Below are positions 1 through 64,000 of a stretch of DNA of 64,000 nt, piece by piece (within the stretch, counting starts at the first letter, position 1; the number at the start of each line of letters is the position of its first letter). A model generated the notes under the pieces. It saw only the letters and a program-made list of their open reading frames with translations. It had not been told where the DNA came from and ran no database searches. Location: the NCBI GenBank assembly GCA_022448425.1, contig JAKVCY010000216.1, forward strand, positions 1-64,000. Reading direction: 5' to 3'. Made by a program: the position numbers and the translations under genes. This DNA is from Thalassotalea sp. Lineage in GTDB: Bacteria; Pseudomonadota; Gammaproteobacteria; Enterobacterales; Alteromonadaceae.

Positions 1-46
1 AACAAAAATCATCGACCTCTACGTAAATTGCATCTAAGTTATTCAT
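1..46 (-). CDS. Transposase N-terminus, IS982-like, cut by the window edge
   Basis: Reading the minus strand from an ATG at 46-44 gives an open frame that starts MNNLDAIYVEVDDFC and runs off the left edge. A short N-terminus with a VDDFC motif is typical of IS982-family DDE transposases. That family knowledge, plus the 15 visible residues, is all the support there is. A possible ribosome site (AAGG) lies about 12 bases upstream of the ATG. The outer inverted repeat of the element should lie between 47 and about 180, but I could not place it. The gene points away from argC. Confidence 0.5.
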   Translation of the reverse strand, partial: MNNLDAIYVEVDDFC

Positions 47-423
47 GCCCTTGCCTTAGTAATCTTGTGTCACTTTGTCGAAAGATCTGATCACCACAAG
101 GGTATTTAGTTCAATTTCTTATGCGCAGCTCAGGTTAATTAGTCGTAGTAAACTTTTGATAATATAATTATGTTATAAAGTTGCATAAAGATTCATGTGG
201 TGTTATTTTCTCCTCTCGGTGTAGATAACCTTTTTTGTAGAACGCGAAGGAACTTTTAAATGTATTCAAGTAAACAGCTAAATATGGAGTTTAATGGTAT
301 TTGGCGACGACGATAATTTTTTAGCTTTGGGTGTGGTTTAGGTGTCTTAATTGACATCACAAAAGAACGTTATTCGTTCGGTTTAATTTAATTATTTGAA
401 TACAATTGCAGTTTGGTGTTTAT
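47..423. other. Gene-free stretch upstream of argC
   Basis: No convincing coding frame lies here. The left part should contain the leader and terminal repeat of the partial insertion element. The rest is the control region of the arginine operon, with an ArgR-box-like site at 180-197 and a weaker partial match at 395-412, just upstream of the argC start. A TTGACA at 351-356 has no good -10 at a normal distance. Confidence 0.6.
180..197. promoter_or_regulatory. ArgR box (arginine repressor site)
   Basis: The stretch TTGCATAAAGATTCATG matches the ARG-box pattern TGAAT-WWWW-ATTCA, with one mismatch in the left arm, one in the AT centre and a perfect right arm. It lies about 230 bases upstream of argC, where repression of the arginine operon by ArgR-arginine would be expected. 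A weaker site (TGAAT-acaa-TTGCA) is at 397-410. Confidence 0.5.
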
Positions 424-1491
424 ATGAAAGTCGCGGTTATTGGCGCTAGCGGATACGTTGGAGCAGAGCTTATTGGATTATTGCTTCAACATGACAAGGT
501 TTCGGTCACGCATTTAGTTGTGTCCGAAAACAGTACTTCCACTGGGTTAAAATTTTCAGAGTTACATGCTCGCTGGCAGGGGATATGTGATGTACCCCTC
601 CAGTCTTTTTCTCAAGCTTGGTTTGACAGCTCAGCTGCCGACTTAGATGCGGTATTCTTTGCAACGCCTCATGAGTTTAGCGCCGAATGGGCCCAGCAGT
701 TTGTTGATGCGGGTGTTAAAGTTTTTGATCTCTCGGGTGGTTTTCGTCTGAAAAATCCTAGTGACTATCCAACATTCTATGGCTTCCAACATCAATCTTT
801 GTCTGCACTAGCGCAAGCAAAATACGGCTTGGCTGAATGGCTACCATCAGATTTTAATGACGCACATATAGTTGCAGTTCCCGGCTGCTACCCAACTGCG
901 AGCTTACTGTCGTTGAAGCCTATTACAACTGCAAAGCTAAATTTAGAAAATGGCCTTATAGTGGTTAATGGTATTAGTGGTGTCAGCGGCGCAGGTCGCA
1001 AAGCATCACTAGCGACAAGTTTTAATGAAGTTAGCTTAAAACCATATAATATTTTACAGCATCGCCATCAGCCCGAAATTAGCCAAGAAGCTGATGCGCA
1101 GGTTATCTTTAACCCACACTTGGCACCATATAAACGTGGCTTGCTGGCTACGGTAACCCTAAATCTTAAACAGGGTGTGACAACAGCTGATGTCGATAAC
1201 GCGTTCCATGAGTCATACCAAGACGCACCATTGGTACGTATTAAAAAGGCTTGGCCACAAATTGACGACGTTGCCCATACGCCATTTGCTGATATTCATT
1301 GGCAATTCGATGAATCAAAGCAGGCACTGGTGGTAACGACAGCTATTGATAACTTACTTAAAGGTGCTGCATCGCAAGCGGTCCAGTGCCTGAATACAAC
1401 AATTGGACTACCAAGTCACTACGGTTTACTGCCACATCTTACAGTTGTTACTAATGTCAGTAGCCAACTGCCTAACGGAGCTATCTCATGA
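424..1491 (+). CDS. argC: N-acetyl-gamma-glutamyl-phosphate reductase
   Basis: ArgC makes N-acetylglutamate semialdehyde from the acyl phosphate with NADPH, the third step of arginine synthesis in the cytoplasm. The start chosen is the ATG at 424 (MKVAVIGASGYVGAEL), because the Rossmann GxxGxxG motif normally begins right at the N-terminus. An in-frame TTG at 406 would add six residues. The catalytic cysteine is C155 in VPGCYPTA, and the GVSGAGRK segment is present. The length of 355 residues is slightly above the E. coli protein. The gene overlaps argB by four bases (ATGA), so the two are translationally coupled. ArgR control is likely from the site at 180-197. Confidence 0.95.
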   Translation: MKVAVIGASGYVGAELIGLLLQHDKVSVTHLVVSENSTSTGLKFSELHARWQGICDVPLQSFSQAWFDSSAADLDAVFFATPHEFSAEWAQQFVDAGVKVFDLSGGFRLKNPSDYPTFYGFQHQSLSALAQAKYGLAEWLPSDFNDAHIVAVPGCYPTASLLSLKPITTAKLNLENGLIVVNGISGVSGAGRKASLATSFNEVSLKPYNILQHRHQPEISQEADAQVIFNPHLAPYKRGLLATVTLNLKQGVTTADVDNAFHESYQDAPLVRIKKAWPQIDDVAHTPFADIHWQFDESKQALVVTTAIDNLLKGAASQAVQCLNTTIGLPSHYGLLPHLTVVTNVSSQLPNGAIS

Positions 1492-2264
1492 AACCTCTCG
1501 TGATCAAAATTGGCGGTGCCATTTTAGAAAAAGCTGACGCATTAACCGCGCTTTTAGAAGTGATAAAACGTATGAAAAATCAACCAGTCGTGCTGGTTCA
1601 TGGTGGTGGTTGTGTGGTTGATGAAATGCTCGCGCAAGCAGGCTTTACGACGGAGAAAAAAGACGGCCTTCGCGTCACACCTGCAGAGCAAATGCCGCTG
1701 ATTGGTGGTGCTCTTGCCGGAACAGTTAACAAGACCATTGTTGCTAATGCCAACAGCCTAGGTCTAAATGCTGTCGGCTTGTCGCTTACAGATGGCAATA
1801 TGGTGAAGTGTCAGTTAAGTAGTAAAGGTATTGGTGCGGTTGGTGAACCAAGTGCTAAACAAAGTAAGTTACTCGACAACTTGCTTCAGATGAAATTCTT
1901 ACCTGTTGTATCTTCTATTGGCGCTCTTGATAGTGGTGAGTTAGTAAACGTCAATGCGGATGATGCCGCTGTTGTCATTTGTCAGTTACTCAATGCCGAA
2001 CTATTACTCCTTACCGATGTAAATGGTGTTATGGATGAAAGCGGTAAGTACCTTTCTAAATTAACGGCAAATCATGCTCAACAGTTGATCTCACAAGGTG
2101 TGATTTCAGGTGGCATGACGGCCAAAGTCAATGCTGCATTTCACGCAGCAAATCAATTACGACGAAGTATCGCGGTTGCCAGTTGGCAAGCGCCCGAGCA
2201 AATACCTCAGTTATTAGCCGGCGTTAATGTAGGCACCCGCATTATTCCTGAATTGGCTGCATAG
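1488..2264 (+). CDS. argB: Acetylglutamate kinase
   Basis: ArgB phosphorylates N-acetylglutamate with ATP, the second step of arginine synthesis. The amino-acid-kinase fold is clear: KIGGAIL at residues 7-13 binds phosphate, VHGGGCVVDEM at about 37-47 holds the glycine loop, and NVNADDAA plus LLTDVNGV mark the nucleotide-binding half. At 258 residues it matches the short, arginine-insensitive E. coli type, not the longer hexameric type with an N-terminal helix. Its start overlaps the argC stop, and argF follows after 43 bases. Confidence 0.95.
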   Translation: MKPLVIKIGGAILEKADALTALLEVIKRMKNQPVVLVHGGGCVVDEMLAQAGFTTEKKDGLRVTPAEQMPLIGGALAGTVNKTIVANANSLGLNAVGLSLTDGNMVKCQLSSKGIGAVGEPSAKQSKLLDNLLQMKFLPVVSSIGALDSGELVNVNADDAAVVICQLLNAELLLLTDVNGVMDESGKYLSKLTANHAQQLISQGVISGGMTAKVNAAFHAANQLRRSIAVASWQAPEQIPQLLAGVNVGTRIIPELAA

Positions 2265-2307
2265 CACGCTAGCCGTTTTTGAAATAGATACTAAGTTAGG
2301 ATAGATA

Positions 2308-3225
2308 ATGAAACTCTCTCAATTTATTGCTGATGACCAGCAAACGAAAGCGCAGATATTGGCTCTCATTGAGCTTGCGAAAACGATAAAAAATTGCCCG
2401 AACGATTTTGCTTCTGTGCTTCAAGGTAAGTCGGTGGCAATGATCTTTGAAAAACCTTCACTAAGAACGCACGTTAGCTTTGACATTGGTATAGCTAAAT
2501 TAGGTGGTCACGCGCTTTACTTAGGGCAGCAAAATGGCAAGTTAGTTGAACGTGAACGGGTTAGTGATTATGCCAAGAACCTTTCATGCTATGCGGATGT
2601 GATTGTCGCACGTGTCTTTGAACATTCTGCCATTCAGGGATTAGCTGAACATGCATCTGTTCCTGTGGTAAATGCCCTATGCGATCTTTATCACCCGTGC
2701 CAAGGCCTCGCGGATTTTGTCACTATCGCTGAGCACTTTGACGATTTATCTGCCGTTAAGTTGGCTTACTTTGGTGATGGAAATAATGTTTCTAACTCGC
2801 TAATGCTCTTGGCTGCAACACTTGGTGTCGATTTTACGCTTGTCTGCCCTGAAGGTCATGGCCCAGAGCAAAGTGTTTATCATCAAGCACAGCAAATAGC
2901 AAAAGCATCAGGCAGCAAATTGGTGCTTACCTCTGATGTGTCGGCAATTGGTGAACAAGATGTGCTCTACACGGATACTTGGGTCTCTATGGGCGATGAC
3001 ACCAAGGTTGAAGATATCCTAGCTAGCTTCAAACCACTGCAAGTGAATCATTATTTGGTAGCCGCAACGGGAGCCAAGATTGTCATGCATTGTCAGCCTG
3101 CACATCTCGAAGAAGAGATCACTACCGCTCTGTTTGACGACACAACTTACTCGGTGGTTTTCCAGCAAGCAGAGAATCGCATGTGGGCGCAATATGCAGT
3201 GCTTACCTCGCTATTCGAAAAATAG
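2308..3225 (+). CDS. argF: Ornithine carbamoyltransferase
   Basis: The enzyme joins carbamoyl phosphate and ornithine to give citrulline. The carbamoyl-phosphate loop reads S51-L-R-T54 (family consensus S-x-R-T), the HPCQ motif is present in the DLYHPCQGLADF segment, and the ornithine-side loop reads H261-C262-Q263-P264 where most relatives have HCLP. The catalytic cysteine is kept. The length of 305 residues is a little shorter than E. coli ArgF/ArgI. It sits between argB and argG in the same direction with short gaps. The L-to-Q change is probably a lineage trait and does not argue against function. Confidence 0.93.
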   Translation: MKLSQFIADDQQTKAQILALIELAKTIKNCPNDFASVLQGKSVAMIFEKPSLRTHVSFDIGIAKLGGHALYLGQQNGKLVERERVSDYAKNLSCYADVIVARVFEHSAIQGLAEHASVPVVNALCDLYHPCQGLADFVTIAEHFDDLSAVKLAYFGDGNNVSNSLMLLAATLGVDFTLVCPEGHGPEQSVYHQAQQIAKASGSKLVLTSDVSAIGEQDVLYTDTWVSMGDDTKVEDILASFKPLQVNHYLVAATGAKIVMHCQPAHLEEEITTALFDDTTYSVVFQQAENRMWAQYAVLTSLFEK

Positions 3226-3308
3226 CATAACCGTTACATTTTTAGAGTTTAATCAGGGCGTAAGAGATATTTTGTATACGCCCAAATGCAGAATTTAGGT
3301 GAAATAAC

Positions 3309-4538
3309 ATGGCTTTAGCAAAGAAGAAACAAGTTAAAAAAGTAGTATTAGCATACTCAGGTGGTTTAGATACGTCGGCGATCATTCCTTGGTTAAAAGA
3401 AAACTACGATGGTTGTGAAGTTGTCGCTTTTTGTGCCGATGTTGGCCAAGGCGATGAAGAGTTAGAGGGCATCAAGGAAAAAGCGATTGCTTCTGGTGCT
3501 TCTGAGTGTCACGTTGTCGACTTAAAAGAAGAATTCGTCAAAGATTATATTTATCCGATTCTAAAAACTGGTTCTGTGTACGAAGGCCAATACCTATTGG
3601 GTACTTCGATGGCTCGTCCGGTGATTGCAAAGGCACATGTTGAAGTTGCTTTGAAAGTTGGTGCTGATGCAGTTTGTCATGGTTGTACTGGTAAAGGTAA
3701 CGACCAAGTGCGTTTCGAGTCATGTTTTGCGGCACTGGCTCCAGAGCTTACTGTTATTGCGCCATGGCGTGAGTGGGATATGGTTTCTCGTGAGGACCTT
3801 CTTGATTACCTTGCTGAGCGTGATATTCCATGTTCTGCATCGCTCACCAAAATTTACAGCCGTGATGCAAACGCATGGCATATTTCACACGAAGGTGGTG
3901 AATTGGAAGATCCATGGTGTGAGCCTTCAAAAGAAGTGTGGACGATGACGGTAGACCCAATGGATGCACCTGATACGCCAGAAACAGTCGAACTTAGCTT
4001 TGATAAAGGTGAGTTAGTGGCAGTTGATGGCCAACAATTATCTGCATATGAGTCACTGGTTTACCTTAATGATAAAGCGGCAGCGCATGGCGTTGGCCGT
4101 ATTGATATCGTAGAAAACCGTCTAGTAGGTATGAAGTCACGTGGTTGTTATGAAACACCTGGCGGCACAGTATTAATGGCAGCTTACAAAGGACTTGAAA
4201 CGCTTATTCTTGATAAAGAGTCGCTTAAGTTCCGTGAATCAATTGGCCTTGAGTTTTCTCACGTGATTTACGATGGCCGTTGGTTTACACCGTTGGCTAA
4301 ATCGCAATTGGCTGCGGCAGCATCTCTAGCAGAAAACTTAACGGGTGACGTGGTTGTGAAAATGTACAAAGGTACTGCGACGGTGACACAACGTCGTTCT
4401 CCAAACAGTCTATATTCAGAAGCGTTCGCGACATTTGGTGCTGATGAGGTTTACGACCAACAACACGCGGAAGGTTTTATTCGTTTATTCAGCTTATCGA
4501 GCAGAATTACAGCGATGAGTCAGAAGCACAACGGCTAA
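3309..4538 (+). CDS. argG: Argininosuccinate synthase
   Basis: ArgG condenses citrulline and aspartate using ATP. The N-type ATP pyrophosphatase loop AYSGGLDTS is at residues 15-23, followed by the [13 protein letters not shown] and [14 protein letters not shown] segments typical of the family. The length of 409 residues fits the type 1 enzyme. A short KK-rich leader precedes the fold. It lies 83 bases after argF and 84 bases before argH, so it is probably part of the same transcript. Confidence 0.95.
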
Positions 4539-4622
4539 TAGCCTTGCTGTGTATTAGCTTTAATGCAAACGAATATAAGTTAATACAAGTGAATAGAATT
4601 TGAAAATTTAGGAGAAGCGACC

Positions 4623-6578
4623 ATGGCGCTATGGGGTGGCCGGTTTAAAGAAAAAGCCAGCGTGCAGTTTAAGAAGTTCAACGATTCATTACCGGTGGAT
4701 TACCGCATGGCGGTGCAAGATATTGTTGGTTCAATTGCTTGGGCTGGCGCGCTTAACCAAGTGGGTGTGTTAAGTGATGCTGAAGTAGCAGAGCTTGAAA
4801 GTGCCTTATTGGAATTGAAAGCCTCTGTTGAAGAAAACCCAAAACAGATTTTGCTATCTGACGCGGAAGATATTCACAGTTGGGTTGAGTTGCAACTGAT
4901 CGAAAAAACCGGTGATTTGGGCAAAAAACTTCACACAGGCCGCAGTCGCAACGACCAAGTAGCAACGGATCTTAAGCTTTGGTGTAAAGAAACGGGCGGT
5001 GAGTTATTGTTCGCGCCAGTGAATTTGCAGCAAGCCATGATGAACCTTGCAGAGCGAGAGAGTAATACCGTGTTGCCGGGTTACACTCACTTGCAACGTG
5101 CACAGCCAGTCACATTTGGTCATTGGTGTCTTGCCTACGTTGAAATGTTTAACCGTGATATCGGACGCTTAAAAGACTCGCTGTATCGTCTTGATGTATC
5201 ACCGTTAGGCTCAGGCGCCCTTGCGGGGACAGCATATCCAATCGATCGCGAATTGTTGGCACATAATTTAGGTTTTAGAACCGCAACTATTAATAGTCTT
5301 GATGCCGTATCAGACCGTGACCATGTGATTGAACTGTTATCGACGGCCAGCATCAGCATGATGCACTTATCACGTTTTGCAGAAGACCTTATTTTCTACA
5401 ACTCGGGTGAAGCTGGCTTTGTTGAAATGAGCGATTTAGTAAGCTCTGGCTCTAGCTTGATGCCACAGAAGAAAAATCCAGATGCGTGCGAGCTTATTCG
5501 TGGTAAAGCGGGGCGTGTATTTGGTTCGCTTACTGGTATGTTAACGACCATGAAAGCGCTGGCGCTTGCCTACAACAAAGACATGCAGGAAGACAAAGAA
5601 GGTTTATTCGATGCTTTAGATACATGGCTTGAATGTATGGAGATGGCAACGCTTGTCGCAGACGGCCTGAAAGTAAATGCTGCGCGCACATTAGCCGCGG
5701 CTCAACAAGGTTATGCTAATGCAACAGAGCTTGCAGACTACCTTGTGAGCAAAGATATCCCGTTCAGGGAAGCCCATCATATTGTGGGTGAAGTAGTTCT
5801 TGCCGCGATTGATAAAGGTGTGCCGCTCGAAGATCTCACGCTTACGCAACTGCAAGAGTACAGTGAAAAAATTGAGCAAGATGTTTATCAGCATTTGTCT
5901 ATTGAATCGACGTTAGATAAACGTGAAGCACTCGGAGGAACTTCTCGTGCACAGGTGCAAAAAACCATCGATAGCTTTCATCTAAGTAAACAAGGTCAAA
6001 CCGGTAAAACTGAAATTTTGAATGAGCAAGTTGTTGGTGCACCTGGTAAGCAGCAAACTAAGCTGGCACTTAAACAGGTTAAGCAGCGCCTTAATGCACA
6101 GAAAGCGGCGGCCATGTCGGTTAGACGCGCGAGAATGTCTGATGTCGATAAAATCTATCAGCAAGTATCTTACTGGTCTGGTGTGGGTGAAATTTTACCG
6201 CGTAGCCGCGACAACATTATTCACGATATTCAAAACTTCGTGGTTGCTGAGATAGACGGACAAGTTGTTGGTTGTGCTTCGCTTTACATTTATGAGCCTG
6301 GTCTCGCTGAAATTCGCTCTGTGGTGATCGACAAAGCCTTCCATCACCAGGGACAAGGTAAAGCACTAACGCAGTACTTACTTGAATTTGCACACCAAAT
6401 GGAGTTAGAGACCATTATCGTTCTAACTTACATCCCTGATTACTTCACGAAGCTTGGTTTTGGCGTTATTGAAAAATCGTCGCTAGCGGAAAATATTATC
6501 GAAGATAGCGAGCCAAGCCCAGATAAGAACCCAGAGGATGAAGTTGCAATGGCGTATCAGGTTAATCGTGCGAAGTAG
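4623..6578 (+). CDS. argH: Argininosuccinate lyase fused to a GNAT acetyltransferase, ArgH(A)
   Basis: Residues 1 to about 460 are argininosuccinate lyase, which releases arginine and fumarate. The fumarase/lyase signature [11 protein letters not shown] is at 276-286, and [14 protein letters not shown] marks the substrate site. A linker of about 35 residues leads to a GNAT domain at about 498-651, with the acetyl-CoA loop HHQGQGKAL at about 574-582. The length of 651 is far above the usual 460. This layout matches the ArgH(A) fusion described in Moritella and related marine gammaproteobacteria, where the tail acts as an N-acetylglutamate synthase. Here a complete argA follows, so the tail may be a second synthase or may have drifted. 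RBS AGGAG is upstream of 4623. Confidence 0.93.
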
Positions 6579-6610
6579 TGCAGGCTACTTCGCTCAAATG
6601 CTCATTTTTT
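6570..6610 (+). terminator. Hairpin with T-run between argH and argA
   Basis: A nine-base perfect stem (GCGAAGTAG at 6570-6578 with CTACTTCGC at 6585-6593) starts at the argH stop codon. A run of six T begins about 12 bases after the stem. The distance is long for a strong intrinsic terminator, so this is probably a weak terminator or an mRNA-processing hairpin that would lower argA expression relative to argH. Confidence 0.35.
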
Positions 6611-6642
6611 AAATACACAGGAAAGTAGGAAATCGCCGTCAC

Positions 6643-7956
6643 ATGGTTCAAGATTACGTAAAATGGTTTCGTAATGCCGCCCCTTACATCAACGCTCATC
6701 GCGGTAAAACCGTGGTGATGATGTTTGGCGGTGAAGCCGTTCAACACCCTAATTTTGCCAATATCATCCACGATATCGCATTACTGAGAAGCTTAGGTGT
6801 AAAGCTTGTAATTGTGCATGGCGCCCGCCCACAAATCGCTGAACGCGCTAATTTACTGGGTGTTGAGCAGCAATTTGAACAGCACTTACGTATTACCGAT
6901 CCAAGAACCTTAATGGCGGTTAAAGACGCTACCGGCTCTTTGCGTGTGCACATTGAAGCACTGCTGACCATGGGACTTGTGAACTCTCCGATGCACGGCT
7001 CTCAAATTCGTGTAAGTACTGGTAACTTTGTGATTGCTCGTCCCATTGGTGTTAAGGATGGCATCGATTATCAAAACACTGGCTTAGTGCGCCGTATTGA
7101 CACTGGTGCGATTAATCAGCAACTTGATAATGGTTCAATTGTGCTGCTATCTCCTGTCGGCTATTCAACTACCGGTGAAGTGTTTAATTTGGCACTTGAA
7201 GATGTCGCGACCCAAACGGCAATTTCATTAGGTGCGGACAAATTAGTGACCTTTACTGAAGATGATGGCTTGGTTGACGGAGATGGCAAACTGATTCGTA
7301 GTTGCAGTGTCCGCCGAGTTCGTGAGCTATTAGATGCGTATGGTGGTGAAGAAACAGACCATGTTCGACAGCTATTGCTGAGAGCCATCATTCAAAGTGG
7401 TGAAAACGGCGTTGAACGTTGCCACTGTGTGTCATATCAAAGTGATACTGCGTTATTGCAAGAACTGTTTACGCGTGATGGCGCAGGTACTTTGATTGCG
7501 AAAGATCACAAAGAGCATATAGCTACAGCCTCTATTGATGATGTCGGCGGTATTTTAGAGCTTATTCAGCCGCTTGAAGAGGAAGGCGTGCTCGTGCGTC
7601 GTTCACGTAAGTTACTGGAAACAGAAATCGATCGTTTCATCGTGCTTAAAAAAGAAGACATCATTATCGCGTGTGCTGCTTTGTATCCTTATGCAGAATC
7701 AAAAGCGGGAGAATTAGCTTGCGTGGTTATTCATCCGGATTATCGCAAGGGCAATCGCGGTGAACGACTTATCAGTGCGGTAGAAGCTTTCGCTAAACGT
7801 CAGAAACTGGATAAGTTGTTTGTGTTGACTACGGTGAGTTATCACTGGTTCCTTGAACAAGGTTTTGTAGAAACCAGTGTCGCTTCATTGCCAGAAGAAA
7901 AGCAGGCGCTCTATAACTATCAACGTAAGTCTAAAGTGTTGGTAAAAGCCATCTAA
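6643..7956 (+). CDS. argA: N-acetylglutamate synthase (amino-acid N-acetyltransferase)
   Basis: ArgA acetylates glutamate with acetyl-CoA, committing it to arginine. Residues 1 to about 290 form the inactive amino-acid-kinase-like domain that senses arginine (VVMMFGGEAVQHPNF at the start, LVIVHGARPQI next). Residues about 295-437 form the GNAT catalytic domain with acetyl-CoA loop VVIHPDYRKGNRGERL. The length of 437 matches the classical E. coli enzyme (443). It lies 64 bases after argH in the same direction. Its presence next to an ArgH that already has a GNAT tail is unusual and is treated as a finding. Confidence 0.93.
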   Translation: MVQDYVKWFRNAAPYINAHRGKTVVMMFGGEAVQHPNFANIIHDIALLRSLGVKLVIVHGARPQIAERANLLGVEQQFEQHLRITDPRTLMAVKDATGSLRVHIEALLTMGLVNSPMHGSQIRVSTGNFVIARPIGVKDGIDYQNTGLVRRIDTGAINQQLDNGSIVLLSPVGYSTTGEVFNLALEDVATQTAISLGADKLVTFTEDDGLVDGDGKLIRSCSVRRVRELLDAYGGEETDHVRQLLLRAIIQSGENGVERCHCVSYQSDTALLQELFTRDGAGTLIAKDHKEHIATASIDDVGGILELIQPLEEEGVLVRRSRKLLETEIDRFIVLKKEDIIIACAALYPYAESKAGELACVVIHPDYRKGNRGERLISAVEAFAKRQKLDKLFVLTTVSYHWFLEQGFVETSVASLPEEKQALYNYQRKSKVLVKAI

Positions 7957-7993
7957 ACGGAACATTTTTATAGAATACTGCAGTTCATAATTT

Positions 7994-8022
7994 CATGTAG
8001 CGCCAATGATAAGCGCTACATG
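7994..8022. terminator. Hairpin between convergent argA and GH13 gene
   Basis: CATGTAGCGC (7994-8003) and GCGCTACATG (8013-8022) form a perfect ten-base stem with a nine-base loop. There is no clear T-run on either side. Its place between two converging genes suggests a shared termination or mRNA-protecting structure. Confidence 0.45.
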
Positions 8023-8056
8023 TCATCAACAAAGGTAAAGGGCGGATCAGCAAAAC

Positions 8057-9805
8057 CTAACGAATATTGCTGATCCATACGGTCTGGTATGGCTGTAACT
8101 CAATAGCTTGAGTCAGGTCGGTAATTTCTTCGCCTGAAATCAGATCGAACCAAGACTCTGTTATGATTAGGTTTAATTCGCTGATGGGTAATTCAACGCT
8201 CTGGTCTGTGATGTTAGACACACAGAAAATACTCTGGCGCCTATCCATGCTCTGTCGCCAAAAACCAAACAAGCTAAGCCCCAAGTGCAAGGTAAACTGA
8301 GTTGCATTTGGATGAAACGCCTTTTGTGCGGTACGTTTGTCGATGAGCGATAACATTTGGCTGAGCACTTTTGCATGCGGATTAGTTTCATCGGCCAGCA
8401 TAATTTCTAGCGATTCATAGTCCCAGCGATGTCGATTTATCGAACGATTGTGATGGGTGTTCTTTAATTTCTCGTAATCATTGCGCGTGCCAAGCAAGCT
8501 ATGAATGTAAATACCTGGAATACCTTCAAGTGCGAGCATAATGGCATGGGCACAAATGAATCGTTGCATCCCCCATTTATCTGGGCCATTGACAGTACCT
8601 TGAAGCGCATCGAACAGCGATATATTCATCTCATATGCTTTCTGCTCACCAGTTTCACTAGTTCGCCAAGAAATAGCACCGCCAAAAGACTTCATGGTGG
8701 CAATCAACTCACCAATTTCTTGGTCTGTTAACAAGCCCTCAGCTGGTCGAAGTCCAATGCCGTCGTGGGAAGCAATGAAGTTGAAATATGTCGTGCCATC
8801 TTGTGCTGGCGGCATACTCATCAACCAGCGCTTTAGGTATAAGCAATTACCTGTCACCAAGGTGTTAATGAGTAAAGGTGGTAGCGAGAAGTTATAGATA
8901 CAATGCGCTTCGTTTGCGTTACCAAAATAGGTAAGGTTTTGGGTATTGGGAATATTCGTTTCTGTGATAATGACAGCATCGTTTTGTGCGTGTTCAATCA
9001 AGGTGCGAAGTAATCTAACAACCTCATGAGTTTGAGGCAGGTTAATCGACTTTGTGCCAACAATTTTCCACAAGAAGGCAACAGCATCCATACGGAAAAT
9101 ACGTACCCCGTTATCAAGGTAATGGCGAAGAATTTTAACAAACTGTCTAAGTACTTCAGGGTTACGGAAGTCTAAATCAACTTGGTCGTGACTAAAGGTA
9201 CACCAAACGTGTTTTTCGCCATTGGCTGTATCCGTTTTCCTTAACAGTGGTGAAGTGCGTGGTCGAGTAACTTGGGATAAGTCATCACTAGGATCGGCAG
9301 TAAAGAAATAGTCATGCCCCTTTCCTTCACCCTTGACGAAATTTTCAAACCACAGGCTCCGGCTAGAGCAATGGTTAATGACTAAGTCTGCCATAAGGCG
9401 CTTATCTGCAGCGATATCGACGATATCTTGCCAGTCACCTAAAGATTCGTTCACGGATGAGTAATCGATAACAGAGAAGCCATCATCAGAGCTGTATGGA
9501 AAAAATGGCAAAATATGCACACTGTTTACGTGATCCTGCAAATACTGATTGGCAAAATGCTGTAGCGTTTTAAGCGGACGCTCTCCCTCTTTAAGCAAGC
9601 TATCGCCATAGGTGACCATTATCACGTCTTGTTCTGACCAATGGTTGCTAAACGGTGGCGGCGGTGTGTTCTGCTCACTAATACGCATTTCAGAAATTAA
9701 ACGCTCAGCAAGTGCTTGATGCGTCATATCAATAGCAACATCTTGATAAATCATCGCCAATTGCTGTGTTACCTTCTGGGTAAGTGCCGTTAAGCAGTCA
9801 GACAT
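8057..9805 (-). CDS. GH13 subfamily 18 phosphorylase, probably glucosylglycerate phosphorylase
   Basis: This 582-residue cytoplasmic protein is of the sucrose-phosphorylase type. The four GH13 regions read DLVINHCSS (140-148), FRMDAVAF (237-244, nucleophile D240), TETN (281-284, acid/base E282) and ASHDGIG (345-351, D348). There is no signal peptide. Family GH13_18 includes sucrose, glucosylglycerol and glucosylglycerate phosphorylases. The neighbours make glucosyl-3-phosphoglycerate, dephosphorylate it and phosphorylate free glycerate, so phosphorolysis of glucosylglycerate to glucose 1-phosphate and glycerate is the best fit. Sucrose phosphorylase is the main alternative. It is the last gene of the operon, 90 bases after the glycosyltransferase, with RBS GGAAA before the ATG at 9805. 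Confidence 0.75.
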
Positions 9806-9895
9806 TTCGTTTCCTTTTAGTTATTTGTTTAGGCTACCTATAGGAGCAATGGTATATAGCTTAAATCACGCATAAATTATGTTAGTGCGGTGCTG

Positions 9896-11122
9896 TTAGG
9901 CACCGCTAAATTCTTTGTTATCTTCTTCTACTGCTTGTTTTAGCTCTTCCAGGATATTCGGCTCAGCGCTGATCACGCGGTTCCATGTTGGAATAAACGG
10001 TGTTTCCATCGGATTTTCTAGGAAGGTTTGGCCTGCATTCATGATGTTTTTTGCAAACATCTCTACCGCCGCTTCTTCGTTGTGGATATCAAGCGAAAGA
10101 CCATTCATTAGAGCATCGTGACGATAGGTTTCAACATAGTCGAGGGCAATGCGGAAATAGGTCGCCTTGATAGAGCGGAATGTTTCAGTGCTAAACGTAT
10201 GGCCTTGCGTGGCGAGTTTGCGGAAGAATGCCTTAGTAATATCAATCGACATTTTTGACAAACCAGCTTGTGCGTTATCTAGAGACAGATCTTGGTGTTT
10301 ATGGTCGTATACGTCAGCAATATCTACCTGACAAATACGGTTTACCGCGTAATTGCGATGCATCTCACTGAGTACGCCAATCTCTAAGCCCCAATCGCTT
10401 GGGATACGTAAATCGTTAAGCACGTCGCGACGGAATGAGAATTCTCCTGCTAGCGGATAGCGGAAGCAGTCCATGTAATCTAGATATTCGTTGGTACCAA
10501 CAACACGTTTGAGTGCACGTATCAGTGGAGTTACTAGCAGACGCGATACGCGGCCGTTAATCTTGCCATCCGCAACACGCGCATAGAAGCCTTTTGAGAA
10601 TTCGTAGTTAAATTGTGGGTGCGCAACAGGGTAGAGTAGTCTTGCTAACAGACCTTTTTCGTAAGTGAGAATGTCGCAATCGTGCAACGCAACTGATTCG
10701 GCTTTGTTCGATGCAAGAATGTACCCCATGCAATACCAAACATTTCGGCCTTTGCCGAGCTCTGTTGGTGCTAACCCTAATTTTTGAAGCTTTTCATCGA
10801 TAGCTTTTAAGCGAGGACCATCATTCCATAAGACTCTATGGTGTTGAGGTAGCTTGTCGAAAAATTTTAGCGCATAGCGATATTGCGCTTCATCAGCCCT
10901 GTCTAGTCCAATAACAACTTCCGTCAGAAATGGAACTTCAGCAATTTTGTCAATAATGTTCCCGAGGGCTGGACCTTCAAGCTCAGAAAAAAGTGATGGA
11001 AGCAATAACCCTAAAGGACGTTTCTTGTTGAATTCGAGCAGCTCATTCTCCATGTCTTGGTATGAACGTTGACGTAAGTTGTGAAGCGTTGTGACGCTGC
11101 CGTTTTGGTAAAAATCAGCCAT
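9896..11122 (-). CDS. Glucosyl-3-phosphoglycerate synthase-like glycosyltransferase (GT81-like)
   Basis: The protein (408 residues from the ATG at 11122, MADFYQNGSV) is a GT-A-fold transferase with a D-C-D metal motif in ALHDCDILTYEKG and an N-terminal nucleotide-binding region LLLPSLFSELEGPALG. It should transfer glucose from a nucleotide sugar to 3-phosphoglycerate. I chose this start because it has a GGAG site about 11 bases upstream and overlaps the phosphatase stop by eight bases; a longer frame to 11296 would run deep into the phosphatase gene. Identification as GpgS rests on fold, length and partners. Mannosyl-3-phosphoglycerate synthase is the alternative. Confidence 0.7.
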   Translation of the reverse strand: MADFYQNGSVTTLHNLRQRSYQDMENELLEFNKKRPLGLLLPSLFSELEGPALGNIIDKIAEVPFLTEVVIGLDRADEAQYRYALKFFDKLPQHHRVLWNDGPRLKAIDEKLQKLGLAPTELGKGRNVWYCMGYILASNKAESVALHDCDILTYEKGLLARLLYPVAHPQFNYEFSKGFYARVADGKINGRVSRLLVTPLIRALKRVVGTNEYLDYMDCFRYPLAGEFSFRRDVLNDLRIPSDWGLEIGVLSEMHRNYAVNRICQVDIADVYDHKHQDLSLDNAQAGLSKMSIDITKAFFRKLATQGHTFSTETFRSIKATYFRIALDYVETYRHDALMNGLSLDIHNEEAAVEMFAKNIMNAGQTFLENPMETPFIPTWNRVISAEPNILEELKQAVEEDNKEFSGA

Positions 11123-11984
11123 GAGAATACTCTCCATTGGGTTTTTTAAGAATGCTGCTTGAAGATAATTCAAGAATTTCAGTAAGTGCTTCTGTCCAAC
11201 CAACCGGACCAAACCCGAGAGTTTGATAGATGAAAGCGACTTTGCTCTCATCAATGGATGGATAGCTATGTGTTGGGGATTTGATTTGAACTGCAATGTC
11301 TGCTGCTTCTAACATTGCACTATCGTTGCCACTATCGCCTAAAGCAATAGCCGTTATTGTAGGTAATTTGAACTGATGCTGGTATTCACCAGCGAGCCAA
11401 TTAAGCGCTTTACCTTTATCGCAATCATCACATATGTGGATAAATCGACCACCCTGTAATACATTTGCACCAAGGGATTTTGCAGCTTCAATAAAACTAA
11501 GCTTTTGAGCATTATCGCCATGCCAAAGCACAGGTTCGCCGTATTGTCTCTGATTGGCTTCTTTTGCAGCTGCTAACGATAAACCGGTAACTTCAGCTAT
11601 GCGCTCGTAACTCATCTGAGAAAAACTCTCGAATAGTTCACCAAAATCTGAACACAGCTGTTCTATAATTTTTATATAGATGCTACGAGGCTGACTGAAA
11701 GTTTTTAGCCAGAATTCTCCCTGAATAGTAGTATCTTCAGGTTGTTTTGGAAAAAAGCGCTTCGGAATGTAAATTGCCGCACCATTTTCAACGATAAAAG
11801 GTGAAGAAAGCTCGAGCGACTCATACAAGTTTGTCACTTCTTGTACAGTTTTGCTTGTGGTAGCGATTACCGGAATATCGGCCTGCTTTAGCATTGATAA
11901 CGTCGGTAGCGCGGCAGAAAAACTATAGGTGTAATGGTCTAGTAAAGTGCCATCTAAATCGGTAAATACTATTGGGAATTGCAC
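11115..11984 (-). CDS. Glucosyl/mannosyl-3-phosphoglycerate phosphatase, HAD-IIB
   Basis: This 289-residue HAD phosphatase has motif I FTDLDGTLLD (nucleophile D9, acid D11) and motif IV ALGDSGNDSAMLEAAD. It has the size of the mannosyl-3-phosphoglycerate phosphatase (MPGP/YedP) family. It should remove the phosphate from the product of the next gene to release the neutral-to-anionic osmolyte glucosylglycerate. The start is a GTG at 11984 with GGAG about ten bases upstream, and it lies one base after the glycerate kinase stop. It overlaps the synthase start by eight bases, so the three genes are tightly coupled. Confidence 0.8.
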   Translation of the reverse strand: MQFPIVFTDLDGTLLDHYTYSFSAALPTLSMLKQADIPVIATTSKTVQEVTNLYESLELSSPFIVENGAAIYIPKRFFPKQPEDTTIQGEFWLKTFSQPRSIYIKIIEQLCSDFGELFESFSQMSYERIAEVTGLSLAAAKEANQRQYGEPVLWHGDNAQKLSFIEAAKSLGANVLQGGRFIHICDDCDKGKALNWLAGEYQHQFKLPTITAIALGDSGNDSAMLEAADIAVQIKSPTHSYPSIDESKVAFIYQTLGFGPVGWTEALTEILELSSSSILKKPNGEYSHG

Positions 11985-11985
11985 G

Positions 11986-12951
11986 TTAAATAGCTCCTTC
12001 CAAAGCGGTTATTTGATGCTGTTCGTCGAGAGAGAAAACTAAATCACATTCAGATGGCAGAGTTGTTAAACCGTGCTCGGTTAGTCGTTGAAAATAGCTA
12101 ATAAACGACATCACTTGTTCATGTGTCATTACTTTATTTTCAATGGGATTCGAAGGTTTACTTGCTGTCTTGCTAATCGCTGTACTAATGTCGGTTTCAG
12201 ATTGAAGTGCCGCGACTTTTTCAGCGAGTTTTTGTTCTTGTTGCCAGCGCCAATGTTTTACACAATCAAATGAAGGGGCTTTTAACATCAACCACTTATC
12301 CATAAAGGCGTACAATGGTTGATAATGCTGCTGAATTTGCTGGTTAACGTAACGTCTCCATATTGCGTCTTGGTCTTGTATGCGTTCTAACAAATTAACA
12401 GGGTTCTCAAGTGAGTCTTCCTGCTCAGCAGCAACACCCCAACACCAACCTTCGATGATGACCACGTCAACTTGAGCTGGCGATAGCAACCATTCTACTT
12501 TCGGAAATGGATTGTCTTGGGACTTATCGAATCGCGGCAAAGCGATACGTTGTCCGTTTTTAAGGCACTTTAGTACGGTATGAAGTAAATCGATATCATG
12601 GGTACCAGGTACGCCTCGAGTGGCAAGCAATGGATGAACATCTTTAGCAAGGCTTCGTCTTGCATCTTGCGATAAATAAAAATCGTCTAGTGATAAATTG
12701 ACTACATTAAGTTGAGGTTTAGTGCTGAGATAATGATTGAGTAGAGCGGCCAAAGTTGACTTGCCAGAGCCTTGGCAGCCATTGATGCCCAGAAATACGG
12801 GGGTAGTTTCGGATTTGTCGCTTTGTTCAGTTTTCCCTTTGCGCGCGACTACCAAAGCTTCCAGTTGCTGAGCAACGGGTAAAAACCACTTGCGTGCGCT
12901 GCTCGCAAAGGTCGCTGGTAGCTTGTGTTCGGTAATGAACTCGCTAAGCAT
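11986..12951 (-). CDS. D-glycerate 3-kinase-like P-loop kinase
   Basis: With the ATG at 12951 (MLSEFITEHKLP) the protein has 321 residues. That start has a strong GGAGGGG site just upstream, whereas an in-frame codon at 13008 lacks one. The Walker A loop GCQGSGKST is at residues 58-66, and VVIIEGWCWGV is the Walker-B-like strand typical of the plant/yeast-type glycerate kinase (COG4240) family. It would turn glycerate released by the GH13 phosphorylase into 3-phosphoglycerate, which is the acceptor for the synthase. It is the first gene of the operon. Confidence 0.75.
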   Translation of the reverse strand: MLSEFITEHKLPATFASSARKWFLPVAQQLEALVVARKGKTEQSDKSETTPVFLGINGCQGSGKSTLAALLNHYLSTKPQLNVVNLSLDDFYLSQDARRSLAKDVHPLLATRGVPGTHDIDLLHTVLKCLKNGQRIALPRFDKSQDNPFPKVEWLLSPAQVDVVIIEGWCWGVAAEQEDSLENPVNLLERIQDQDAIWRRYVNQQIQQHYQPLYAFMDKWLMLKAPSFDCVKHWRWQQEQKLAEKVAALQSETDISTAISKTASKPSNPIENKVMTHEQVMSFISYFQRLTEHGLTTLPSECDLVFSLDEQHQITALEGAI

Positions 12952-13106
12952 GTAACCCCTCCAATGAATGACTTTTGATAAATTACAGGCAAACAAGGTT
13001 TGTGCCAATCAATGAGTTATCTGTTAAAGGTAATTAATACAAGAGGTTAAGCTGTTTTAACGGAAGGAGGTTATGGGCTGGTATGAGCATAAATAAGTTT
13101 AATGCA

Positions 13107-13139
13107 CAATCATGGTGCGTGGGTGTTGCACCATGATTG
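13107..13139 (-). terminator. Hairpin downstream of mrcA
   Basis: A perfect 12-base stem, CAATCATGGTGC (13107-13118) with GCACCATGATTG (13128-13139), encloses a nine-base loop. It lies 28 bases past the mrcA stop in the direction of transcription. The following bases on the minus strand are only moderately T-rich. Confidence 0.5.
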
Positions 13140-13166
13140 AACATATAACAATCGGTATCGGGAAAA

Positions 13167-15767
13167 TTAAAAGATTTCTTCTTCTACTTCACCGTCTAGG
13201 ATTACACTACTTTCATCGCTTATAACCGACTCTGTAGGTGCTGTACCTAGCTGAAAATATTCAAAAATGCTGGTCTTGTCTGTTTTAGAAGTTAGCTTGC
13301 CACTTGCTTTATCTATGCGCACAGAAACAATATCTTCAGGCGGCTCAAAAGGCTCAACAGGTAGCTCTTCTAGCGCCGCTTTCATGAAACTAATCCATGC
13401 AGGTTGAGCTGATCTTGCACCAAATTCTTTCCCGGTAATCTGATTTTTTCCTAGATTCCCGTTGTAGGTTGTTTGCCCAAGGTTACGAGTATGGTCATCG
13501 AAACCTATCCAAGACGTTGCTACCATTCTGCGACTGTAGCCAGAGAACCAAGCATCTTTCGCTTCATTTGTGGTTCCAGTTTTACCTGCGATATCACGTC
13601 GTTTTAATGTTCTTCCTCTAAAACCAGTACCTTGCCAACCTGGCGATATGCTCCAGTCAGCTCCCCAGATGGCACTATTTAGCGCTTGCGTAATTAAAAA
13701 TGCATTTTGTGCACTGATAGCTCGCTCAGCAACATTGATGTCTTTATATGCTTCTGTTGGCAGGCTGTCAGAGCCTTGTGGCGCGGATTGCTGTTCCCCG
13801 TCGATACTTGCCGTTAGAGATTGTGATACCTGCTCTTGAACAGCCTGCCTAAACTCATTGCATGGAAGTTCACAGGCATACTTCGGATTTGCTCTAAACA
13901 CTTCATTACCAAATGAATCCTCGATTCGCTCGATGAAATAAGGCTCAACGAGATATCCTCCATTGGCAAAGGTTGCAAAACCAGTGACAACTTCAAGAGG
14001 GGTGAGTGACGCTGACCCCAGTGCCAATGATTCATTGTCAGGTAACTCATGTGGCACAAAACCAAATTGCGCTAAGTGGTCAATCATTTTACCTAAGCCA
14101 ACTGCACGTAGTAACCTAACCGCAATCACGTTTTTTGATTGAGCTAGCGCGAGGCGAACGCGCATAGGACCATCATAGGTCGGTGGAGAGTTCTTTGGCC
14201 GCCAGATAAAGCCGGATTTTTTATCCCATTGGTTAATGGGGGCGTCGTTTACCAGTGATGCGAGTGTAAAGTCGTTCTCAAGTGCCGCTGAGTATATAAA
14301 TGGTTTGATGTTCGAGCCCACTTGTCGCTTTGCTTGTGTGACACGGTTAAATTGACTTTGTTTAAAGCTAAAGCCACCAACAACTGCTTGAATCGCGCCG
14401 TTGTCAGGATTCATTGCCACAAGTGCGCTACTCGCCCTTGGAAGCTGACTGAGTTGATAACTATCTCGTAGGTTAGTAGTCCAAATAACATCGCCAATTT
14501 TTAAGATCTCAGCAGCAATCTTCGGCGGGACACCTTGTTTTTGATCACTCAAATATTCTCTTGCCCAAGACATGCCATCCCATAGTATTGTTACCGAGTC
14601 ACCATTTTTTAGTGATACTTGCGCGGATTGTTCCAATACATTTGTAACTACTGCAGGCTGCAAGTGGTGATAGGTAGAGATCGCTTTAAGCGCATTGTGA
14701 ATTTCTTCTAACGTCAATGTCGATACTAAATTCTGCTCTGTACCCTCAACGGTCTCTGGGCGAAGCTCTTTAATAGGACCGCGATAACCATGCCTTTGAT
14801 CGTAGGCCATTAAATTATCAAGTACAGATTGCTGAGCGGCGGCTTGTAATCTAGAAGGCGTGGTCAAAAAAACCTTGTAGCCGCCTGTGTAGGCATCTTC
14901 GGCGCCAAAGCGATCAAGCATTTCTTGGTGCGCCATTTCTGCTATATAAGGTGCGTTGAGTTCTATCTCTGCGCCATGTTTTTTCGCAGTAATAGGAGCA
15001 GCCTTTGCAGTTTGGTATTCTTCTTCGGTGATGTAACCACTTACTAACATGCGTTGAAGTACGACAGTCCTGCGGTTCTTAGCACGTTCAGGTCGGCTGA
15101 TTGGGTTTAGCGTAGATGGCGCTTTGGGTATGCCAGCTAAAACGGCAATCTGTGCAAGCGTTAGATCTTTGACTTCCTTACCATAGTAGACCTGAGCAGC
15201 TGCACCGTAGCCATAAGCTCTGTGGCCGAGTGGAATCTTATTGAGATATAGCGCCAGAATTTGATCTTTCGTAAGTAAACTTTCGATATGAAAAGAAAGA
15301 AAAACTTCTCGAATTTTACGGGTGTAGGTGACTTCGTTGGTTAAGAAGAAATTTCGAGCAACCTGCATAGTGATGGTACTTGCACCACCTTTATTTTGAC
15401 CTATTAATTTACCAAATACCGCGCGGCCAACGCCAATTGGGTCGACACCAAAGTGAGAATAAAATCTATCGTCTTCAGTTGCGAGGATCGCGTCGATCAG
15501 TTGCTGTGGAAATTCTTCAAGTGCAAGCGGTATACGTTTTTTCTCACCAAACTGAGAAACTAATTTACCGTCTTGCGTGAAAATCTGCATCGGTGTTTGC
15601 CACTTCAACTCTTTCAACGACTCAACGTTTGGTAGACCGCTGCGTATTGAAAGGTATAAAACGAATAGGGAGGCAAGTCCTAAAAAGCTTAGTGCTACCG
15701 CGATTTTCGCTAAATTTTTAATAGAAAACACAGAAAATGCTCGATTTATGTAAAAAATTTGTATCAT
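13167..15767 (-). CDS. mrcA: Penicillin-binding protein 1A (bifunctional peptidoglycan synthase)
   Basis: This inner-membrane enzyme polymerises glycan strands and cross-links peptides in the periplasm. Residues about 19-41 form the single membrane anchor. The GT51 domain follows with EDDRFYSHFG (catalytic E98) and STITMQVARN. The transpeptidase domain has S485-N-I-K488 (acylation serine), an SKN triad around 550 and K729-T-G. The length of 866 is normal for gammaproteobacterial PBP1A. It is divergent from pilM with 92 bases between starts, the standard arrangement in this group. Confidence 0.95.
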   Translation of the reverse strand: MIQIFYINRAFSVFSIKNLAKIAVALSFLGLASLFVLYLSIRSGLPNVESLKELKWQTPMQIFTQDGKLVSQFGEKKRIPLALEEFPQQLIDAILATEDDRFYSHFGVDPIGVGRAVFGKLIGQNKGGASTITMQVARNFFLTNEVTYTRKIREVFLSFHIESLLTKDQILALYLNKIPLGHRAYGYGAAAQVYYGKEVKDLTLAQIAVLAGIPKAPSTLNPISRPERAKNRRTVVLQRMLVSGYITEEEYQTAKAAPITAKKHGAEIELNAPYIAEMAHQEMLDRFGAEDAYTGGYKVFLTTPSRLQAAAQQSVLDNLMAYDQRHGYRGPIKELRPETVEGTEQNLVSTLTLEEIHNALKAISTYHHLQPAVVTNVLEQSAQVSLKNGDSVTILWDGMSWAREYLSDQKQGVPPKIAAEILKIGDVIWTTNLRDSYQLSQLPRASSALVAMNPDNGAIQAVVGGFSFKQSQFNRVTQAKRQVGSNIKPFIYSAALENDFTLASLVNDAPINQWDKKSGFIWRPKNSPPTYDGPMRVRLALAQSKNVIAVRLLRAVGLGKMIDHLAQFGFVPHELPDNESLALGSASLTPLEVVTGFATFANGGYLVEPYFIERIEDSFGNEVFRANPKYACELPCNEFRQAVQEQVSQSLTASIDGEQQSAPQGSDSLPTEAYKDINVAERAISAQNAFLITQALNSAIWGADWSISPGWQGTGFRGRTLKRRDIAGKTGTTNEAKDAWFSGYSRRMVATSWIGFDDHTRNLGQTTYNGNLGKNQITGKEFGARSAQPAWISFMKAALEELPVEPFEPPEDIVSVRIDKASGKLTSKTDKTSIFEYFQLGTAPTESVISDESSVILDGEVEEEIF

Positions 15768-15859
15768 AAGACTAGTATATCGTCTAAAACCATGTAATAA
15801 ATGTGTTTATGCGTATATTATATCTAAATAATTAGAACTATAAGATTTAGTAGGAAGTT

Positions 15860-16939
15860 ATGCTAAGCAATTTATGGAAAAAGAAAGCATCTATGATGGT
15901 GGGGATCGATATAGGATCTCACGCTGTCAAGGCTGTTTTGTTTAGTCAGGGGGACTACGGCTATATACTAGAAGACTTCGCTATCGAACCCATGCCTCGA
16001 GGCGCCATAGTTGACCGAGAAATTCAAGATATCGAAGCTGTTGGTAATGTCATCGCCAAAGTCCGCAAAAAAATTGCCAGCTCAGTGAAGCTCGCCGCTG
16101 TCGCAGTTTCGGGTCAAACGGTAATTACAAAAGTTATCTACATGGATGTCTCGCTGTCAGATGAAGAACTAGCGGGTCAAATTGAAGTAGAAGCTGACAG
16201 CCTCATTCCTTACCCTCTTGATGAAGTTAGCTTGGATTTTGAAAAGCTTGCAGTTAACGAATCGGATCCTAGCAAAATTAATGTCTTGTTAAGTGCTGCA
16301 CGCACTGAATCGGTTGAAGCTCGCGTTGCTGCTTTGGAGGCTGGTGGTTTCGCTACTAAAGTCGTTGATGTTGAGTCGTACGCCATTAGCAGGGCATTCG
16401 ACTTATGCTTGGCTCAATTACCTGATGATGCTAGTAAAAAAATGGTGGCAATGGTCGATCTCGGCGCGAACATGACACTGTTTTCAGCTACAAATGAAGG
16501 TGAACATGTCTACAGTCGTGACCAAATCTTTGGTGGCGAACAATATACACGCTCAATTGTTTCTTACTACAACCAGTCGTTCGAAGAAGCTGAATCGGCA
16601 AAAGTATCAGGCAACCTTCCGCCGAATTACCGCTTTGAAGTATTGGCACCATTCCAAACGATATTGGTCCAACAAATCCGTCGCGCCATTCAAATGTTCT
16701 TAACATCTAGTGGTCACGAAAAGGTTGATTATTTAGTGATATCTGGTGGTACTGCTCTAGTCGAAGGTGTTCAGGAGTTGCTGACGGAAGAACTAGGTAT
16801 ATATACCGTGGTTGCGAACCCATTTTCTGGTGTAGAAATCAGCAGCGATATAGACAATAGCGAAGTAGAAAGAGTCGCACCACAGTTGATGGTGGCAGCT
16901 GGCTTAGCGTTAAGGAGTTTTACGCCGTGGCAAATATAA
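15860..16939 (+). CDS. pilM: Type IV pilus assembly protein PilM
   Basis: PilM is an actin-like cytoplasmic protein that binds the N-terminus of PilN and helps build the inner-membrane alignment complex of type IV pili. The sequence shows the ATPase-fold phosphate loops MVGIDIGSHAVKAV near the start, MVDLGANMTLF around 195-205 and a late VISGGTALVEGV loop. The length of 359 residues is normal. An AGGAAG site precedes the ATG. It overlaps pilN by 13 bases and heads pilMNOPQ. Confidence 0.95.
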   Translation: MLSNLWKKKASMMVGIDIGSHAVKAVLFSQGDYGYILEDFAIEPMPRGAIVDREIQDIEAVGNVIAKVRKKIASSVKLAAVAVSGQTVITKVIYMDVSLSDEELAGQIEVEADSLIPYPLDEVSLDFEKLAVNESDPSKINVLLSAARTESVEARVAALEAGGFATKVVDVESYAISRAFDLCLAQLPDDASKKMVAMVDLGANMTLFSATNEGEHVYSRDQIFGGEQYTRSIVSYYNQSFEEAESAKVSGNLPPNYRFEVLAPFQTILVQQIRRAIQMFLTSSGHEKVDYLVISGGTALVEGVQELLTEELGIYTVVANPFSGVEISSDIDNSEVERVAPQLMVAAGLALRSFTPWQI

Positions 16940-17505
16940 ACCTTTTGCCTTGGCGCGAGGAAGCGCAAAAGGCCAGACAAAAAGAATTTGTTAGTATACT
17001 AGCCTTCGTTGCGCTTTTTATGTTTCTAGTTGTATTTTTGGTTGCTAGCTTCTACCAAGCAAAAGTTGATGGTCAAAATAGTCGTAATCAATTTTTACGT
17101 AATGAAATTCAAATATTAGATGTCCGTATTGCTGAAATTAAAACGCTAGATGAGAAGAAAAAAGCACTTCAAAAACGTATTAATGTCATTGAACAACTAC
17201 AACGTAGTCGAAATGTTGGTACGCAAGTCCTTGATGAGATAGCTAAAATTATACCCAATGGTATTTATTTAACCAAGCTTGAGAAAAAGGGCAACATGAT
17301 CTACTTGACGGGTAAAAGTGAGTCAAACAACCACCTTGCCAATATGATCCGTGAAATTGAGCTATCAGATTTGTTCACCGATGCTACACCGGAATCAATT
17401 ATTACTGATGAAGAGGCGACAAAGCTATTGAGTGATTTCAAAATGCGAGTCAAAATCAAAGGTTTAGTCGATGACTTTGATGGCTCTGTGAAGGGAGGCA
17501 GATAA
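16927..17505 (+). CDS. pilN: Type IV pilus assembly protein PilN
   Basis: PilN is a bitopic inner-membrane protein whose cytoplasmic N-terminus (ANINLLPWREE, the PilM-binding motif) is present right after the start. A membrane helix follows at about 24-44, then a coiled-coil (about 50-95) and a small periplasmic domain. The start is a GTG at 16927 inside the end of pilM, with AAGGAG nine to ten bases upstream, so expression is coupled to pilM. The length of 192 residues is normal. Confidence 0.93.
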   Translation: MANINLLPWREEAQKARQKEFVSILAFVALFMFLVVFLVASFYQAKVDGQNSRNQFLRNEIQILDVRIAEIKTLDEKKKALQKRINVIEQLQRSRNVGTQVLDEIAKIIPNGIYLTKLEKKGNMIYLTGKSESNNHLANMIREIELSDLFTDATPESIITDEEATKLLSDFKMRVKIKGLVDDFDGSVKGGR

Positions 17506-18110
17506 TGGCTTTTGATTTTGCAAAGTTTAGTGAGCAATTCGATAACCTTGAATTAGACAACATCGGTGAATGGCCGATTGCAGCAAAAGTCGTATTGACA
17601 ATATTTACTGCTATAGTTGTTTCTGCTTTTTCTTATATGTTACTCGTCAGCGACAAATTAGATACGCTAGATAGAATAAGAGCTGAAGAGCAAACCCTGA
17701 AACAAGAATACGCTGCAAAGTATCATGTTGCTGCAAACCTAGAACTGTTCCAACAACAAATGGTTGAAGCTGAAGATATTTTTGCTAATCAGTTACGTAG
17801 TCTTCCTGAAAGTCACGAAACCCCCGGTTTACTTGATGATATAACGTTCGTTGGTACGACTAGCGGCCTAGATTTCGTAAAGCTGAATTGGCAGCCAGAG
17901 ATTGTTAAAGAAATTTATATTGAACTACCAATAGACATTGAAGTTATTGGCGCATATCACGAATTTGGCGGCTTTGTGAGCAAAATAGCTGGGCTTCCGA
18001 GAATTGTGACTTTACATGATTTTACGATTGATATTGCTCAGGTAAGCACTGAAACACTGAACCTGAAATTGCAAGCCAAAACGTACCGTTATCAGGAGGC
18101 TAGTCAATAA
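17505..18110 (+). CDS. pilO: Type IV pilus assembly protein PilO
   Basis: PilO pairs with PilN in the periplasm as part of the alignment complex. It has a short cytoplasmic part, a membrane helix at about 26-48, a coiled-coil and a ferredoxin-like periplasmic domain of about 100 residues ending at 201. The segment LPESHETPGLLDDI is typical of the family. The start codon overlaps the pilN stop by one base (TAATG), and the stop overlaps pilP in the same way. Confidence 0.93.
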   Translation: MAFDFAKFSEQFDNLELDNIGEWPIAAKVVLTIFTAIVVSAFSYMLLVSDKLDTLDRIRAEEQTLKQEYAAKYHVAANLELFQQQMVEAEDIFANQLRSLPESHETPGLLDDITFVGTTSGLDFVKLNWQPEIVKEIYIELPIDIEVIGAYHEFGGFVSKIAGLPRIVTLHDFTIDIAQVSTETLNLKLQAKTYRYQEASQ

Positions 18111-18634
18111 TGAGAAAGTTAGCCTTATTGTCTTTGTTGGTGTTAACAGGATGTTTTGATGATACGAGCGATTTAAAGATTCATATTGCTGAAGTAAAAG
18201 CAAATACCAGAAGCTATATTGAGCCTATGCCTGAAGTACCAACATTTAATCATTACGATTATTCGGTAGGAGAACTTCGCAGTCCTTTTGTGGCCCCGCG
18301 TCCAGAGGCTATTCAGGAGAAATTACAGCAAATGTCGGGATGTTTAAGTCCTGATCCTAGACGTCGTAAGCAACCTTTGGAGAAGTTTGCTCTCGGCGAT
18401 TTGGTAATGCGCGGAACATTAGGTGAAGGTGGTGTTACTTGGGCCTTAGTAGAGGCCTCAGATAGCACGTTACACCGAGTATCAATTGGAAATTACGTCG
18501 GTTTATACAACGGCCGAATTACAGAAGTTAGTAGCGAAAGTGTGAAAGTGATTGAATTAACGCCAGATGGCGCAGGATGTTGGGTAGAGCGGGAAACCGA
18601 AATAGAAATGTTTGAGTCGGATAGTCAAAGGTAA
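18110..18634 (+). CDS. pilP: Type IV pilus lipoprotein PilP
   Basis: PilP is an inner-membrane lipoprotein that links PilNO to the secretin PilQ. The N-terminus has a lipoprotein signal peptide with lipobox LTGC at about residues 12-15, followed by an unstructured stretch, the RSPFVAPRPE segment and a C-terminal beta domain (residues about 95-165). The length of 174 residues is normal. It starts on the last base of the pilO stop. Confidence 0.93.
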   Translation: MRKLALLSLLVLTGCFDDTSDLKIHIAEVKANTRSYIEPMPEVPTFNHYDYSVGELRSPFVAPRPEAIQEKLQQMSGCLSPDPRRRKQPLEKFALGDLVMRGTLGEGGVTWALVEASDSTLHRVSIGNYVGLYNGRITEVSSESVKVIELTPDGAGCWVERETEIEMFESDSQR

Positions 18635-18645
18635 GGGAAGTAGTG

Positions 18646-20706
18646 ATGCTATTTATTAAAACAATTAACAAGAAAATTTTTGCCGCTTTTCGACAGGCAA
18701 AAATATTCATTGCTATGTGCTTTTACTTATTATCTTCGGCAACAGCCTATGCCTCTGACTTAATAGGTATTGCTTACAACACCATTCACACTGACCAGAT
18801 TGAACTGGTATTTTCCTTCTCTAGAGAAATTGTTGGCCAACCTTCGGTAAAGACAACAGTAGATCCAGCTACTATTGAAGTGAATTTTGGAAATATTGCT
18901 TTTGAAACTGACTATGCAGAGACTATCATCGATCATGCTGGTGTAGAAACTATCTTTGTTAATCAAGTTGACGGTCAAATGGTAGCGACGATTAACATGG
19001 ACAAGTTAAACGTATTTGATGTTGCTATTGAAGGTGACCAATATGCAATTACCTTAACGTATGGCCAAGCTGCGAAAGTTATTGAAGAAGTTGCACCTGC
19101 AGGTGAAGAGTTTATTAATTCTATTGAATCACTTGATTTTCGTAGAGGTGAACTTGAAGGTGAAGGCCAAGTCATTATTAATTTAGGTGACAGTGTTGTA
19201 GCGGCTGATGTAAGTGACCAACTTGGTAAGGTTGTTGTGGAGTTCTACAACACGCAGATCATCGAAGATATGCTTTATAAGCTTGATGTTACCGACTTTG
19301 CTACCATAGTAACCGGTATTGAAACTTTCAAAGAAGGCCGTAACGCAAAGCTTGCAATTGAAGTTGATGGCAACTTTACCTTTGCTCATGATCAGCAAGA
19401 AAATGTCTTCATTGTGAATGTTCGAAAAGAAGAGAAGCAAGTAGGCTACTTAGGTGGCGAAGAAGACTTTAGTGGCCGCATGATATCACTAAACTTCCAA
19501 GACATTTCGGTTCGAACAGTTCTACAGATTATTGCTGACTATAACGAATTTAACCTTATTACCAGCGATACGGTAACGGGTAATATTACCCTTCGCCTAG
19601 ACGGTGTACCGTGGGATCAAGCGTTAGATATCATCTTGAAAGTGAAGGGCTTAGACAAGCGCATGCAAGGTAATATCTTAATGGTAGCGCCGAGCGATGA
19701 ATTAGCAGCGCGTGAAGCCAAGACCTTGCAGGCCCAACAGCAGGTCGAAGAGTTAGCTCCGTTGTATTCGGAGTACATCCAAATTAACTATGCCAAGGCG
19801 TTTGAGTTAGCTGATCTGATTAAGAACGAAGATACGAGTATTTTATCAGGTCGCGGTTCAGTCTCTGTGGATGAACGTACTAACACATTATTGGTACGTG
19901 ACACTGCTAAGAGTATTGAAGACATCAAGCGTATGGTGAATATTTTAGATATCCCAGTTCGCCAAGTGATTATTGAAGCTCGCATGGTAACCGTCAAAGA
20001 TGACTTAAATGAAGAATTAGGTATTCGTTGGGGAGTGACAGATACTGATGGTGAGTACTCTACTGCGGGCTCGCTAGAAGGGGCAAGCTCTGCTTCAAAT
20101 GGAGTAGTACCTGACTTAGCTGATCGATTGAATGTTAACCTGCCGACAGCAAATCCTGCGGGCAGCATTGCTTTCCAAATTGCACGTCTTGCCGATGGTA
20201 CTATTCTTGATCTTGAGCTAAGTGCACTTGAGCAAGAAAACAAAGGCGAAATCATTGCTAGCCCACGTATTACTACGGCAAACCAAAAAGAAGCTTATAT
20301 TGAGCAAGGTGTAGAGATTCCTTATCAAGAGGCATCTTCAAGTGGTGCGACGTCTACTCAGTTCAAGAAAGCCGTATTGAGCTTAACGGTAACGCCCCAT
20401 ATAACCCCTGATAACAAAATCATTTTAGATCTTGCTGTTACTCAAGATACCATCTCTGAAATTACTAGTGGTCAAGCTCCTGCTATCGATACTCAGCGTA
20501 TAGGCACACAGGTGCTGGTGAGCAATGGTGAAACGATAGTTTTAGGTGGTATTTACCAACAATCGATTATCAGCTCGGTCTCTAAAGTTCCTGTGTTAGG
20601 TGATATTCCTTACTTCGGATGGTTATTTAGAAACACTAATAACTTCAATGAGAAGCAGGAATTACTGATTTTCGTTACCCCAAGAATAGTGACCGATCAC
20701 TTTTAA
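18646..20706 (+). CDS. pilQ: Type IV pilus secretin PilQ
   Basis: PilQ forms the outer-membrane channel for the pilus fibre. After a signal peptide (about 1-37, cut near AYAS) come AMIN-type beta domains (about 40-260), an STN/N0 domain around 280-340, the secretin N1 domain and the C-terminal secretin domain ending in FVTPRIVTDHF. The ATG at 18646 is preferred; a GTG directly before it (18643) is also possible. RBS AAGGGAAG lies just upstream. The length of 686 residues is normal. Confidence 0.95.
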   Translation: MLFIKTINKKIFAAFRQAKIFIAMCFYLLSSATAYASDLIGIAYNTIHTDQIELVFSFSREIVGQPSVKTTVDPATIEVNFGNIAFETDYAETIIDHAGVETIFVNQVDGQMVATINMDKLNVFDVAIEGDQYAITLTYGQAAKVIEEVAPAGEEFINSIESLDFRRGELEGEGQVIINLGDSVVAADVSDQLGKVVVEFYNTQIIEDMLYKLDVTDFATIVTGIETFKEGRNAKLAIEVDGNFTFAHDQQENVFIVNVRKEEKQVGYLGGEEDFSGRMISLNFQDISVRTVLQIIADYNEFNLITSDTVTGNITLRLDGVPWDQALDIILKVKGLDKRMQGNILMVAPSDELAAREAKTLQAQQQVEELAPLYSEYIQINYAKAFELADLIKNEDTSILSGRGSVSVDERTNTLLVRDTAKSIEDIKRMVNILDIPVRQVIIEARMVTVKDDLNEELGIRWGVTDTDGEYSTAGSLEGASSASNGVVPDLADRLNVNLPTANPAGSIAFQIARLADGTILDLELSALEQENKGEIIASPRITTANQKEAYIEQGVEIPYQEASSSGATSTQFKKAVLSLTVTPHITPDNKIILDLAVTQDTISEITSGQAPAIDTQRIGTQVLVSNGETIVLGGIYQQSIISSVSKVPVLGDIPYFGWLFRNTNNFNEKQELLIFVTPRIVTDHF

Positions 20707-20720
20707 TTTTCCTCCCTTTT

Positions 20721-20756
20721 GCAAGTAAGTGGCGTAATTTTTAGTCGCTTACTTGC
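20721..20756 (+). terminator. Hairpin after pilQ
   Basis: GCAAGTAAG (20721-20729) pairs with CTTACTTGC (20748-20756), and the stem extends inward with a bulge. No T-run follows. It lies 14 bases after the pilQ stop and probably separates the pil transcript from aroK. Confidence 0.4.
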
Positions 20757-20856
20757 ATTATGCGTCAAACAATTGCGATAATTACGCCCTTGAAATTTTT
20801 GAGGGGAGTTTCCTCTTACCTGTTCACACTATTTTTACGAGAATTAAGTAAGTCTA

Positions 20857-21375
20857 ATGGCAGAAAAACGTAATATTTTCTTAGTTGGCCCAATGGGCGC
20901 CGGCAAAAGCACAATTGGTAGAGAGTTAGCTGATAAACTTCATTTAGAGTTTTTTGACTCTGACCAGGAAATTGAACGTCGCACTGGTGCAGACATTTCT
21001 TGGGTATTCGATCTTGAAGGTGAAGAAGGCTTCCGTAAAAGAGAAGAAGATGTCATTGATGACTTGACTGAAAAGCAAGGTATCGTGCTAGCAACAGGTG
21101 GCGGATCAGTTATCAGTTCTCAAGTACGTAACCGATTATCTGCTCGTGGTATCGTTGTTTATCTTGAAACGACAATCGATAAGCAAGTTGCACGCACTCA
21201 GCGTGATCGTCGTCGTCCTTTATTGCAGACATCTGAAGAGCCAAGAAGTGTTTTAGAGAAACTGGCAGTAGAGCGCAATCCGTTGTACGAAGAGATCGCA
21301 GATGTAATCGTACAAACAGATGACCAAAGCGCTAAAGTAGTTGCACACAAAATTGTAGAACGTTTAGATTTTTAA
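20857..21375 (+). CDS. aroK: Shikimate kinase I
   Basis: AroK phosphorylates shikimate on the way to chorismate. The P-loop GPMGAGKST is at residues 11-19, the shikimate-binding [13 protein letters not shown] follows, and the lid region is RDRRRPLL. The length of 172 residues and the N-terminus [12 protein letters not shown] closely resemble the E. coli protein. Its stop overlaps the aroB start by one base, the usual aroKB pairing. Confidence 0.96.
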
Positions 21376-22442
21376 TGACTACTGTGCATGTTGATCTGGA
21401 CGATCGCAGTTATCCAATCTATATTGCTAGCGGGTTACTTGAACAAAGCAACCCACTAGCAGAACACATCAAATCATCCCGTGTTTGCATCGTCTCAAAC
21501 GAAATTGTTTTTCCAATTTATGGCGAAAAATTAACTAATCTACTTCGAGCTTTTGATGTTGATGTCATAGTCTTGCCTGATGGTGAGCAAGAGAAAAGTC
21601 TTCAGAATTTTGACCGAATAATGACCCATCTATTACAGGGTAATCATGGTAGAGATTCTACTTTAATTGCGCTTGGTGGCGGAGTTATGGGTGATATCAC
21701 TGGCTTTGCTGCCGCATGTTATCAACGTGGCGTTGATTTTATACAAATTCCTACGACTCTGTTGTCGCAAGTTGACTCTTCGGTTGGCGGTAAAACTGCG
21801 ATCAACCATCCGCTAGGTAAGAATATGGTTGGCGCATTTTACCAACCAAAAGCGGTAATCATTGATACTAATACACTCAAAACTTTACCACCTAGAGAGT
21901 TTTCTGCGGGCATCGCCGAAGTTATCAAGTATGGTATTTTAGGTGATGAAGCGTTTTTTAATTGGTTAGAAGCTAATAAAGAAGGCATTAAAGCTAGGGA
22001 TGAGGCACTGCTGACTGAAGTTATTGCTCGTTGTTGTCAGTGTAAAGCTGACATTGTTGCCGAAGACGAAAAAGAGTCAGGCAAGCGCGCTTTACTTAAT
22101 TTAGGTCACACCTTTGGCCATGCAATTGAGGCAGAACAAGGATACGGCGTTTGGTTACACGGTGAAGCAGTTGCTACTGGCATGGTACTTGCTTCTAAGC
22201 TGTCAGAGCACAGAGGTTTGCTTCCAGCGTCAGAATATCGTCGTGTTGAAGCGTTAGTCACCTACTTTGATTTGCCAGTTGAATCGCCTTCGGACATGAA
22301 CACCGAAGCTTATGTTAAACACATGAAGCGCGATAAAAAGAATATTGGTGGTCAAATGCGCTTTATTTTGCCAATGGGCATTGGTGAAAGTGAAGTGAAA
22401 GACGACGTTACGATGGAGGAGCTAAAGCAACTTCTGGATTAA
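21375..22442 (+). CDS. aroB: 3-dehydroquinate synthase
   Basis: AroB converts DAHP to 3-dehydroquinate using NAD and a divalent metal. The NAD loop GGGVMGDITGFAAACY, the PTTLLSQVDSSVGGKTAIN segment and the metal-site histidines in LGHTFGHAIE are all present. The length of 355 residues is normal. It is coupled to aroK and followed 17 bases later by damX. Confidence 0.96.
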   Translation: MTTVHVDLDDRSYPIYIASGLLEQSNPLAEHIKSSRVCIVSNEIVFPIYGEKLTNLLRAFDVDVIVLPDGEQEKSLQNFDRIMTHLLQGNHGRDSTLIALGGGVMGDITGFAAACYQRGVDFIQIPTTLLSQVDSSVGGKTAINHPLGKNMVGAFYQPKAVIIDTNTLKTLPPREFSAGIAEVIKYGILGDEAFFNWLEANKEGIKARDEALLTEVIARCCQCKADIVAEDEKESGKRALLNLGHTFGHAIEAEQGYGVWLHGEAVATGMVLASKLSEHRGLLPASEYRRVEALVTYFDLPVESPSDMNTEAYVKHMKRDKKNIGGQMRFILPMGIGESEVKDDVTMEELKQLLD

Positions 22443-22459
22443 TTTAACGGAAGGGTCAC

Positions 22460-23884
22460 ATGACTGCTTTAGCTAGTCCACAATCGCGTAATGCGTCACA
22501 AACAGAATTATCCACTGAATCTCAGGATGAAAATGTGATGTCTATTAATGCCAATGCGCGCATAGACTATATCCTAAAGTTTTCGCGTCATACAGTTGTC
22601 GTTATTGATGACATGCAGCAGGGTCTCGGCGCTATCGCAGGTACTTTCCTTTCTTCACTTCCAGATAATGCAAATGCTGCACTTGTTGCTGTGTCTGGCC
22701 GACTAAATGACGTTCAGGTTCGTGCAAGAGTCAACGAGCAATTACTACCTGGTCAGCCTTTTGATCCTGAAATTGGGTTAACGCAAAGTGTCATAGAGCA
22801 CTACAACAGTCATTCTTCACCTATTTCAATCGTCATAGAGCAAGCTCATCATTTGTCGTTGCAAATCGTCCATGAGCTAACCTTACTCTCTGCTTTAGCG
22901 AAAAAGTCTGGCCGTGAAATTCAGGTAGTATTATTAGGTGATATAAGCCTGGGTCGCTTAGTTGTTGATAACTACAGCTTATTCTCTAAGAAACTATCGC
23001 TGATATCTGCGCACAGTGGACAGTTATTGACGGTTAATTCACCTGTTTTTAAAGTGACTCGCAATTTCTTCGCTTTTACACCGCTACACAAGGTTGTTTT
23101 ATCACTCGTTCTTACTTTAGGCATTATCTTAATTGGTCTTTACGCCGTTTATCAGCGAGATAGCTTGCAATTTCTACCGCCGGCTGAGACGCCTAACAGC
23201 GTTAATGAAGCTACCACAGACAAAGAGACAATTGACAATACCTTTGTTCAAGCAGAGTTTGACGATAAACAAAGTAACGTTACGACTACGTCTAACCAAA
23301 ATGAAAAAAGCGAAATAGCGAATACGAGTGAAATATTGTCTGCTATCAATGGTCTTACACCTGCTTCATTAGCATTACCCAGGGAGAGAGCAATACCAGA
23401 AGATATTCTTGCGGCGATTAATTTATCAGAAGCTAGCGAAACCAATAAGGTAACTCAGCAGGAAAAGAAAGAACCGAATAAGATAGATACTGAAACTGTC
23501 CATTCGACAAAAGACATTCAAAGCGACAAAAATTCGAGTATTGCCAAGCCTGAAGTGGACACAAATCATCATTTGGAAGATAAGCTGTCGGATGTTCCAA
23601 CTGGCGTTGTTATTCAGTTTGCAGCTCTTGAAATAACGAGATATGCTTCTTCTGTCGAACTTGTAGAACGTTTCATCAGCCGATTTGATTTGACTGAGTA
23701 CAATTTCTATCAGCGACAGATGAATGGCAGGGCATATGTTGTCATTACTTCACAAATTTTTGCAGAGCGAGAAGATGCTGCCAATGCGATGCTGGCCTTA
23801 CCAACAGAGTTACAAAATAGTGGCATTTGGTTGAAGTCAGTTTCTACCGTTCAAAAAGAAATTGAGTTAATTTCAGGCAATTAA
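22460..23884 (+). CDS. damX: Cell-division protein DamX with SPOR domain
   Basis: DamX is a bitopic inner-membrane protein that goes to the septum through its C-terminal SPOR domain (about 385-465 here), which binds denuded glycan. The cytoplasmic N-terminal part (about 35-190) resembles an AAA/ExeA-type ATPase but has lost the Walker A lysine, and its Walker B reads IVIEQAHHL instead of a normal DEAH-like box. A membrane helix (about 213-235, VVLSLVLTLGIILIGLYAVY) and a Glu/Asn/Thr-rich linker precede the SPOR domain. RBS GGAAGGG is upstream of the ATG. Position between aroB and dam is the canonical one. Confidence 0.88.
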   Translation: MTALASPQSRNASQTELSTESQDENVMSINANARIDYILKFSRHTVVVIDDMQQGLGAIAGTFLSSLPDNANAALVAVSGRLNDVQVRARVNEQLLPGQPFDPEIGLTQSVIEHYNSHSSPISIVIEQAHHLSLQIVHELTLLSALAKKSGREIQVVLLGDISLGRLVVDNYSLFSKKLSLISAHSGQLLTVNSPVFKVTRNFFAFTPLHKVVLSLVLTLGIILIGLYAVYQRDSLQFLPPAETPNSVNEATTDKETIDNTFVQAEFDDKQSNVTTTSNQNEKSEIANTSEILSAINGLTPASLALPRERAIPEDILAAINLSEASETNKVTQQEKKEPNKIDTETVHSTKDIQSDKNSSIAKPEVDTNHHLEDKLSDVPTGVVIQFAALEITRYASSVELVERFISRFDLTEYNFYQRQMNGRAYVVITSQIFAEREDAANAMLALPTELQNSGIWLKSVSTVQKEIELISGN

Positions 23885-23986
23885 TAACTTTTTGCTATTA
23901 AAAAGTACTGTGCGCCCATTGGTCTTACTAATGATTCAAGCTACAATTCGCAGTCGTTATCACTGTAGTTTGGAATTGTTGGCCGG

Positions 23987-24811
23987 ATGACCTATAAAAA
24001 TCGTGCTTTCCTTAAATGGGCCGGAGGAAAGTTCACGCTTTGTGACGTGATCAATAAAATGTTACCGAAGGGCGAATGCCTAATTGAGCCTTTTGTTGGC
24101 GCGGGGTCAGTATTCCTCAATAGTGATTTTGAACGTTATATTCTTAACGACATCAATCAAGACTTGATTAATCTGTACAAGATTCTTCAATCGCGACCGG
24201 TACAATATATTCGTGATGCTGCCAAGTTGTTTACCGCTGAGCACAATCAATCGGATGCCTACTATGAGCACCGAAAAGCGTTTAACGACACTCGGGATAC
24301 CTATGAACGTTCATTGCTGTTTTTGTACTTAAATCGCCATGGCTACAATGGCTTATGTCGATACAATAAATCAGGCGGCTACAATGTTCCGTTTGGAAAA
24401 TACAAAAAGCCTTACTTCCCTGAGAAAGAGCTACAGATTTTTGCTGAGAAATCGCAGAAAGCGACTTTTGTGTGTGAAAATTATAGAGATACCTTCAATC
24501 GCGCTCAAAACGGTGATGTGATTTACTGTGATCCACCTTACGTACCGTTAAGTAAAACAGCGAGCTTCACTAGCTACGCCGGAAATGGCTTTGGGCTTGA
24601 TGAACAAGCTGACCTAGCCAATGCAGCGGAAGAAACAGTTGATAAGTATAAAAAGACCACGGTATTGATCAGTAATCACGATACAATTTGGACACGTAAA
24701 ATTTACGAACACGCCAATAAAATAAAGAAGTTAAATGTAGCGCGTACGATAAGTCAAAAAGGTACTGGCCGTAAAAAAGTGGGCGAACTAATGGCGCTTT
24801 ATAAAGGTTAA
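23987..24811 (+). CDS. dam: DNA adenine methylase (GATC)
   Basis: Dam methylates adenine in GATC, which supports mismatch-repair strand choice, replication timing and gene control. The motifs are FLKWAGGKF (motif X, S-adenosylmethionine), FVGAGSVF (motif I) and D182-P-P-Y185 (motif IV, catalytic). The length of 274 residues is normal for the alpha-class Dam family. It lies 102 bases after damX in the conserved aroKB-damX-dam-rpe-trpS group, although here two minus-strand genes separate it from rpe. Confidence 0.95.
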   Translation: MTYKNRAFLKWAGGKFTLCDVINKMLPKGECLIEPFVGAGSVFLNSDFERYILNDINQDLINLYKILQSRPVQYIRDAAKLFTAEHNQSDAYYEHRKAFNDTRDTYERSLLFLYLNRHGYNGLCRYNKSGGYNVPFGKYKKPYFPEKELQIFAEKSQKATFVCENYRDTFNRAQNGDVIYCDPPYVPLSKTASFTSYAGNGFGLDEQADLANAAEETVDKYKKTTVLISNHDTIWTRKIYEHANKIKKLNVARTISQKGTGRKKVGELMALYKG

Positions 24812-24903
24812 TAGCCAGTAAATTAATTAGCAAAATAACCTTCCAATTATCTAACGTTTATACAGTTTTGGCTTATTGAATGGCTTTGTTAGGGAAGCGA
24901 GGT

Positions 24904-25098
24904 TTAATTGGGCATGACAAGAGTAACGGCGAGAATTAGGCTTCCAATAAATAAAACTACTGCCAGTAAGCCAGCCACAATAAAATGGCTTACTTTCCCG
25001 TGATTAAAGTCCTGTTCTCTATTTTGTTCGCTTTGCACGCCAAAAAAAGCGGCACCAACACTTTTAACCGTTTGCCAAAAAGAGTGTTTTGCCATCAT
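24904..25098 (-). CDS. Small membrane protein, DUF2970
   Basis: A 64-residue protein with an N-terminal amphipathic part (MAKHSFWQTVKSVGAAFFGVQ) and one C-terminal membrane helix (about 40-62). It has the look of the DUF2970 family, of unknown role, common in marine gammaproteobacteria. The start is at 25098 (or the adjacent ATG at 25095), because GGAAGG lies five to eight bases upstream; the longer in-frame extension to 25164 would cross a transcription terminator. Confidence 0.65.
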   Translation of the reverse strand: MMAKHSFWQTVKSVGAAFFGVQSEQNREQDFNHGKVSHFIVAGLLAVVLFIGSLILAVTLVMPN

Positions 25099-25162
25099 CG
25101 TATCCTTCCTGAACACACTAATACTTCTATACGACAGCTTAACGTACTCTTTTATATTGTAC

Positions 25163-25190
25163 AAAAAACCGCGATAGATCGCGGTTTTTT
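25163..25190. terminator. Intrinsic terminator, bidirectional form
   Basis: AAAAAACCGCGA (25163-25174) pairs with TCGCGGTTTTTT (25179-25190) around a TAGA tetraloop. A/T runs on both sides allow it to act in both directions. Its main job is probably to end the transcript of the minus-strand TorF-like gene that stops at 25221. Confidence 0.85.
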
Positions 25191-25220
25191 CATTGTCAGC
25201 AAGTTTTTTTGTTAGCTAGA

Positions 25221-25889
25221 TTATAAGGAAAAATCTAGCGAGTAAGAAACGTATACTTTAGGGTCGCCAGCTGGGCCATCTAAATCTGTGTCTGAGATAC
25301 CAAAAGTAAAGCCTGACTTGCTAATGCTGATACCGTAATCGATAGAGTCTTCAGCTAACCAGTCGCCAGAGTATGAACCAATGTGAAGTGCTACTTCAGC
25401 TTCATTTGCTAAAGAAAATGAGTAGTCAACGTTCGCATAAATAGTGTCACTGAAATCACCGCCTTCACCATCCGCTAAAACAGCAAAGCCTACCGTTAAT
25501 GCATCAAATGAGATACTACCGTAGATTTCAGAGAAATCTGCGTCGCCAGAAGTCTCATCAGGGTATGCGAAGTAAATAAAACCAACATCATAAGAAACTG
25601 ATTCTGAGATGTTACCACCGAAGCCTGCGTATAGGTCAAGCTCGTAAGTCATGCCGTCAGCCCAGTCAGCATTTGATGCCCAAGTACCAGCGTAGAAGCC
25701 TGAATCGCCTGAGTAGTCAATGCCACCAGAGATAGCTGCTTTACCGCCAGTTTGCTCTAAACCGCGCCACAAGTAGTTACTAGTAACAGCAGCATTCGCT
25801 GACCACTCACTTGCAGATACTGCCGTCGAAACAAGTGATGTTGATGCTAGTGTCGAAGCTACTGCTAAACCTAATAGTGTTTTTTTCAT
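25221..25889 (-). CDS. TorF-family outer-membrane beta-barrel protein
   Basis: The 222-residue protein has a signal peptide (about 1-26, ending near AVSAS) and then alternating beta strands rich in Gly, Tyr and Asp. The motif NYLWRGLEQTGG and the segment GGIDYSGDSGFYAGTW match the TorF/Gcw_chp putative-porin family (TIGR02001), and the C-terminus ends in F-S-L as expected for an outer-membrane barrel. Its substrate is unknown. It is a single gene with its own terminator, and its upstream region faces rpe. Confidence 0.8.
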   Translation of the reverse strand: MKKTLLGLAVASTLASTSLVSTAVSASEWSANAAVTSNYLWRGLEQTGGKAAISGGIDYSGDSGFYAGTWASNADWADGMTYELDLYAGFGGNISESVSYDVGFIYFAYPDETSGDADFSEIYGSISFDALTVGFAVLADGEGGDFSDTIYANVDYSFSLANEAEVALHIGSYSGDWLAEDSIDYGISISKSGFTFGISDTDLDGPAGDPKVYVSYSLDFSL

Positions 25890-26172
25890 GTCTTTATCTC
25901 TCTGTTTTTATTGTTATTCGAGAAATTGCAAGCTCGGTGCCTAATGTTAATTAATCGTAAGGAAAATGAAATACTCCTTAAATAACAAGGACTAAAGATA
26001 ATTGGAGTGAAATAAATTCAATCATGAGTTTACTTTTTTGAACGATTTTGGTGCATCGGCTTTTGGCTAAAGGCCCAATCAGGTGCACAAAAAAACGGCA
26101 TTACTTACGCTTTTACTTCAATAATGTAGCGTCATTAGGTAAAGTAGCGCTGATTTTCTTGAGGGTGAACCA

Positions 26173-26850
26173 ATGTCTTCTTTTTTAATAGCACCATCTA
26201 TTCTATCTGCCGATCTAGCTCGACTAGGCGAAGATGTCTCTAACGTATTAACCGCAGGCGCGGATGTTGTGCATTTTGATGTGATGGACAACCATTATGT
26301 ACCTAACTTAACGTTTGGACCAATGATCTGCCAATCACTGCGTGACTATGGTATTACGGCACCGATCGACGTGCATTTAATGGTGTCGCCAGTTGACGAT
26401 TTAATTGTTCAGTTTGCCAATGCTGGTGCAGATATCATTACCTTTCATCCTGAAGCTAGCCAGCATGTTGATAGAAGCCTCCAACTCATAAAAGATAATG
26501 GATGTAAAGCTGGCTTGGTATTAAACCCTGCTACGTCCCTCCACGTGCTAGACCACGTAATGGATAGACTTGACGTTATCCTTTTAATGTCAGTAAACCC
26601 TGGTTTTGGTGGACAATCGTTTATTCCTTCTACGCTTGATAAAATCAAGTTGGTTAAACAGAGAATCGTGGAGAGTGGACGAGATATTCGGTTAGAAGTT
26701 GATGGTGGTGTTAAAGTTGATAATATTGGCGAAATTGCTGAAGCTGGCGCGGATATGTTTGTTGCGGGTTCGGCTATTTTTTCACAAACAGATTACCGAA
26801 AAGTAATTGAAAGTATGCGTGCAGAACTTGCAGGCGTATCAGCCAAATAA
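26173..26850 (+). CDS. rpe: Ribulose-phosphate 3-epimerase
   Basis: Rpe interconverts ribulose 5-phosphate and xylulose 5-phosphate in the pentose phosphate cycle. The TIM-barrel signatures [14 protein letters not shown] at the start, [17 protein letters not shown] (metal ligands H and D), HLMVSP and [14 protein letters not shown] are present, with EVDGGVK late in the chain. The length of 225 residues is normal. A GAGGG site lies upstream of the ATG. Confidence 0.96.
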
Positions 26851-26926
26851 GTACCGTATTTATTGCCTTGCTCAGCAGCATTTCTGGGTGAGATGAATGA
26901 AAGTAAATTAATTGTAAGAGAAGAAA

Positions 26927-27931
26927 ATGACTAAACCAATCGTGTTAAGTGGCTGTCAGCCATCAGGTGAATTAACCATAGGAAATTACCTAGGAGCACT
27001 AAAACAGTGGGTTAATATGCAAGATGATCACGACTGTTATTTCATGTTGGTTGATCAGCATGCGATTACTGTTCGTCCAGAGCCAGCAGCACTTCGCAAG
27101 GCAACACTTGATGGTTTAGCCTTGTATCTAGCTTGTGGTGTAGACCCAGAGAAAAGCACTATCTTCATTCAGTCTCATGTGCCTGAGCATGCACAGTTAA
27201 GCTGGGTGCTAAATTGTTACACCCAAATGGGTGAATTAAACCGTATGACACAGTTTAAGGACAAATCTACCCGCGCTGGTGCAGACATCAATTCTGGTTT
27301 ATTTACTTATCCGGTATTAATGGCGGCAGATATTTTATTGTACAACGCGAATCGCGTACCTGTGGGCGACGACCAGAAGCAACACTTAGAGCTTGCTCGT
27401 GACATCGCTACTCGTATGAACAATTTATACGGTGATATTTTCACTGTGCCAGAGCCCCATATTCCAGAGTTTGGCGCTCGTATCATGAGCTTGCAAGACC
27501 CATCGAAGAAAATGTCAAAATCTGACGATAATACCAATAACTTTATTGGCCTATTGGAAGACACCAAGAAAATCACTAAGAAAGTTAAACGCGCGGTAAC
27601 TGACTCAGATGAGCAAGCGCGTATTTACTTTAACACCGAAGAAAAGCCAGGTGTTTCTAACTTGTTGTCATTACTTTCATGTGTGACAGGCAAGTCGATC
27701 GATAGTCTTGTGCCTGAATACGAAGACAAAATGTACGGACATTTAAAAGGTAGTGTTGCTGCAGCGGTTGTTGAATTGTTAACGCCAATTCAAGAGCGTT
27801 TCCATCAGTACCGTGAAGATCAAGCTTTCCTTGATAAAGTCATGAAAGAAGGTGCTGAGAAAGCGTCTGCTCATGCACAGAACGTTTTAAATAAAGTTTA
27901 TGATGCAATAGGTTTTGTAGCTAAGCCTTAA
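26927..27931 (+). CDS. trpS: Tryptophanyl-tRNA synthetase
   Basis: A class I aminoacyl-tRNA synthetase that charges tRNA-Trp. The HIGH-type motif is T-I-G-N in [14 protein letters not shown], and the KMSKS loop is at residues 195-199. The length of 334 residues matches E. coli TrpS. It follows rpe by 76 bases, consistent with the conserved cluster, and is convergent with the FHA gene only 16 bases away. Confidence 0.97.
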
Positions 27932-27942
27932 TAAGCTACAAA
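27914..27942. terminator. Hairpin at the convergent end of trpS
   Basis: TTTGTAGCT (27914-27922) pairs with AGCTACAAA (27934-27942) across the trpS stop codon. A T-rich stretch follows on the plus strand within the end of the opposing gene. It may serve both convergent genes. Confidence 0.45.
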
Positions 27943-27947
27943 GTAAA

Positions 27948-28913
27948 CTATTCTTGTTCTTTTTTCGACATTTCGCGTGTTTTATCAAACAGTTTACTTG
28001 CGTCGCCAATAAAGCCCTCTACATCGTTACTGCTCGTAACTAGGTAGCTTGGCGGCAATATAGTCGCGTTGTATTGAGGACGAGGATTGAAGTCCGGCTG
28101 TTTGCTAATTTGCATTAATGCGGTACCACCAAAGAACAGTGCTGTAATACAAGCAGCTGTGATCGCACGGCGCTTTTCTGTCATGTGGAAACCAATGTAG
28201 CAATTCAACCAGAACAAACAGAAAGCAATACTGACAGGTAGGACTCCAATAGCCCATTTAACAGGCCAATTACTTGAACTATTAAATAAGGTCAGGGCTT
28301 GAATCGCATCCGTTCCTAATAAAAGTAAATAAAACACGAAGCAAATACCGACCTGGTGCATCACTCGCGCATCATTTTTCGTTAGGTGGGAGACGAGAGC
28401 GACTAAAGCTGGCCAGACACTGAACATAAGCGTCATACCAATTGCTGGAATTAGGATTAAGGTAAAGTTGACTTCTTTTCCCTTATCCAAATAAGCCAGC
28501 CAGGCTGAAGCGAGTGCGAAAAAACAAATGGCAAAGCCGATAACTACTGGATTTCGTGCCAAATTTATTAAGGTTTCAAATGCACTGAAAGGAACACTTG
28601 GTGCGACAGGGTGATTTGGAAGTACAATACGAAGTGTGCTGTTACCTATGGTAATCACGTCACCAGATTGAACAACATGCTCATTAACTTCTTCTTTGCC
28701 ATTACCCAAGAAAGAGCCATTTAAGCTACCGCAATCGCTGGCGATCCAGTTGTTGCCATCGTAGCGCAGCGCAAGGTGCTCTGGACAAACATGTGGATCG
28801 GTGACGATAACATCGTTGGTATAAGCTCGCCCTATGCTAAGGCTATGGCTATGATACTTTTGTCGTGAGAGGAGTTTGTCGCCTTTACTTATTTCTTCAA
28901 TGATTAATTCCAT
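27948..28913 (-). CDS. FHA-domain membrane protein
   Basis: Residues about 20-95 form an FHA fold (LSIGRAYTNDVIVTDPH, then SLNGSFLGNG and GDVITIGNSTLRI), normally a phosphothreonine reader. Residues about 118-275 hold about six membrane helices, and a charged tail follows. The FHA arginine (R29), histidine (H46) and N65-G66 are kept, but the usual Ser-Arg pair before the histidine is Cys43-Pro44, so phosphopeptide binding is uncertain. The start overlaps the protease gene by ten bases, which couples the two. The function is unknown; a role in sensing or regulating the partner protease is only an inference. Confidence 0.7.
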   Translation of the reverse strand: MELIIEEISKGDKLLSRQKYHSHSLSIGRAYTNDVIVTDPHVCPEHLALRYDGNNWIASDCGSLNGSFLGNGKEEVNEHVVQSGDVITIGNSTLRIVLPNHPVAPSVPFSAFETLINLARNPVVIGFAICFFALASAWLAYLDKGKEVNFTLILIPAIGMTLMFSVWPALVALVSHLTKNDARVMHQVGICFVFYLLLLGTDAIQALTLFNSSSNWPVKWAIGVLPVSIAFCLFWLNCYIGFHMTEKRRAITAACITALFFGGTALMQISKQPDFNPRPQYNATILPPSYLVTSSNDVEGFIGDASKLFDKTREMSKKEQE

Positions 28914-30157
28914 GACACTGACTCCATAAACTGCTCAGTAAATGCCAAGGCCATTGGTTTGCTAACACCTGCGATAGTGAAATGACTGATTAACGACTGC
29001 GTATCTTTGTCAACTGATAAGCCTAAATAGAGTACATCGTATAAGTCAGGAAATTTCTTGTAGTTACGAGTACATAGAATGCTTTTGTTGTTAATACCCT
29101 GTGAGCTCGGTGCAACGATATCGTGGTGACATTTAAACTCAGTCACATCTTCTTTCGATACTTTGTTACCGGCGCTTGCATGGCTAACTTGACGTTGGTA
29201 AAGATGGTAAAACTTGAGATCGCTTACCTTCTCTGTTTCCATGTATTGGAACTGCATTTCAATCATTCCTGTGAAGAACTGATTATCAATAAACGTATCT
29301 TCATCAAGTGAGCAGGTCGCCATTGCCGTAAAAATCAGGGCTTCTGGTTTATCAGCGTTCGAATCACCCCAACAGCGAATAAAAGGTACATCAACCGTCG
29401 GAATAATTGCTGGACCAAGCTCTTTTGCTTGCCATTCACTCTCTAGTAATGTGCCGATCAACTTTTCCTGATTAGCCATTAATTGCTTCGCCATTTGCGC
29501 TTCAATCGACTCAGGCTTGGCTTTCTTGTATTCCGCAAACAACTTAGCCAATTTATCGTGAGGCACTAGGAAGCCTATTTGGTTGCCTGATGTTGCTACG
29601 TTAATACCTACAACTTGTGCAGCCTTATTGACCACCGGACCGCCGCTCATGCCAGAGTTTACAGAGCCCGTGAAATGAATCTTATCATTGAAGGTTTCTT
29701 TTTTAAGACCATTGTAGGTGCCTGGCACGACGATCATGCCTAAGTCATGGGGGTTACCGAGAGAAAACAGCTCTTCGCCTTTTAACGGTGCGTCATCAGC
29801 AATTGTAAAGAATGACATCTCACTATCAATACTGCGCTTCACCAGCGCTAGGTCGTTGATGACATCGACACTTTCTAGCGACAATTCACCCTTGTTGCCC
29901 TGATGGTCTAGATACTGAATTTGGTACTTCTGAGGTGCCTGTGCAAAACCTGAAATAACGTGATAGTTAGTGGCAATAAGCCCATCAGCGGTAATTTGGA
30001 ACCCAGAACCAATCGAAGACTTTTCGCCGCTGACGTTGTCAATTAATCGAATTTGATAGAGTGATGGTGCCCATTGTTTGAAGATAGCGCCGGCTTGTTC
30101 TTCAGCCCACGACAGTGTGCAGAAGACTGACAGCACAATGGCAAAAACAGCTTTCAT
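28904..30157 (-). CDS. Secreted trypsin-like serine protease
   Basis: The protein has a signal peptide (about 1-18, ending SWA) and a DegP-like S1 protease domain with the full triad H66 (ATNYHVISG), D102 (NDLALVK) and S171 (SGMSGGPVV). No PDZ domain follows; residues about 215-417 form an unknown C-terminal region with several cysteines, possibly disulfide-bonded. It is predicted to be periplasmic. RBS GGAAG precedes the ATG. It overlaps the downstream FHA/membrane gene by ten bases. Confidence 0.8.
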   Translation of the reverse strand: MKAVFAIVLSVFCTLSWAEEQAGAIFKQWAPSLYQIRLIDNVSGEKSSIGSGFQITADGLIATNYHVISGFAQAPQKYQIQYLDHQGNKGELSLESVDVINDLALVKRSIDSEMSFFTIADDAPLKGEELFSLGNPHDLGMIVVPGTYNGLKKETFNDKIHFTGSVNSGMSGGPVVNKAAQVVGINVATSGNQIGFLVPHDKLAKLFAEYKKAKPESIEAQMAKQLMANQEKLIGTLLESEWQAKELGPAIIPTVDVPFIRCWGDSNADKPEALIFTAMATCSLDEDTFIDNQFFTGMIEMQFQYMETEKVSDLKFYHLYQRQVSHASAGNKVSKEDVTEFKCHHDIVAPSSQGINNKSILCTRNYKKFPDLYDVLYLGLSVDKDTQSLISHFTIAGVSKPMALAFTEQFMESVSWN

Positions 30158-30298
30158 TTAACTTCCTACTTTTTTCTTATCACTTTATTGTGCCAAGTTA
30201 TACGTAAGACCGACAGTAGTCGCTGACAAAAAATCACAAAACTTATGGGATATTTTGTAAATATTATCCTTTTGAAACGCAAAGTGAGCTTAGAGCCA

Positions 30299-30844
30299 CT
30301 ATTCCCAGCCCAATTTCTCTTCGAAATCTTTATCGAGCTTCTTAGCAAATTCTTTTGCTTGCTCGGCAACAACCTCTAGTTTTTTGTCGTTGTCAGTTTG
30401 AGGGGTAAAGGCAGGAACACTCGTTGGGTAGCCGGCTTCGTCAACAGCCATAAAGGTGATAAAACAGCGGTTAGTCACTACAGGTTTGCTACCTTTTGGA
30501 TCACCAGCACACACCACCACGTATATGTGCATACTGGACTTACCCGTGTGGACAATTCTTGCTTCAACGCTGATCATCTGTCCTACTAAGATAGGACGAA
30601 TAAATCGAATTGCATTGGCTGATACCGTAACACAGTAATGTTTGCTCCATTGAGCTGCACACGCGTAAGACGCTTGGTCGATCCATTTCATCACCATACC
30701 GCCATGAACTTTGCCGCCAAAGTTAATATCAGTGGGCTCTGCTAGAAATCGAAAGGTAACGATGTGATCAGTATTTGTGTTGTTATTCTCTTCGCTATTT
30801 GCGCTTTGGTTGGCATCGATAGTCATAGGCGGACGCTTTCTCAT
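30299..30844 (-). CDS. Acyl-CoA thioesterase, hotdog fold (YciA/BFIT type)
   Basis: The core FGGKVHGGMVMKWIDQAS followed by RFIRPILVGQMISVEA is typical of the acyl-CoA thioester hydrolase family with the catalytic Asp/Gly-rich hotdog helix. It should hydrolyse fatty acyl-CoA in the cytoplasm. The length is 181 residues from the ATG at 30844; an internal ATG at 30826 (MTIDANQ) is equally possible, since neither has a strong ribosome site. The C-terminal 40 residues are charged and outside the fold. It is probably transcribed alone. Confidence 0.85.
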   Translation of the reverse strand: MRKRPPMTIDANQSANSEENNNTNTDHIVTFRFLAEPTDINFGGKVHGGMVMKWIDQASYACAAQWSKHYCVTVSANAIRFIRPILVGQMISVEARIVHTGKSSMHIYVVVCAGDPKGSKPVVTNRCFITFMAVDEAGYPTSVPAFTPQTDNDKKLEVVAEQAKEFAKKLDKDFEEKLGWE

Positions 30845-30982
30845 TCGTGATGATATAAAGACATCTTAAGTATAGCCGACAGTATCGCTTTGCGTTTTCG
30901 TCAGCATAGTAAAGATGCGGCATATTTGGCCAAACCGCATCTTTCACCTAATGTTGTTCGCGAAGCGAGTTAGGAAATAACG

Positions 30983-31753
30983 TTAGCGTTTAAAACGGCT
31001 TAGTCCAAAAAATGAGCATAACAGTAACCAAAACAGACTACCACCACCACCGCTACCAGTGTCTGGTTGTGACGTATTGTCCTCATCAATCAACGTGTTA
31101 GGCGTTTTGCTCAATGCGCTGTCGGTAACGACTGTTTCATCTATGATATCGACAGAATAGATCGTGACGAAATTTTCGTAGCCTGGTGCTTCGCCGCTTG
31201 TACATTGTGTGCCCGTGTAATTAACCATTGGCGTAGCACCAAAACTGTTACTACAACGAGTTAATTCATTAATCGCCTCGAGCACAGGCATGTCTTCTTC
31301 AACCACTTGGCCAAATACAGTGAAACCACCATTTTGCACATCAAGGTTGGCACTGTTATCGGTCATGTTGAAAAACCACTGACTTGTGGCACTGTTGGCA
31401 TTTCCAGAAAGCTTTGCCATGGCAATTGTGCCTTTCACATTAGACCAAACAGGTTCATTAACAACCGCGTCATCGGTATCGATGAATCCGAAGTTGAAAC
31501 CGTCGTCTTGATATTTGAATCCACCACCTTGAATGACAAAGTTAGTTTCAACACGGTGGATTAATGACTCGTTGTAATCACCATCGGAAACATAATTTAG
31601 GAAGTTATCAACCGTTTTAGGAGTTGTTTCATCATGTAAGTTTACGCGGACGTTCCCTTGTGAGGTCACAAACTCAACAACGGTTGCATTGGCAATAGTT
31701 GGGATTAAAAGCGTGCTAGCGACAAGGCCACAGAGGCGAGAAGAGTGTTTCAT
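30983..31753 (-). CDS. Secreted cyclophilin-type peptidyl-prolyl isomerase with GlyGly-CTERM tail
   Basis: Residues 1-23 are a signal peptide. Residues about 24-205 are a cyclophilin domain (VEFVTSQGNVRVNL, HRVETNFVIQGGGF, FTVFGQVVEEDMPVL) that speeds proline isomerisation outside the cytoplasm. The C-terminus is a Ser/Gly linker, then GSGGGG, a hydrophobic stretch (about 239-252) and the basic end SRFKR. That is the layout of the GlyGly-CTERM sorting signal, which is processed by rhombosortase and usually linked to type II secretion. No rhombosortase is in this window. Confidence 0.85.
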   Translation of the reverse strand: MKHSSRLCGLVASTLLIPTIANATVVEFVTSQGNVRVNLHDETTPKTVDNFLNYVSDGDYNESLIHRVETNFVIQGGGFKYQDDGFNFGFIDTDDAVVNEPVWSNVKGTIAMAKLSGNANSATSQWFFNMTDNSANLDVQNGGFTVFGQVVEEDMPVLEAINELTRCSNSFGATPMVNYTGTQCTSGEAPGYENFVTIYSVDIIDETVVTDSALSKTPNTLIDEDNTSQPDTGSGGGGSLFWLLLCSFFGLSRFKR

Positions 31754-31852
31754 ATTTACTGCTTATTGTTAGAAAATTTCGCTTCGTATCATAGCCATCT
31801 TCGGTGCTTGAGGCTAGTGCGAATTCTCAGCTGTTTGAACGAGTTGTGAACA

Positions 31853-31889
31853 ACTGTTTACTCACGCGTTAACCTTGCGAGTAAACAGT
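31853..31889 (-). terminator. Hairpin at the end of the phoX-block transcript
   Basis: ACTGTTTACTC (31853-31863) pairs perfectly with GAGTAAACAGT (31879-31889) around a 15-base loop. It lies 25 bases beyond the stop of the minus-strand membrane-protein gene. No T-run follows, so it may be a Rho-dependent or protective structure. Confidence 0.4.
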
Positions 31890-31914
31890 ATATAGAGCCC
31901 ATTTTTAGGAAGTG

Positions 31915-32628
31915 TTAGATGGCAGAAGAACGTGCTAGTTGATCTTTACCAGCTATCTGATAGCTCATCCAAGCTGCAACTCCTGCAAAGGCCATCAGCA
32001 GTATCTGCCACCACGAGAAGTTTGCTTGTAATGTGTATCGCAAAACCGCCAATAAACCAAAGTAGCCAATCACGGAGTATTGCACCCAATAGCCTAATAG
32101 ACTGCTGTAGCGATTGTGCTCGCTGTATTGGCTGATAAAGCGAGAAAACTTCAAACTAACTATCGCAAGTATTGAAACCATGGCGCCAACGAGGATAAAT
32201 GAGCCCCATACCATTAGCTCAGGCCAGCCAATAACTTGTGCCGATTTTGCAGGCCCAGACCAGAGTGCGTCCCAGCTTACTGCCAATATCAAGCCCAAGG
32301 TTACAAGTAATTGAGATTGATTAGATTCCTGCTCAGCTTGGCTTAGCTGTTTTATCTCCGCATTAAGATAAAGAAATATGCAGGTAAAGGCGATGATACC
32401 AATAATAGGCGCTAAGCTAGGGTGCAGCTGCACACTAAAATATGCGAGTAGGTAACCTATCATCGGAAATAAGGTATGGGTTGCTGAAACACCTATTATC
32501 CAGAGCATTGCTATACGAAAATTATGTAGCTGCTTCGCTCGGGCTACCGTCGCGATAGCAACGTCAAAGCCTATACCTAGTCCCATCAATAGACTGGCAA
32601 GGGCAAAATCGAACATTGGCAAATCCAT
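31915..32628 (-). CDS. Six-helix membrane protein, LysE/MntP-like
   Basis: The 237-residue hydrophobic protein has about six membrane helices. The first two read LLMGLGIGFDVAIATVARA and GVSATHTLFPMIGYLLAYF; an acidic residue in helix 1 and an H..P..G pattern in helix 2 recall LysE/MntP-type exporters. I cannot assign a substrate. The start shares a base with the stop of the upstream diheme protein (TAATG), so the two are translationally coupled and probably act together. Confidence 0.6.
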   Translation of the reverse strand: MDLPMFDFALASLLMGLGIGFDVAIATVARAKQLHNFRIAMLWIIGVSATHTLFPMIGYLLAYFSVQLHPSLAPIIGIIAFTCIFLYLNAEIKQLSQAEQESNQSQLLVTLGLILAVSWDALWSGPAKSAQVIGWPELMVWGSFILVGAMVSILAIVSLKFSRFISQYSEHNRYSSLLGYWVQYSVIGYFGLLAVLRYTLQANFSWWQILLMAFAGVAAWMSYQIAGKDQLARSSAI

Positions 32629-34427
32629 TAGCGTTTCACCTTATTCGCAAGCGTAACCTTACTGGTTTTGTGCCAATTTAAGCGGATATCCCATTGATGT
32701 TGATGCTCTGGATGCAGCGGTGGAATCTCTTCATCAATTTCAAGTAGAACATTACTTGCCGTACCTAATGTTGCATCACGGCCATAGATAAAGCTTTGTT
32801 CCTCAACAATGGTTTTATATGCCTTGTTAAGATCAAGCGCGCGTCGTTTAGACGGCGTGATTAAGCTATAAATATCAGGCAATGATTTAACTTTCTCGAT
32901 GTCGACACTACCGTCTTTTTTGAACCAACGCGTTAGCATCTCTTGGTTTTGACGGAATTCGTCACCGCCGCGAACACGTTGAAGGTAAGTTAAGTATTCC
33001 CCTTGCTTTTCACCAACATTCGGTGCGTCTTGCATTGACTTTAAGTCGATGTAGCCCCAGCCATTTACACCGGCAACTTTGCGCGGGAAGCTGAACGTTT
33101 CATCGATAATTGCGCCAACACTTTTATGACAGCCGGTACAGAAAAATTGTTCTTCGTGGTTTTGCTGGCGTAATTGGCCCTGTTCATTTTCAATGAAGCC
33201 TAATAACGTCCAACCGTGTTTATTACTGACCCCGTCGTGGCCGAAATCATTGGCATATGGCAGGTTTTCAAAATGTTTCTCTTTACGCTCTAAGTAGTAA
33301 CGACCTTTGAGCTCTCCCAGCGTAAGAAACTTCTTCTTCACCATGTAACGTACTTCTTTCATACGCGGAGAAACGCTAATGTCACCTTCATCATTCACAT
33401 TCACATAACGCACCGTATGTAGAAAAGCAGTACCTTCAGGGTAAAGCATTTTGTGAAGTGGAACTTCCTTGGCATCACCAACGTAGTTTTCGCTTCGGAC
33501 AACTTCGTTAACTTTCGCTGTTAAAACGCCGTCGTCATTGAGATCGGCACCGATAAGTTGCTCGTTAAGTGAAATCGACGTAGTTTGCTGGGTATCTGCT
33601 ATCGCCATTTCTACCAATGCCAAATTGGCATAGTAAACATCACGTGAGTATTTGCCATTTACCTGCATAAATGCCTCAGGTAAGCGAATCATTACATCAT
33701 CTGTTGAACCATTAGTAGGCCAAAAGGTACTTGGCATCGGCTTGTAGTTAAATGCTACCCAACCAGAGCCATCTTTTGCGAGACCGTGTTCGTCAAATGC
33801 GGCAGCGCCCAAATGTAAGTTTCGAACTTCTGGGATAATGCCTTGCCAGTCAGATTGCTTTAGTTGCTTGATAAATGGCGTGTAATTATCTTCGTTGATA
33901 TAGCTTAATATCGCTTTGTCAGAAATGCGCGAAATTGCTTGCGTTCTATCTTGAAACAAGTTGCGCCAGCTGTTGGTTACGCCTAAATCGGAAAATGCAT
34001 AGCTACCTTGCTGGAACCCATCGTTTAATTTATTAGGACGCAACGGTTGGTCGTGATAGCTTTGATGGCAGACGTAACACGGGTTATTGACCTGATCAGT
34101 TTTGGTGTAGCACTGCGGTGGAATAGGTGCTTCACGATTATATATTTGGCCTGCTTCAAGCCATTTCTTCGCTGGTAGAGGCCCTGTGGGCGCGACTGGC
34201 TGTGTCATTGCTTGGCTTGGCGTGTGAGTCGCAGCAGCTGTTGTTGAACTATCATTTTTTTTGCTAGCACTTTTGTTATTAGCAATATGCTCGCTAGCTT
34301 TCGAGTTTGCCTCTAATTGACTTTGAGGTTGCTTGGCTGGCATTTCTGCCGTTATTGAGTCGTTATTACAACCGCTGAGTAAAGTACTAGCAGCAATTAC
34401 AATTAATAAAATCTGTTGGATACGCAT
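32628..34427 (-). CDS. Diheme c-type cytochrome lipoprotein
   Basis: A lipoprotein signal peptide ends at the lipobox LSGC (C20). A Ser/Thr/Gln-rich linker to about residue 85 follows. Two CxxCH haem motifs are visible: C117-Y-V-C-H121 and C430-T-G-C-H434, about 310 residues apart. The total length of 599 is large for a simple cytochrome c; the segment between the motifs is unassigned. It is predicted to be attached to a membrane facing the periplasm. It lies between the PhoX gene and the coupled membrane protein, so it may pass electrons to or from one of them; that is inference. Confidence 0.7.
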   Translation of the reverse strand: MRIQQILLIVIAASTLLSGCNNDSITAEMPAKQPQSQLEANSKASEHIANNKSASKKNDSSTTAAATHTPSQAMTQPVAPTGPLPAKKWLEAGQIYNREAPIPPQCYTKTDQVNNPCYVCHQSYHDQPLRPNKLNDGFQQGSYAFSDLGVTNSWRNLFQDRTQAISRISDKAILSYINEDNYTPFIKQLKQSDWQGIIPEVRNLHLGAAAFDEHGLAKDGSGWVAFNYKPMPSTFWPTNGSTDDVMIRLPEAFMQVNGKYSRDVYYANLALVEMAIADTQQTTSISLNEQLIGADLNDDGVLTAKVNEVVRSENYVGDAKEVPLHKMLYPEGTAFLHTVRYVNVNDEGDISVSPRMKEVRYMVKKKFLTLGELKGRYYLERKEKHFENLPYANDFGHDGVSNKHGWTLLGFIENEQGQLRQQNHEEQFFCTGCHKSVGAIIDETFSFPRKVAGVNGWGYIDLKSMQDAPNVGEKQGEYLTYLQRVRGGDEFRQNQEMLTRWFKKDGSVDIEKVKSLPDIYSLITPSKRRALDLNKAYKTIVEEQSFIYGRDATLGTASNVLLEIDEEIPPLHPEHQHQWDIRLNWHKTSKVTLANKVKR

Positions 34428-34510
34428 GTTCTTTTTCTCTTCAACGCTAAAAACTAAAAAAGCGATTGGAGAATAATCTCCAATCGCATAGCCACTAAGT
34501 GACTGATAAA

Positions 34511-36457
34511 TTAGTCATTAACTGAAGGGTCGTACATCCAAAGGGTGTTGTTAGCTTGACCGCCATCTTCACCGATTAAGATGCGACCATCTTCCATCAC
34601 AACAACGTTGTCTGGCTGTGATAAGCCGTTTGCGTCACACTCTTCGATACCTTCAACGTTTCGTTCAGCAGCACCCATAAGTACCGGCTCGATGCGATTT
34701 ACGTCGTAGTCATCACCAAGTGGCATACGGTAAACACCACCACAATCTTTAACGCGAGCACTTAACTGAATATCGCCTTCACCATCAATCATGCCGCGGT
34801 CAATATCAGAAATAGCAAAGTAAACGTAAGCGGTAGTCGCTGGATCACCATCTTCTACTAGTGTTTGCGCACGATTAGTATTGATGTTGATACCTTCAAA
34901 CTTACGCCATTCTGCCGTAGCACCTTTTGCACGTGCAGCTTTACGTGATTCTAAGAAAGCAATACGGTTATCCATTGCTTGGCCAGCAGTCACTGTGCTC
35001 GGGTAAGTCTCAGCACCTTCGTAGCCAGCGCTAACTGCATCAGCTGATTGAGTATCAGCAGCACCGTAGTTAGCTGCACCAGCTGCCCATGCAATAGCAT
35101 CAGCATCTGTTAGGTAGTTACTGCGACCGTCTACGTAGTCAGATGTATCAACGCCATCGAAGTCAGCAATCCAGCCTTCAATTTCATCTTGGTTACCGCT
35201 TGCAAGTTCAATCCATGAAATGTCGAAACCAGTTACTGCTGGCTCTGTGCTACCTGCATCTTGCGTTAGTTTAGCCGCGTATAACGTACCTGAGCTCAAG
35301 TCACCTGCTGCATCAGCAACGAATTTGTAAAATACACCGTCAGTGCTGTCTTGTGATAAGTACACCGTACGTTGATCAGGCATTACAACCGCATTTTCAT
35401 GTTCGAAACGACCTAAAGCGTAGCGCTTAACAGGCGTAGCAATGCCCGCTGGATCAGTAATTTCTACGATGTAGTGGTAACGGTATGTATTTGGGAAGAT
35501 TGTTGCTTCTTCAGCATTTGTCGCACCAGCGTTGATGAACTTAGCAAGCTCTTCACGAGAAGCGTTGCCAGTATCTGACGGATCGTTCCATGAGTATGAA
35601 GCATCACCGTTGTTACCCCACTCTTCTGAAGTTAGTGGTGTATTCCAAGGTGTTACTGAGCCGAAACAGTTAGCAACTGTGCCGTATAAACCGAAATCTA
35701 ACATGCTGACGTCAGTGTTATCGATAGTCCACTTGCCTGTTTGTGCGTTTTTCTCTAACTTCACGCGGCTCATGCCACCAGGGAAGTATTCCCAGTTAGT
35801 GAATAGATAGCCTTCATTAGCACCTGTAGAAATGAAACCGTTGTAGTCAGGCCAGCCTTCAGCAACAGAACCAGGCTCTTGTACACCATTTGCGCCAACT
35901 ACTTTACCTAAACCGTTAGGCAAGTTACCGTCGAAATCATCACCATATTGCGCAATGATTTTGTATTCACCGTAAGCAACTTGTACTGTTTCTTTTTCTG
36001 CATCAGAAATTGGAATTGGTGTAGAAATAGCATTCTTTGGAATCTTGTTGATGTTAACACCTTCAACAACGCCCATGCCGCCGCGGTTGTGTACTTTACC
36101 TTCAGCGTCAGCTTCGTCATTCACATCATCAGGGTGTTGGAAGTTGAAGAATAAATCACCGTCTTCAGTAATAAATGCACCAGTAACTTCTGCACCTGTT
36201 GGCACAGTTGCTAAACGAACTAAACCAGCCGGTTGCATTACGCCGCGATCACCTGATTGACCATCAGCACCGTCTTGACCGTTTGCACCATCTTGACCAT
36301 CAGCACCGTCTTGACCATCTGCGCCCGCTTCACCAGCAGGGCCAGCAGGACCCGTTGCGCCGTCGCGACCATCATCACCGTCACAAGCAGTTAAACCCAA
36401 TAATATTGCAAGTGCTAGCGCACTTAGTTTTAAGTTATTCGATTGAAATTTTGACAT
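34511..36457 (-). CDS. phoX: PhoX-family phosphatase lipoprotein with collagen-like stalk
   Basis: The protein is a lipoprotein (lipobox LTAC, C25) followed directly by about 15 G-X-Y triplets (residues 27-71), then a PhoX/DUF839 domain (about 75-648). The core has NCFGSVTPWNTPLTSEE, whose C264 matches the iron-binding cysteine region of PhoX, RFEHENAVVMPD and the C-terminal VVVMEDGRILIGEDGG. PhoX enzymes are calcium/iron alkaline phosphatases that free phosphate from organic esters. Classical PhoX uses a Tat signal, whereas this one has a lipoprotein signal. Three Pho half-sites lie upstream (36638-36666). Confidence 0.8.
   Translation of the reverse strand: MSKFQSNNLKLSALALAILLGLTACDGDDGRDGATGPAGPAGEAGADGQDGADGQDGANGQDGADGQSGDRGVMQPAGLVRLATVPTGAEVTGAFITEDGDLFFNFQHPDDVNDEADAEGKVHNRGGMGVVEGVNINKIPKNAISTPIPISDAEKETVQVAYGEYKIIAQYGDDFDGNLPNGLGKVVGANGVQEPGSVAEGWPDYNGFISTGANEGYLFTNWEYFPGGMSRVKLEKNAQTGKWTIDNTDVSMLDFGLYGTVANCFGSVTPWNTPLTSEEWGNNGDASYSWNDPSDTGNASREELAKFINAGATNAEEATIFPNTYRYHYIVEITDPAGIATPVKRYALGRFEHENAVVMPDQRTVYLSQDSTDGVFYKFVADAAGDLSSGTLYAAKLTQDAGSTEPAVTGFDISWIELASGNQDEIEGWIADFDGVDTSDYVDGRSNYLTDADAIAWAAGAANYGAADTQSADAVSAGYEGAETYPSTVTAGQAMDNRIAFLESRKAARAKGATAEWRKFEGININTNRAQTLVEDGDPATTAYVYFAISDIDRGMIDGEGDIQLSARVKDCGGVYRMPLGDDYDVNRIEPVLMGAAERNVEGIEECDANGLSQPDNVVVMEDGRILIGEDGGQANNTLWMYDPSVND
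36263..36316 (-). repeat. 18-base tandem repeat coding the collagen-like segment
   Basis: Three consecutive units of about 18 bases each encode G-Q-D-G-A-D/N. They lie inside the collagen-like stalk of the PhoX lipoprotein. Such repeats can change in copy number and so alter stalk length. Confidence 0.7.
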
Positions 36458-36797
36458 TTTTTATTCCGTATCTTTTTGTTATTCCAAGCTAAAATTGCCC
36501 TGGTGCTGGCTGTGCCTATAATTTTTTATTTCGGCAACAGCGAGTGAGATAGCCAAGGGAGGTTAAAGTCTGAGGGCTTGGTTTGACACTTTGATGACTC
36601 AATAATGACTAACGGATGAACAAAAAATGACCTCAAGATTTCAGTAAATTGATAGAAAAGTGACAGGTGTCATCAAGGTGAAAACAAACTGAAATGTGAG
36701 ATGTTGGGTGGATATGATTTAGATTTTAAGCAACAGCTTCTTGGATAGATACGGAATTGGCGTCGGGGATATAGAAATGTTTGTTGTTAAGGTTTAG
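36458..36797. other. Gene-free control region of phoX
   Basis: No convincing coding frame is present. It contains the three Pho half-sites and the leader of phoX, and on the other side the end of the 74-residue gene. Confidence 0.6.
36638..36666 (-). promoter_or_regulatory. Pho box, three tandem PhoB half-sites
   Basis: On the minus strand the order is CTGTCAC, four bases, CTATCAA, four bases, CTGAAAT. The PhoB half-site consensus is CTGTCAT, with repeats every 11 bases. The three copies match at 6, 5 and 5 of 7 positions (the first differs only at the final pyrimidine). The block lies about 180 bases upstream of phoX and is oriented toward it, as expected for a gene switched on by phosphate starvation. 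Confidence 0.6.
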
Positions 36798-37022
36798 CTA
36801 TTTTTCTGCAACCTTAGCTAAGATACAGGCGCCGATGGAAGATTTTCTGGTAACAAGTTCCGAGTCAGTTTTAGTGGTCGCAGGCTTCTTTATTTGTTTT
36901 CCGGATTGCTCATTCATTAAGCTGATTTTCAATGCCATCAACTCCCTGGAGTCGGTTGCAGCGAATGAAGAGAGCGATAATATGCTTACAGCTAGTAACC
37001 CTGCCGCTTTTTGTACACGCAT
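36798..37022 (-). CDS. Small secreted protein, 74 residues
   Basis: The predicted product has a clear signal peptide (about 1-21, MRVQKAAGLLAVSILSLSSFA) and a short charged mature part of about 50 residues with one cysteine (IGACILAK). I do not recognise the family. An AAGGGG site about ten bases upstream supports the ATG at 37022. The leader is preceded by two identical 22-base operator-like repeats, which argues for a real, tightly regulated gene. Confidence 0.6.
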   Translation of the reverse strand: MRVQKAAGLLAVSILSLSSFAATDSRELMALKISLMNEQSGKQIKKPATTKTDSELVTRKSSIGACILAKVAEK

Positions 37023-37068
37023 GACATTAATCCCCTTACGTTTCTTTACATCTTTTTTACATCAAGCT

Positions 37069-37122
37069 TACGAATAGTTTCGTCGTATGGAAAATAAGTG
37101 TACGAATAGTTTCGTCGTATGG
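37069..37122. promoter_or_regulatory. Two identical 22-base operator repeats, 32 bases apart
   Basis: Copies at 37069-37090 and 37101-37122 are identical. Each contains ACGAA-TAGT-TTCGT, a five-base inverted repeat with a four-base centre, and an outer TACGA...TCGTA pair. The 32-base period is about three helical turns, so two repressor dimers would sit on the same face. The form recalls BlaI/MecI-type operators, but no such regulator is in the window. They lie between the 74-residue gene and the plus-strand MltA-like gene. Confidence 0.65.
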
Positions 37123-37221
37123 CTAATATTTGTTTGCAACAAAGTGTAACAGGTTATTTATCCTGTTAAATTTGACACAATTACTGGTATTATTGCGTCT
37201 TATCTCCCTTCTTTAAGATCT

Positions 37222-38385
37222 ATGCGTTGTCGGTATATGGAACGTTTTAAAATATCTAGCTTGTTTATCCTACTAAGTATTTTTCTCGCAACTACATCTG
37301 TTTTTGCATCCACTTTATTTACGCGAGATGAACAGCCTGATTTCGGCGAATTAATTAATTTTAAAACGAGTGACTTGTGTCAAGTGGCGGAAGCATCTTC
37401 GAAATATCTCAGTGAGCATGAATCTGACAGTAAAGCGGTCCATGCGGGTGAAGTGATCGGTCATGGTGTAAGCCTTGCCCGTGTCAAAGACACGTTAGCA
37501 TTTATCTGCCAGACCTATCGAGAGGATGTGCGCGCAGGCAGTAATAGCCGTTTGCATCAACAAGCTTTTCTAAAAGCACACTTTGAGTTTATTCGTTGGC
37601 AACCAGACAAGGTTACTGCCTCTTCTATTGCTGAAAAAAGTAGAAACAAGATCAAGTCCCGTTTGCTCAACAAAATTCCCGAAAAACAGCTACTGCTAAC
37701 CAAGTATTACACAAAGCTGTTGGAAGGTAGTAATGTTCGAACAGAGCACTATAATCAGGCGCTTTATCAATTGCCAATAGATGAACAAGACCTCACGCTT
37801 ACCGAAGCAGATAAGCAAAAGGATATCCTTACTCGATATCGTTATACACGCCAGGACATTATCAATGGTGCTTTACTTGAAAAACAACTGGCTAAGCCTA
37901 TTGTTTGGCTGACAGAAGAGGCACTACACGATGTATTATTGCAGGGGACAGGAGTCCTCAGTGTTGAGGGGGAAATCCGTTATTTCAATGTTCACCGTAA
38001 CAATGGGATTGCATATGACTATGCCATCGGTAAACGCGAGCAAGCCAGATATTGGTATTTTGCAGAAGTCTCCAGTATTTTAGGTTATGGACAAGAAATC
38101 GAAGATAAAATAGTCATCAAACCTCGCGTGACATTGGCTGGCAATATCAAACAACTTGGTTTGGGTAAGTTAATGCTACTGAGCTTCAACGTAGATCAAA
38201 AGCCACAGGCACATCTAGCGATTCTAGCAGACGAAGGCGGCGCTTTTGACAACAATTTATTCCAACTCGATTTTTTAGTAGATAGCTATCGTGGTTGGGA
38301 AGACTATTACCGTGCTAATAAGCACTTGCCTGACTACGCAAACGTGTGGCTTCTGTTAAAAAAACAATCTCAAGGTAAACCTTAA
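37222..38385 (+). CDS. Exported protein with MltA-like domain
   Basis: The 387-residue protein has an N-terminal hydrophobic signal (about 10-29). The region around residues 240-275 (LLQGTGVLSVEGEIRYF, then NNGIAYDYAIGKRE) and the C-terminal ILADEGGAFDNNLFQLDF resemble the MltA lytic-transglycosylase core, where a late acidic residue is catalytic. It would cut peptidoglycan strands in the periplasm. The match is by eye and remote. The start may be the ATG at 37222 or the one at 37237 (MERFKISS). Its stop overlaps the next gene by one base. Confidence 0.5.
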   Translation: MRCRYMERFKISSLFILLSIFLATTSVFASTLFTRDEQPDFGELINFKTSDLCQVAEASSKYLSEHESDSKAVHAGEVIGHGVSLARVKDTLAFICQTYREDVRAGSNSRLHQQAFLKAHFEFIRWQPDKVTASSIAEKSRNKIKSRLLNKIPEKQLLLTKYYTKLLEGSNVRTEHYNQALYQLPIDEQDLTLTEADKQKDILTRYRYTRQDIINGALLEKQLAKPIVWLTEEALHDVLLQGTGVLSVEGEIRYFNVHRNNGIAYDYAIGKREQARYWYFAEVSSILGYGQEIEDKIVIKPRVTLAGNIKQLGLGKLMLLSFNVDQKPQAHLAILADEGGAFDNNLFQLDFLVDSYRGWEDYYRANKHLPDYANVWLLLKKQSQGKP

Positions 38386-38852
38386 TGGCGCGCTTAAAGC
38401 AAACTTATCCTGATACTGGCTTTTTTGGTATCGGCATTGTTAACAACGCCGATGAATTAAACATCGGTACCTTGTGGCGCAGTGCCTATATCATGGGAGC
38501 GTCTTTTATTTTTACAGTGGATAGAAAATATAAACGCCAGACTTCAGACGTGGTCAATGCGTGGCAGAAAGTACCACTTTATCACTATGATGATATTGAA
38601 GGCTTGTTAGCAAATTTACCCTATGACACTCAACTGATTGGTGTTGAGCTTGATGAGTCCGCTAAGGCTATTGAAACCTTTGAACACCCTCATCGATGTA
38701 TTTATTTACTGGGTAATGAACAACATGGCTTGCCTCGTCAGGCGCTAGATAAATGTCATCAGTTAGTGCAATTACCAGGTAACTACAGCTTGAATGTGTC
38801 AATCGCTGGCAGCATTGTCATGTATGATCGAACGGCTAAGCTCAAGCGTTAA
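38385..38852 (+). CDS. SpoU/TrmH-family RNA methyltransferase
   Basis: This 155-residue SPOUT-fold protein has motif 1 NNADELNIGTLWRSA, motif 2 IYLLGNEQHGLP and motif 3 LNVSIAGSIVMYDR, which together form the knotted S-adenosylmethionine site. It should methylate 2'-O of a ribose in tRNA or rRNA; the short form without an N-terminal RNA-binding extension resembles TrmL-like proteins. The specific target is unknown. It is coupled to the MltA-like gene (TAATG). Confidence 0.85.
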   Translation: MARLKQTYPDTGFFGIGIVNNADELNIGTLWRSAYIMGASFIFTVDRKYKRQTSDVVNAWQKVPLYHYDDIEGLLANLPYDTQLIGVELDESAKAIETFEHPHRCIYLLGNEQHGLPRQALDKCHQLVQLPGNYSLNVSIAGSIVMYDRTAKLKR

Positions 38853-38893
38853 TCGCTTCTTTTAATTTTTTCTTTAAGCTTTAGGGATTATCC

Positions 38894-39991
38894 ATGGATT
38901 TTATTCAGGAATTGGCGTGGAACAACCGCCATATGGTACGTACAGCCAATGTTGTAGCGCAATTGGGTGACTGTACGGGTAAGAAAATGGCGGTGAGCAC
39001 ACACTTAGATATTAAGATGCTCGCTTTTTATGAAGGTTATCTACGCCAAGGCGGCGAATTATTCGTGACGACCTGTAACCCAACGACAGTGCGAGATGAG
39101 GTCGTTGAATATTTGGTGTCTTTAGGTGCTGAAGCTAATGCCCATAAAAATATGTCAGACAAAGCATGGCAGCAATCGCTGCATGATGCATTAGACTGGC
39201 AGCCACACTACCTTTGTGAATTTGGCGCACAGTTGGGTAGCATTTATCATCAAGGGGCGGGTAATAGTGTTATAGCAAGTCTTGAAGGTACTGGTTCTGG
39301 TGTATCAGCGCTAAAATCTGTGAAGCTTAAGCATCCGGTATTTAACTGGGACGATCTGGATGCTAAAGAAGGCTTACATAACCGACATATGGTGGGCTTA
39401 ACGGCTTGGCAGGCGTTTATGGAACGTACTCACTTATCACTGCATGAAAAGAAGGTATTGATCATTGGGTACGGTCTTGTAGGGCAGGGCTGTGCTTTCT
39501 CTGCCAAAGCCTTTGGTGGGCAGGTGATGGTGGCTGAGCGAGCTCCTTCACGTGCACTCCAGGCAGCTTATGACGGTTGGCATTGCGAGTCGCTAAACGA
39601 TGCTGTTAGCCAGGCTGATGTAGTGGTGACAGCAACAGGTGTCTCAGGAGTGCTTTCCGAGCAAATGTTAACTAAGTTAAAAGCAGGTGCGTTTGTGATG
39701 AATGTCGGGCATGTTAGCCATGAAATTAGGCTCGATGCGATGACGGATTATCAGGTGACTGAGCTTATGCCAGAAATTTTTGAGTATCGCCAAGGTGAAC
39801 ATTTCTTCTATGCATTATCAAATGGTGCGATGTTTAACTTAACGGCTGGCTATGGTGATAGTTTAAATGCGTTTGATGTATCTTTAGCCTTGATGGCGGC
39901 TGGCGTTAAACACATTGTTGAGCAAAGCGAGGCTTTTCCAGCGGGTATGCATATGTTGCCTGAAACGGCATGGAAACCATTCTTAGCGTAA
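38894..39991 (+). CDS. S-adenosylhomocysteinase-like protein, divergent and short
   Basis: The 365-residue protein has the NAD-binding loop GYGLVGQG (192-199) and the flanking order of an S-adenosylhomocysteine hydrolase: E131-G-T-G-S-G, then N151-W-D-D and K158, and later SNGAMFNLTAGYGDSLNAFDVS. By hand alignment the catalytic Lys186 is kept (K158), but Asp190 is His (H162), and the C-terminal segment KxDHYRY is missing. True hydrolases have 420-490 residues. It is therefore a paralogue of unknown substrate. A TTTAGGG site lies upstream of the ATG. Confidence 0.7.
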   Translation: MDFIQELAWNNRHMVRTANVVAQLGDCTGKKMAVSTHLDIKMLAFYEGYLRQGGELFVTTCNPTTVRDEVVEYLVSLGAEANAHKNMSDKAWQQSLHDALDWQPHYLCEFGAQLGSIYHQGAGNSVIASLEGTGSGVSALKSVKLKHPVFNWDDLDAKEGLHNRHMVGLTAWQAFMERTHLSLHEKKVLIIGYGLVGQGCAFSAKAFGGQVMVAERAPSRALQAAYDGWHCESLNDAVSQADVVVTATGVSGVLSEQMLTKLKAGAFVMNVGHVSHEIRLDAMTDYQVTELMPEIFEYRQGEHFFYALSNGAMFNLTAGYGDSLNAFDVSLALMAAGVKHIVEQSEAFPAGMHMLPETAWKPFLA

Positions 39992-40135
39992 GCAGTCCTT
40001 GTTTATTGATGCGTTAGCGTGATCGCTTTACGTGGCTAGGTTTACGTAAGCGAGTTAACGCCAATACTTGTCGGTTAACGTTTCAGTATAAACTTACGCT
40101 GAGCACTGTAAGATGAGCATTTTAAGTTAGCTTGG

Positions 40136-42121
40136 TTAACTGACAAGTAAGGGTTCAATACTCTGTTGCGGCTTGGCTTCCTTATCCACATCACGCTCTG
40201 TCTCAGGATGTTTGTTATCTTGTTCCGCAGTTGCCTCATTCGGAGTTTCTTGGAGTTGCTTGGCACTATGTTCTGCTGGCACAAAGCCAAGCGGTGCATC
40301 AATTAGGAGTTGAATGATTTCTGAGACATTCTCATCTTTCATCGCATCAGTTAAGCGCGCCAGCAATTGGTGTACATCTGCCCAACTGATAGATATTTCG
40401 TTAGCAGTAAGAATACGCTCATGCTCCGTTTGTTGGGCATTGTCATCAATGAGCAACTCTTCGTATAGCTTCTCACCTGGGCGAAGACCCGAATAGTTAA
40501 TTTCGATATCCCCTTGAGGATTTTCGGCATCTTTAATCGTTAAGCCCATTAAGTGGGTCATTTTTATCGCAAGGTCGACAATTTTAACTGGTTGACCCAT
40601 GTCGAGGACAAACACATCACCGCCTTTACCCATAGCCCCCGCTTGAACTACCAGTTGAGCGGCTTCAGGTATCGTCATGAAGTAGCGAATGATATCAGGG
40701 TGCGTGACGGTAATAGGACCGCCACGTTTAATTTGCTTTTTAAATAATGGAACCACTGAGCCTGACGAGCCTAGTACATTGCCAAATCGCACCATAACGA
40801 ACCGCGTGTTGTGATCGCGCTTGGCAAGACCTTGTAAGATAAGCTCGGCTAAACGTTTCGTTGCACCCATTACGTTAGTTGGACGCACCGCCTTATCTGT
40901 TGATATCAACACAAATGTCTCTACATCACAGAACACAGCTGCTTGTGCAATTTCAAACGTACCAAGGACGTTATTCGTGATACCGGCAACGACGTTTTGT
41001 TCAACCATCGGTACGTGCTTGTAGGCGGCTGCATGGTAGATGGTTTGCACCTTGTGCTGCTCAAAAATGCGCGTCATCAACATGCCGTTTTGTACGTTAC
41101 CTATGGTCGGTATAACCGGAATCTCTTGTGCACTTTCTGCTTGTAGTTCTTTGAGTTCTTGATTTATTTCGTACAAATAAGCTTCGCTGACATCAAGTAA
41201 CACCAACTTTGTGGGCTTCTGCATTAGTATTTGACGACATAATTCTTTACCAATAGAACCGCCAGCTCCAGAAACGAGTACCACCTTATCTACAATATTT
41301 GCCTGTAGTAATTCTTGAATTGGTTCTACCGGCTTTCTGCCGAGAAGCTCATCGATAGACACTTCACGAAGTTCATCTATGCGCTTCTTACCAGAAACAA
41401 TGTCATACATAGACGGAACGGTTAACAGCTCAAGTGCAAATGGCTCTAAACGCTGGACAATTCCAGTCATACGTTCAGCGCTAATGTTTTCGACTGCAAT
41501 CAATACTTTAAAGTGTTTGTACTTAGCAATGAGTCCGTCAACGCCGTCCAGTCCCATTATCTTGATACCAAAGATACTACGACCGTGATAACGTTTTTTC
41601 TCATCAAGTATCGCTAGTACTTGGTATTTTTTGCCTTGGCTTAATACATTCGCAAGCTGTCTACCTGTTGTACTTGCGCCATATATAACGACGCCTTCAC
41701 GTTCATCAAATAAGCGTTCACCAACCAGTAGACCAACGAGTAAACGAGCACCTGCAATTGGTAGTGAAGACAATACTAAAAAAGAAAATGGAATAGAACG
41801 AGGTATAAATGCGTCAACTAGCTGTGCTGAGAAATAGCAAACAATGGCTGCAGCTGACAAAATCGTTATAACTTTCAGCGATGCTTTCGCATTGAAATAG
41901 CGAGTTACGGAAGAATAAACGTCAAACAAGTAAAAACAAGCTAACGTGAATACACTGGTAACGATAAAGACGGTTAGCTCTGCAACCGAAAAGGCGATGA
42001 TGTCACCACCTAAGCGTAAAAAGAATGAGATGAAAAAGGCAAATGACAAGGCCGCTAAGTCAAAGCTCAGCGCAATCAACAATTTAAACTTGCTTGAAAT
42101 AAGATCAATACGTCTGATCAT
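40136..42121 (-). CDS. pglF: UDP-GlcNAc 4,6-dehydratase, membrane type (PglF/WbpM-like)
   Basis: Four membrane helices (about 14-36, 48-68, 84-98 and 111-129) lead into a first nucleotide-binding-like region and then a short-chain dehydrogenase domain (GxxGxxG at 285-291, catalytic-region S407-TDK and M418-x3-K422, with Met in place of Tyr as in WbpM/PglF). The product, a UDP-4-keto-6-deoxy-GlcNAc, feeds the PglE/PglD-like enzymes encoded downstream on the same strand order. A low-complexity Glu/Lys/Gln tail ends the protein. The gene lies 173 bases after pglE. Confidence 0.85.
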   Translation of the reverse strand: MIRRIDLISSKFKLLIALSFDLAALSFAFFISFFLRLGGDIIAFSVAELTVFIVTSVFTLACFYLFDVYSSVTRYFNAKASLKVITILSAAAIVCYFSAQLVDAFIPRSIPFSFLVLSSLPIAGARLLVGLLVGERLFDEREGVVIYGASTTGRQLANVLSQGKKYQVLAILDEKKRYHGRSIFGIKIMGLDGVDGLIAKYKHFKVLIAVENISAERMTGIVQRLEPFALELLTVPSMYDIVSGKKRIDELREVSIDELLGRKPVEPIQELLQANIVDKVVLVSGAGGSIGKELCRQILMQKPTKLVLLDVSEAYLYEINQELKELQAESAQEIPVIPTIGNVQNGMLMTRIFEQHKVQTIYHAAAYKHVPMVEQNVVAGITNNVLGTFEIAQAAVFCDVETFVLISTDKAVRPTNVMGATKRLAELILQGLAKRDHNTRFVMVRFGNVLGSSGSVVPLFKKQIKRGGPITVTHPDIIRYFMTIPEAAQLVVQAGAMGKGGDVFVLDMGQPVKIVDLAIKMTHLMGLTIKDAENPQGDIEINYSGLRPGEKLYEELLIDDNAQQTEHERILTANEISISWADVHQLLARLTDAMKDENVSEIIQLLIDAPLGFVPAEHSAKQLQETPNEATAEQDNKHPETERDVDKEAKPQQSIEPLLVS

Positions 42122-42294
42122 TAAACTAACACCTTGAAACTAATATTTTACAGTGACCACCAGATAGCTACGACTTTCTATCGGACGTCCTTATCACTGT
42201 TTTTCGTATACAACTATCTAGGCGCGTTTTTTGTACCGCTGTTCATATTACAAGCTTTTACATTAAAGTCACGAAATAATTATTTACATTTCAT

Positions 42295-43473
42295 TTACAT
42301 TTGTGAAATTAAATTATTAATATGCTCAATGGTTTGGCGTGTTTTGTTAATTTCTTTTTGCAAAAGTGTCGGATGGACAAGGAACATTAAGCTTGTTTCA
42401 CCTAGCTGTTTTGCATTGGTTAAACATTCTTCAGGTCTTAAACCTGTACCATCAAATGCTTTTTCTTTATAGACCTCAGAGCAACTGCCCGAATAACACG
42501 GTACGCCTAGTTCGATAAATTGATCGACAATTTTATCTCGGCTCCATTCTGCTGGCAGTCTTTCAGGAATGACTTGCACATAGCATTTGTAATAAGCGTG
42601 CTGAATACTCTCTGGCGGGATAAACACATCGATCCAAGACACTTTCTCACAAGTTGCTAGAATTTGCGCAGCGTATGATGCTCGCGTTGTCTGCCACTCT
42701 GGCATGCGAGCAGTTTGAATGCGTCCGATTGCAGATTGCATTTCTGTTAAACGCCAATTGGTGCCAAATGACTCGTGCAGCCACCGGTAACCAGGTGGAT
42801 GTTCTTTCTCATAAACCGCATGATACGATTTACCATGATCTTTAAATGCCCACGCTTTTCGCCACAGAGATTCATCGTTGGTGGTTAACATGCCGCCTTC
42901 ACCACCCGTGGTCATTATTTTGTCCTGACAAAAAGACCAACACCCAATGTCACCAATGCTGCCAACAGCACGACCTTTGTATTTCGCCCCATGCGCTTGT
43001 GCGCAATCTTCGATGACATATAAATTTTTCGTTTTTGCCAGTGTCATGATGCCATCCATTTCACAAGGCCACCCGGCGAGGTGAACACAAATGATGGCTT
43101 TAGTACGTTCACTCAGCACCGGAGCAATCGTTTCAGGGGTAATGTTCTGACTTGCTAGATCAACATCTGCAAACACGGGAGTAGCGCCAGCATTGATAAT
43201 GCAGCTAATGGACGCAATAAAGGTTCTTGGCGTTACGATAATCTCATCGCCTTCACCAATATCTAGGGCGTGAAGGGCCAAATCTAATGCGAGTGTGCCA
43301 TTAGCGACGGCTACGGCATACTTAGTGTCGGCAAAGGCAGCAAATTCATCTTCAAAGGCTCGACCTTCGGTACCTGTCCAGTAGTTCACCTTATTCGATA
43401 ACAATACGCGCTGAACCGCGTCAGCTTCTTCTTGTGTAAACGATGGCCAAGGTGAAAAAGGCGTATTTAACAT
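42295..43473 (-). CDS. pglE: DegT/DnrJ/EryC1-type sugar aminotransferase (PglE-like)
   Basis: The PLP enzyme has the Schiff-base lysine K185 in FCQDKIMTTGGEGG, and the cofactor aspartate in VIEDCAQAHGA. It should transfer an amino group from glutamate to C4 of the UDP-4-keto sugar made by PglF. The length of 392 residues is normal. The start ATG overlaps the end of the acetyltransferase gene by seven bases. The N-terminal WP-rich segment is usual for PglE/PseC relatives. Confidence 0.85.
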   Translation of the reverse strand: MLNTPFSPWPSFTQEEADAVQRVLLSNKVNYWTGTEGRAFEDEFAAFADTKYAVAVANGTLALDLALHALDIGEGDEIIVTPRTFIASISCIINAGATPVFADVDLASQNITPETIAPVLSERTKAIICVHLAGWPCEMDGIMTLAKTKNLYVIEDCAQAHGAKYKGRAVGSIGDIGCWSFCQDKIMTTGGEGGMLTTNDESLWRKAWAFKDHGKSYHAVYEKEHPPGYRWLHESFGTNWRLTEMQSAIGRIQTARMPEWQTTRASYAAQILATCEKVSWIDVFIPPESIQHAYYKCYVQVIPERLPAEWSRDKIVDQFIELGVPCYSGSCSEVYKEKAFDGTGLRPEECLTNAKQLGETSLMFLVHPTLLQKEINKTRQTIEHINNLISQM

Positions 43474-44126
43474 TTTGCCTCCACTGCTGGTAAAGTTTTT
43501 AAAGCTCTCGCGGGATTACCGACGAACACCGTATTTTCAGGAATGTCTTTTGTTTGCACGCCGCCCATGCCCAACATGCCGCCTTGGGCAATAGTGAGCC
43601 CTTGCCTAATGGCAGCACCAATACCCACTTCGGTAAAGTCTTCTAGGGTAACATTACCCGCTATTGCGGCCATTGGAGCAAGCGTAACAAAGTCACCAAT
43701 GCTGCTTTCATGGCTTACGGTGTCAGATGGATTTAAGACGGTGTGACGACCAATATTAACCTCTACAGTCAAAACACAGCCGGGAAAAATAATTGATCCT
43801 TCGCCAATGCTGACACTTGATGATTTGATAACACTAGGGTGTATTAATGTCGCAAATTGTGGCGAGCTTCCTTGAGGGGTTGTTTGTAACATTTTTTTGT
43901 ACACTACATAACGAATACGGGGCGAACCGATAGCGATGATAAAATGGCAATCAGAGTAATCCACCCATTTGGCAGCTGTTCCTAAGACTTCAGCTCCCAT
44001 TATCTGCTGACCAAGCATCTGGGTATTATCGTCTAATAGGCCAACGATTTGATAGCCGCATTCCTGCGCTAACCAAACAACTTCTTTAGCTAAGCCCCCA
44101 GCGCCAATCACAATTAGTTTTTTCAT
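43467..44126 (-). CDS. pglD: Sugar O/N-acetyltransferase, PglD/NeuD-like
   Basis: An N-terminal Rossmann-like domain (LIVIGAGGLAKEVVWLA) leads to left-handed beta-helix hexapeptide repeats (about 100-195) with the likely catalytic histidine in VSHESSIGDF. It is a CoA-dependent acetyltransferase and should acetylate the 4-amino sugar to give UDP-N,N'-diacetylbacillosamine. The length of 219 is normal. It overlaps pglC by one base and pglE by seven. Confidence 0.85.
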   Translation of the reverse strand: MKKLIVIGAGGLAKEVVWLAQECGYQIVGLLDDNTQMLGQQIMGAEVLGTAAKWVDYSDCHFIIAIGSPRIRYVVYKKMLQTTPQGSSPQFATLIHPSVIKSSSVSIGEGSIIFPGCVLTVEVNIGRHTVLNPSDTVSHESSIGDFVTLAPMAAIAGNVTLEDFTEVGIGAAIRQGLTIAQGGMLGMGGVQTKDIPENTVFVGNPARALKTLPAVEAKC

Positions 44127-44716
44127 TACTCGTTTCCTGTGAATTTGCTGATGGTTGCCTGACCTTCAGCAGAGATATCACTGCGTTTTAGCACTTTTAC
44201 CACCGTAAGCAGCAGGATTTTAACATCAAGCAAAAATGATTGGTGCTCTACGTACCAGACATCCAACGCGAACTTCTTTTGCCATGTTAATGCATTGCGG
44301 CCATTAACTTGTGCCCAGCCAGTAATACCCGGTCTAACATTATGTCGTTTGGCTTGTTCACTTGAATACAGAGGTAAGTATTCCACCAACAGGGGCCTTG
44401 GCCCAACCATGCTCATATGCCCAATTAGCACGTTACATAGTCCCGGTAACTCGTCTAAGCTAGAGGCACGCAAGAATTTGCCAAATGAGGTGAGGCGTTC
44501 GCTGTCCGGCAACAAGTTCCCCAGCTCATCTGTTTCACTTGTCATTGAACGAAATTTATACATTTTAAATATTTTGCCATGTAACCCCGGTCGCGATTGG
44601 CTAAACAACACTGGTGAACCTAGTTTTGTGTGCACCAGTAAAGCGGTAATTAAAATCAAAGGGCTTAGTGCTAGCAACAAAGTCAATGCCACTAATAAAT
44701 CAAACAACCTTTTCAT
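44126..44716 (-). CDS. pglC: Undecaprenyl-phosphate sugar phosphotransferase (PglC-like)
   Basis: A small monotopic phosphoglycosyltransferase of 196 residues. The re-entrant membrane helix is at about 5-29, KMYKFRSMT at 51-59 and the catalytic S86-L-D88-E89-L-P segment leads to HMSMVGPRP. It loads the first sugar, here probably diNAcBac-1-phosphate, onto undecaprenyl phosphate at the inner membrane. RBS GGGGGA precedes the ATG. It overlaps the upstream glycosyltransferase by 17 bases. Confidence 0.88.
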
Positions 44717-45929
44717 TTGTATCCCCCGATTTATTCTCTTCAGTTGCGGAGCTATTGGTACTTAAGCCATTATCCTTGTCACTGGGGTTACCATTGTGCG
44801 AGCTGGAACTTTTCATACCAAACTGTGCTTGATAATACGCAATAAATGCATTGATAAGGTGCTTTTCGTCAAAGTCAGTAACTACTCGTTGGTAAGCTTG
44901 CTCGCTGAGTTTATTCGCCAATGCAGGAGAATCAATAAGCTGCTGCATTAGTTGCGCTAGCGCTTCGACATTTTTAACGGGATGTAATAAGCCACTATGA
45001 TTGTCTTCTATCGCGTCTGATAAACCGTAAATATTTGATGCAATAGCCGGCAACTTACAGGCTGCAGCTTCAATAATGACATTGCCAAAGCCTTCACGAT
45101 GACTCGGCAACACCAGACAATCTGCCATGCTGTAAAAGTCATTGATGTTGCGTTGGAATCCCAGAAATTCCATGTTGCTTTGTTGGTTTATTTCCTCAGA
45201 AAAGTCTTCTTCATCGGCACCAATAAATAACAGTTTTATGGGGCGTTTAGCTGTTAAACGGCGGAATGCTGTCAGTAGTTCCTGAATGCCTTTTTCTCGA
45301 TTTAACCGACCTACAAATAGAAACACGAAAGTGTTTTCGTTTATGCCTAAATTATCTCTTAACTGGTGGCGCGCATTTTGATTGTGCTGGAATTTCTCAA
45401 GGTTAACCCCTGAAATAGAGCCTTTCGCTAGCACTGTGCACTTGATATCGGTGGTAATGCTGTTTTCGAGTATGAATTGACGCTGTGATGGACTGTCTGC
45501 TAAGCACGCAGTAGTGAGCAAAGCTGAAAGCTTATCTAGCCATTTCAAAAGCTTACGTTTAATACCTGTTTTGGTTGCCCATACCTGACCTGTAAACGTG
45601 TGAAAACGATTAGGTACTCGAGCCAGAAAGGCCGCTAATTGAGTCACAAGCCCTGCTTTAGGTGTAACGGAATGAACTACATCAAACTGCTCTCTTCGAA
45701 TGAGTAGCCATAAATTAAAAAGCGACAATATGTCTTTAGCGATACTGGGCTTTCTCGCTATTTCGATATCGTGTAACGTCACTTTAGTGCTGACTTTATC
45801 CACGCTGGTATGCCCACTCAGTGATGTTGCAAAGTGCACATCATACTCGTCAGCTAACGTATTGAGGTAGCCACTTAAAAACGCTGACGCAGTTTGAGGT
45901 ACAGCGGTCACAAATAGTATCTTTTTCAA
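44700..45929 (-). CDS. Glycosyltransferase family 4
   Basis: A retaining GT-B transferase with the C-terminal E-x7-E motif in [15 protein letters not shown] place the start at a TTG (45929, [14 protein letters not shown]), because AGAGG lies six bases upstream and the family normally begins there; a GTG at 45950 would add seven residues. It is about 409 residues. It likely adds the second sugar of the repeat unit, as in PglA-like systems; the sugar is unknown. A Ser/Asn-rich tail extends past the fold. Confidence 0.8.
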
Positions 45930-45939
45930 TTGAAACCTC

Positions 45940-46821
45940 TCACTTGGCACCTCTCAGTTGATCGAGTTTGTGTTGAAGCGAAGCCAATGACTCCTTGTTT
46001 TGTTGCGTATCTTTGTTTCGCAACTTAAGTAACCAGTCAGCCTTAGCTGACATATTGAGTAGGTAGACGATTGCCACTTTGATTCTCATTAACGCAGTAA
46101 ACTTCACTTTTTGTAGCAAGGTTAAATGCCGAAAATACTGTTGGTGTACCAGTGAATATTGATTCCGGTAGGCAGTAATTGCTTTCTCTGGTGAAACGCT
46201 ACTCTGTTCGCGGTAGTAATAGAGTGGTTGAGGCAAAAAGCCAACGTCTAGGTCCTTTTTGAGCGCAGCATCAATCCATAATTGATAGTCTTCCATGAGC
46301 TTTGCTGATTCATTGTAAGGATTGCGTTGATACCAAGTCTTCCTTGCCATGATCGTAGCGTGCGCAATATTGCTACGGCCAAAAATTGCAGCGGTCGCGT
46401 CTATCGATGTCGTGTGTGACATCGGTGGTAATCGATAGCCAATCACTTTTCCGTCATCCGTCATAGAGCATAGGCCAGTCGATACTAAACTTGCGTTTTG
46501 ATGCTCATCCAAATACTTCACCTGCTGCTCTATTCGTGTTGGGCAAATTAAGTCGTCAGCATCCATTCGCGCCATGTATTCACCCGAGGAAAGTTCGATA
46601 AGTTGGTTAAGCCTTGCCGGTAGTCCGAGGTTCTGCCCGTCGTTAATAACCTGAATTCTTTCGTCATTAAAAGACTCTGCGATTGTCAGCGAATCGTCTG
46701 ATGAACCATCATTGAGCAAAATGAGTTCAAAGTCTTGAAAAGACTGCTGAAGAACTGAGGTTATCGTTTCTCTAAACACTTCGCCTGGGTTATAAAATGG
46801 AATACCAATACTAACTTTCAT
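45940..46821 (-). CDS. Glycosyltransferase family 2
   Basis: An inverting GT-A transferase (293 residues). The N-terminus VSIGIPFYNPGEVFRETI is typical, and the metal/nucleotide site is DADD in ARMDADDLICPTR. It would add a sugar to the lipid-linked repeat on the cytoplasmic face. It directly abuts the polymerase gene and precedes the GT4 gene. Confidence 0.87.
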   Translation of the reverse strand: MKVSIGIPFYNPGEVFRETITSVLQQSFQDFELILLNDGSSDDSLTIAESFNDERIQVINDGQNLGLPARLNQLIELSSGEYMARMDADDLICPTRIEQQVKYLDEHQNASLVSTGLCSMTDDGKVIGYRLPPMSHTTSIDATAAIFGRSNIAHATIMARKTWYQRNPYNESAKLMEDYQLWIDAALKKDLDVGFLPQPLYYYREQSSVSPEKAITAYRNQYSLVHQQYFRHLTLLQKVKFTALMRIKVAIVYLLNMSAKADWLLKLRNKDTQQNKESLASLQHKLDQLRGAK

Positions 46822-47901
46822 CTAGAGTCCTAAAATCGGGTTAAAGCGATAGGGGGTTAAATTACTAAACGTTGACATGGTCATGAAGAAATACGCCATC
46901 ATCAGCGCACATCCAGCAAATATTAGAATCAGTCTTGTTTGCGTATCTCGAAAGCTCATGATAGTCATTGGCAACAGGAACATGTTGAGCTGAGTGAAAT
47001 AGACACTTAATCGTAAAAAGCCAGACGGGTCGATTCGCAAAATAATAGAAATGATGCTCACTAGCACACCAAGGAAATTAAGCGCAAGAAGCACGTCAAA
47101 TCGCCTATTGGCAAGTGCTCGCGTATTTGTCATTCGCACCATGAAGAACCATGCGAACAAAACAATATTAAACATTGAGACAAGCACGCCACCACTTTCT
47201 GAACGTTTGGTTCCATATCCGGAATAGCGACTGTCGATGCCCGAGGCGATCGAAATAAACGTTTGGAAGAAGACGATAAAAACGACAAATGCGAAAAGTA
47301 TGAGTGCTATTTTTCGCGGCTTAATGTTACCCCTAAACATGAAGTAAAGCGGTAAACACAATATCATCGACTTGTGAAACAGAAAGCCTATAGCGATAGA
47401 CACTAAGTACTTTATTGGCTGTTCTTTAGTGATAAACAATGTTGAAATTGCAAAGATAGCAATCGAAATGGCTTGTCTGTTACCGTTGAGCTGAAAATAA
47501 AACGGACCGATAAACAACAAGGTAAAAAAAGAGAGTGTTTTTAAATTGAATTGTTTAATCACATAGAGATAACAGGCAGTGACTATGCAAGCGGTCAGTG
47601 TAAATAGCGCATAGTAATTGTCAGTCCACAAATGGCCAATGGCACTCAGCGACCAATAGCCTACTTCGCCGTGTTCCTGGGCCATTTTAAATGCGTCTTT
47701 GAATGTTACGATATTGTCAAAAAAGTAAACGTAGGTGCCACTGTCTGTACCTATTTTTCGGAACTTAAAACCTGCGATAACAATGAGCGGAATTGCACAA
47801 AGCAACAAGAATAAATAGCGTGCATTGTCGCTCAGTTTTTGTTTGTAGCCAGCGTAAAACAGAGCGAGCGCAAGAAAGTTGGCAAAAAAGTAAGGCAGCA
47901 T
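46822..47901 (-). CDS. EpsG/Wzy-like polysaccharide polymerase
   Basis: About nine to eleven membrane helices span the 359 residues. The early GTDSGTYVYFF segment and the overall pattern match the EpsG family of O-antigen/exopolysaccharide polymerases. It should join lipid-linked repeat units in the periplasm after flipping. Wzy sequences are very variable, so the call relies on topology and place in the locus. Confidence 0.75.
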   Translation of the reverse strand: MLPYFFANFLALALFYAGYKQKLSDNARYLFLLLCAIPLIVIAGFKFRKIGTDSGTYVYFFDNIVTFKDAFKMAQEHGEVGYWSLSAIGHLWTDNYYALFTLTACIVTACYLYVIKQFNLKTLSFFTLLFIGPFYFQLNGNRQAISIAIFAISTLFITKEQPIKYLVSIAIGFLFHKSMILCLPLYFMFRGNIKPRKIALILFAFVVFIVFFQTFISIASGIDSRYSGYGTKRSESGGVLVSMFNIVLFAWFFMVRMTNTRALANRRFDVLLALNFLGVLVSIISIILRIDPSGFLRLSVYFTQLNMFLLPMTIMSFRDTQTRLILIFAGCALMMAYFFMTMSTFSNLTPYRFNPILGL

Positions 47902-47904
47902 CTG

Positions 47905-49041
47905 TCACAAGTCTCTGTTTTTATTGGAATAGTGTGCTTTTGTCGACGCGGTGAGGCTAGGGTCATTGGTTGGTGTATTTTGGTAAAGTGCTAAATAACC
48001 ATTGACCATTTGTTTGTCGGATAACGTTTCGGAAAAGCTACTCGCAAGGGCTTCACGGTCCACTGTTACTTGTTGATTTTCATTCGTTAGCTTTTCAATA
48101 GCGGCAACAAAACTGTCGTAAGTGAAATCAAATATGGCAACACCAGAGGGAATACAAGAAGCGATCTCGCGGTGTGGTTCTATATTTGACAATAAACAGG
48201 GAGCGCCCTTCGCTAGAGCCTCTATTACCGCCATCGGCATGCCTTCAGTGAACGAAGCGTTAACAAATAGGGCGTTAGCAGCGATTTTGCTAGAAAAATC
48301 TTCATCAAAGCCCAAAAAGTTGATTTGCTCAGATTGCTGCGCTTTTAGTGTCGATTCATTTTCTCCGTCGCCAAATATATTGAATGTAATTGCCGGTTTA
48401 TGCTCTTGGTTAAAGCGGTTAACGCAATCGATAATAAACTCGACATTTTTAAGCTTAATTAGCCTACCAGCGAAAACCAAAGTTAATGCTAATGCTTCGT
48501 TTGGCAACTTAACATTGGCAGGCTGGCTAGGCTCGTTACCCAGCATCTGCGGTACACCGTTACGTACGATCTTGGTTGGAAACGGCAATGTGTTTTGAAC
48601 ACTCTGAGATACTACGGCTCTGTTTGGGATCATCCGCAATGCCAAGAAATGCAGTGGCGTGTAGGTTATCGTTTTGAACCAAGGATACTCCATCTGGTAG
48701 CTTAGCTTTATATCACAATGGATAGTTGTGACTCGAAGGCTTGGTATCCACATAGCGATTAACGCCGAGACAATATCGGGTATCAAACCATGGCTGTGCA
48801 CTACCTCAATATTTTCGGCTTTTACATATTTAACTAATCGTCTAATTGCTCGGAAATTAACCCCACCAAGCGGTAGATAATTAACATGCTTTGATAACAA
48901 ATTGTCATGGCTGTCATCTTTGCCCAAAAATGTAGCGATTGTTATGTCATGAGCTGTCATTTCTGGATGTGAAATTAACGCGACGACGACATTTGAAGGG
49001 CCAGAATTAACTAGTTTGGGAAGGAGATAAAGAATGCGCAT
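47905..49041 (-). CDS. Glycosyltransferase family 4
   Basis: A 378-residue GT-B transferase with the C-terminal motif FTEGMPMAVIEALAKGAP and a nucleotide-binding GRLIKLKNVEF segment. The N-terminal part RILYLLPKLVNSGPSNVV is typical. The sugar is unknown. It is in the same tight minus-strand operon, three bases before the polymerase gene. Confidence 0.87.
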   Translation of the reverse strand: MRILYLLPKLVNSGPSNVVVALISHPEMTAHDITIATFLGKDDSHDNLLSKHVNYLPLGGVNFRAIRRLVKYVKAENIEVVHSHGLIPDIVSALIAMWIPSLRVTTIHCDIKLSYQMEYPWFKTITYTPLHFLALRMIPNRAVVSQSVQNTLPFPTKIVRNGVPQMLGNEPSQPANVKLPNEALALTLVFAGRLIKLKNVEFIIDCVNRFNQEHKPAITFNIFGDGENESTLKAQQSEQINFLGFDEDFSSKIAANALFVNASFTEGMPMAVIEALAKGAPCLLSNIEPHREIASCIPSGVAIFDFTYDSFVAAIEKLTNENQQVTVDREALASSFSETLSDKQMVNGYLALYQNTPTNDPSLTASTKAHYSNKNRDL

Positions 49042-49046
49042 ATTCG

Positions 49047-50015
49047 TTACTTCAACCCTTGTGTGAAGGCAATAAAATCACATTGTTGTGCGGGTGATAT
49101 TTTTCGCGCAAAGCTACATTGAGCGGCGATCGCTTTATCTATATCGCCCATGGAAAACAGCTGTAGGGTTTTACTTTCATCTTGATAGCCCCAATCAATG
49201 AAATGCAAACCTTGTTTTAATGACGATTGCTCGTAGTCAAAAATAATCTGTTCAACAAAAGGGCTATTTGCTGCTACCGTTTGTATAGCCTTTTCATCTG
49301 GGGCGTGCATTAGTTTAAATTGGCGATTTATCTTAGGGTCAGCCAGTTGCTCGCTAACATAGCTGGCGAGAGCTTTCGTCATTCCCCACCATTGTGAGCC
49401 TTTAACATAAAGCGAATAAGTGAAATACGACTTAGCTTTCAGCGGAAACCGAGCGATAAACTTGTTAGCTAGTAACATCGCATAAATACGCCAACGTTGT
49501 TGGGTGAGGTAGGCTTCCCCTGGGTTTGTGAGCCATGATTGATAATGATGGCGATGAAAAAACTCGGAAAATAGTGCTTTATGTTGCTCATGATTACTGC
49601 AACTGAATTCGCTAATATCGGCTGCTTTTGTGGCTACTGGAGAAGAAATACACTGCCACTGACTAAAATAACTGTGTCCATGAATTAGTTTTGTTTTCAG
49701 CTCCGCTTTAGACAAAAGGGGGACGTCAGCGCCACTGATTAAAATGAAGTAGTCGAAAGAATCTGCAGCTAATGCCTGATTTAATAGTGCCAAGCTAGCT
49801 TCTACGATTTGGTATGTACCCCAGCGAGAAGCTAGACGCTTATTGCGAGGTATTAAAATAACTTTGTTATTCGAGTTAAGAGGAGACTCATTGGTTACTC
49901 GAGCATCGATGTGAACAAACAATTGATCACCGTCACTGCTGTAGTAATCTGCGAGCTTGTCTAAGTACTCAAAATTATTATGTGCCAAACATAGAAAGGC
50001 TATTTTTACTTGCAT
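49047..50015 (-). CDS. GT14-like beta-1,6-N-acetylglucosaminyltransferase family protein
   Basis: The segment KIAFLCLAHNNFEYLDKLAD at the N-terminus and VHIDARV then RWGTYQIVEASLALLNQA are typical of bacterial members of the core-2/I-branching (GT14) family. It would add a branch sugar to the repeat unit. I start it at an ATG (50015, MQVKIAFLCLAH, 322 residues) because the family begins there; an upstream GTG at 50075 would add 20 residues. It is the first gene of the minus-strand operon. Confidence 0.8.
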   Translation of the reverse strand: MQVKIAFLCLAHNNFEYLDKLADYYSSDGDQLFVHIDARVTNESPLNSNNKVILIPRNKRLASRWGTYQIVEASLALLNQALAADSFDYFILISGADVPLLSKAELKTKLIHGHSYFSQWQCISSPVATKAADISEFSCSNHEQHKALFSEFFHRHHYQSWLTNPGEAYLTQQRWRIYAMLLANKFIARFPLKAKSYFTYSLYVKGSQWWGMTKALASYVSEQLADPKINRQFKLMHAPDEKAIQTVAANSPFVEQIIFDYEQSSLKQGLHFIDWGYQDESKTLQLFSMGDIDKAIAAQCSFARKISPAQQCDFIAFTQGLK

Positions 50016-50233
50016 TAATAGAGTACGAACTGCATACGTGTGTTTATAATATTCAGGCAGACTAACACTTTTCACTTTTATTTGTCATATATTTCCACCG
50101 TTGGAGTAAATAGGTTAATGTTAGCTGTGTTAACATTTGGTTTACGTTTTAATGACATTGCAAATAGTGCTAAAACAACGTTAAGACCAGACTAAAACCA
50201 AGTTAAAAAATAGTAGTGAAGTAATATCGGTAT

Positions 50234-51529
50234 ATGAAACGAGCAGTAGTAAATATAGGTTGGCTACTATTAGATAAGTTTATGCGACTGAGCATTGGGT
50301 TACTCATCACAATGTGGCTCGCACAATATCTTGGGCCTACACAATTCGGGCAGATGAACTTTGTTACCTCGGTCGTCGCTATTTTTGCTGTCTTTGCTAC
50401 GTTAGGGTTAAAGGGAGTCGTCGTTAAAGAACTCGTTAATCAGCCTACAACCACTTTTAATGTTCTTGGTAGTGCCTTTTTACTCAAGGTGCTAGGTGCA
50501 TTAGTGACTTATGCATTACTCATTGCCTTTAGTTTTTTCGTCTTGCCGTCAACTGTTGAAACGAAATGGTTTATCGCCATTGTCGGCGTCAGCATCTTAT
50601 TTAAAACTAGTGAAGTTGTGAGCTTTTACTTTGAAGCGAAAGTAGAGTCAAAATACGTGGTTTGGGTTGAAAACTGCGCTTTCGTGATAGCGAGTGGTAT
50701 AAAATTGGGGCTGCTGTGGTTTGAAGCTCCGCTCATTGCTTTCTTTATTGCAATCGTTGTCGAGGCTTTGTTGATGGCGGTTGCGCTGTTGTTCATTTAC
50801 CAGCGGCAGGTATCCTCGTTGATGAATTGGCAGGCGACTAAACGACAAATGTCTTCTTTGTTATCCCAGAGTTGGCCACTTGTTATCTCTTCTGCTGCAT
50901 GGGTTGTGTATACCCGTGTGGATCAGGTGATGTTAGGTACTATGCTAGATGCACAAGCCGTGGGACTATATGCGGCGGCGGTTAGATTGACAGAAATAGC
51001 TAATATTGTGCCTATGATTATTACCTTCTCGATGGTGCCGCTGATCATGCCACTAAGAGCTGATAACAAGGATTTGTATCAAACTAAATTTCAACAAGTG
51101 TATGACCTTGCTGTTGGATTAATGATTTTGGGTGCAGTATTAACCCTCTTTATTGCAACTGATGTAGTGGGCATTCTTTATGGCGATGCTTATGCAGCCA
51201 GTGCTTCTGTTTTGAAGATCCACGTTTGGACTTGTGTGTTTATTGCGATGGCGACGGTGAGTGGTAAATACTTGCTTAATGAAGGTCTGCAAAAGATTAC
51301 GATGCAGCGACACCTGTTCGGTGTATGCCTGAACATCCCGATGAATTATGTAGCGATTCCTTTATATGGAATTGAAGGTGCTGCAGGCACTAGCTTGATT
51401 TCACTGGCGATATCGAATTATCTGTTTGATGCATTTTCGTCATGTACCAGACTTTGTTTTATTCAAAAATCTAAAAGTCTTTTAATTGTTGGGGGATTGG
51501 AGACGCTTTGGAAACGGTTACGCACATGA
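50234..51529 (+). CDS. wzx: Wzx-type polysaccharide flippase
   Basis: About twelve membrane helices over 431 residues, with an N-terminal GWLLLDKFMRLSIGLLITMW and AQYLGPTQFGQM typical of Wzx/RfbX flippases. It should move the lipid-linked repeat unit across the inner membrane. It starts the divergent plus-strand half of the locus. Confidence 0.87.
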   Translation: MKRAVVNIGWLLLDKFMRLSIGLLITMWLAQYLGPTQFGQMNFVTSVVAIFAVFATLGLKGVVVKELVNQPTTTFNVLGSAFLLKVLGALVTYALLIAFSFFVLPSTVETKWFIAIVGVSILFKTSEVVSFYFEAKVESKYVVWVENCAFVIASGIKLGLLWFEAPLIAFFIAIVVEALLMAVALLFIYQRQVSSLMNWQATKRQMSSLLSQSWPLVISSAAWVVYTRVDQVMLGTMLDAQAVGLYAAAVRLTEIANIVPMIITFSMVPLIMPLRADNKDLYQTKFQQVYDLAVGLMILGAVLTLFIATDVVGILYGDAYAASASVLKIHVWTCVFIAMATVSGKYLLNEGLQKITMQRHLFGVCLNIPMNYVAIPLYGIEGAAGTSLISLAISNYLFDAFSSCTRLCFIQKSKSLLIVGGLETLWKRLRT

Positions 51530-52749
51530 AGAATTCACTTTCCGATTATATAGCCGGAAGGCTTTGTTACTCTGAGACTGGAGAAGTGTTTTGCAGCAAC
51601 TTTCAAAGCGAGTTGCAATTGGTTCTCTGTCGAGCAAAATCGGTAGCGACAATAAAGCAAGCTCTTACTCAGGCATATACAATAAAAGCGACCGTTTCAC
51701 TTGATTGGCAGTCACAACTCATCGCCAAGCATCTTACGCGTTTGAATATTGAATTTGACCCAACTGAAGATTGGATAACGTCATTTGATGAGGAGCTTTT
51801 TCTCATCATCTACCAAGTCGATGATGGTGAATATATCAAAGCTAAGGATAAGCAGTTTGGCTATCAACTTATGCAGGCAGACAATCTGGTCTCGACACTT
51901 ACCAAACATAGCCTTAGTTATACTCGCTCTATCGATGAATTCTTTTACACCTGTTGCTTAGCGACGGGATATAAACTGCTCATTGAGATTTTGTCCCTTT
52001 CTGAAGGGCAAAGTGGAGACTATCAAGTAGGCGATCTAGCCGGCACTCATGGCTGGTCTAGCTTTCGAGAGATGTTTGAGGTGCTCAATGTTTGTTCAGA
52101 CTGGCTGGTAATGCGCAATGCTGAATTTCTACCCGATGACTTTTGGGGCAACGATAAAGATGTCGACGTGTTGTGCAGTGAATTGCCTTTATTTACGTTA
52201 GCGGCGAATGCAAAAAAGAAAGGAAACGGCGAGGCGAATTATCAGGTGCAAGTTGCTGATAAATGGGTAGATGTAGACATTCACATTGTTGGCGACAATT
52301 ATTATGATGCTAGTTGGCAGCGAGATATGCTGAAAACTAAAGTGGTAAATGATGATGTACCTCGTTTATGTCCAGAACATGATTTTTACAGCTTGTTCTA
52401 TCATGCACGCGTTCATAAGCCGCAAGTTAAAGCGGTTTATATTGAGAGGTTACGCTCAATGGCTGAGCAATTATCAATTCAATATCCGCCTCAAGCATTG
52501 CAAAATAATAGAGAGAGTGCCCAATTTATTGATGCTTTTTTATCGAATAATCAATATTTTATTACTTATCCGAATGACTATGCATGCTATGAAAGTCTCA
52601 ATCTAGCTGTGCTCAACAAAAGTACTCAAGTCAGTAACCAACACGTGCCGATGAGTTTTGTTATACGAAAAAATGCTCATGCTTTGTTTATCTGGGGTTG
52701 TAAATTAGCGCCTCGTGGTTTGAAAGACACGATAAAAAGGTTGATGTAA
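51526..52749 (+). CDS. Unknown protein with nucleotidyltransferase-like motifs
   Basis: I do not recognise the family with certainty. With the ATG at 51526 (four-base overlap with the wzx stop, ATGA) it has 407 residues; a TTG at 51508 would add six. No signal or membrane segment is seen. The middle holds WLVMRNAEFLPDDF, then D210-K-D212-V-D214-V-L and WVDVDIHI with D249 and D251. Such spaced Asp pairs plus a short strand pattern resemble the nucleotidyltransferase fold. It is the second gene of the plus-strand part of the polysaccharide locus, and the next gene begins one base after its stop. Confidence 0.5.
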   Translation: MKNSLSDYIAGRLCYSETGEVFCSNFQSELQLVLCRAKSVATIKQALTQAYTIKATVSLDWQSQLIAKHLTRLNIEFDPTEDWITSFDEELFLIIYQVDDGEYIKAKDKQFGYQLMQADNLVSTLTKHSLSYTRSIDEFFYTCCLATGYKLLIEILSLSEGQSGDYQVGDLAGTHGWSSFREMFEVLNVCSDWLVMRNAEFLPDDFWGNDKDVDVLCSELPLFTLAANAKKKGNGEANYQVQVADKWVDVDIHIVGDNYYDASWQRDMLKTKVVNDDVPRLCPEHDFYSLFYHARVHKPQVKAVYIERLRSMAEQLSIQYPPQALQNNRESAQFIDAFLSNNQYFITYPNDYACYESLNLAVLNKSTQVSNQHVPMSFVIRKNAHALFIWGCKLAPRGLKDTIKRLM

Positions 52750-52750
52750 G

Positions 52751-54196
52751 GTGGCACAATTGATTGAAAATAATCAGGAATCTTATATCGATATGGATAG
52801 CTTGTCACAACAAGTTGATGCTGATGTGATGGCGCAACTTGGCAATGAGCTATCACCCGACATGGTGAAACAGGCTGTTCCTTCCATGTCTCACAATCGA
52901 TTCGATGTCGCTTTGAAGTTGTATTTCTTAGAGGGACTGATGGAGGTAGAATGCTCAGAGTTCCGTCGTGCTTGTTATCGTGAGCATATTCGTGCATTTT
53001 CTGATGGTACGTTTTCCGAACCTAACAATCCTGAGAAAAACACGTACGCTGACTTTGAACAAACATTTGTTGAACTATACGACAATATCAAGGAGCAGGG
53101 CTTTAATCCTCGTCAGAGCCTTATTCCGTTGGCAAAAGATGGCAGCATACTAAATGGCGCACACCGCACCGCGGTTTCGATTCTGCTGGCACGAGACACA
53201 AGCGTATTGCAAACGTCTTTGCCCAGCAGAGATTTTGGCTACCAATACTTCAAGCACAGAGGAATAACGCCCGCCATGCTTGACCGAGCAGCTCAAACAT
53301 TTATCGATTATGACGATAAGAGCTTTTTAGCGTTTGTTTGGCCAGCAGCGCAAGGCCACGAACAAGCCATTCAGGACCTATTGCCAAAACTTGTTTATAG
53401 CACCACCGTCTCGCTTGATTACAACGGGGCGCACAATATACTCGCCCAGGCATACAGCAAAGAACCTTGGTTAGGAGCCGAAGCAGATAATTACCCAGGT
53501 ATTAAAAATAAGCTAGTACAATGTTTCCCTAGGTTTGACGATGTAAGGGTATATTTATTTCGAGCAGAGAGCCTTGAAGATGTATTGGTAATTAAAGAGC
53601 AAGTAAGAGCGGTTTTTAACATTGGCAAACATGCCATTCACATTACTGATACCAAAGAAGAAGCAATTCGTTTGGGAGAGTTGGTTTTTAATGCCAATGC
53701 ACGACACTTTCTGAGTCATGCCAAACCAAGAGCATTCGCTTCAATAGCATTGCAAAAAGACGAGGTCAAAAAAACCAAGCAGTTACTAGATGAACAGGTT
53801 AGCCTGCATATCTATGGCTTAAAAGCATTGGAACATCAGGAAAATAATGACTTCCTAGCGGATTTAGATGTGATTTCCGCACTCACGAAAATTCCTCCTC
53901 ACGAGTTAAACGACAACCCTGATCATTTCTTTTTTTACAATGGAATGAAGTTGATGAGCCTTACATTAGTTGAGCGGATATTGAAGTTGAGAGACACTGA
54001 GCAGGATCAGCGGATGCTGCAATTAGTGCAACCTTTAATGAAGGGTAAGCAATACGGTAAATATCTAGATCAAGTGAAGAGTCGCTTTTACATTTTTAAG
54101 CTAAGCACAGTTATTAATATCAAGGTATTTGTCGCGGATATATTAAGAAAGCTTGGCCTATTTCATATTATAAAACGGCTTCTTGGGCGCTCGTAA
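52751..54196 (+). CDS. Unknown protein with ParB-like and nucleotidyltransferase-like parts
   Basis: The 481-residue protein begins with a GTG one base after the previous stop. Residues 129-140 read K-D-G-S-I-L-N-G-A-H-R-T, similar to the nucleotide-binding loop of the ParB/Srx-like fold (DGxxILxGxHR). The C-terminal part (about 350-430) has IYGLKALEHQENNDFLADLD, FFFYNGMK and KLRDTEQDQRM, a pattern seen in some uncharacterised nucleotidyltransferase-like proteins. No signal peptide is present. The function is unknown; the close pairing with the gene at 51526 suggests a shared task in polysaccharide modification. Confidence 0.5.
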   Translation: MAQLIENNQESYIDMDSLSQQVDADVMAQLGNELSPDMVKQAVPSMSHNRFDVALKLYFLEGLMEVECSEFRRACYREHIRAFSDGTFSEPNNPEKNTYADFEQTFVELYDNIKEQGFNPRQSLIPLAKDGSILNGAHRTAVSILLARDTSVLQTSLPSRDFGYQYFKHRGITPAMLDRAAQTFIDYDDKSFLAFVWPAAQGHEQAIQDLLPKLVYSTTVSLDYNGAHNILAQAYSKEPWLGAEADNYPGIKNKLVQCFPRFDDVRVYLFRAESLEDVLVIKEQVRAVFNIGKHAIHITDTKEEAIRLGELVFNANARHFLSHAKPRAFASIALQKDEVKKTKQLLDEQVSLHIYGLKALEHQENNDFLADLDVISALTKIPPHELNDNPDHFFFYNGMKLMSLTLVERILKLRDTEQDQRMLQLVQPLMKGKQYGKYLDQVKSRFYIFKLSTVINIKVFVADILRKLGLFHIIKRLLGRS

Positions 54197-54307
54197 ACTA
54201 TCGATAAACAGTCTTTGAAAGATGTTACGACCTATTTAGCCTTTTCCGACGACTATTATGACTTTCAACCTATTTAATTTAATCGATTAATCAATTAGGT
54301 GGAGTTT

Positions 54308-55176
54308 ATGGCAGCGGAAGAGAGTACAGCATTTAGTGTCGATAAAGTTGAGCACTATTTTCAGATGATGGGAGAAATGGCGTTAGGGTTTGGGACCAAA
54401 TTACTACTTGCCATTATTGTTTGGATTATTGGTGCATGGATTATTCGACGTATCGTCAATTTAGTTGATTTGGCGATGACTAAGAAGAAAGTTGAAGTCA
54501 CACTACATCAATTCTTACTGAGCTTTATTAATATTTTATTTAAAGCCATTCTAATTATTATCTTTGCGTCGATGATTGGTGTTGAAACCGCCTCACTTAT
54601 CGCCATGTTAGGTGCAGCAGGTCTCGCTGTTGGTTTAGCTCTTCAGGGGAGTTTGGCCAATTTCGCAGGCGGTATATTGATTCTCTTTTTCAAACCGTTA
54701 AAAGCGGGCGATGTTATTGATGCACAAGGGTATGTTGGTATTGTTCAAGAGATTCAAATTTTCAACACCATTTTAAGAACCTAAGACAATCAACGTGTGA
54801 TTATTCCAGATGGGCTGTTATCTAATGGTGCGTGAAGAATTTATTTATCGAGAAAACGCGCCGTGTTGACATGACATTTGGCATCAGTTTCGGAGACGAC
54901 GTGCTCGCTGCGAAGGCAGTTTCACAAGAAGTGATGGATACTGATGACAGAGTGTTGAAGGAGCCTAGCGTCGACATTTTTGTCTCTGCGCATGCTGATA
55001 GCTCGGTTAACTTTGTCGTACGCCCATGGGTTGACTCCAACAACTACTGGCCAGTTTATTTTGATACCCATGAAAGAGTAAAAATTGCATTTGATAAAGC
55101 AGGCATCACAATTCCATTCCCTCTACGGGATGTTCATATCATTCAATCGAATGGTGGGTCAGGTGAGGCAGCTTAG
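54308..55176 (+). pseudogene. mscS: MscS-family mechanosensitive channel, broken
   Basis: The ATG at 54308 has AGGTGGAG just upstream. The first part has the pore helix GAAGLAVGLALQGSLANFAGG and runs into FNTILRT, then an in-frame TAA (54782-54784) where family members continue with a coding residue. After it the same frame still reads DNQRVIIPDGLLSNGA, and one base is then missing, so the rest (54832 on, KNLFIEKTRRVDM) is in another frame. Two separate lesions make a working channel unlikely. The reconstructed length of about 290 residues matches small MscS. A sequencing error could explain one lesion but hardly both. Confidence 0.85.
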
Positions 55177-55218
55177 TTGCCATTACTATAGGTAGTTAGC
55201 TACTGGCGAAAAATTTTT

Positions 55219-55284
55219 TAGGGGCTTTTTATACTTTAGTATCTACTTTAGCCCCTAGTTTTTCGTTTTCCCAAAAGGAAAACG
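55219..55284. terminator. Two hairpins after the broken mscS
   Basis: TAGGGGCT (55219-55226) pairs with AGCCCCTA (55250-55257), followed by GTTTTTCG. A second stem, CGTTTTCC (55264-55271) with GGAAAACG (55277-55284), follows at once. The first, with its T-run, is a plausible terminator for the old mscS transcript. Confidence 0.4.
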
Positions 55285-55419
55285 CTTGGCTTACAGTAGC
55301 TGAGAACCAGTATTTATCGGTTGTAGAGCGCTGTTTTTTAGAACATAGTAGCCTTTGTGAAATATTTGTTTTCTTAAAGTGGTCTAAACGGACTGTTTAT
55401 AAGTAATAAATAAAAGTAT

Positions 55420-55438
55420 TGAGATTCATTCGCATTAG
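55420..55438. promoter_or_regulatory. Fur-box-like site
   Basis: TGAGATTCATTCGCATTAG fits the 7-1-7 Fur pattern TGATAAT-N-ATTATCA at about 10 of 14 positions. Close relatives of this sequence (TGAGAATCATTCGCATTA) are typical iron-repressor targets. It lies about 85 bases upstream of the DUF4856 gene, in front of the iron-uptake block. Confidence 0.5.
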
Positions 55439-55522
55439 CAAGTTTATTTGTGCTAGTATCGAACACAATCTTTACGCTTGTAAAAAAAAAGTTAATCAAA
55501 TAACACTAAGGTTCTTGCAACA

Positions 55523-57286
55523 ATGAAAAAATCCATAATTACTTCAGCAATACTTGCTTCTTTGACTCTTTCTGCCTGTGGCGGCAGCAGCGGTAGTTCT
55601 GATGACGATGTTGTTACTCCACAGCCACCAGCTAATACAGCACCTACAGATATCAGTCTTGACGTAATGAGTGTTGATGAAAATGCAGCTGGCGCAACTA
55701 TTGGTACATTATCAGCAACTGATGCTGAAGGTGGCGCAATGACATTCACAGTTGATAGCGACATGTTTGCTGTTGATGGCGATCAGTTATCATTAGCTGC
55801 TGAATACAGTGCAAACTATGAAGATGCGAGCTCTCTTACTGTAAATGTAACAGTAGCAGATGCGGATGGCGCGACGTTCTCTAAAGAATTAACCATTGAT
55901 GTTAACGACTTATTAGATACATACAGCTTCGCGAGTAAGTTTGAAGATGGTGCATCAAGTGTTTCTTACACTGGCCAAATCGCACGTCATGTTCTAATTG
56001 CAGAACTAAACAACTTCATCTCTAACCTTGAAACTTGGTTAGATGCAAACAACTCAGCAACAAAAGACGATGTATTAGCAGAATTAAACAAACGTTACTT
56101 TGTTGGTGAAGACATTTACCCAGATGTTGAAGGTAATGACGCATTAACAGCTGAGCACGAACAGCTACGTCAAGACATGTACGACAGCTTAGCAATTACT
56201 TTTGCTGATGCTGAGCAAACGATGGTTGCAGACATTTCTTCTTCATACAAAAACATCCATGAAAAAATCGCTGGTAACGATGCTTCAGGTCAAGACATTG
56301 ACTGGTTAGACGGCAACTTCGCAGGTTGGGCTAACAAAGGCGACTACACACCAGAGTCTCTAGTACTTGAATGGTTCGACATGCTTGCTGACCAAGCGGT
56401 AGCTTACAATGCGGGTACTGAAATGGATTCAGTATATGTGACAGCTGAAGGCTTAGACCTTAAGCAACTTATTCAAAAGCACTTACTTATGTCAGTTGCT
56501 TTCTCGCAATCAGCAGGTGACTACCTAGGTAACGATTACGAGGGTAAAGGTTTAACGACTGATAACATCAGTGCAGTTTCTGGTAAAGCATACTCAAATC
56601 TTGAGCACCAATTTGATGAAGGTTTTGGTTACTTTGGCGCACCAGTAAACTACCTTGAGTACACAGATGAAGAGATTGCTATCAAGGGCGGTCGCGACGA
56701 GTTCCAAGGCAAGAACGACTTCGATGGCAATGGTACAATTAACCTAGTTTCTGAATACGTATTCGGTGCATCTTCAAATGCTGCTAAGCGCGATCGTGGT
56801 GCGACAGTAGCAACTGACATGACATCTGACATCATGAACGCTTTCCTTGAAGGTCGTAAGATCATCAATGATGCAGCTGGCATGGCGTTGACTGACGAGG
56901 AAATGACAGCGCTTCAAGCACAGCGTGACATTGCAATTCTAGGTTGGGAAAAAGCAATTGCAGCAACTGTTGTTCACTACATTAACGATAGCGTTGCAGA
57001 CTTGAACAATGTTGGTACAGCTGACTTTAGCCTAACTGACTTGGCAAAACACTGGTCAGAAATGAAAGGTTTCGGTTTGGGTCTACAATTCAGCCCATTC
57101 TCTCCATTCTACGATGCAGCAAATGCAGGCAAATTTGAAGAAGTTCACACTTTATTCAAAGATGCGCCAGTATTTGATGAGTCTGCACCAGCAGATGTAA
57201 CTGACTACATTGCAGATTTATTAGCTGCACGTGATATTCTTCAGGAAGTTTATGGCTTCGATGCTGAGAATGTTGCAAACTGGTAA
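55523..57286 (+). CDS. DUF4856 lipoprotein with cadherin-like domain
   Basis: The lipobox LSAC gives lipidated C19. A short linker (GSSDDD... PQPPANTAP) leads to one cadherin-like repeat (about 42-130, DISLDVMSVDENAAG to ELTIDVNDL). The main part, residues about 135-587, has the features of DUF4856, a family found next to imelysins and TonB receptors in iron-related loci. It is predicted to be on the outer membrane. It starts the block after the Fur-like site, and a hairpin separates it from the imelysin gene. Confidence 0.7.
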   Translation: MKKSIITSAILASLTLSACGGSSGSSDDDVVTPQPPANTAPTDISLDVMSVDENAAGATIGTLSATDAEGGAMTFTVDSDMFAVDGDQLSLAAEYSANYEDASSLTVNVTVADADGATFSKELTIDVNDLLDTYSFASKFEDGASSVSYTGQIARHVLIAELNNFISNLETWLDANNSATKDDVLAELNKRYFVGEDIYPDVEGNDALTAEHEQLRQDMYDSLAITFADAEQTMVADISSSYKNIHEKIAGNDASGQDIDWLDGNFAGWANKGDYTPESLVLEWFDMLADQAVAYNAGTEMDSVYVTAEGLDLKQLIQKHLLMSVAFSQSAGDYLGNDYEGKGLTTDNISAVSGKAYSNLEHQFDEGFGYFGAPVNYLEYTDEEIAIKGGRDEFQGKNDFDGNGTINLVSEYVFGASSNAAKRDRGATVATDMTSDIMNAFLEGRKIINDAAGMALTDEEMTALQAQRDIAILGWEKAIAATVVHYINDSVADLNNVGTADFSLTDLAKHWSEMKGFGLGLQFSPFSPFYDAANAGKFEEVHTLFKDAPVFDESAPADVTDYIADLLAARDILQEVYGFDAENVANW

Positions 57287-57310
57287 GCCTTACCAGTAAG
57301 GTAACTTGAA

Positions 57311-57350
57311 AAAGCTTGGACTCTGAAGAGTCCAGGCTTTCTTTGATTTT
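57311..57350 (+). terminator. Hairpin between DUF4856 and imelysin genes
   Basis: AAAGC-T-TGGACTCT (57311-57324) pairs with AGAGTCCA-G-GCTTT (57327-57340), with one G-T pair, and is followed by CTTTGATTTT. It looks like a moderate terminator inside the operon, which would let the first gene be expressed at a higher level than those that follow. Confidence 0.55.
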
Positions 57351-57366
57351 AAGGGTACGTTAATTT

Positions 57367-58578
57367 ATGTTTTCGCATTTTAGAAAAACACCAATTGCAA
57401 TCGCGCTAAGCACTTTAATTTTAGTGGGTTGTGGGGAATCGACTGACGCTACATTTGGCCCTGATTATGACACTGGCAATCAGGTAGACACTGAGTTTAA
57501 CGAACAAGCGCTCGTCAATAATATTGCTACAAATATTATTACGCCGTTATTCGCAACGTTCAAAAACGTTGTTGACGTTCAATACGCACAAGTTGGAGCA
57601 TACTGCTCAGCGGTTAAGGCAGGGTCCGTAGGTTCCTCCTTAGATGACGCAAAAGCAAGTTGGCGAGATACAATGCTAGTTTGGCAACAAGCTGAAATGA
57701 TGCAAGTTGAACCGTTGATCGAAAATGATGGAAAGCTACGTAATGACATTTACTCTTGGCCAGACGTTTTCACCTGCGGTGTTGACCAAGACACCTTGTA
57801 CTTTATGGATGGTGAATTTAACGGACAGCCATACGATATTGAAAGCCGTCGAGCTAATCGGAAAGGCTTGTACGCGCTTGAATACTTGCTATTTAACGAA
57901 TCTACCGGTCACAGCTGCCAAGTAGTAGAACCTTATGGCTGGAGTGACTTAACACCTGAGCGGGTGGTTGAAGCACGTTGTGAATATGCGACAGAGGTAG
58001 CGCGAGCGTTGACCGATAATGCACAACAACTGGAAGATGGCTGGGCAACATTCTCTAGCGAACTCATGGCTGCTGGTCAAGAAGGTAGTCAGTTTGCTTC
58101 AATTCACGATGCTGTAAACCACTTGTCTGATACGATGTTTTACTTAGATTCAATTTCAAAGGATGCCAAGCTTGCAACGCCACTTGGCTTGGTGGCGAAT
58201 ACATGTGGCAGTCAGGCATGTCCTGAAGATGTAGAATCAAGATTTGCCAATCACTCTGTAGAAAACTTAATTCAAAATTTACAGGGGTTTAATCAGCTCT
58301 TTACGGGCGGTGATGAAGAGCAAAGCGTTGGCTTTGTTGATTATCTTAATTTCGTAGGTGATACAGAGACTGCAGAAACTATGTCTGCAGCGATTAGTAC
58401 TGCGATCACTCAGCTACAAGCTTACCAAAGCACACTTGCTGATACGTTAGCTAATAATGAAGCTGATGTTGAGCAAACACACGCCAATGTAAAAGCCGTT
58501 ACTGATAAATTAAAAACAGACTTTATTCAAAGTCTTGCGTTAGAACTGCCACAAACTTCAGCGGGAGATAATGACTAA
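57367..58578 (+). CDS. Imelysin-family lipoprotein (peptidase M75-like)
   Basis: A lipoprotein signal ends at C22 (LVGC). The 403-residue protein is mainly helical, with an imelysin-like fold. The usual GxHxxE motif appears as G167-L-Y169-A-L-E172, so the histidine is replaced by tyrosine. Imelysins (ICMP, IrpA) are iron-regulated and bind iron rather than act as peptidases in most tested cases. Its stop overlaps the TonB receptor start by one base, so the two are coupled. Confidence 0.75.
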   Translation: MFSHFRKTPIAIALSTLILVGCGESTDATFGPDYDTGNQVDTEFNEQALVNNIATNIITPLFATFKNVVDVQYAQVGAYCSAVKAGSVGSSLDDAKASWRDTMLVWQQAEMMQVEPLIENDGKLRNDIYSWPDVFTCGVDQDTLYFMDGEFNGQPYDIESRRANRKGLYALEYLLFNESTGHSCQVVEPYGWSDLTPERVVEARCEYATEVARALTDNAQQLEDGWATFSSELMAAGQEGSQFASIHDAVNHLSDTMFYLDSISKDAKLATPLGLVANTCGSQACPEDVESRFANHSVENLIQNLQGFNQLFTGGDEEQSVGFVDYLNFVGDTETAETMSAAISTAITQLQAYQSTLADTLANNEADVEQTHANVKAVTDKLKTDFIQSLALELPQTSAGDND

Positions 58579-60800
58579 TGAATAGCATTAATACACCATT
58601 TTCTAAATCATTAGTCGCTCTTTCGCTAGCAGCAATTATCTCTCCAGTATCAGCAGATACGGTCACTAACGACGATGCCCAATATTACGAACGCATCCAA
58701 ATTGTTGGTCAAGACGATAAGCTTAGAACAGAAGCCGGTTCAACTACCTTTATTGGCGAGACTGAACTGGAAAAGTTTAAATTTGACGATATAAACCGTG
58801 TTTTATACAGCGTACCAGGCGTTAATATTCGCGAAGAAGATGGGTATGGCTTACGCCCTAACATTGGCTTCCGTGGTGCTACACCTGAGCGTAGTAAGAA
58901 AATTACTGTAATGGAAGACGGTGTCCTGATTGGTCCTGCGCCATACTCAGCGCCAGCTGCTTACTATTTCCCTATGATGGGAAAAATGACGTCATTGGAA
59001 GTATTTAAAGGACCTGCAGCAATTAAATATGGTCCAAATACTGTCGCAGGTGCCTTGAATATGACGACTCGACATATTCCTACAGCACAAGAAGGACAGC
59101 TGGATTTAGCGGTTGGTACTGATGGCTTTGGTAAAGCAGAGGCATATTTCGGTAACACCAACGGTAAATTTGGCTACTTAGTCGAAGGTATTCATATTGA
59201 GTCTGATGGCTATAAAGAGCTTGACGGTGATGGTGACACTGGCTTCGATAAAAACGATATAATGGTGAAGTTTAACTATGACTTATCGAATAGAGACTTT
59301 GACCAAATTGTCGAATTTAAGTATTCATATGCTGACGAATTGTCTGATGAAACTTATCTTGGCCTAACCGATAGCGATTTTACAGAGAATGAAAACCGCC
59401 GCTATGCTGCTAGCCAAAAAGATCGCATGGACTGGGAGCACACCACTGCAATGTTCACGCACTTTATTGGCAACGATACCTTCGACGTGACAACAAGAAT
59501 TTATCGCAATGACTTTGAACGTTCGTGGTTCAAAATCAACGGTTTTAAATCGTTTGGTGGTGTGAATTCTGATCTTCAAGACATTTTAGCTAACCCTGAT
59601 TCTGAGACCAATGCTCGCTTCCTTAGTATTCTTAAGGGCGATCAGGATACCGTACAGGAATATGAAAAAATTATTCTTGGTGATAACTATCGTGAGTATT
59701 TCTCTCAAGGTATTCAATCTGAGCTCTATTACAACCTGGAATTGGCTGGCTACAAACACAAGCTGAATGCTGGCTTCAGATACCACGAAGATGAAATTAA
59801 ACGTCGCCACACGGAAGACAGCTTTTTCATGCAAAGTGGCTCATTAGTTAGTGATGGTGCGGATCAAGTTGCCACGACGACTAACAGAGAACAGACGGAT
59901 GCATTAGCAGTCTTCATCAAAGATACCATTTACATCAACGATTTTGAGGTAACAGCAGGTATTCGTGGTGAGTTCATTGACGGCACTTATCAAAATGAAG
60001 TACGGGGTAAAGAAGGCGATTACTTAAAGAAAGAAACCGACATTTGGTTACCAAGTTTGAGTGTTTTTTATAAGTACTCAGATAACCTTGGCTTCTTTGC
60101 AGGCGTTCACGAAGGCTTTATTCCTACTAGCCCAGCTGAGAGCTCGGATGTTGAAATCGAGAATAGTATTAACTATGAAGTAGGTGGCCGTTATCACAAC
60201 CAAGGCACTAATGTAGAGGTTGTCGCCTTTTTTAATGATGTCGAAAACTTAAAAGAGAGCTGCTCTTTCTCAGCATCTGGCGGTGAAGGCTGTCGCTTAG
60301 ATGAAGAGTTTAACAGTGGTGAGGCCTCGGTCTACGGCTTAGAATTCACGGCTAATCATACATTCAATACAGACGTTGGCTTAGATGTGCCAGTTTCTGC
60401 GACTTATACTTATACCAAGGGTGAATTTGATACGAGCTTCGTTTCTGATTTCCCGATGTGGGGTGTTGTAGAATCAGGTGATGTGTTGCCGTATCTACCA
60501 GAGAATCAATTTACGTTAAGCGTTGGATTGGCCAGTGACAAATGGGACGTCAACCTAATCGCTCGCTACATTGACGAAATGTCAGAGGCATCGGGTGAAG
60601 GCGTACTATTGTCAGGTGTGACGACTGAGTCTTTAACGGTTGTTGATATGTCTGCTAGCTATGATTTGGATAACTGGGGTGTTGTTTACGTGAAGCTAGA
60701 CAATGTACTCGACGATCAAGAAATTGTTAGTCGCCGTCCATACGGTGCTCGTCCTAGTAAACCACAACAAGCAGTGATCGGTTATCAATATAGCTTTTAG
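58578..60800 (+). CDS. TonB-dependent receptor, FecA-like
   Basis: A signal peptide (about 1-26) and then a plug domain (about 45-170, with EEDGYGLRPNIGFRG and VMEDGVLIGPAPYS) and a C-terminal beta-barrel ending in FxYxF form. The length of 740 residues is normal. The plug resembles ferric-citrate-type receptors, but the true ligand is unknown. It takes up an iron complex through energy from TonB-ExbBD, which is not encoded here. It is coupled to the imelysin gene. Confidence 0.88.
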   Translation: MNSINTPFSKSLVALSLAAIISPVSADTVTNDDAQYYERIQIVGQDDKLRTEAGSTTFIGETELEKFKFDDINRVLYSVPGVNIREEDGYGLRPNIGFRGATPERSKKITVMEDGVLIGPAPYSAPAAYYFPMMGKMTSLEVFKGPAAIKYGPNTVAGALNMTTRHIPTAQEGQLDLAVGTDGFGKAEAYFGNTNGKFGYLVEGIHIESDGYKELDGDGDTGFDKNDIMVKFNYDLSNRDFDQIVEFKYSYADELSDETYLGLTDSDFTENENRRYAASQKDRMDWEHTTAMFTHFIGNDTFDVTTRIYRNDFERSWFKINGFKSFGGVNSDLQDILANPDSETNARFLSILKGDQDTVQEYEKIILGDNYREYFSQGIQSELYYNLELAGYKHKLNAGFRYHEDEIKRRHTEDSFFMQSGSLVSDGADQVATTTNREQTDALAVFIKDTIYINDFEVTAGIRGEFIDGTYQNEVRGKEGDYLKKETDIWLPSLSVFYKYSDNLGFFAGVHEGFIPTSPAESSDVEIENSINYEVGGRYHNQGTNVEVVAFFNDVENLKESCSFSASGGEGCRLDEEFNSGEASVYGLEFTANHTFNTDVGLDVPVSATYTYTKGEFDTSFVSDFPMWGVVESGDVLPYLPENQFTLSVGLASDKWDVNLIARYIDEMSEASGEGVLLSGVTTESLTVVDMSASYDLDNWGVVYVKLDNVLDDQEIVSRRPYGARPSKPQQAVIGYQYSF

Positions 60801-60857
60801 TCACATGCGGAAAACGCAACTGCGATGACAGCGAGCTGTCGTTTTGTGGTAAAATAA

Positions 60858-60892
60858 AAAACAGCGCTGGAAAGCTTTTTCAGCGCTGTTTT
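60858..60892. terminator. Intrinsic terminator after the TonB receptor
   Basis: AAAACAGCGCTG (60858-60869) pairs with CAGCGCTGTTTT (60881-60892) around an 11-base loop, with A and T runs on the two flanks. It can act on both strands and probably ends the iron-uptake transcript. Confidence 0.8.
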
Positions 60893-60943
60893 CGTATTAT
60901 CTGACTTGAAAGTCGAATCCATTGGTTTTAGTGAATAAGCAGC

Positions 60944-61999
60944 ATGTTTGAGTTTTTTACAGCTAATTTAAACGAACTTTTTAACTACTTGTTTGATGCT
61001 AATAAGCGCATCTACTGGGGTTATATCGTGTCGTCTATTACGCTCGCTGCTATTGTCTTTTGGCGTGTTGCCAAGCAAAAACAACAGTCGCCATTGGCTG
61101 AGCCTCACTATGATCAAGAGGTAATGCAAAACAAACCTGTATGGCGTCGTTTTTGGCACTTTCTATTTCCTGCTTCTATTTACTTTAGCCAGTCTGCCCG
61201 TAACGATTACGCACTGTTTGTCGTTAACAAGTTGATCAAAGCATCATTATTCCCGCTTGTTATTATTACCATGGTGCCTATTGCTTTGGGCTTTTCCAGT
61301 ACATTGGAAGCGATATTTGGTGTGATGGAACATATTCAATTATCAGCAACATCGACTATGTTGGTGTTCACTATCCTGCTGTTTATCGTTGACGATTTTA
61401 CACGATTTTTGCTGCACTATATTCTTCACAAAGTCCCGTTTCTTTGGGAGTTTCATAAGGTTCATCACTCGGCAAAAGTGCTGACCCCTTTCACTATTTA
61501 TCGTTCGCACCCTGTAGAAAGTTACCTGTACGCCTGTCGAATGGCGTTAACACAGGGGACTGTAGTTGGCTTTTGCTACTACTTCTTTGGGCCAACACTT
61601 AAGATGATGGATATCGTTGGTGCTAATTTATTTGTCTTTGCGTTTAATATCATGGGGGCAAACTTGCGCCATAGTCACATTTGGTTAAGTTGGGGCGACA
61701 AGGTCGAAAATTGGTTTATTTCACCAGCACAACACCAGGTACATCATAGTGACAGCCCAAAACTTTTTGACGTGAACTTAGGCTCAGCACTGGCGATTTG
61801 GGATCGTATGTTTGGTACGTTAGTTAAAGCATCTGTAGTAACCAAACTCTCGATTGGTATTGGTGAACAATACGCTGAACATAAGACTTTGCGCGGTATC
61901 TACTTGCAACCGTTTGTGAAATCTGGCCAAGTGTTAATGAATTCTCTTTCGTCGCTGTTTAGCAAGAAAGGAAATAGTCAGAGAAATTCTGAAAGCTAA
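60944..61999 (+). CDS. Sterol desaturase/fatty-acid hydroxylase family membrane protein
   Basis: About four to six membrane helices and the three histidine clusters of the family: H158-Y-I-L-H162, H171-K-V-H-H175 and H264-Q-V-H-H268, which bind a di-iron centre that uses oxygen to hydroxylate or desaturate a lipid. The length of 351 residues fits. The lipid substrate is unknown. It follows the TonB receptor by 143 bases behind a terminator, so it probably has its own promoter; its iron need links it loosely to the block. Confidence 0.82.
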   Translation: MFEFFTANLNELFNYLFDANKRIYWGYIVSSITLAAIVFWRVAKQKQQSPLAEPHYDQEVMQNKPVWRRFWHFLFPASIYFSQSARNDYALFVVNKLIKASLFPLVIITMVPIALGFSSTLEAIFGVMEHIQLSATSTMLVFTILLFIVDDFTRFLLHYILHKVPFLWEFHKVHHSAKVLTPFTIYRSHPVESYLYACRMALTQGTVVGFCYYFFGPTLKMMDIVGANLFVFAFNIMGANLRHSHIWLSWGDKVENWFISPAQHQVHHSDSPKLFDVNLGSALAIWDRMFGTLVKASVVTKLSIGIGEQYAEHKTLRGIYLQPFVKSGQVLMNSLSSLFSKKGNSQRNSES

Positions 62000-62111
62000 A
62001 AAACCGTCATTTAAACGCAGTTACCCTTGATTGTTTTTTAGTTGCCCCCACTGTTAATAAATCCCCTAAGAAAAGCTGCGCTAGCTAGCAGAAAACAAAG
62101 AATAAAATACA

Positions 62112-62867
62112 GTGCAATATACTCGACAAAAACTCTTCGTACTGGGCATGAAAGACTGTGCGCCACTGATTCTTGCGGCAATTCCTTTTGGCGTAATTTA
62201 TGGCGCCTTAGGACAATCTACAGCACTATCGTTTTGGGCTGTACTGGCGATGTCTGTTTTTGTTTTTGCAGGCTCTGCACAGTTTATTGCAGTCGGTCTA
62301 ATTGCAAGTTCTACAAGTTGGCCAATTATCGTATTGACGACATTTTTCGTAAACTTTAGACACATTCTATATTCCGCAAACTTATTGCCACATGTGAAAG
62401 ATTATGGGCAGAAAGTAAGAGCGCCTATGGCTTTTCTGTTAACTGACGAAAGTTTTGCTGTTGCCAGTAACTATCTGAAATTACACGGTGATAAGCCTAA
62501 TTTTAATTGGTACTACTTTGGCGCAGCGTTGTTTATGTATCTTAACTGGCAGTTGTGTACGTTAGTAGGGCTATATATAGGTCAAAGTGTGCCTGATATG
62601 GCTAACTGGGGGCTTGATATGGCCATGGTAGTTGCCTTTATTGGGATTGTCGTGCCTTGCCTACACAATCGAGCAACATTGGCGTGTGCTCTGGTTGCCG
62701 GTGGTTTGTCACTGATTACCTACGACTGGCCTCATAAAACCGGTTTGTTGTTCTCCGCAGTAAGCGCCATTTTGGTTGCAATGCATTTAGAGAAAAAATC
62801 AGCGCCAATTGTTGATCAGAATAATGCTAGCCCTATGGATAAAGACCAGCAGGAGAATAAGTCATGA
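62112..62867 (+). CDS. azlC: AzlC-type branched-chain amino-acid export subunit
   Basis: A membrane protein with about seven helices over 251 residues. PLILAAIPFGVIYGALGQ and STSWPIIVLTTFFVNFRHILYS are typical AzlC segments. With AzlD it exports branched-chain amino acids or analogues. The start is a GTG at 62112; an ATG at 62148 is possible. It overlaps azlD by four bases (ATGA). Confidence 0.88.
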   Translation: MQYTRQKLFVLGMKDCAPLILAAIPFGVIYGALGQSTALSFWAVLAMSVFVFAGSAQFIAVGLIASSTSWPIIVLTTFFVNFRHILYSANLLPHVKDYGQKVRAPMAFLLTDESFAVASNYLKLHGDKPNFNWYYFGAALFMYLNWQLCTLVGLYIGQSVPDMANWGLDMAMVVAFIGIVVPCLHNRATLACALVAGGLSLITYDWPHKTGLLFSAVSAILVAMHLEKKSAPIVDQNNASPMDKDQQENKS

Positions 62868-63181
62868 ATGAAGTATGGATGTTGCTGGGTATGTTCATCG
62901 TTACTTTCGGTGTGCGTTATATTCTATTTGCTTTTGCTGACAATATTGAGTTTCCTGATACCCTCAAACGAGCGCTAAACTATGTGCCTATCGCTGTGTT
63001 AACGGCGATAATATTTCCAGCGGTTTTTATGCCCAAAGGCGAGTACTACTTTGCCATAGAAAACCCCTATATTTTCGGTGCAATCGTCGCTGTAGTGGTG
63101 AGTGCTTGGAAAAAGCACATGTTGCTAACAGTTGTTAGTGGCCTAGCGGCTTTTGGTGCTTGGAAATACTTATTTGTCTAA
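62864..63181 (+). CDS. azlD: AzlD-type branched-chain amino-acid export subunit
   Basis: A 105-residue membrane protein with three to four helices and the family segment GVRYILFAFADNIEFPDTLKRALNYVP. It is the small partner of AzlC. It starts inside the last codons of azlC with an AGGAG site about nine bases upstream. Confidence 0.87.
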   Translation: MNEVWMLLGMFIVTFGVRYILFAFADNIEFPDTLKRALNYVPIAVLTAIIFPAVFMPKGEYYFAIENPYIFGAIVAVVVSAWKKHMLLTVVSGLAAFGAWKYLFV

Positions 63182-63200
63182 CACTTGAGTTGAGTTACCT

Positions 63201-63836
63201 ATGATTAACAGCGAATTGCTTGAACTAGAATGGCAAAACTTTGCACCTAGCTGCGAACGCAATAAAGTACCACTGCTAGAGGTACTGTCAGAACTCTCGT
63301 TGGCAGAACAGCGGGTTTTAGAGCTAGGTAGCTTATCAGGACAACATGCTTGTTTTATGGCACCTAAGTTAGCCGTCAAAGAGTGGCAAACAAGTGATCT
63401 TGCGTATAACTTACCGCCACTTACAGCAAATATTGAACGACATGGCCGGACACTGAACCAAGCGATGTTTCCAAAGCCTTTAGCACTTGAAGTAGGTGAA
63501 TCATCACATTGGCCTACAGCCCATTACGACGTCATATTTACAGCCAATACGCTGCACATCATGAGTTGGCAGAGTGTCCAGCAACTCTTTAAACATTTAC
63601 CTCAGGTATGTAAACCCGGTACGCGATTTATGGTTTACGGCCCATTTAAATGCGGTGGAGATTACACAAGTGAGAGTAATGCTGAGTTTGAAATTTGGCT
63701 TAAAGAACGTAATTCGCAAAGTGGTATTCGCGACTTTGAAGCAGTTGATGAGTTAGCCTCAAACATTGGTTTTACGCTCAAACAAAACATTGATATGCCA
63801 GCGAATAATCAATTACTGGTTTGGGAATTTAATTGA
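63201..63836 (+). CDS. DUF938 family, S-adenosylmethionine methyltransferase-like
   Basis: Residues about 35-60 hold VLELGSLSGQHACFMA, a motif I-like glycine loop, followed by FTANTLHIMSWQSVQQL and a MVYGPFKCGGDYTSESN segment typical of DUF938. The length of 211 residues fits. The substrate and methyl-transfer activity are unproven. It starts 19 bases after azlD and is probably in the same transcript. Confidence 0.75.
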   Translation: MINSELLELEWQNFAPSCERNKVPLLEVLSELSLAEQRVLELGSLSGQHACFMAPKLAVKEWQTSDLAYNLPPLTANIERHGRTLNQAMFPKPLALEVGESSHWPTAHYDVIFTANTLHIMSWQSVQQLFKHLPQVCKPGTRFMVYGPFKCGGDYTSESNAEFEIWLKERNSQSGIRDFEAVDELASNIGFTLKQNIDMPANNQLLVWEFN

Positions 63837-63863
63837 CCCTATAGTACAGTTTTTGCGTATAAT
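63833..63863 (+). promoter_or_regulatory. Possible promoter for the edge gene
   Basis: TTGACC (63833-63838) and a perfect TATAAT (63858-63863) are 19 bases apart, somewhat long for a sigma-70 promoter. It lies about 50 bases upstream of the gene at 63915. Confidence 0.4.
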
Positions 63864-63914
63864 GGGGTCAGTAATTGTTCCCAAGATCGACCACAATCGC
63901 TTACAGGGTGTGTT

Positions 63915-64000
63915 ATGCGTTCTTTGTTTTTATCAGCAGTGTCATCGGTATTACTTTCAGTGAAGTCATGTTTTGTTTTGTTGTTATTGATTTTAACGCA
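63915..64000 (+). CDS. Start of an unidentified hydrophobic protein, cut by the window edge
   Basis: An ATG at 63915 opens a frame that has no stop before the end. The visible residues (MRSLFLSAVSSVLLSVKS and then CFVLLLLILT) are hydrophobic, as in a signal or membrane anchor. The family cannot be told from this fragment. The ribosome site AGGGTG is weak. Confidence 0.4.
   Translation, partial: MRSLFLSAVSSVLLSVKSCFVLLLLILT

Follow-up and report, generated by a model that had tools for sequence, protein, structure and literature searches.

A predicted operon for glucosylglycerate synthesis and recycling in a Thalassotalea-like gammaproteobacterium

Introduction

Glucosylglycerate phosphorylase (GGaP, EC 2.4.1.352, family GH13_18) and its gene neighbours are treated in a 2020 review that cites Franceus et al. 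2017. In the relevant passage of that review (PMC7178133), the specificity of GGaP is derived from such neighbour genes, its sequence marks are a TETN motif and a loop-A Glu where most other clades have Gln, and its proposed role is to regulate the level of the solute, the exact metabolic function not being experimentally confirmed. A 2024 paper, in the section concerned, describes a glucosylglycerate cycle for a Prochlorococcus operon and reports that glucosylglycerate is one of the major solutes in a strain of this genus (PMC11631117). The mycobacterial glucosylglycerate hydrolase, as presented in the corresponding passage of PMC11009771, converts glucosylglycerate to glycerate and glucose.

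The locus reported here, from a Thalassotalea-like gammaproteobacterium, lies in a stretch of 64,000 nucleotides (‘the window’, meaning the whole stretch analysed) and is an ordinary further example of a make-and-recycle arrangement already known in other bacteria. Glycerate kinase, GpgS and GpgP genes, the neighbourhood by which GGaP is recognised in print, all adjoin the window GGaP gene; compared with published neighbourhoods, the window has all four genes, in a lineage unnamed in the review passage (PMC7178133). Like the Prochlorococcus NATL2A operon, it combines synthesis genes with recycling to glucose 1-phosphate and 3-phosphoglycerate, but that operon, as described in the section concerned, includes a putative transporter gene, whereas the window operon has none adjoining (PMC11631117). 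E. coli YcjM, annotated as a glucosylglycerate phosphorylase, falls on the same side of the tree and bears the same marks as the window enzyme; unlike the window, the 17-kb stretch around ycjM is annotated with ABC transporter and kojibiose phosphorylase genes and lacks an annotated synthase, phosphatase and glycerate kinase. A common synthase fold is shared with mycobacterial GpgS (GT81), although the mycobacterial sink is the hydrolase and that of the window would be a phosphorylase yielding glucose 1-phosphate, plus a kinase. Searches of the open-access literature returned nothing on point for glucosyl-3-phosphoglycerate with glycerate kinase, for mannosylglycerate with TonB-dependent utilization, for mannosylglycerate hydrolase with a glucosylglycerate operon, or for digeneaside, each being weak evidence of absence.

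Results

Four intact open reading frames, all on the minus strand (window 12951–8057), follow one another in the order kinase, phosphatase, GT81 synthase and GH13_18 phosphorylase (Table 1), between genes for penicillin-binding protein 1A and N-acetylglutamate synthase and with no adjoining transporter gene in the window. A preliminary description had placed the four products in the GT81, MPGP, GH13_18 and glycerate kinase families, and each placement passed its sequence test, that of GT81 a fold test as well. It had also called the genes tightly spaced or overlapping, which suits the kinase/phosphatase junction (1 nt gap) and the phosphatase/synthase junction (8 nt overlap) but fits less well the 90 nt separating synthase and phosphorylase.

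Table 1. Features of the glucosylglycerate locus, in window coordinates.
Feature	Coordinates	Strand	Remarks
GLYK-type D-glycerate 3-kinase	11986..12951	-	321 aa; P-loop GCQGSGKS at residue 58
MPGP-family HAD-IIB phosphatase, putative glucosyl-3-phosphoglycerate phosphatase	11115..11984	-	289 aa; GTG start
Predicted GT81 glucosyl-3-phosphoglycerate synthase	9896..11122	-	408 aa; start 8 nt within phosphatase gene
Predicted GH13_18 glucosylglycerate phosphorylase	8057..9805	-	582 aa; TETN 281–284, loop-A Glu392
Synthase-phosphorylase gap, 90 nt	9806..9895	-	7-bp hairpin at gap start overlaps synthase stop codon
Strong hairpin, possible boundary	13097..13149	-	downstream of penicillin-binding protein gene, upstream of operon
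Hairpin, possible boundary	7983..8030	-	directly after phosphorylase gene, between convergent genes

Both published GGaP marks are present in the window GH13_18 protein. The TETN motif (T281-E-T-N284) was invariant in 17/17 aligned proteins, E. coli YcjM included, as was Glu392 (17/17), whose column was taken as loop A from a reading of the alignment and is occupied by Gln in the aligned sucrose and glucosylglycerol phosphorylases; the marks were found in 80/80 named loci (79 scored by script, and L106, with KAYEMNV, by eye). In a tree that took in neither the M. silvanus nor the S. thermophila enzyme, and whose decisive split the tool itself flagged as a meeting point of long branches, 20 GGaP-like rows including YcjM separated from four sucrose-phosphorylase-type rows (100/100). 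Identity to YcjM was 39% over 574 aa, compared with 25.6–30.3% for the listed plasmid proteins annotated as sucrose phosphorylases, and the match to TIGR03852 (202 bits) stayed below the sucrose phosphorylase cut-off of 334. That the protein might instead be a sucrose, sucrose-6-phosphate or glucosylglycerol phosphorylase, placed beside the synthesis pair by chance, is very improbable: among the best 60 of 116 solved-structure matches the top labels are, for example, sucrose or glucosylglycerol phosphorylase, with none labelled glucosylglycerate phosphorylase, but both marks occupy positions at which those enzymes differ, and identity and tree alike set the protein closer to YcjM. Its earlier identification as a GGaP rather than a sucrose phosphorylase is upheld by the two marks and the tree grouping, and glucosylglycerate is thus its predicted substrate.

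Synthase and phosphorylase genes travel together. Among 369 genomes of the class, GGaP was found in 44/46 GT81 carriers and in 5/323 others; among 78 relatives (E ≤ 1e-60) the figures were 37/38 and 0/40, the GT81 carriers with no GGaP match being relative G063 and class genomes G373 and G600. In each of the 80 named loci that the scan retained, the two genes share a strand and their matched stretches lie 6 to 404 bases apart. Given these loci and the co-occurrence across the class, the gene association in the window is more than chance. Of the 44 class genomes having both genes, 15 show them in convergent orientation, and a transcript common to both is therefore no general rule.

For the GT81 protein, the best profile was NF040724 (GpgS_Meth) at 365.7 bits against an equivalog cut-off of 700, and the protein is consequently filed under GT81 and not under that equivalog. 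Its sequence matches PDB GpgS and MpgS entries, and a fold search with the predicted model (pLDDT 73.6, moderate confidence) returned 7pdo first (E 6.6e-11) and the GT81 MpgS 3o3p third, with the R. xylanophilus enzyme named mannosyl-3-phosphoglycerate synthase (3o3p, 3f1y) among the matches. A profile score well under the cut-off, taken with this R. xylanophilus match, means that family alone does not fix the donor sugar. Residues K124, D148-C-D150, R191, E227 and H274 are conserved and align with the mycobacterial enzyme; NDP-glucose is the predicted donor and 3-phosphoglycerate the predicted acceptor.

The phosphatase scored above both relevant cut-offs (NF001218, 364.6 bits against 362; TIGR01486, 215.1 against 164.75), matched PDB 1xvi, 3ztw and 1wzc, and contains the HAD motifs DLDGTL, TSKT and GDSGND. 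Its profile models carry mannosyl-3-phosphoglycerate names which, with the R. xylanophilus MpgS, would suit an operon making mannosylglycerate, or both solutes, through a GT81 enzyme using GDP-mannose and a true mannosyl-3-phosphoglycerate phosphatase. Such an operon is nevertheless quite unlikely, given that the top GT81 profile is a glucosyl-3-phosphoglycerate synthase model, that GT81 co-occurs almost strictly with, and often adjoins, a phosphorylase bearing glucosylglycerate marks, and that the GT78 mannosyl-3-phosphoglycerate synthase (PF09488) was not found in the organism's own genome, an absence which, like others from this genome, is provisional because the assembly comprises 216 contigs at 93% completeness. 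Because of its neighbour genes and the absence of GT78, the phosphatase would act on glucosyl-3-phosphoglycerate.

The kinase, whose ATG is preceded by GGAGGGG, matched PDB 6ckg (E 2e-17) and 7xpc (3.8e-16) by phmmer, both D-glycerate 3-kinases, while kinases of PF02595 and PF13660, which we take to be glycerate 2-kinase families, were not found in the genome. These results fit the earlier proposal that breakdown returns the same acceptor used in synthesis, and 3- rather than 2-phosphoglycerate is the probable kinase product. Strong kinase matches occurred in 34/38 GT81 carriers but also in 9/40 non-carriers (78 relatives), so the kinase is not tied to the glucosylglycerate pathway alone and its presence by itself says little. 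It was absent from the cluster in 20 of the 75 named loci having room upstream. Replacement kinases were sought near 15 of 20 listed clusters without GLYK, by comparison with only MOFRL and PfkB representatives and proteins already identified; a MOFRL kinase, sought in all named loci, was found in 0/80. Fused kinase-phosphatase open frames in five records link catabolic and synthetic genes.

Co-transcription of the four genes is predicted. The terminator scan gave three minus-strand terminator-like sites, all within coding regions and none between operon genes; over 7900–13300 there were seven terminator-like sites compared with 4.8 in shuffles, and two sigma-70 promoter sites compared with a shuffle mean of 10.7, counts that carry little information. 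Of the two possible boundary hairpins, the upstream one was the more stable relative to shuffles (z -4.51 over a 101-nt stretch, 0/200 as stable) and has a 9-nt loop exceeding the limits of the terminator scan; the downstream one (z -2.99 over a 101-nt stretch, 1/200 as stable) is absent from the scan's list. The 7-bp hairpin between synthase and phosphorylase was considered as an attenuator and dropped: its stretch is not more stable than shuffled sequence (z -0.64), the scan lists the site as terminator-like only on the plus strand, and the form was seen in only 2/12 folded loci (L001, which is the window's own, and L002), the other ten having different stems or none in the gap.

Discussion

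The operon very probably serves glucosylglycerate metabolism, both making and recycling the solute, and the closed synthesis-and-recycling scheme of the preliminary description draws support from family, motif, tree, GT81 fold, neighbourhood and co-occurrence. The GT81 enzyme would join glucose, from NDP-glucose, to 3-phosphoglycerate, and the phosphatase would then free glucosylglycerate, a compatible solute; once this was no longer needed, GGaP and phosphate would convert it to glucose 1-phosphate and glycerate, and GLYK would return the glycerate to 3-phosphoglycerate. The ‘turnover cycle’ of that description does not have to operate as a running cycle: one UTP and one ATP would, by our count, be spent on every turn, making it more likely that the two halves are used at different times. 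Since a shared transcript could not separate making from breaking, control would presumably act after transcription.

Breakdown genes could also serve a solute that the cell has not made. E. coli ycjM adjoins transporter genes with no synthesis genes in the 17-kb stretch noted above, and a second GGaP-GLYK pair in the window's assembly has a TonB receptor and a sodium symporter next to it, so the phosphorylase and kinase of the window might mainly consume glucosylglycerate taken up from outside. We consider this improbable for the window pair, which sits within a synthesis operon whose neighbours are the penicillin-binding protein 1A and N-acetylglutamate synthase genes, with no transporter gene adjoining, and whose synthase-phosphorylase adjacency recurs in 80/80 named loci. 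Recycling of the cell's own glucosylglycerate is the preferred reading.

On this evidence, glucosylglycerate is predicted for many marine gammaproteobacteria. With both halves in one operon, a simple genetic test is feasible in, for example, the related Thalassotalea algicola. Since some lineages of the class have the two halves codirectional and others have them convergent, comparing these lineages could show how synthesis is separated from breakdown. The second GGaP-GLYK pair lies on contig C174, inside a TonB receptor/sodium symporter/GH63 locus. The mean tetranucleotide correlation of this contig was 0.609, compared with 0.589–0.725 for ten 15–20 kb stretches of its own assembly and 0.543–0.704 for eight stretches of other genomes, the references leaving out two 8 kb contigs of the assembly (0.419, 0.480) and seven shorter ones. 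When six genus mates were searched at the DNA level with C174, long matches corresponded to the phosphorylase gene and the rest were short, G003 giving no match. Reported contamination of the assembly is 4.55%, and either contamination or transfer is possible as the origin of the contig. In the part of the open-access literature seen by our searches, which did not query fusions or convergent order specifically, no description was found of the kinase-phosphatase fusions, the convergent order or this second pair.

Tentatively, sugar-glycerate metabolism in these marine bacteria may consist of two interchangeable modules that differ in their kinase. In the one for making and recycling, a 3-kinase would turn glycerate back into the precursor of the solute; in the other, for scavenging, a MOFRL-type kinase, accompanied by a TonB receptor, sodium symporter, GH63 hydrolase, epimerase and ROK regulator, would send glycerate to glycolysis. 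The assembly would then contain the recycling operon and, at the C174 locus, a hybrid, with a recycling pair of phosphorylase and 3-kinase grafted into a scavenging locus; fusion of the kinase with the synthesis phosphatase would have produced a two-headed enzyme in some lineages. Were this so, the organism could both retain the glucosylglycerate it makes and harvest what neighbouring cells release.

Gene set and protein identities

The minus strand of the window carries a run of four intact genes at 8057-12951, where the preliminary description had placed them. Its phrase ‘tightly spaced or overlapping’ holds for two junctions, a 1-nt gap between kinase and phosphatase genes and an 8-nt overlap between phosphatase and GT81 genes, and holds less well at the third, where GT81 and GH13 genes are separated by 90 nt. 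A penicillin-binding protein 1A gene lies upstream on the same strand, and a convergent N-acetylglutamate synthase gene downstream. Each flank of the four genes has a hairpin of greater stability than shuffled sequence (z -4.5 and -3.0), consistent with the ends of a distinct unit; neither was called by the terminator scan, the limits of which are exceeded by the loop of the first.

Coordinates and basis of assignment of the window genes and compared loci
Feature	Location	Coordinates	Strand	Basis or content
Kinase, 321 aa	window	12951-11986	-	D-glycerate 3-kinase match
Phosphatase, 289 aa, GTG start	window	11984-11115	-	MPGP models
Glycosyltransferase GT81, 408 aa	window	11122-9896	-	glucosyl-3-phosphoglycerate synthase model, fold
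GH13 protein, 582 aa	window	9805-8057	-	GGaP marks, tree
Second GGaP-GLYK pair	L032 (contig C174)	5062-18073		scavenging-type locus
GLYK-phosphatase open frame	L045 (genome G007)	6287-8068		
GLYK-phosphatase open frame	L072 (same contig as L045)			
GLYK-phosphatase open frame	L048 (genome G047)	6531-8381		
GLYK-phosphatase open frame	L065	6944-8686		
GLYK-phosphatase open frame	L139	6917-8728		
GLYK-phosphatase open frame	L164	2979-4733		
Probable uptake loci	L145, L146, L147, L148			TonB receptor, sodium symporter, MOFRL kinase, GH63, epimerase, ROK regulator; PfkB kinase in two

The proposed families (GT81 synthase, MPGP phosphatase, GH13_18 phosphorylase and glycerate kinase) were borne out by family matches, by the marks and tree position of the glucosylglycerate phosphorylase (GGaP), and by the GT81 fold. 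The kinase matches the solved D-glycerate 3-kinases (GLYK) 6ckg and 7xpc, and the phosphatase, which also matches solved MPGP enzymes, exceeds the cut-offs of two MPGP models. The GT81 protein reaches about half the cut-off score of the glucosyl-3-phosphoglycerate synthase model and matches mycobacterial GpgS weakly in sequence; its predicted fold (a moderate-confidence model, pLDDT 73.6) matches GpgS and also MpgS of R. xylanophilus, itself a GT81 enzyme. The GH13 protein scores below the sucrose phosphorylase cut-off and carries both GGaP marks, a (T/S)ETN motif and a Glu in loop A, as defined in extracts of a 2020 review (PMC7178133). These marks were invariant in 17/17 aligned relatives, E. 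coli YcjM included, and were present in all 80 loci of the best-80 set described below (79 by script, the last by eye). A tree of 24 rows split 20 GGaP-like rows with YcjM from four sucrose-phosphorylase-type rows at 100/100. The tree tool gave a warning that long branches meet at this split, and the Pseudoalteromonas piscicida protein among the four outgroup rows is unannotated.

Co-occurrence and neighbourhood

Among 78 relatives, 38 had a GT81 gene and 37 a phosphorylase gene (E <= 1e-60), all 37 falling among the 38. The association extended to 369 genomes of the class (thresholds E <= 1e-40 for GT81, E <= 1e-90 for the phosphorylase), with GT81 in 46, the phosphorylase in 49, both in 44, GT81 alone in two and the phosphorylase alone in five (Fisher p ~8e-49, relatedness not corrected for). 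Where both occurred, the phosphorylase gene followed the GT81 gene in the same orientation within 2 kb in 20/44 genomes, was convergent within 2 kb in 15, mostly where phosphorylases score lower, and farther off or on another contig in nine; adjacency is therefore frequent, a common transcript not general.

A locus scan took the best 80 of 426 relative-encoding stretches, chosen by likeness to the assembly's second phosphorylase and thus an uneven sample. Within these, GT81 and the phosphorylase were same-strand neighbours in 80/80, and the phosphatase was present in 78, the remaining two being at a contig end. GLYK was found in 55, was missing from 20 despite room, and had no room in three; that it was also strong in 9/40 relatives without GT81 counts against GLYK as the mark of a recycling module. 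Identities, GGaP marks and co-occurrence together lend good support, at the level of sequence, to the earlier reading of a set that would both make and recycle glucosylglycerate.

A sugar-nucleotidyltransferase gene adjoins the phosphorylase gene in two loci (L035 6417-7334, GalU by NCBIfam; L038 7324-8166; both NTP_transferase by Pfam), and its product could return released glucose 1-phosphate to UDP-glucose.

Proposed cycle

Established family functions underlie the pathway proposed here, in which GT81 would form glucosyl-3-phosphoglycerate from NDP-glucose and 3-phosphoglycerate, the phosphatase would release glucosylglycerate from it, the phosphorylase would split this with phosphate into glucose 1-phosphate and glycerate, and the kinase would convert glycerate to 3-phosphoglycerate. 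The window's own genome (93% complete) gave no match to the GT78 mannosyl-3-phosphoglycerate synthase, nor to PF02595 or PF13660, which we take to be glycerate 2-kinase families; given the lack of the latter two, the 3-kinase would be the route for glycerate. By our own bookkeeping, a full turn would cost UTP and ATP and yield UDP, ADP and pyrophosphate. Since synthesis and breakdown at once would waste energy, we read the operon as serving storage and then retrieval at different times, with control presumably at the enzymes.

The four steps also draw on PMC7178133 and PMC11631117. According to the former, the specificity of GGaP was derived from its genomic setting alongside genes for glycerate kinase, GpgS or GpgP; the review also suggests that GGaP might regulate solute levels, a function without experimental confirmation (PMC7178133). 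A passage of a 2024 review credits same-neighbourhood remarks to papers of 2011 and 2017 (PMC11009771), and a paper on Prochlorococcus describes an operon of glucosylglycerate metabolism that returns the solute to glucose 1-phosphate and 3-phosphoglycerate (PMC11631117), which the window operon would resemble. The closed cycle therefore adds one more example of an arrangement already in print; the kinase-phosphatase fusions, the locus on contig C174 of the same assembly, and the GH63 loci go a little beyond it and are worth following.

Kinase-phosphatase fusions

Among the 67 loci where the GLYK and phosphatase genes share a strand, five joined the two in one stop-free open frame. A sixth fusion, in Pseudoalteromonas sp. 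CuT4-3 (L164), is annotated as a HAD-IIB hydrolase only. In each of the five distinct fusions, L045 and L072 counting as one, the first half matched GLYK and the second half the phosphatase.

A second phosphorylase locus and probable GH63 uptake loci

Contig C174 encodes a second phosphorylase, 68% identical to the first and bearing both GGaP marks, paired with a second GLYK. The pair adjoins genes for a ROK-type regulator, a TonB receptor, a sodium symporter and a GH63-type protein (328 bits against the glucosylglycerate hydrolase model, cut-off 550); a gene of the GlcNAc-epimerase family is also close by. It is possible that this contig is contamination of the assembly.

Genes like the GH63 gene of C174 were present in 18/295 genomes of the family (E <= 1e-60), the window's own included. 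The surroundings viewed, in five of the 17 others, held a receptor, symporter, GH63 and ROK-family protein in 5/5, and an epimerase-family gene and a MOFRL-type kinase in 4/5 each; phosphorylase and GLYK were found in none of the five, and the MOFRL kinase in none of the 80 synthesis loci (best 80 of 426). Four such loci (L145-L148) are probably for uptake of mannosylglycerate or glucosylglycerate, and their epimerase and PfkB genes lead us to guess at mannosylglycerate as one substrate. GT81 was also present in 16/17 of the other GH63 genomes, which come from few genera, such that the counts are not independent; the one genome without it, G117, carries the GH63 and symporter most similar to the C174 proteins.

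Two further observations concern the same assembly. Contig C68 carries a second MGH1-like GH domain (6441-7844, 248 bits) inside an 845-codon open frame. In the window, at 4623-6578, an argininosuccinate lyase is fused to an acetyltransferase domain and passes NCBIfam NF008964, and a full N-acetylglutamate synthase gene adjoins this fusion.
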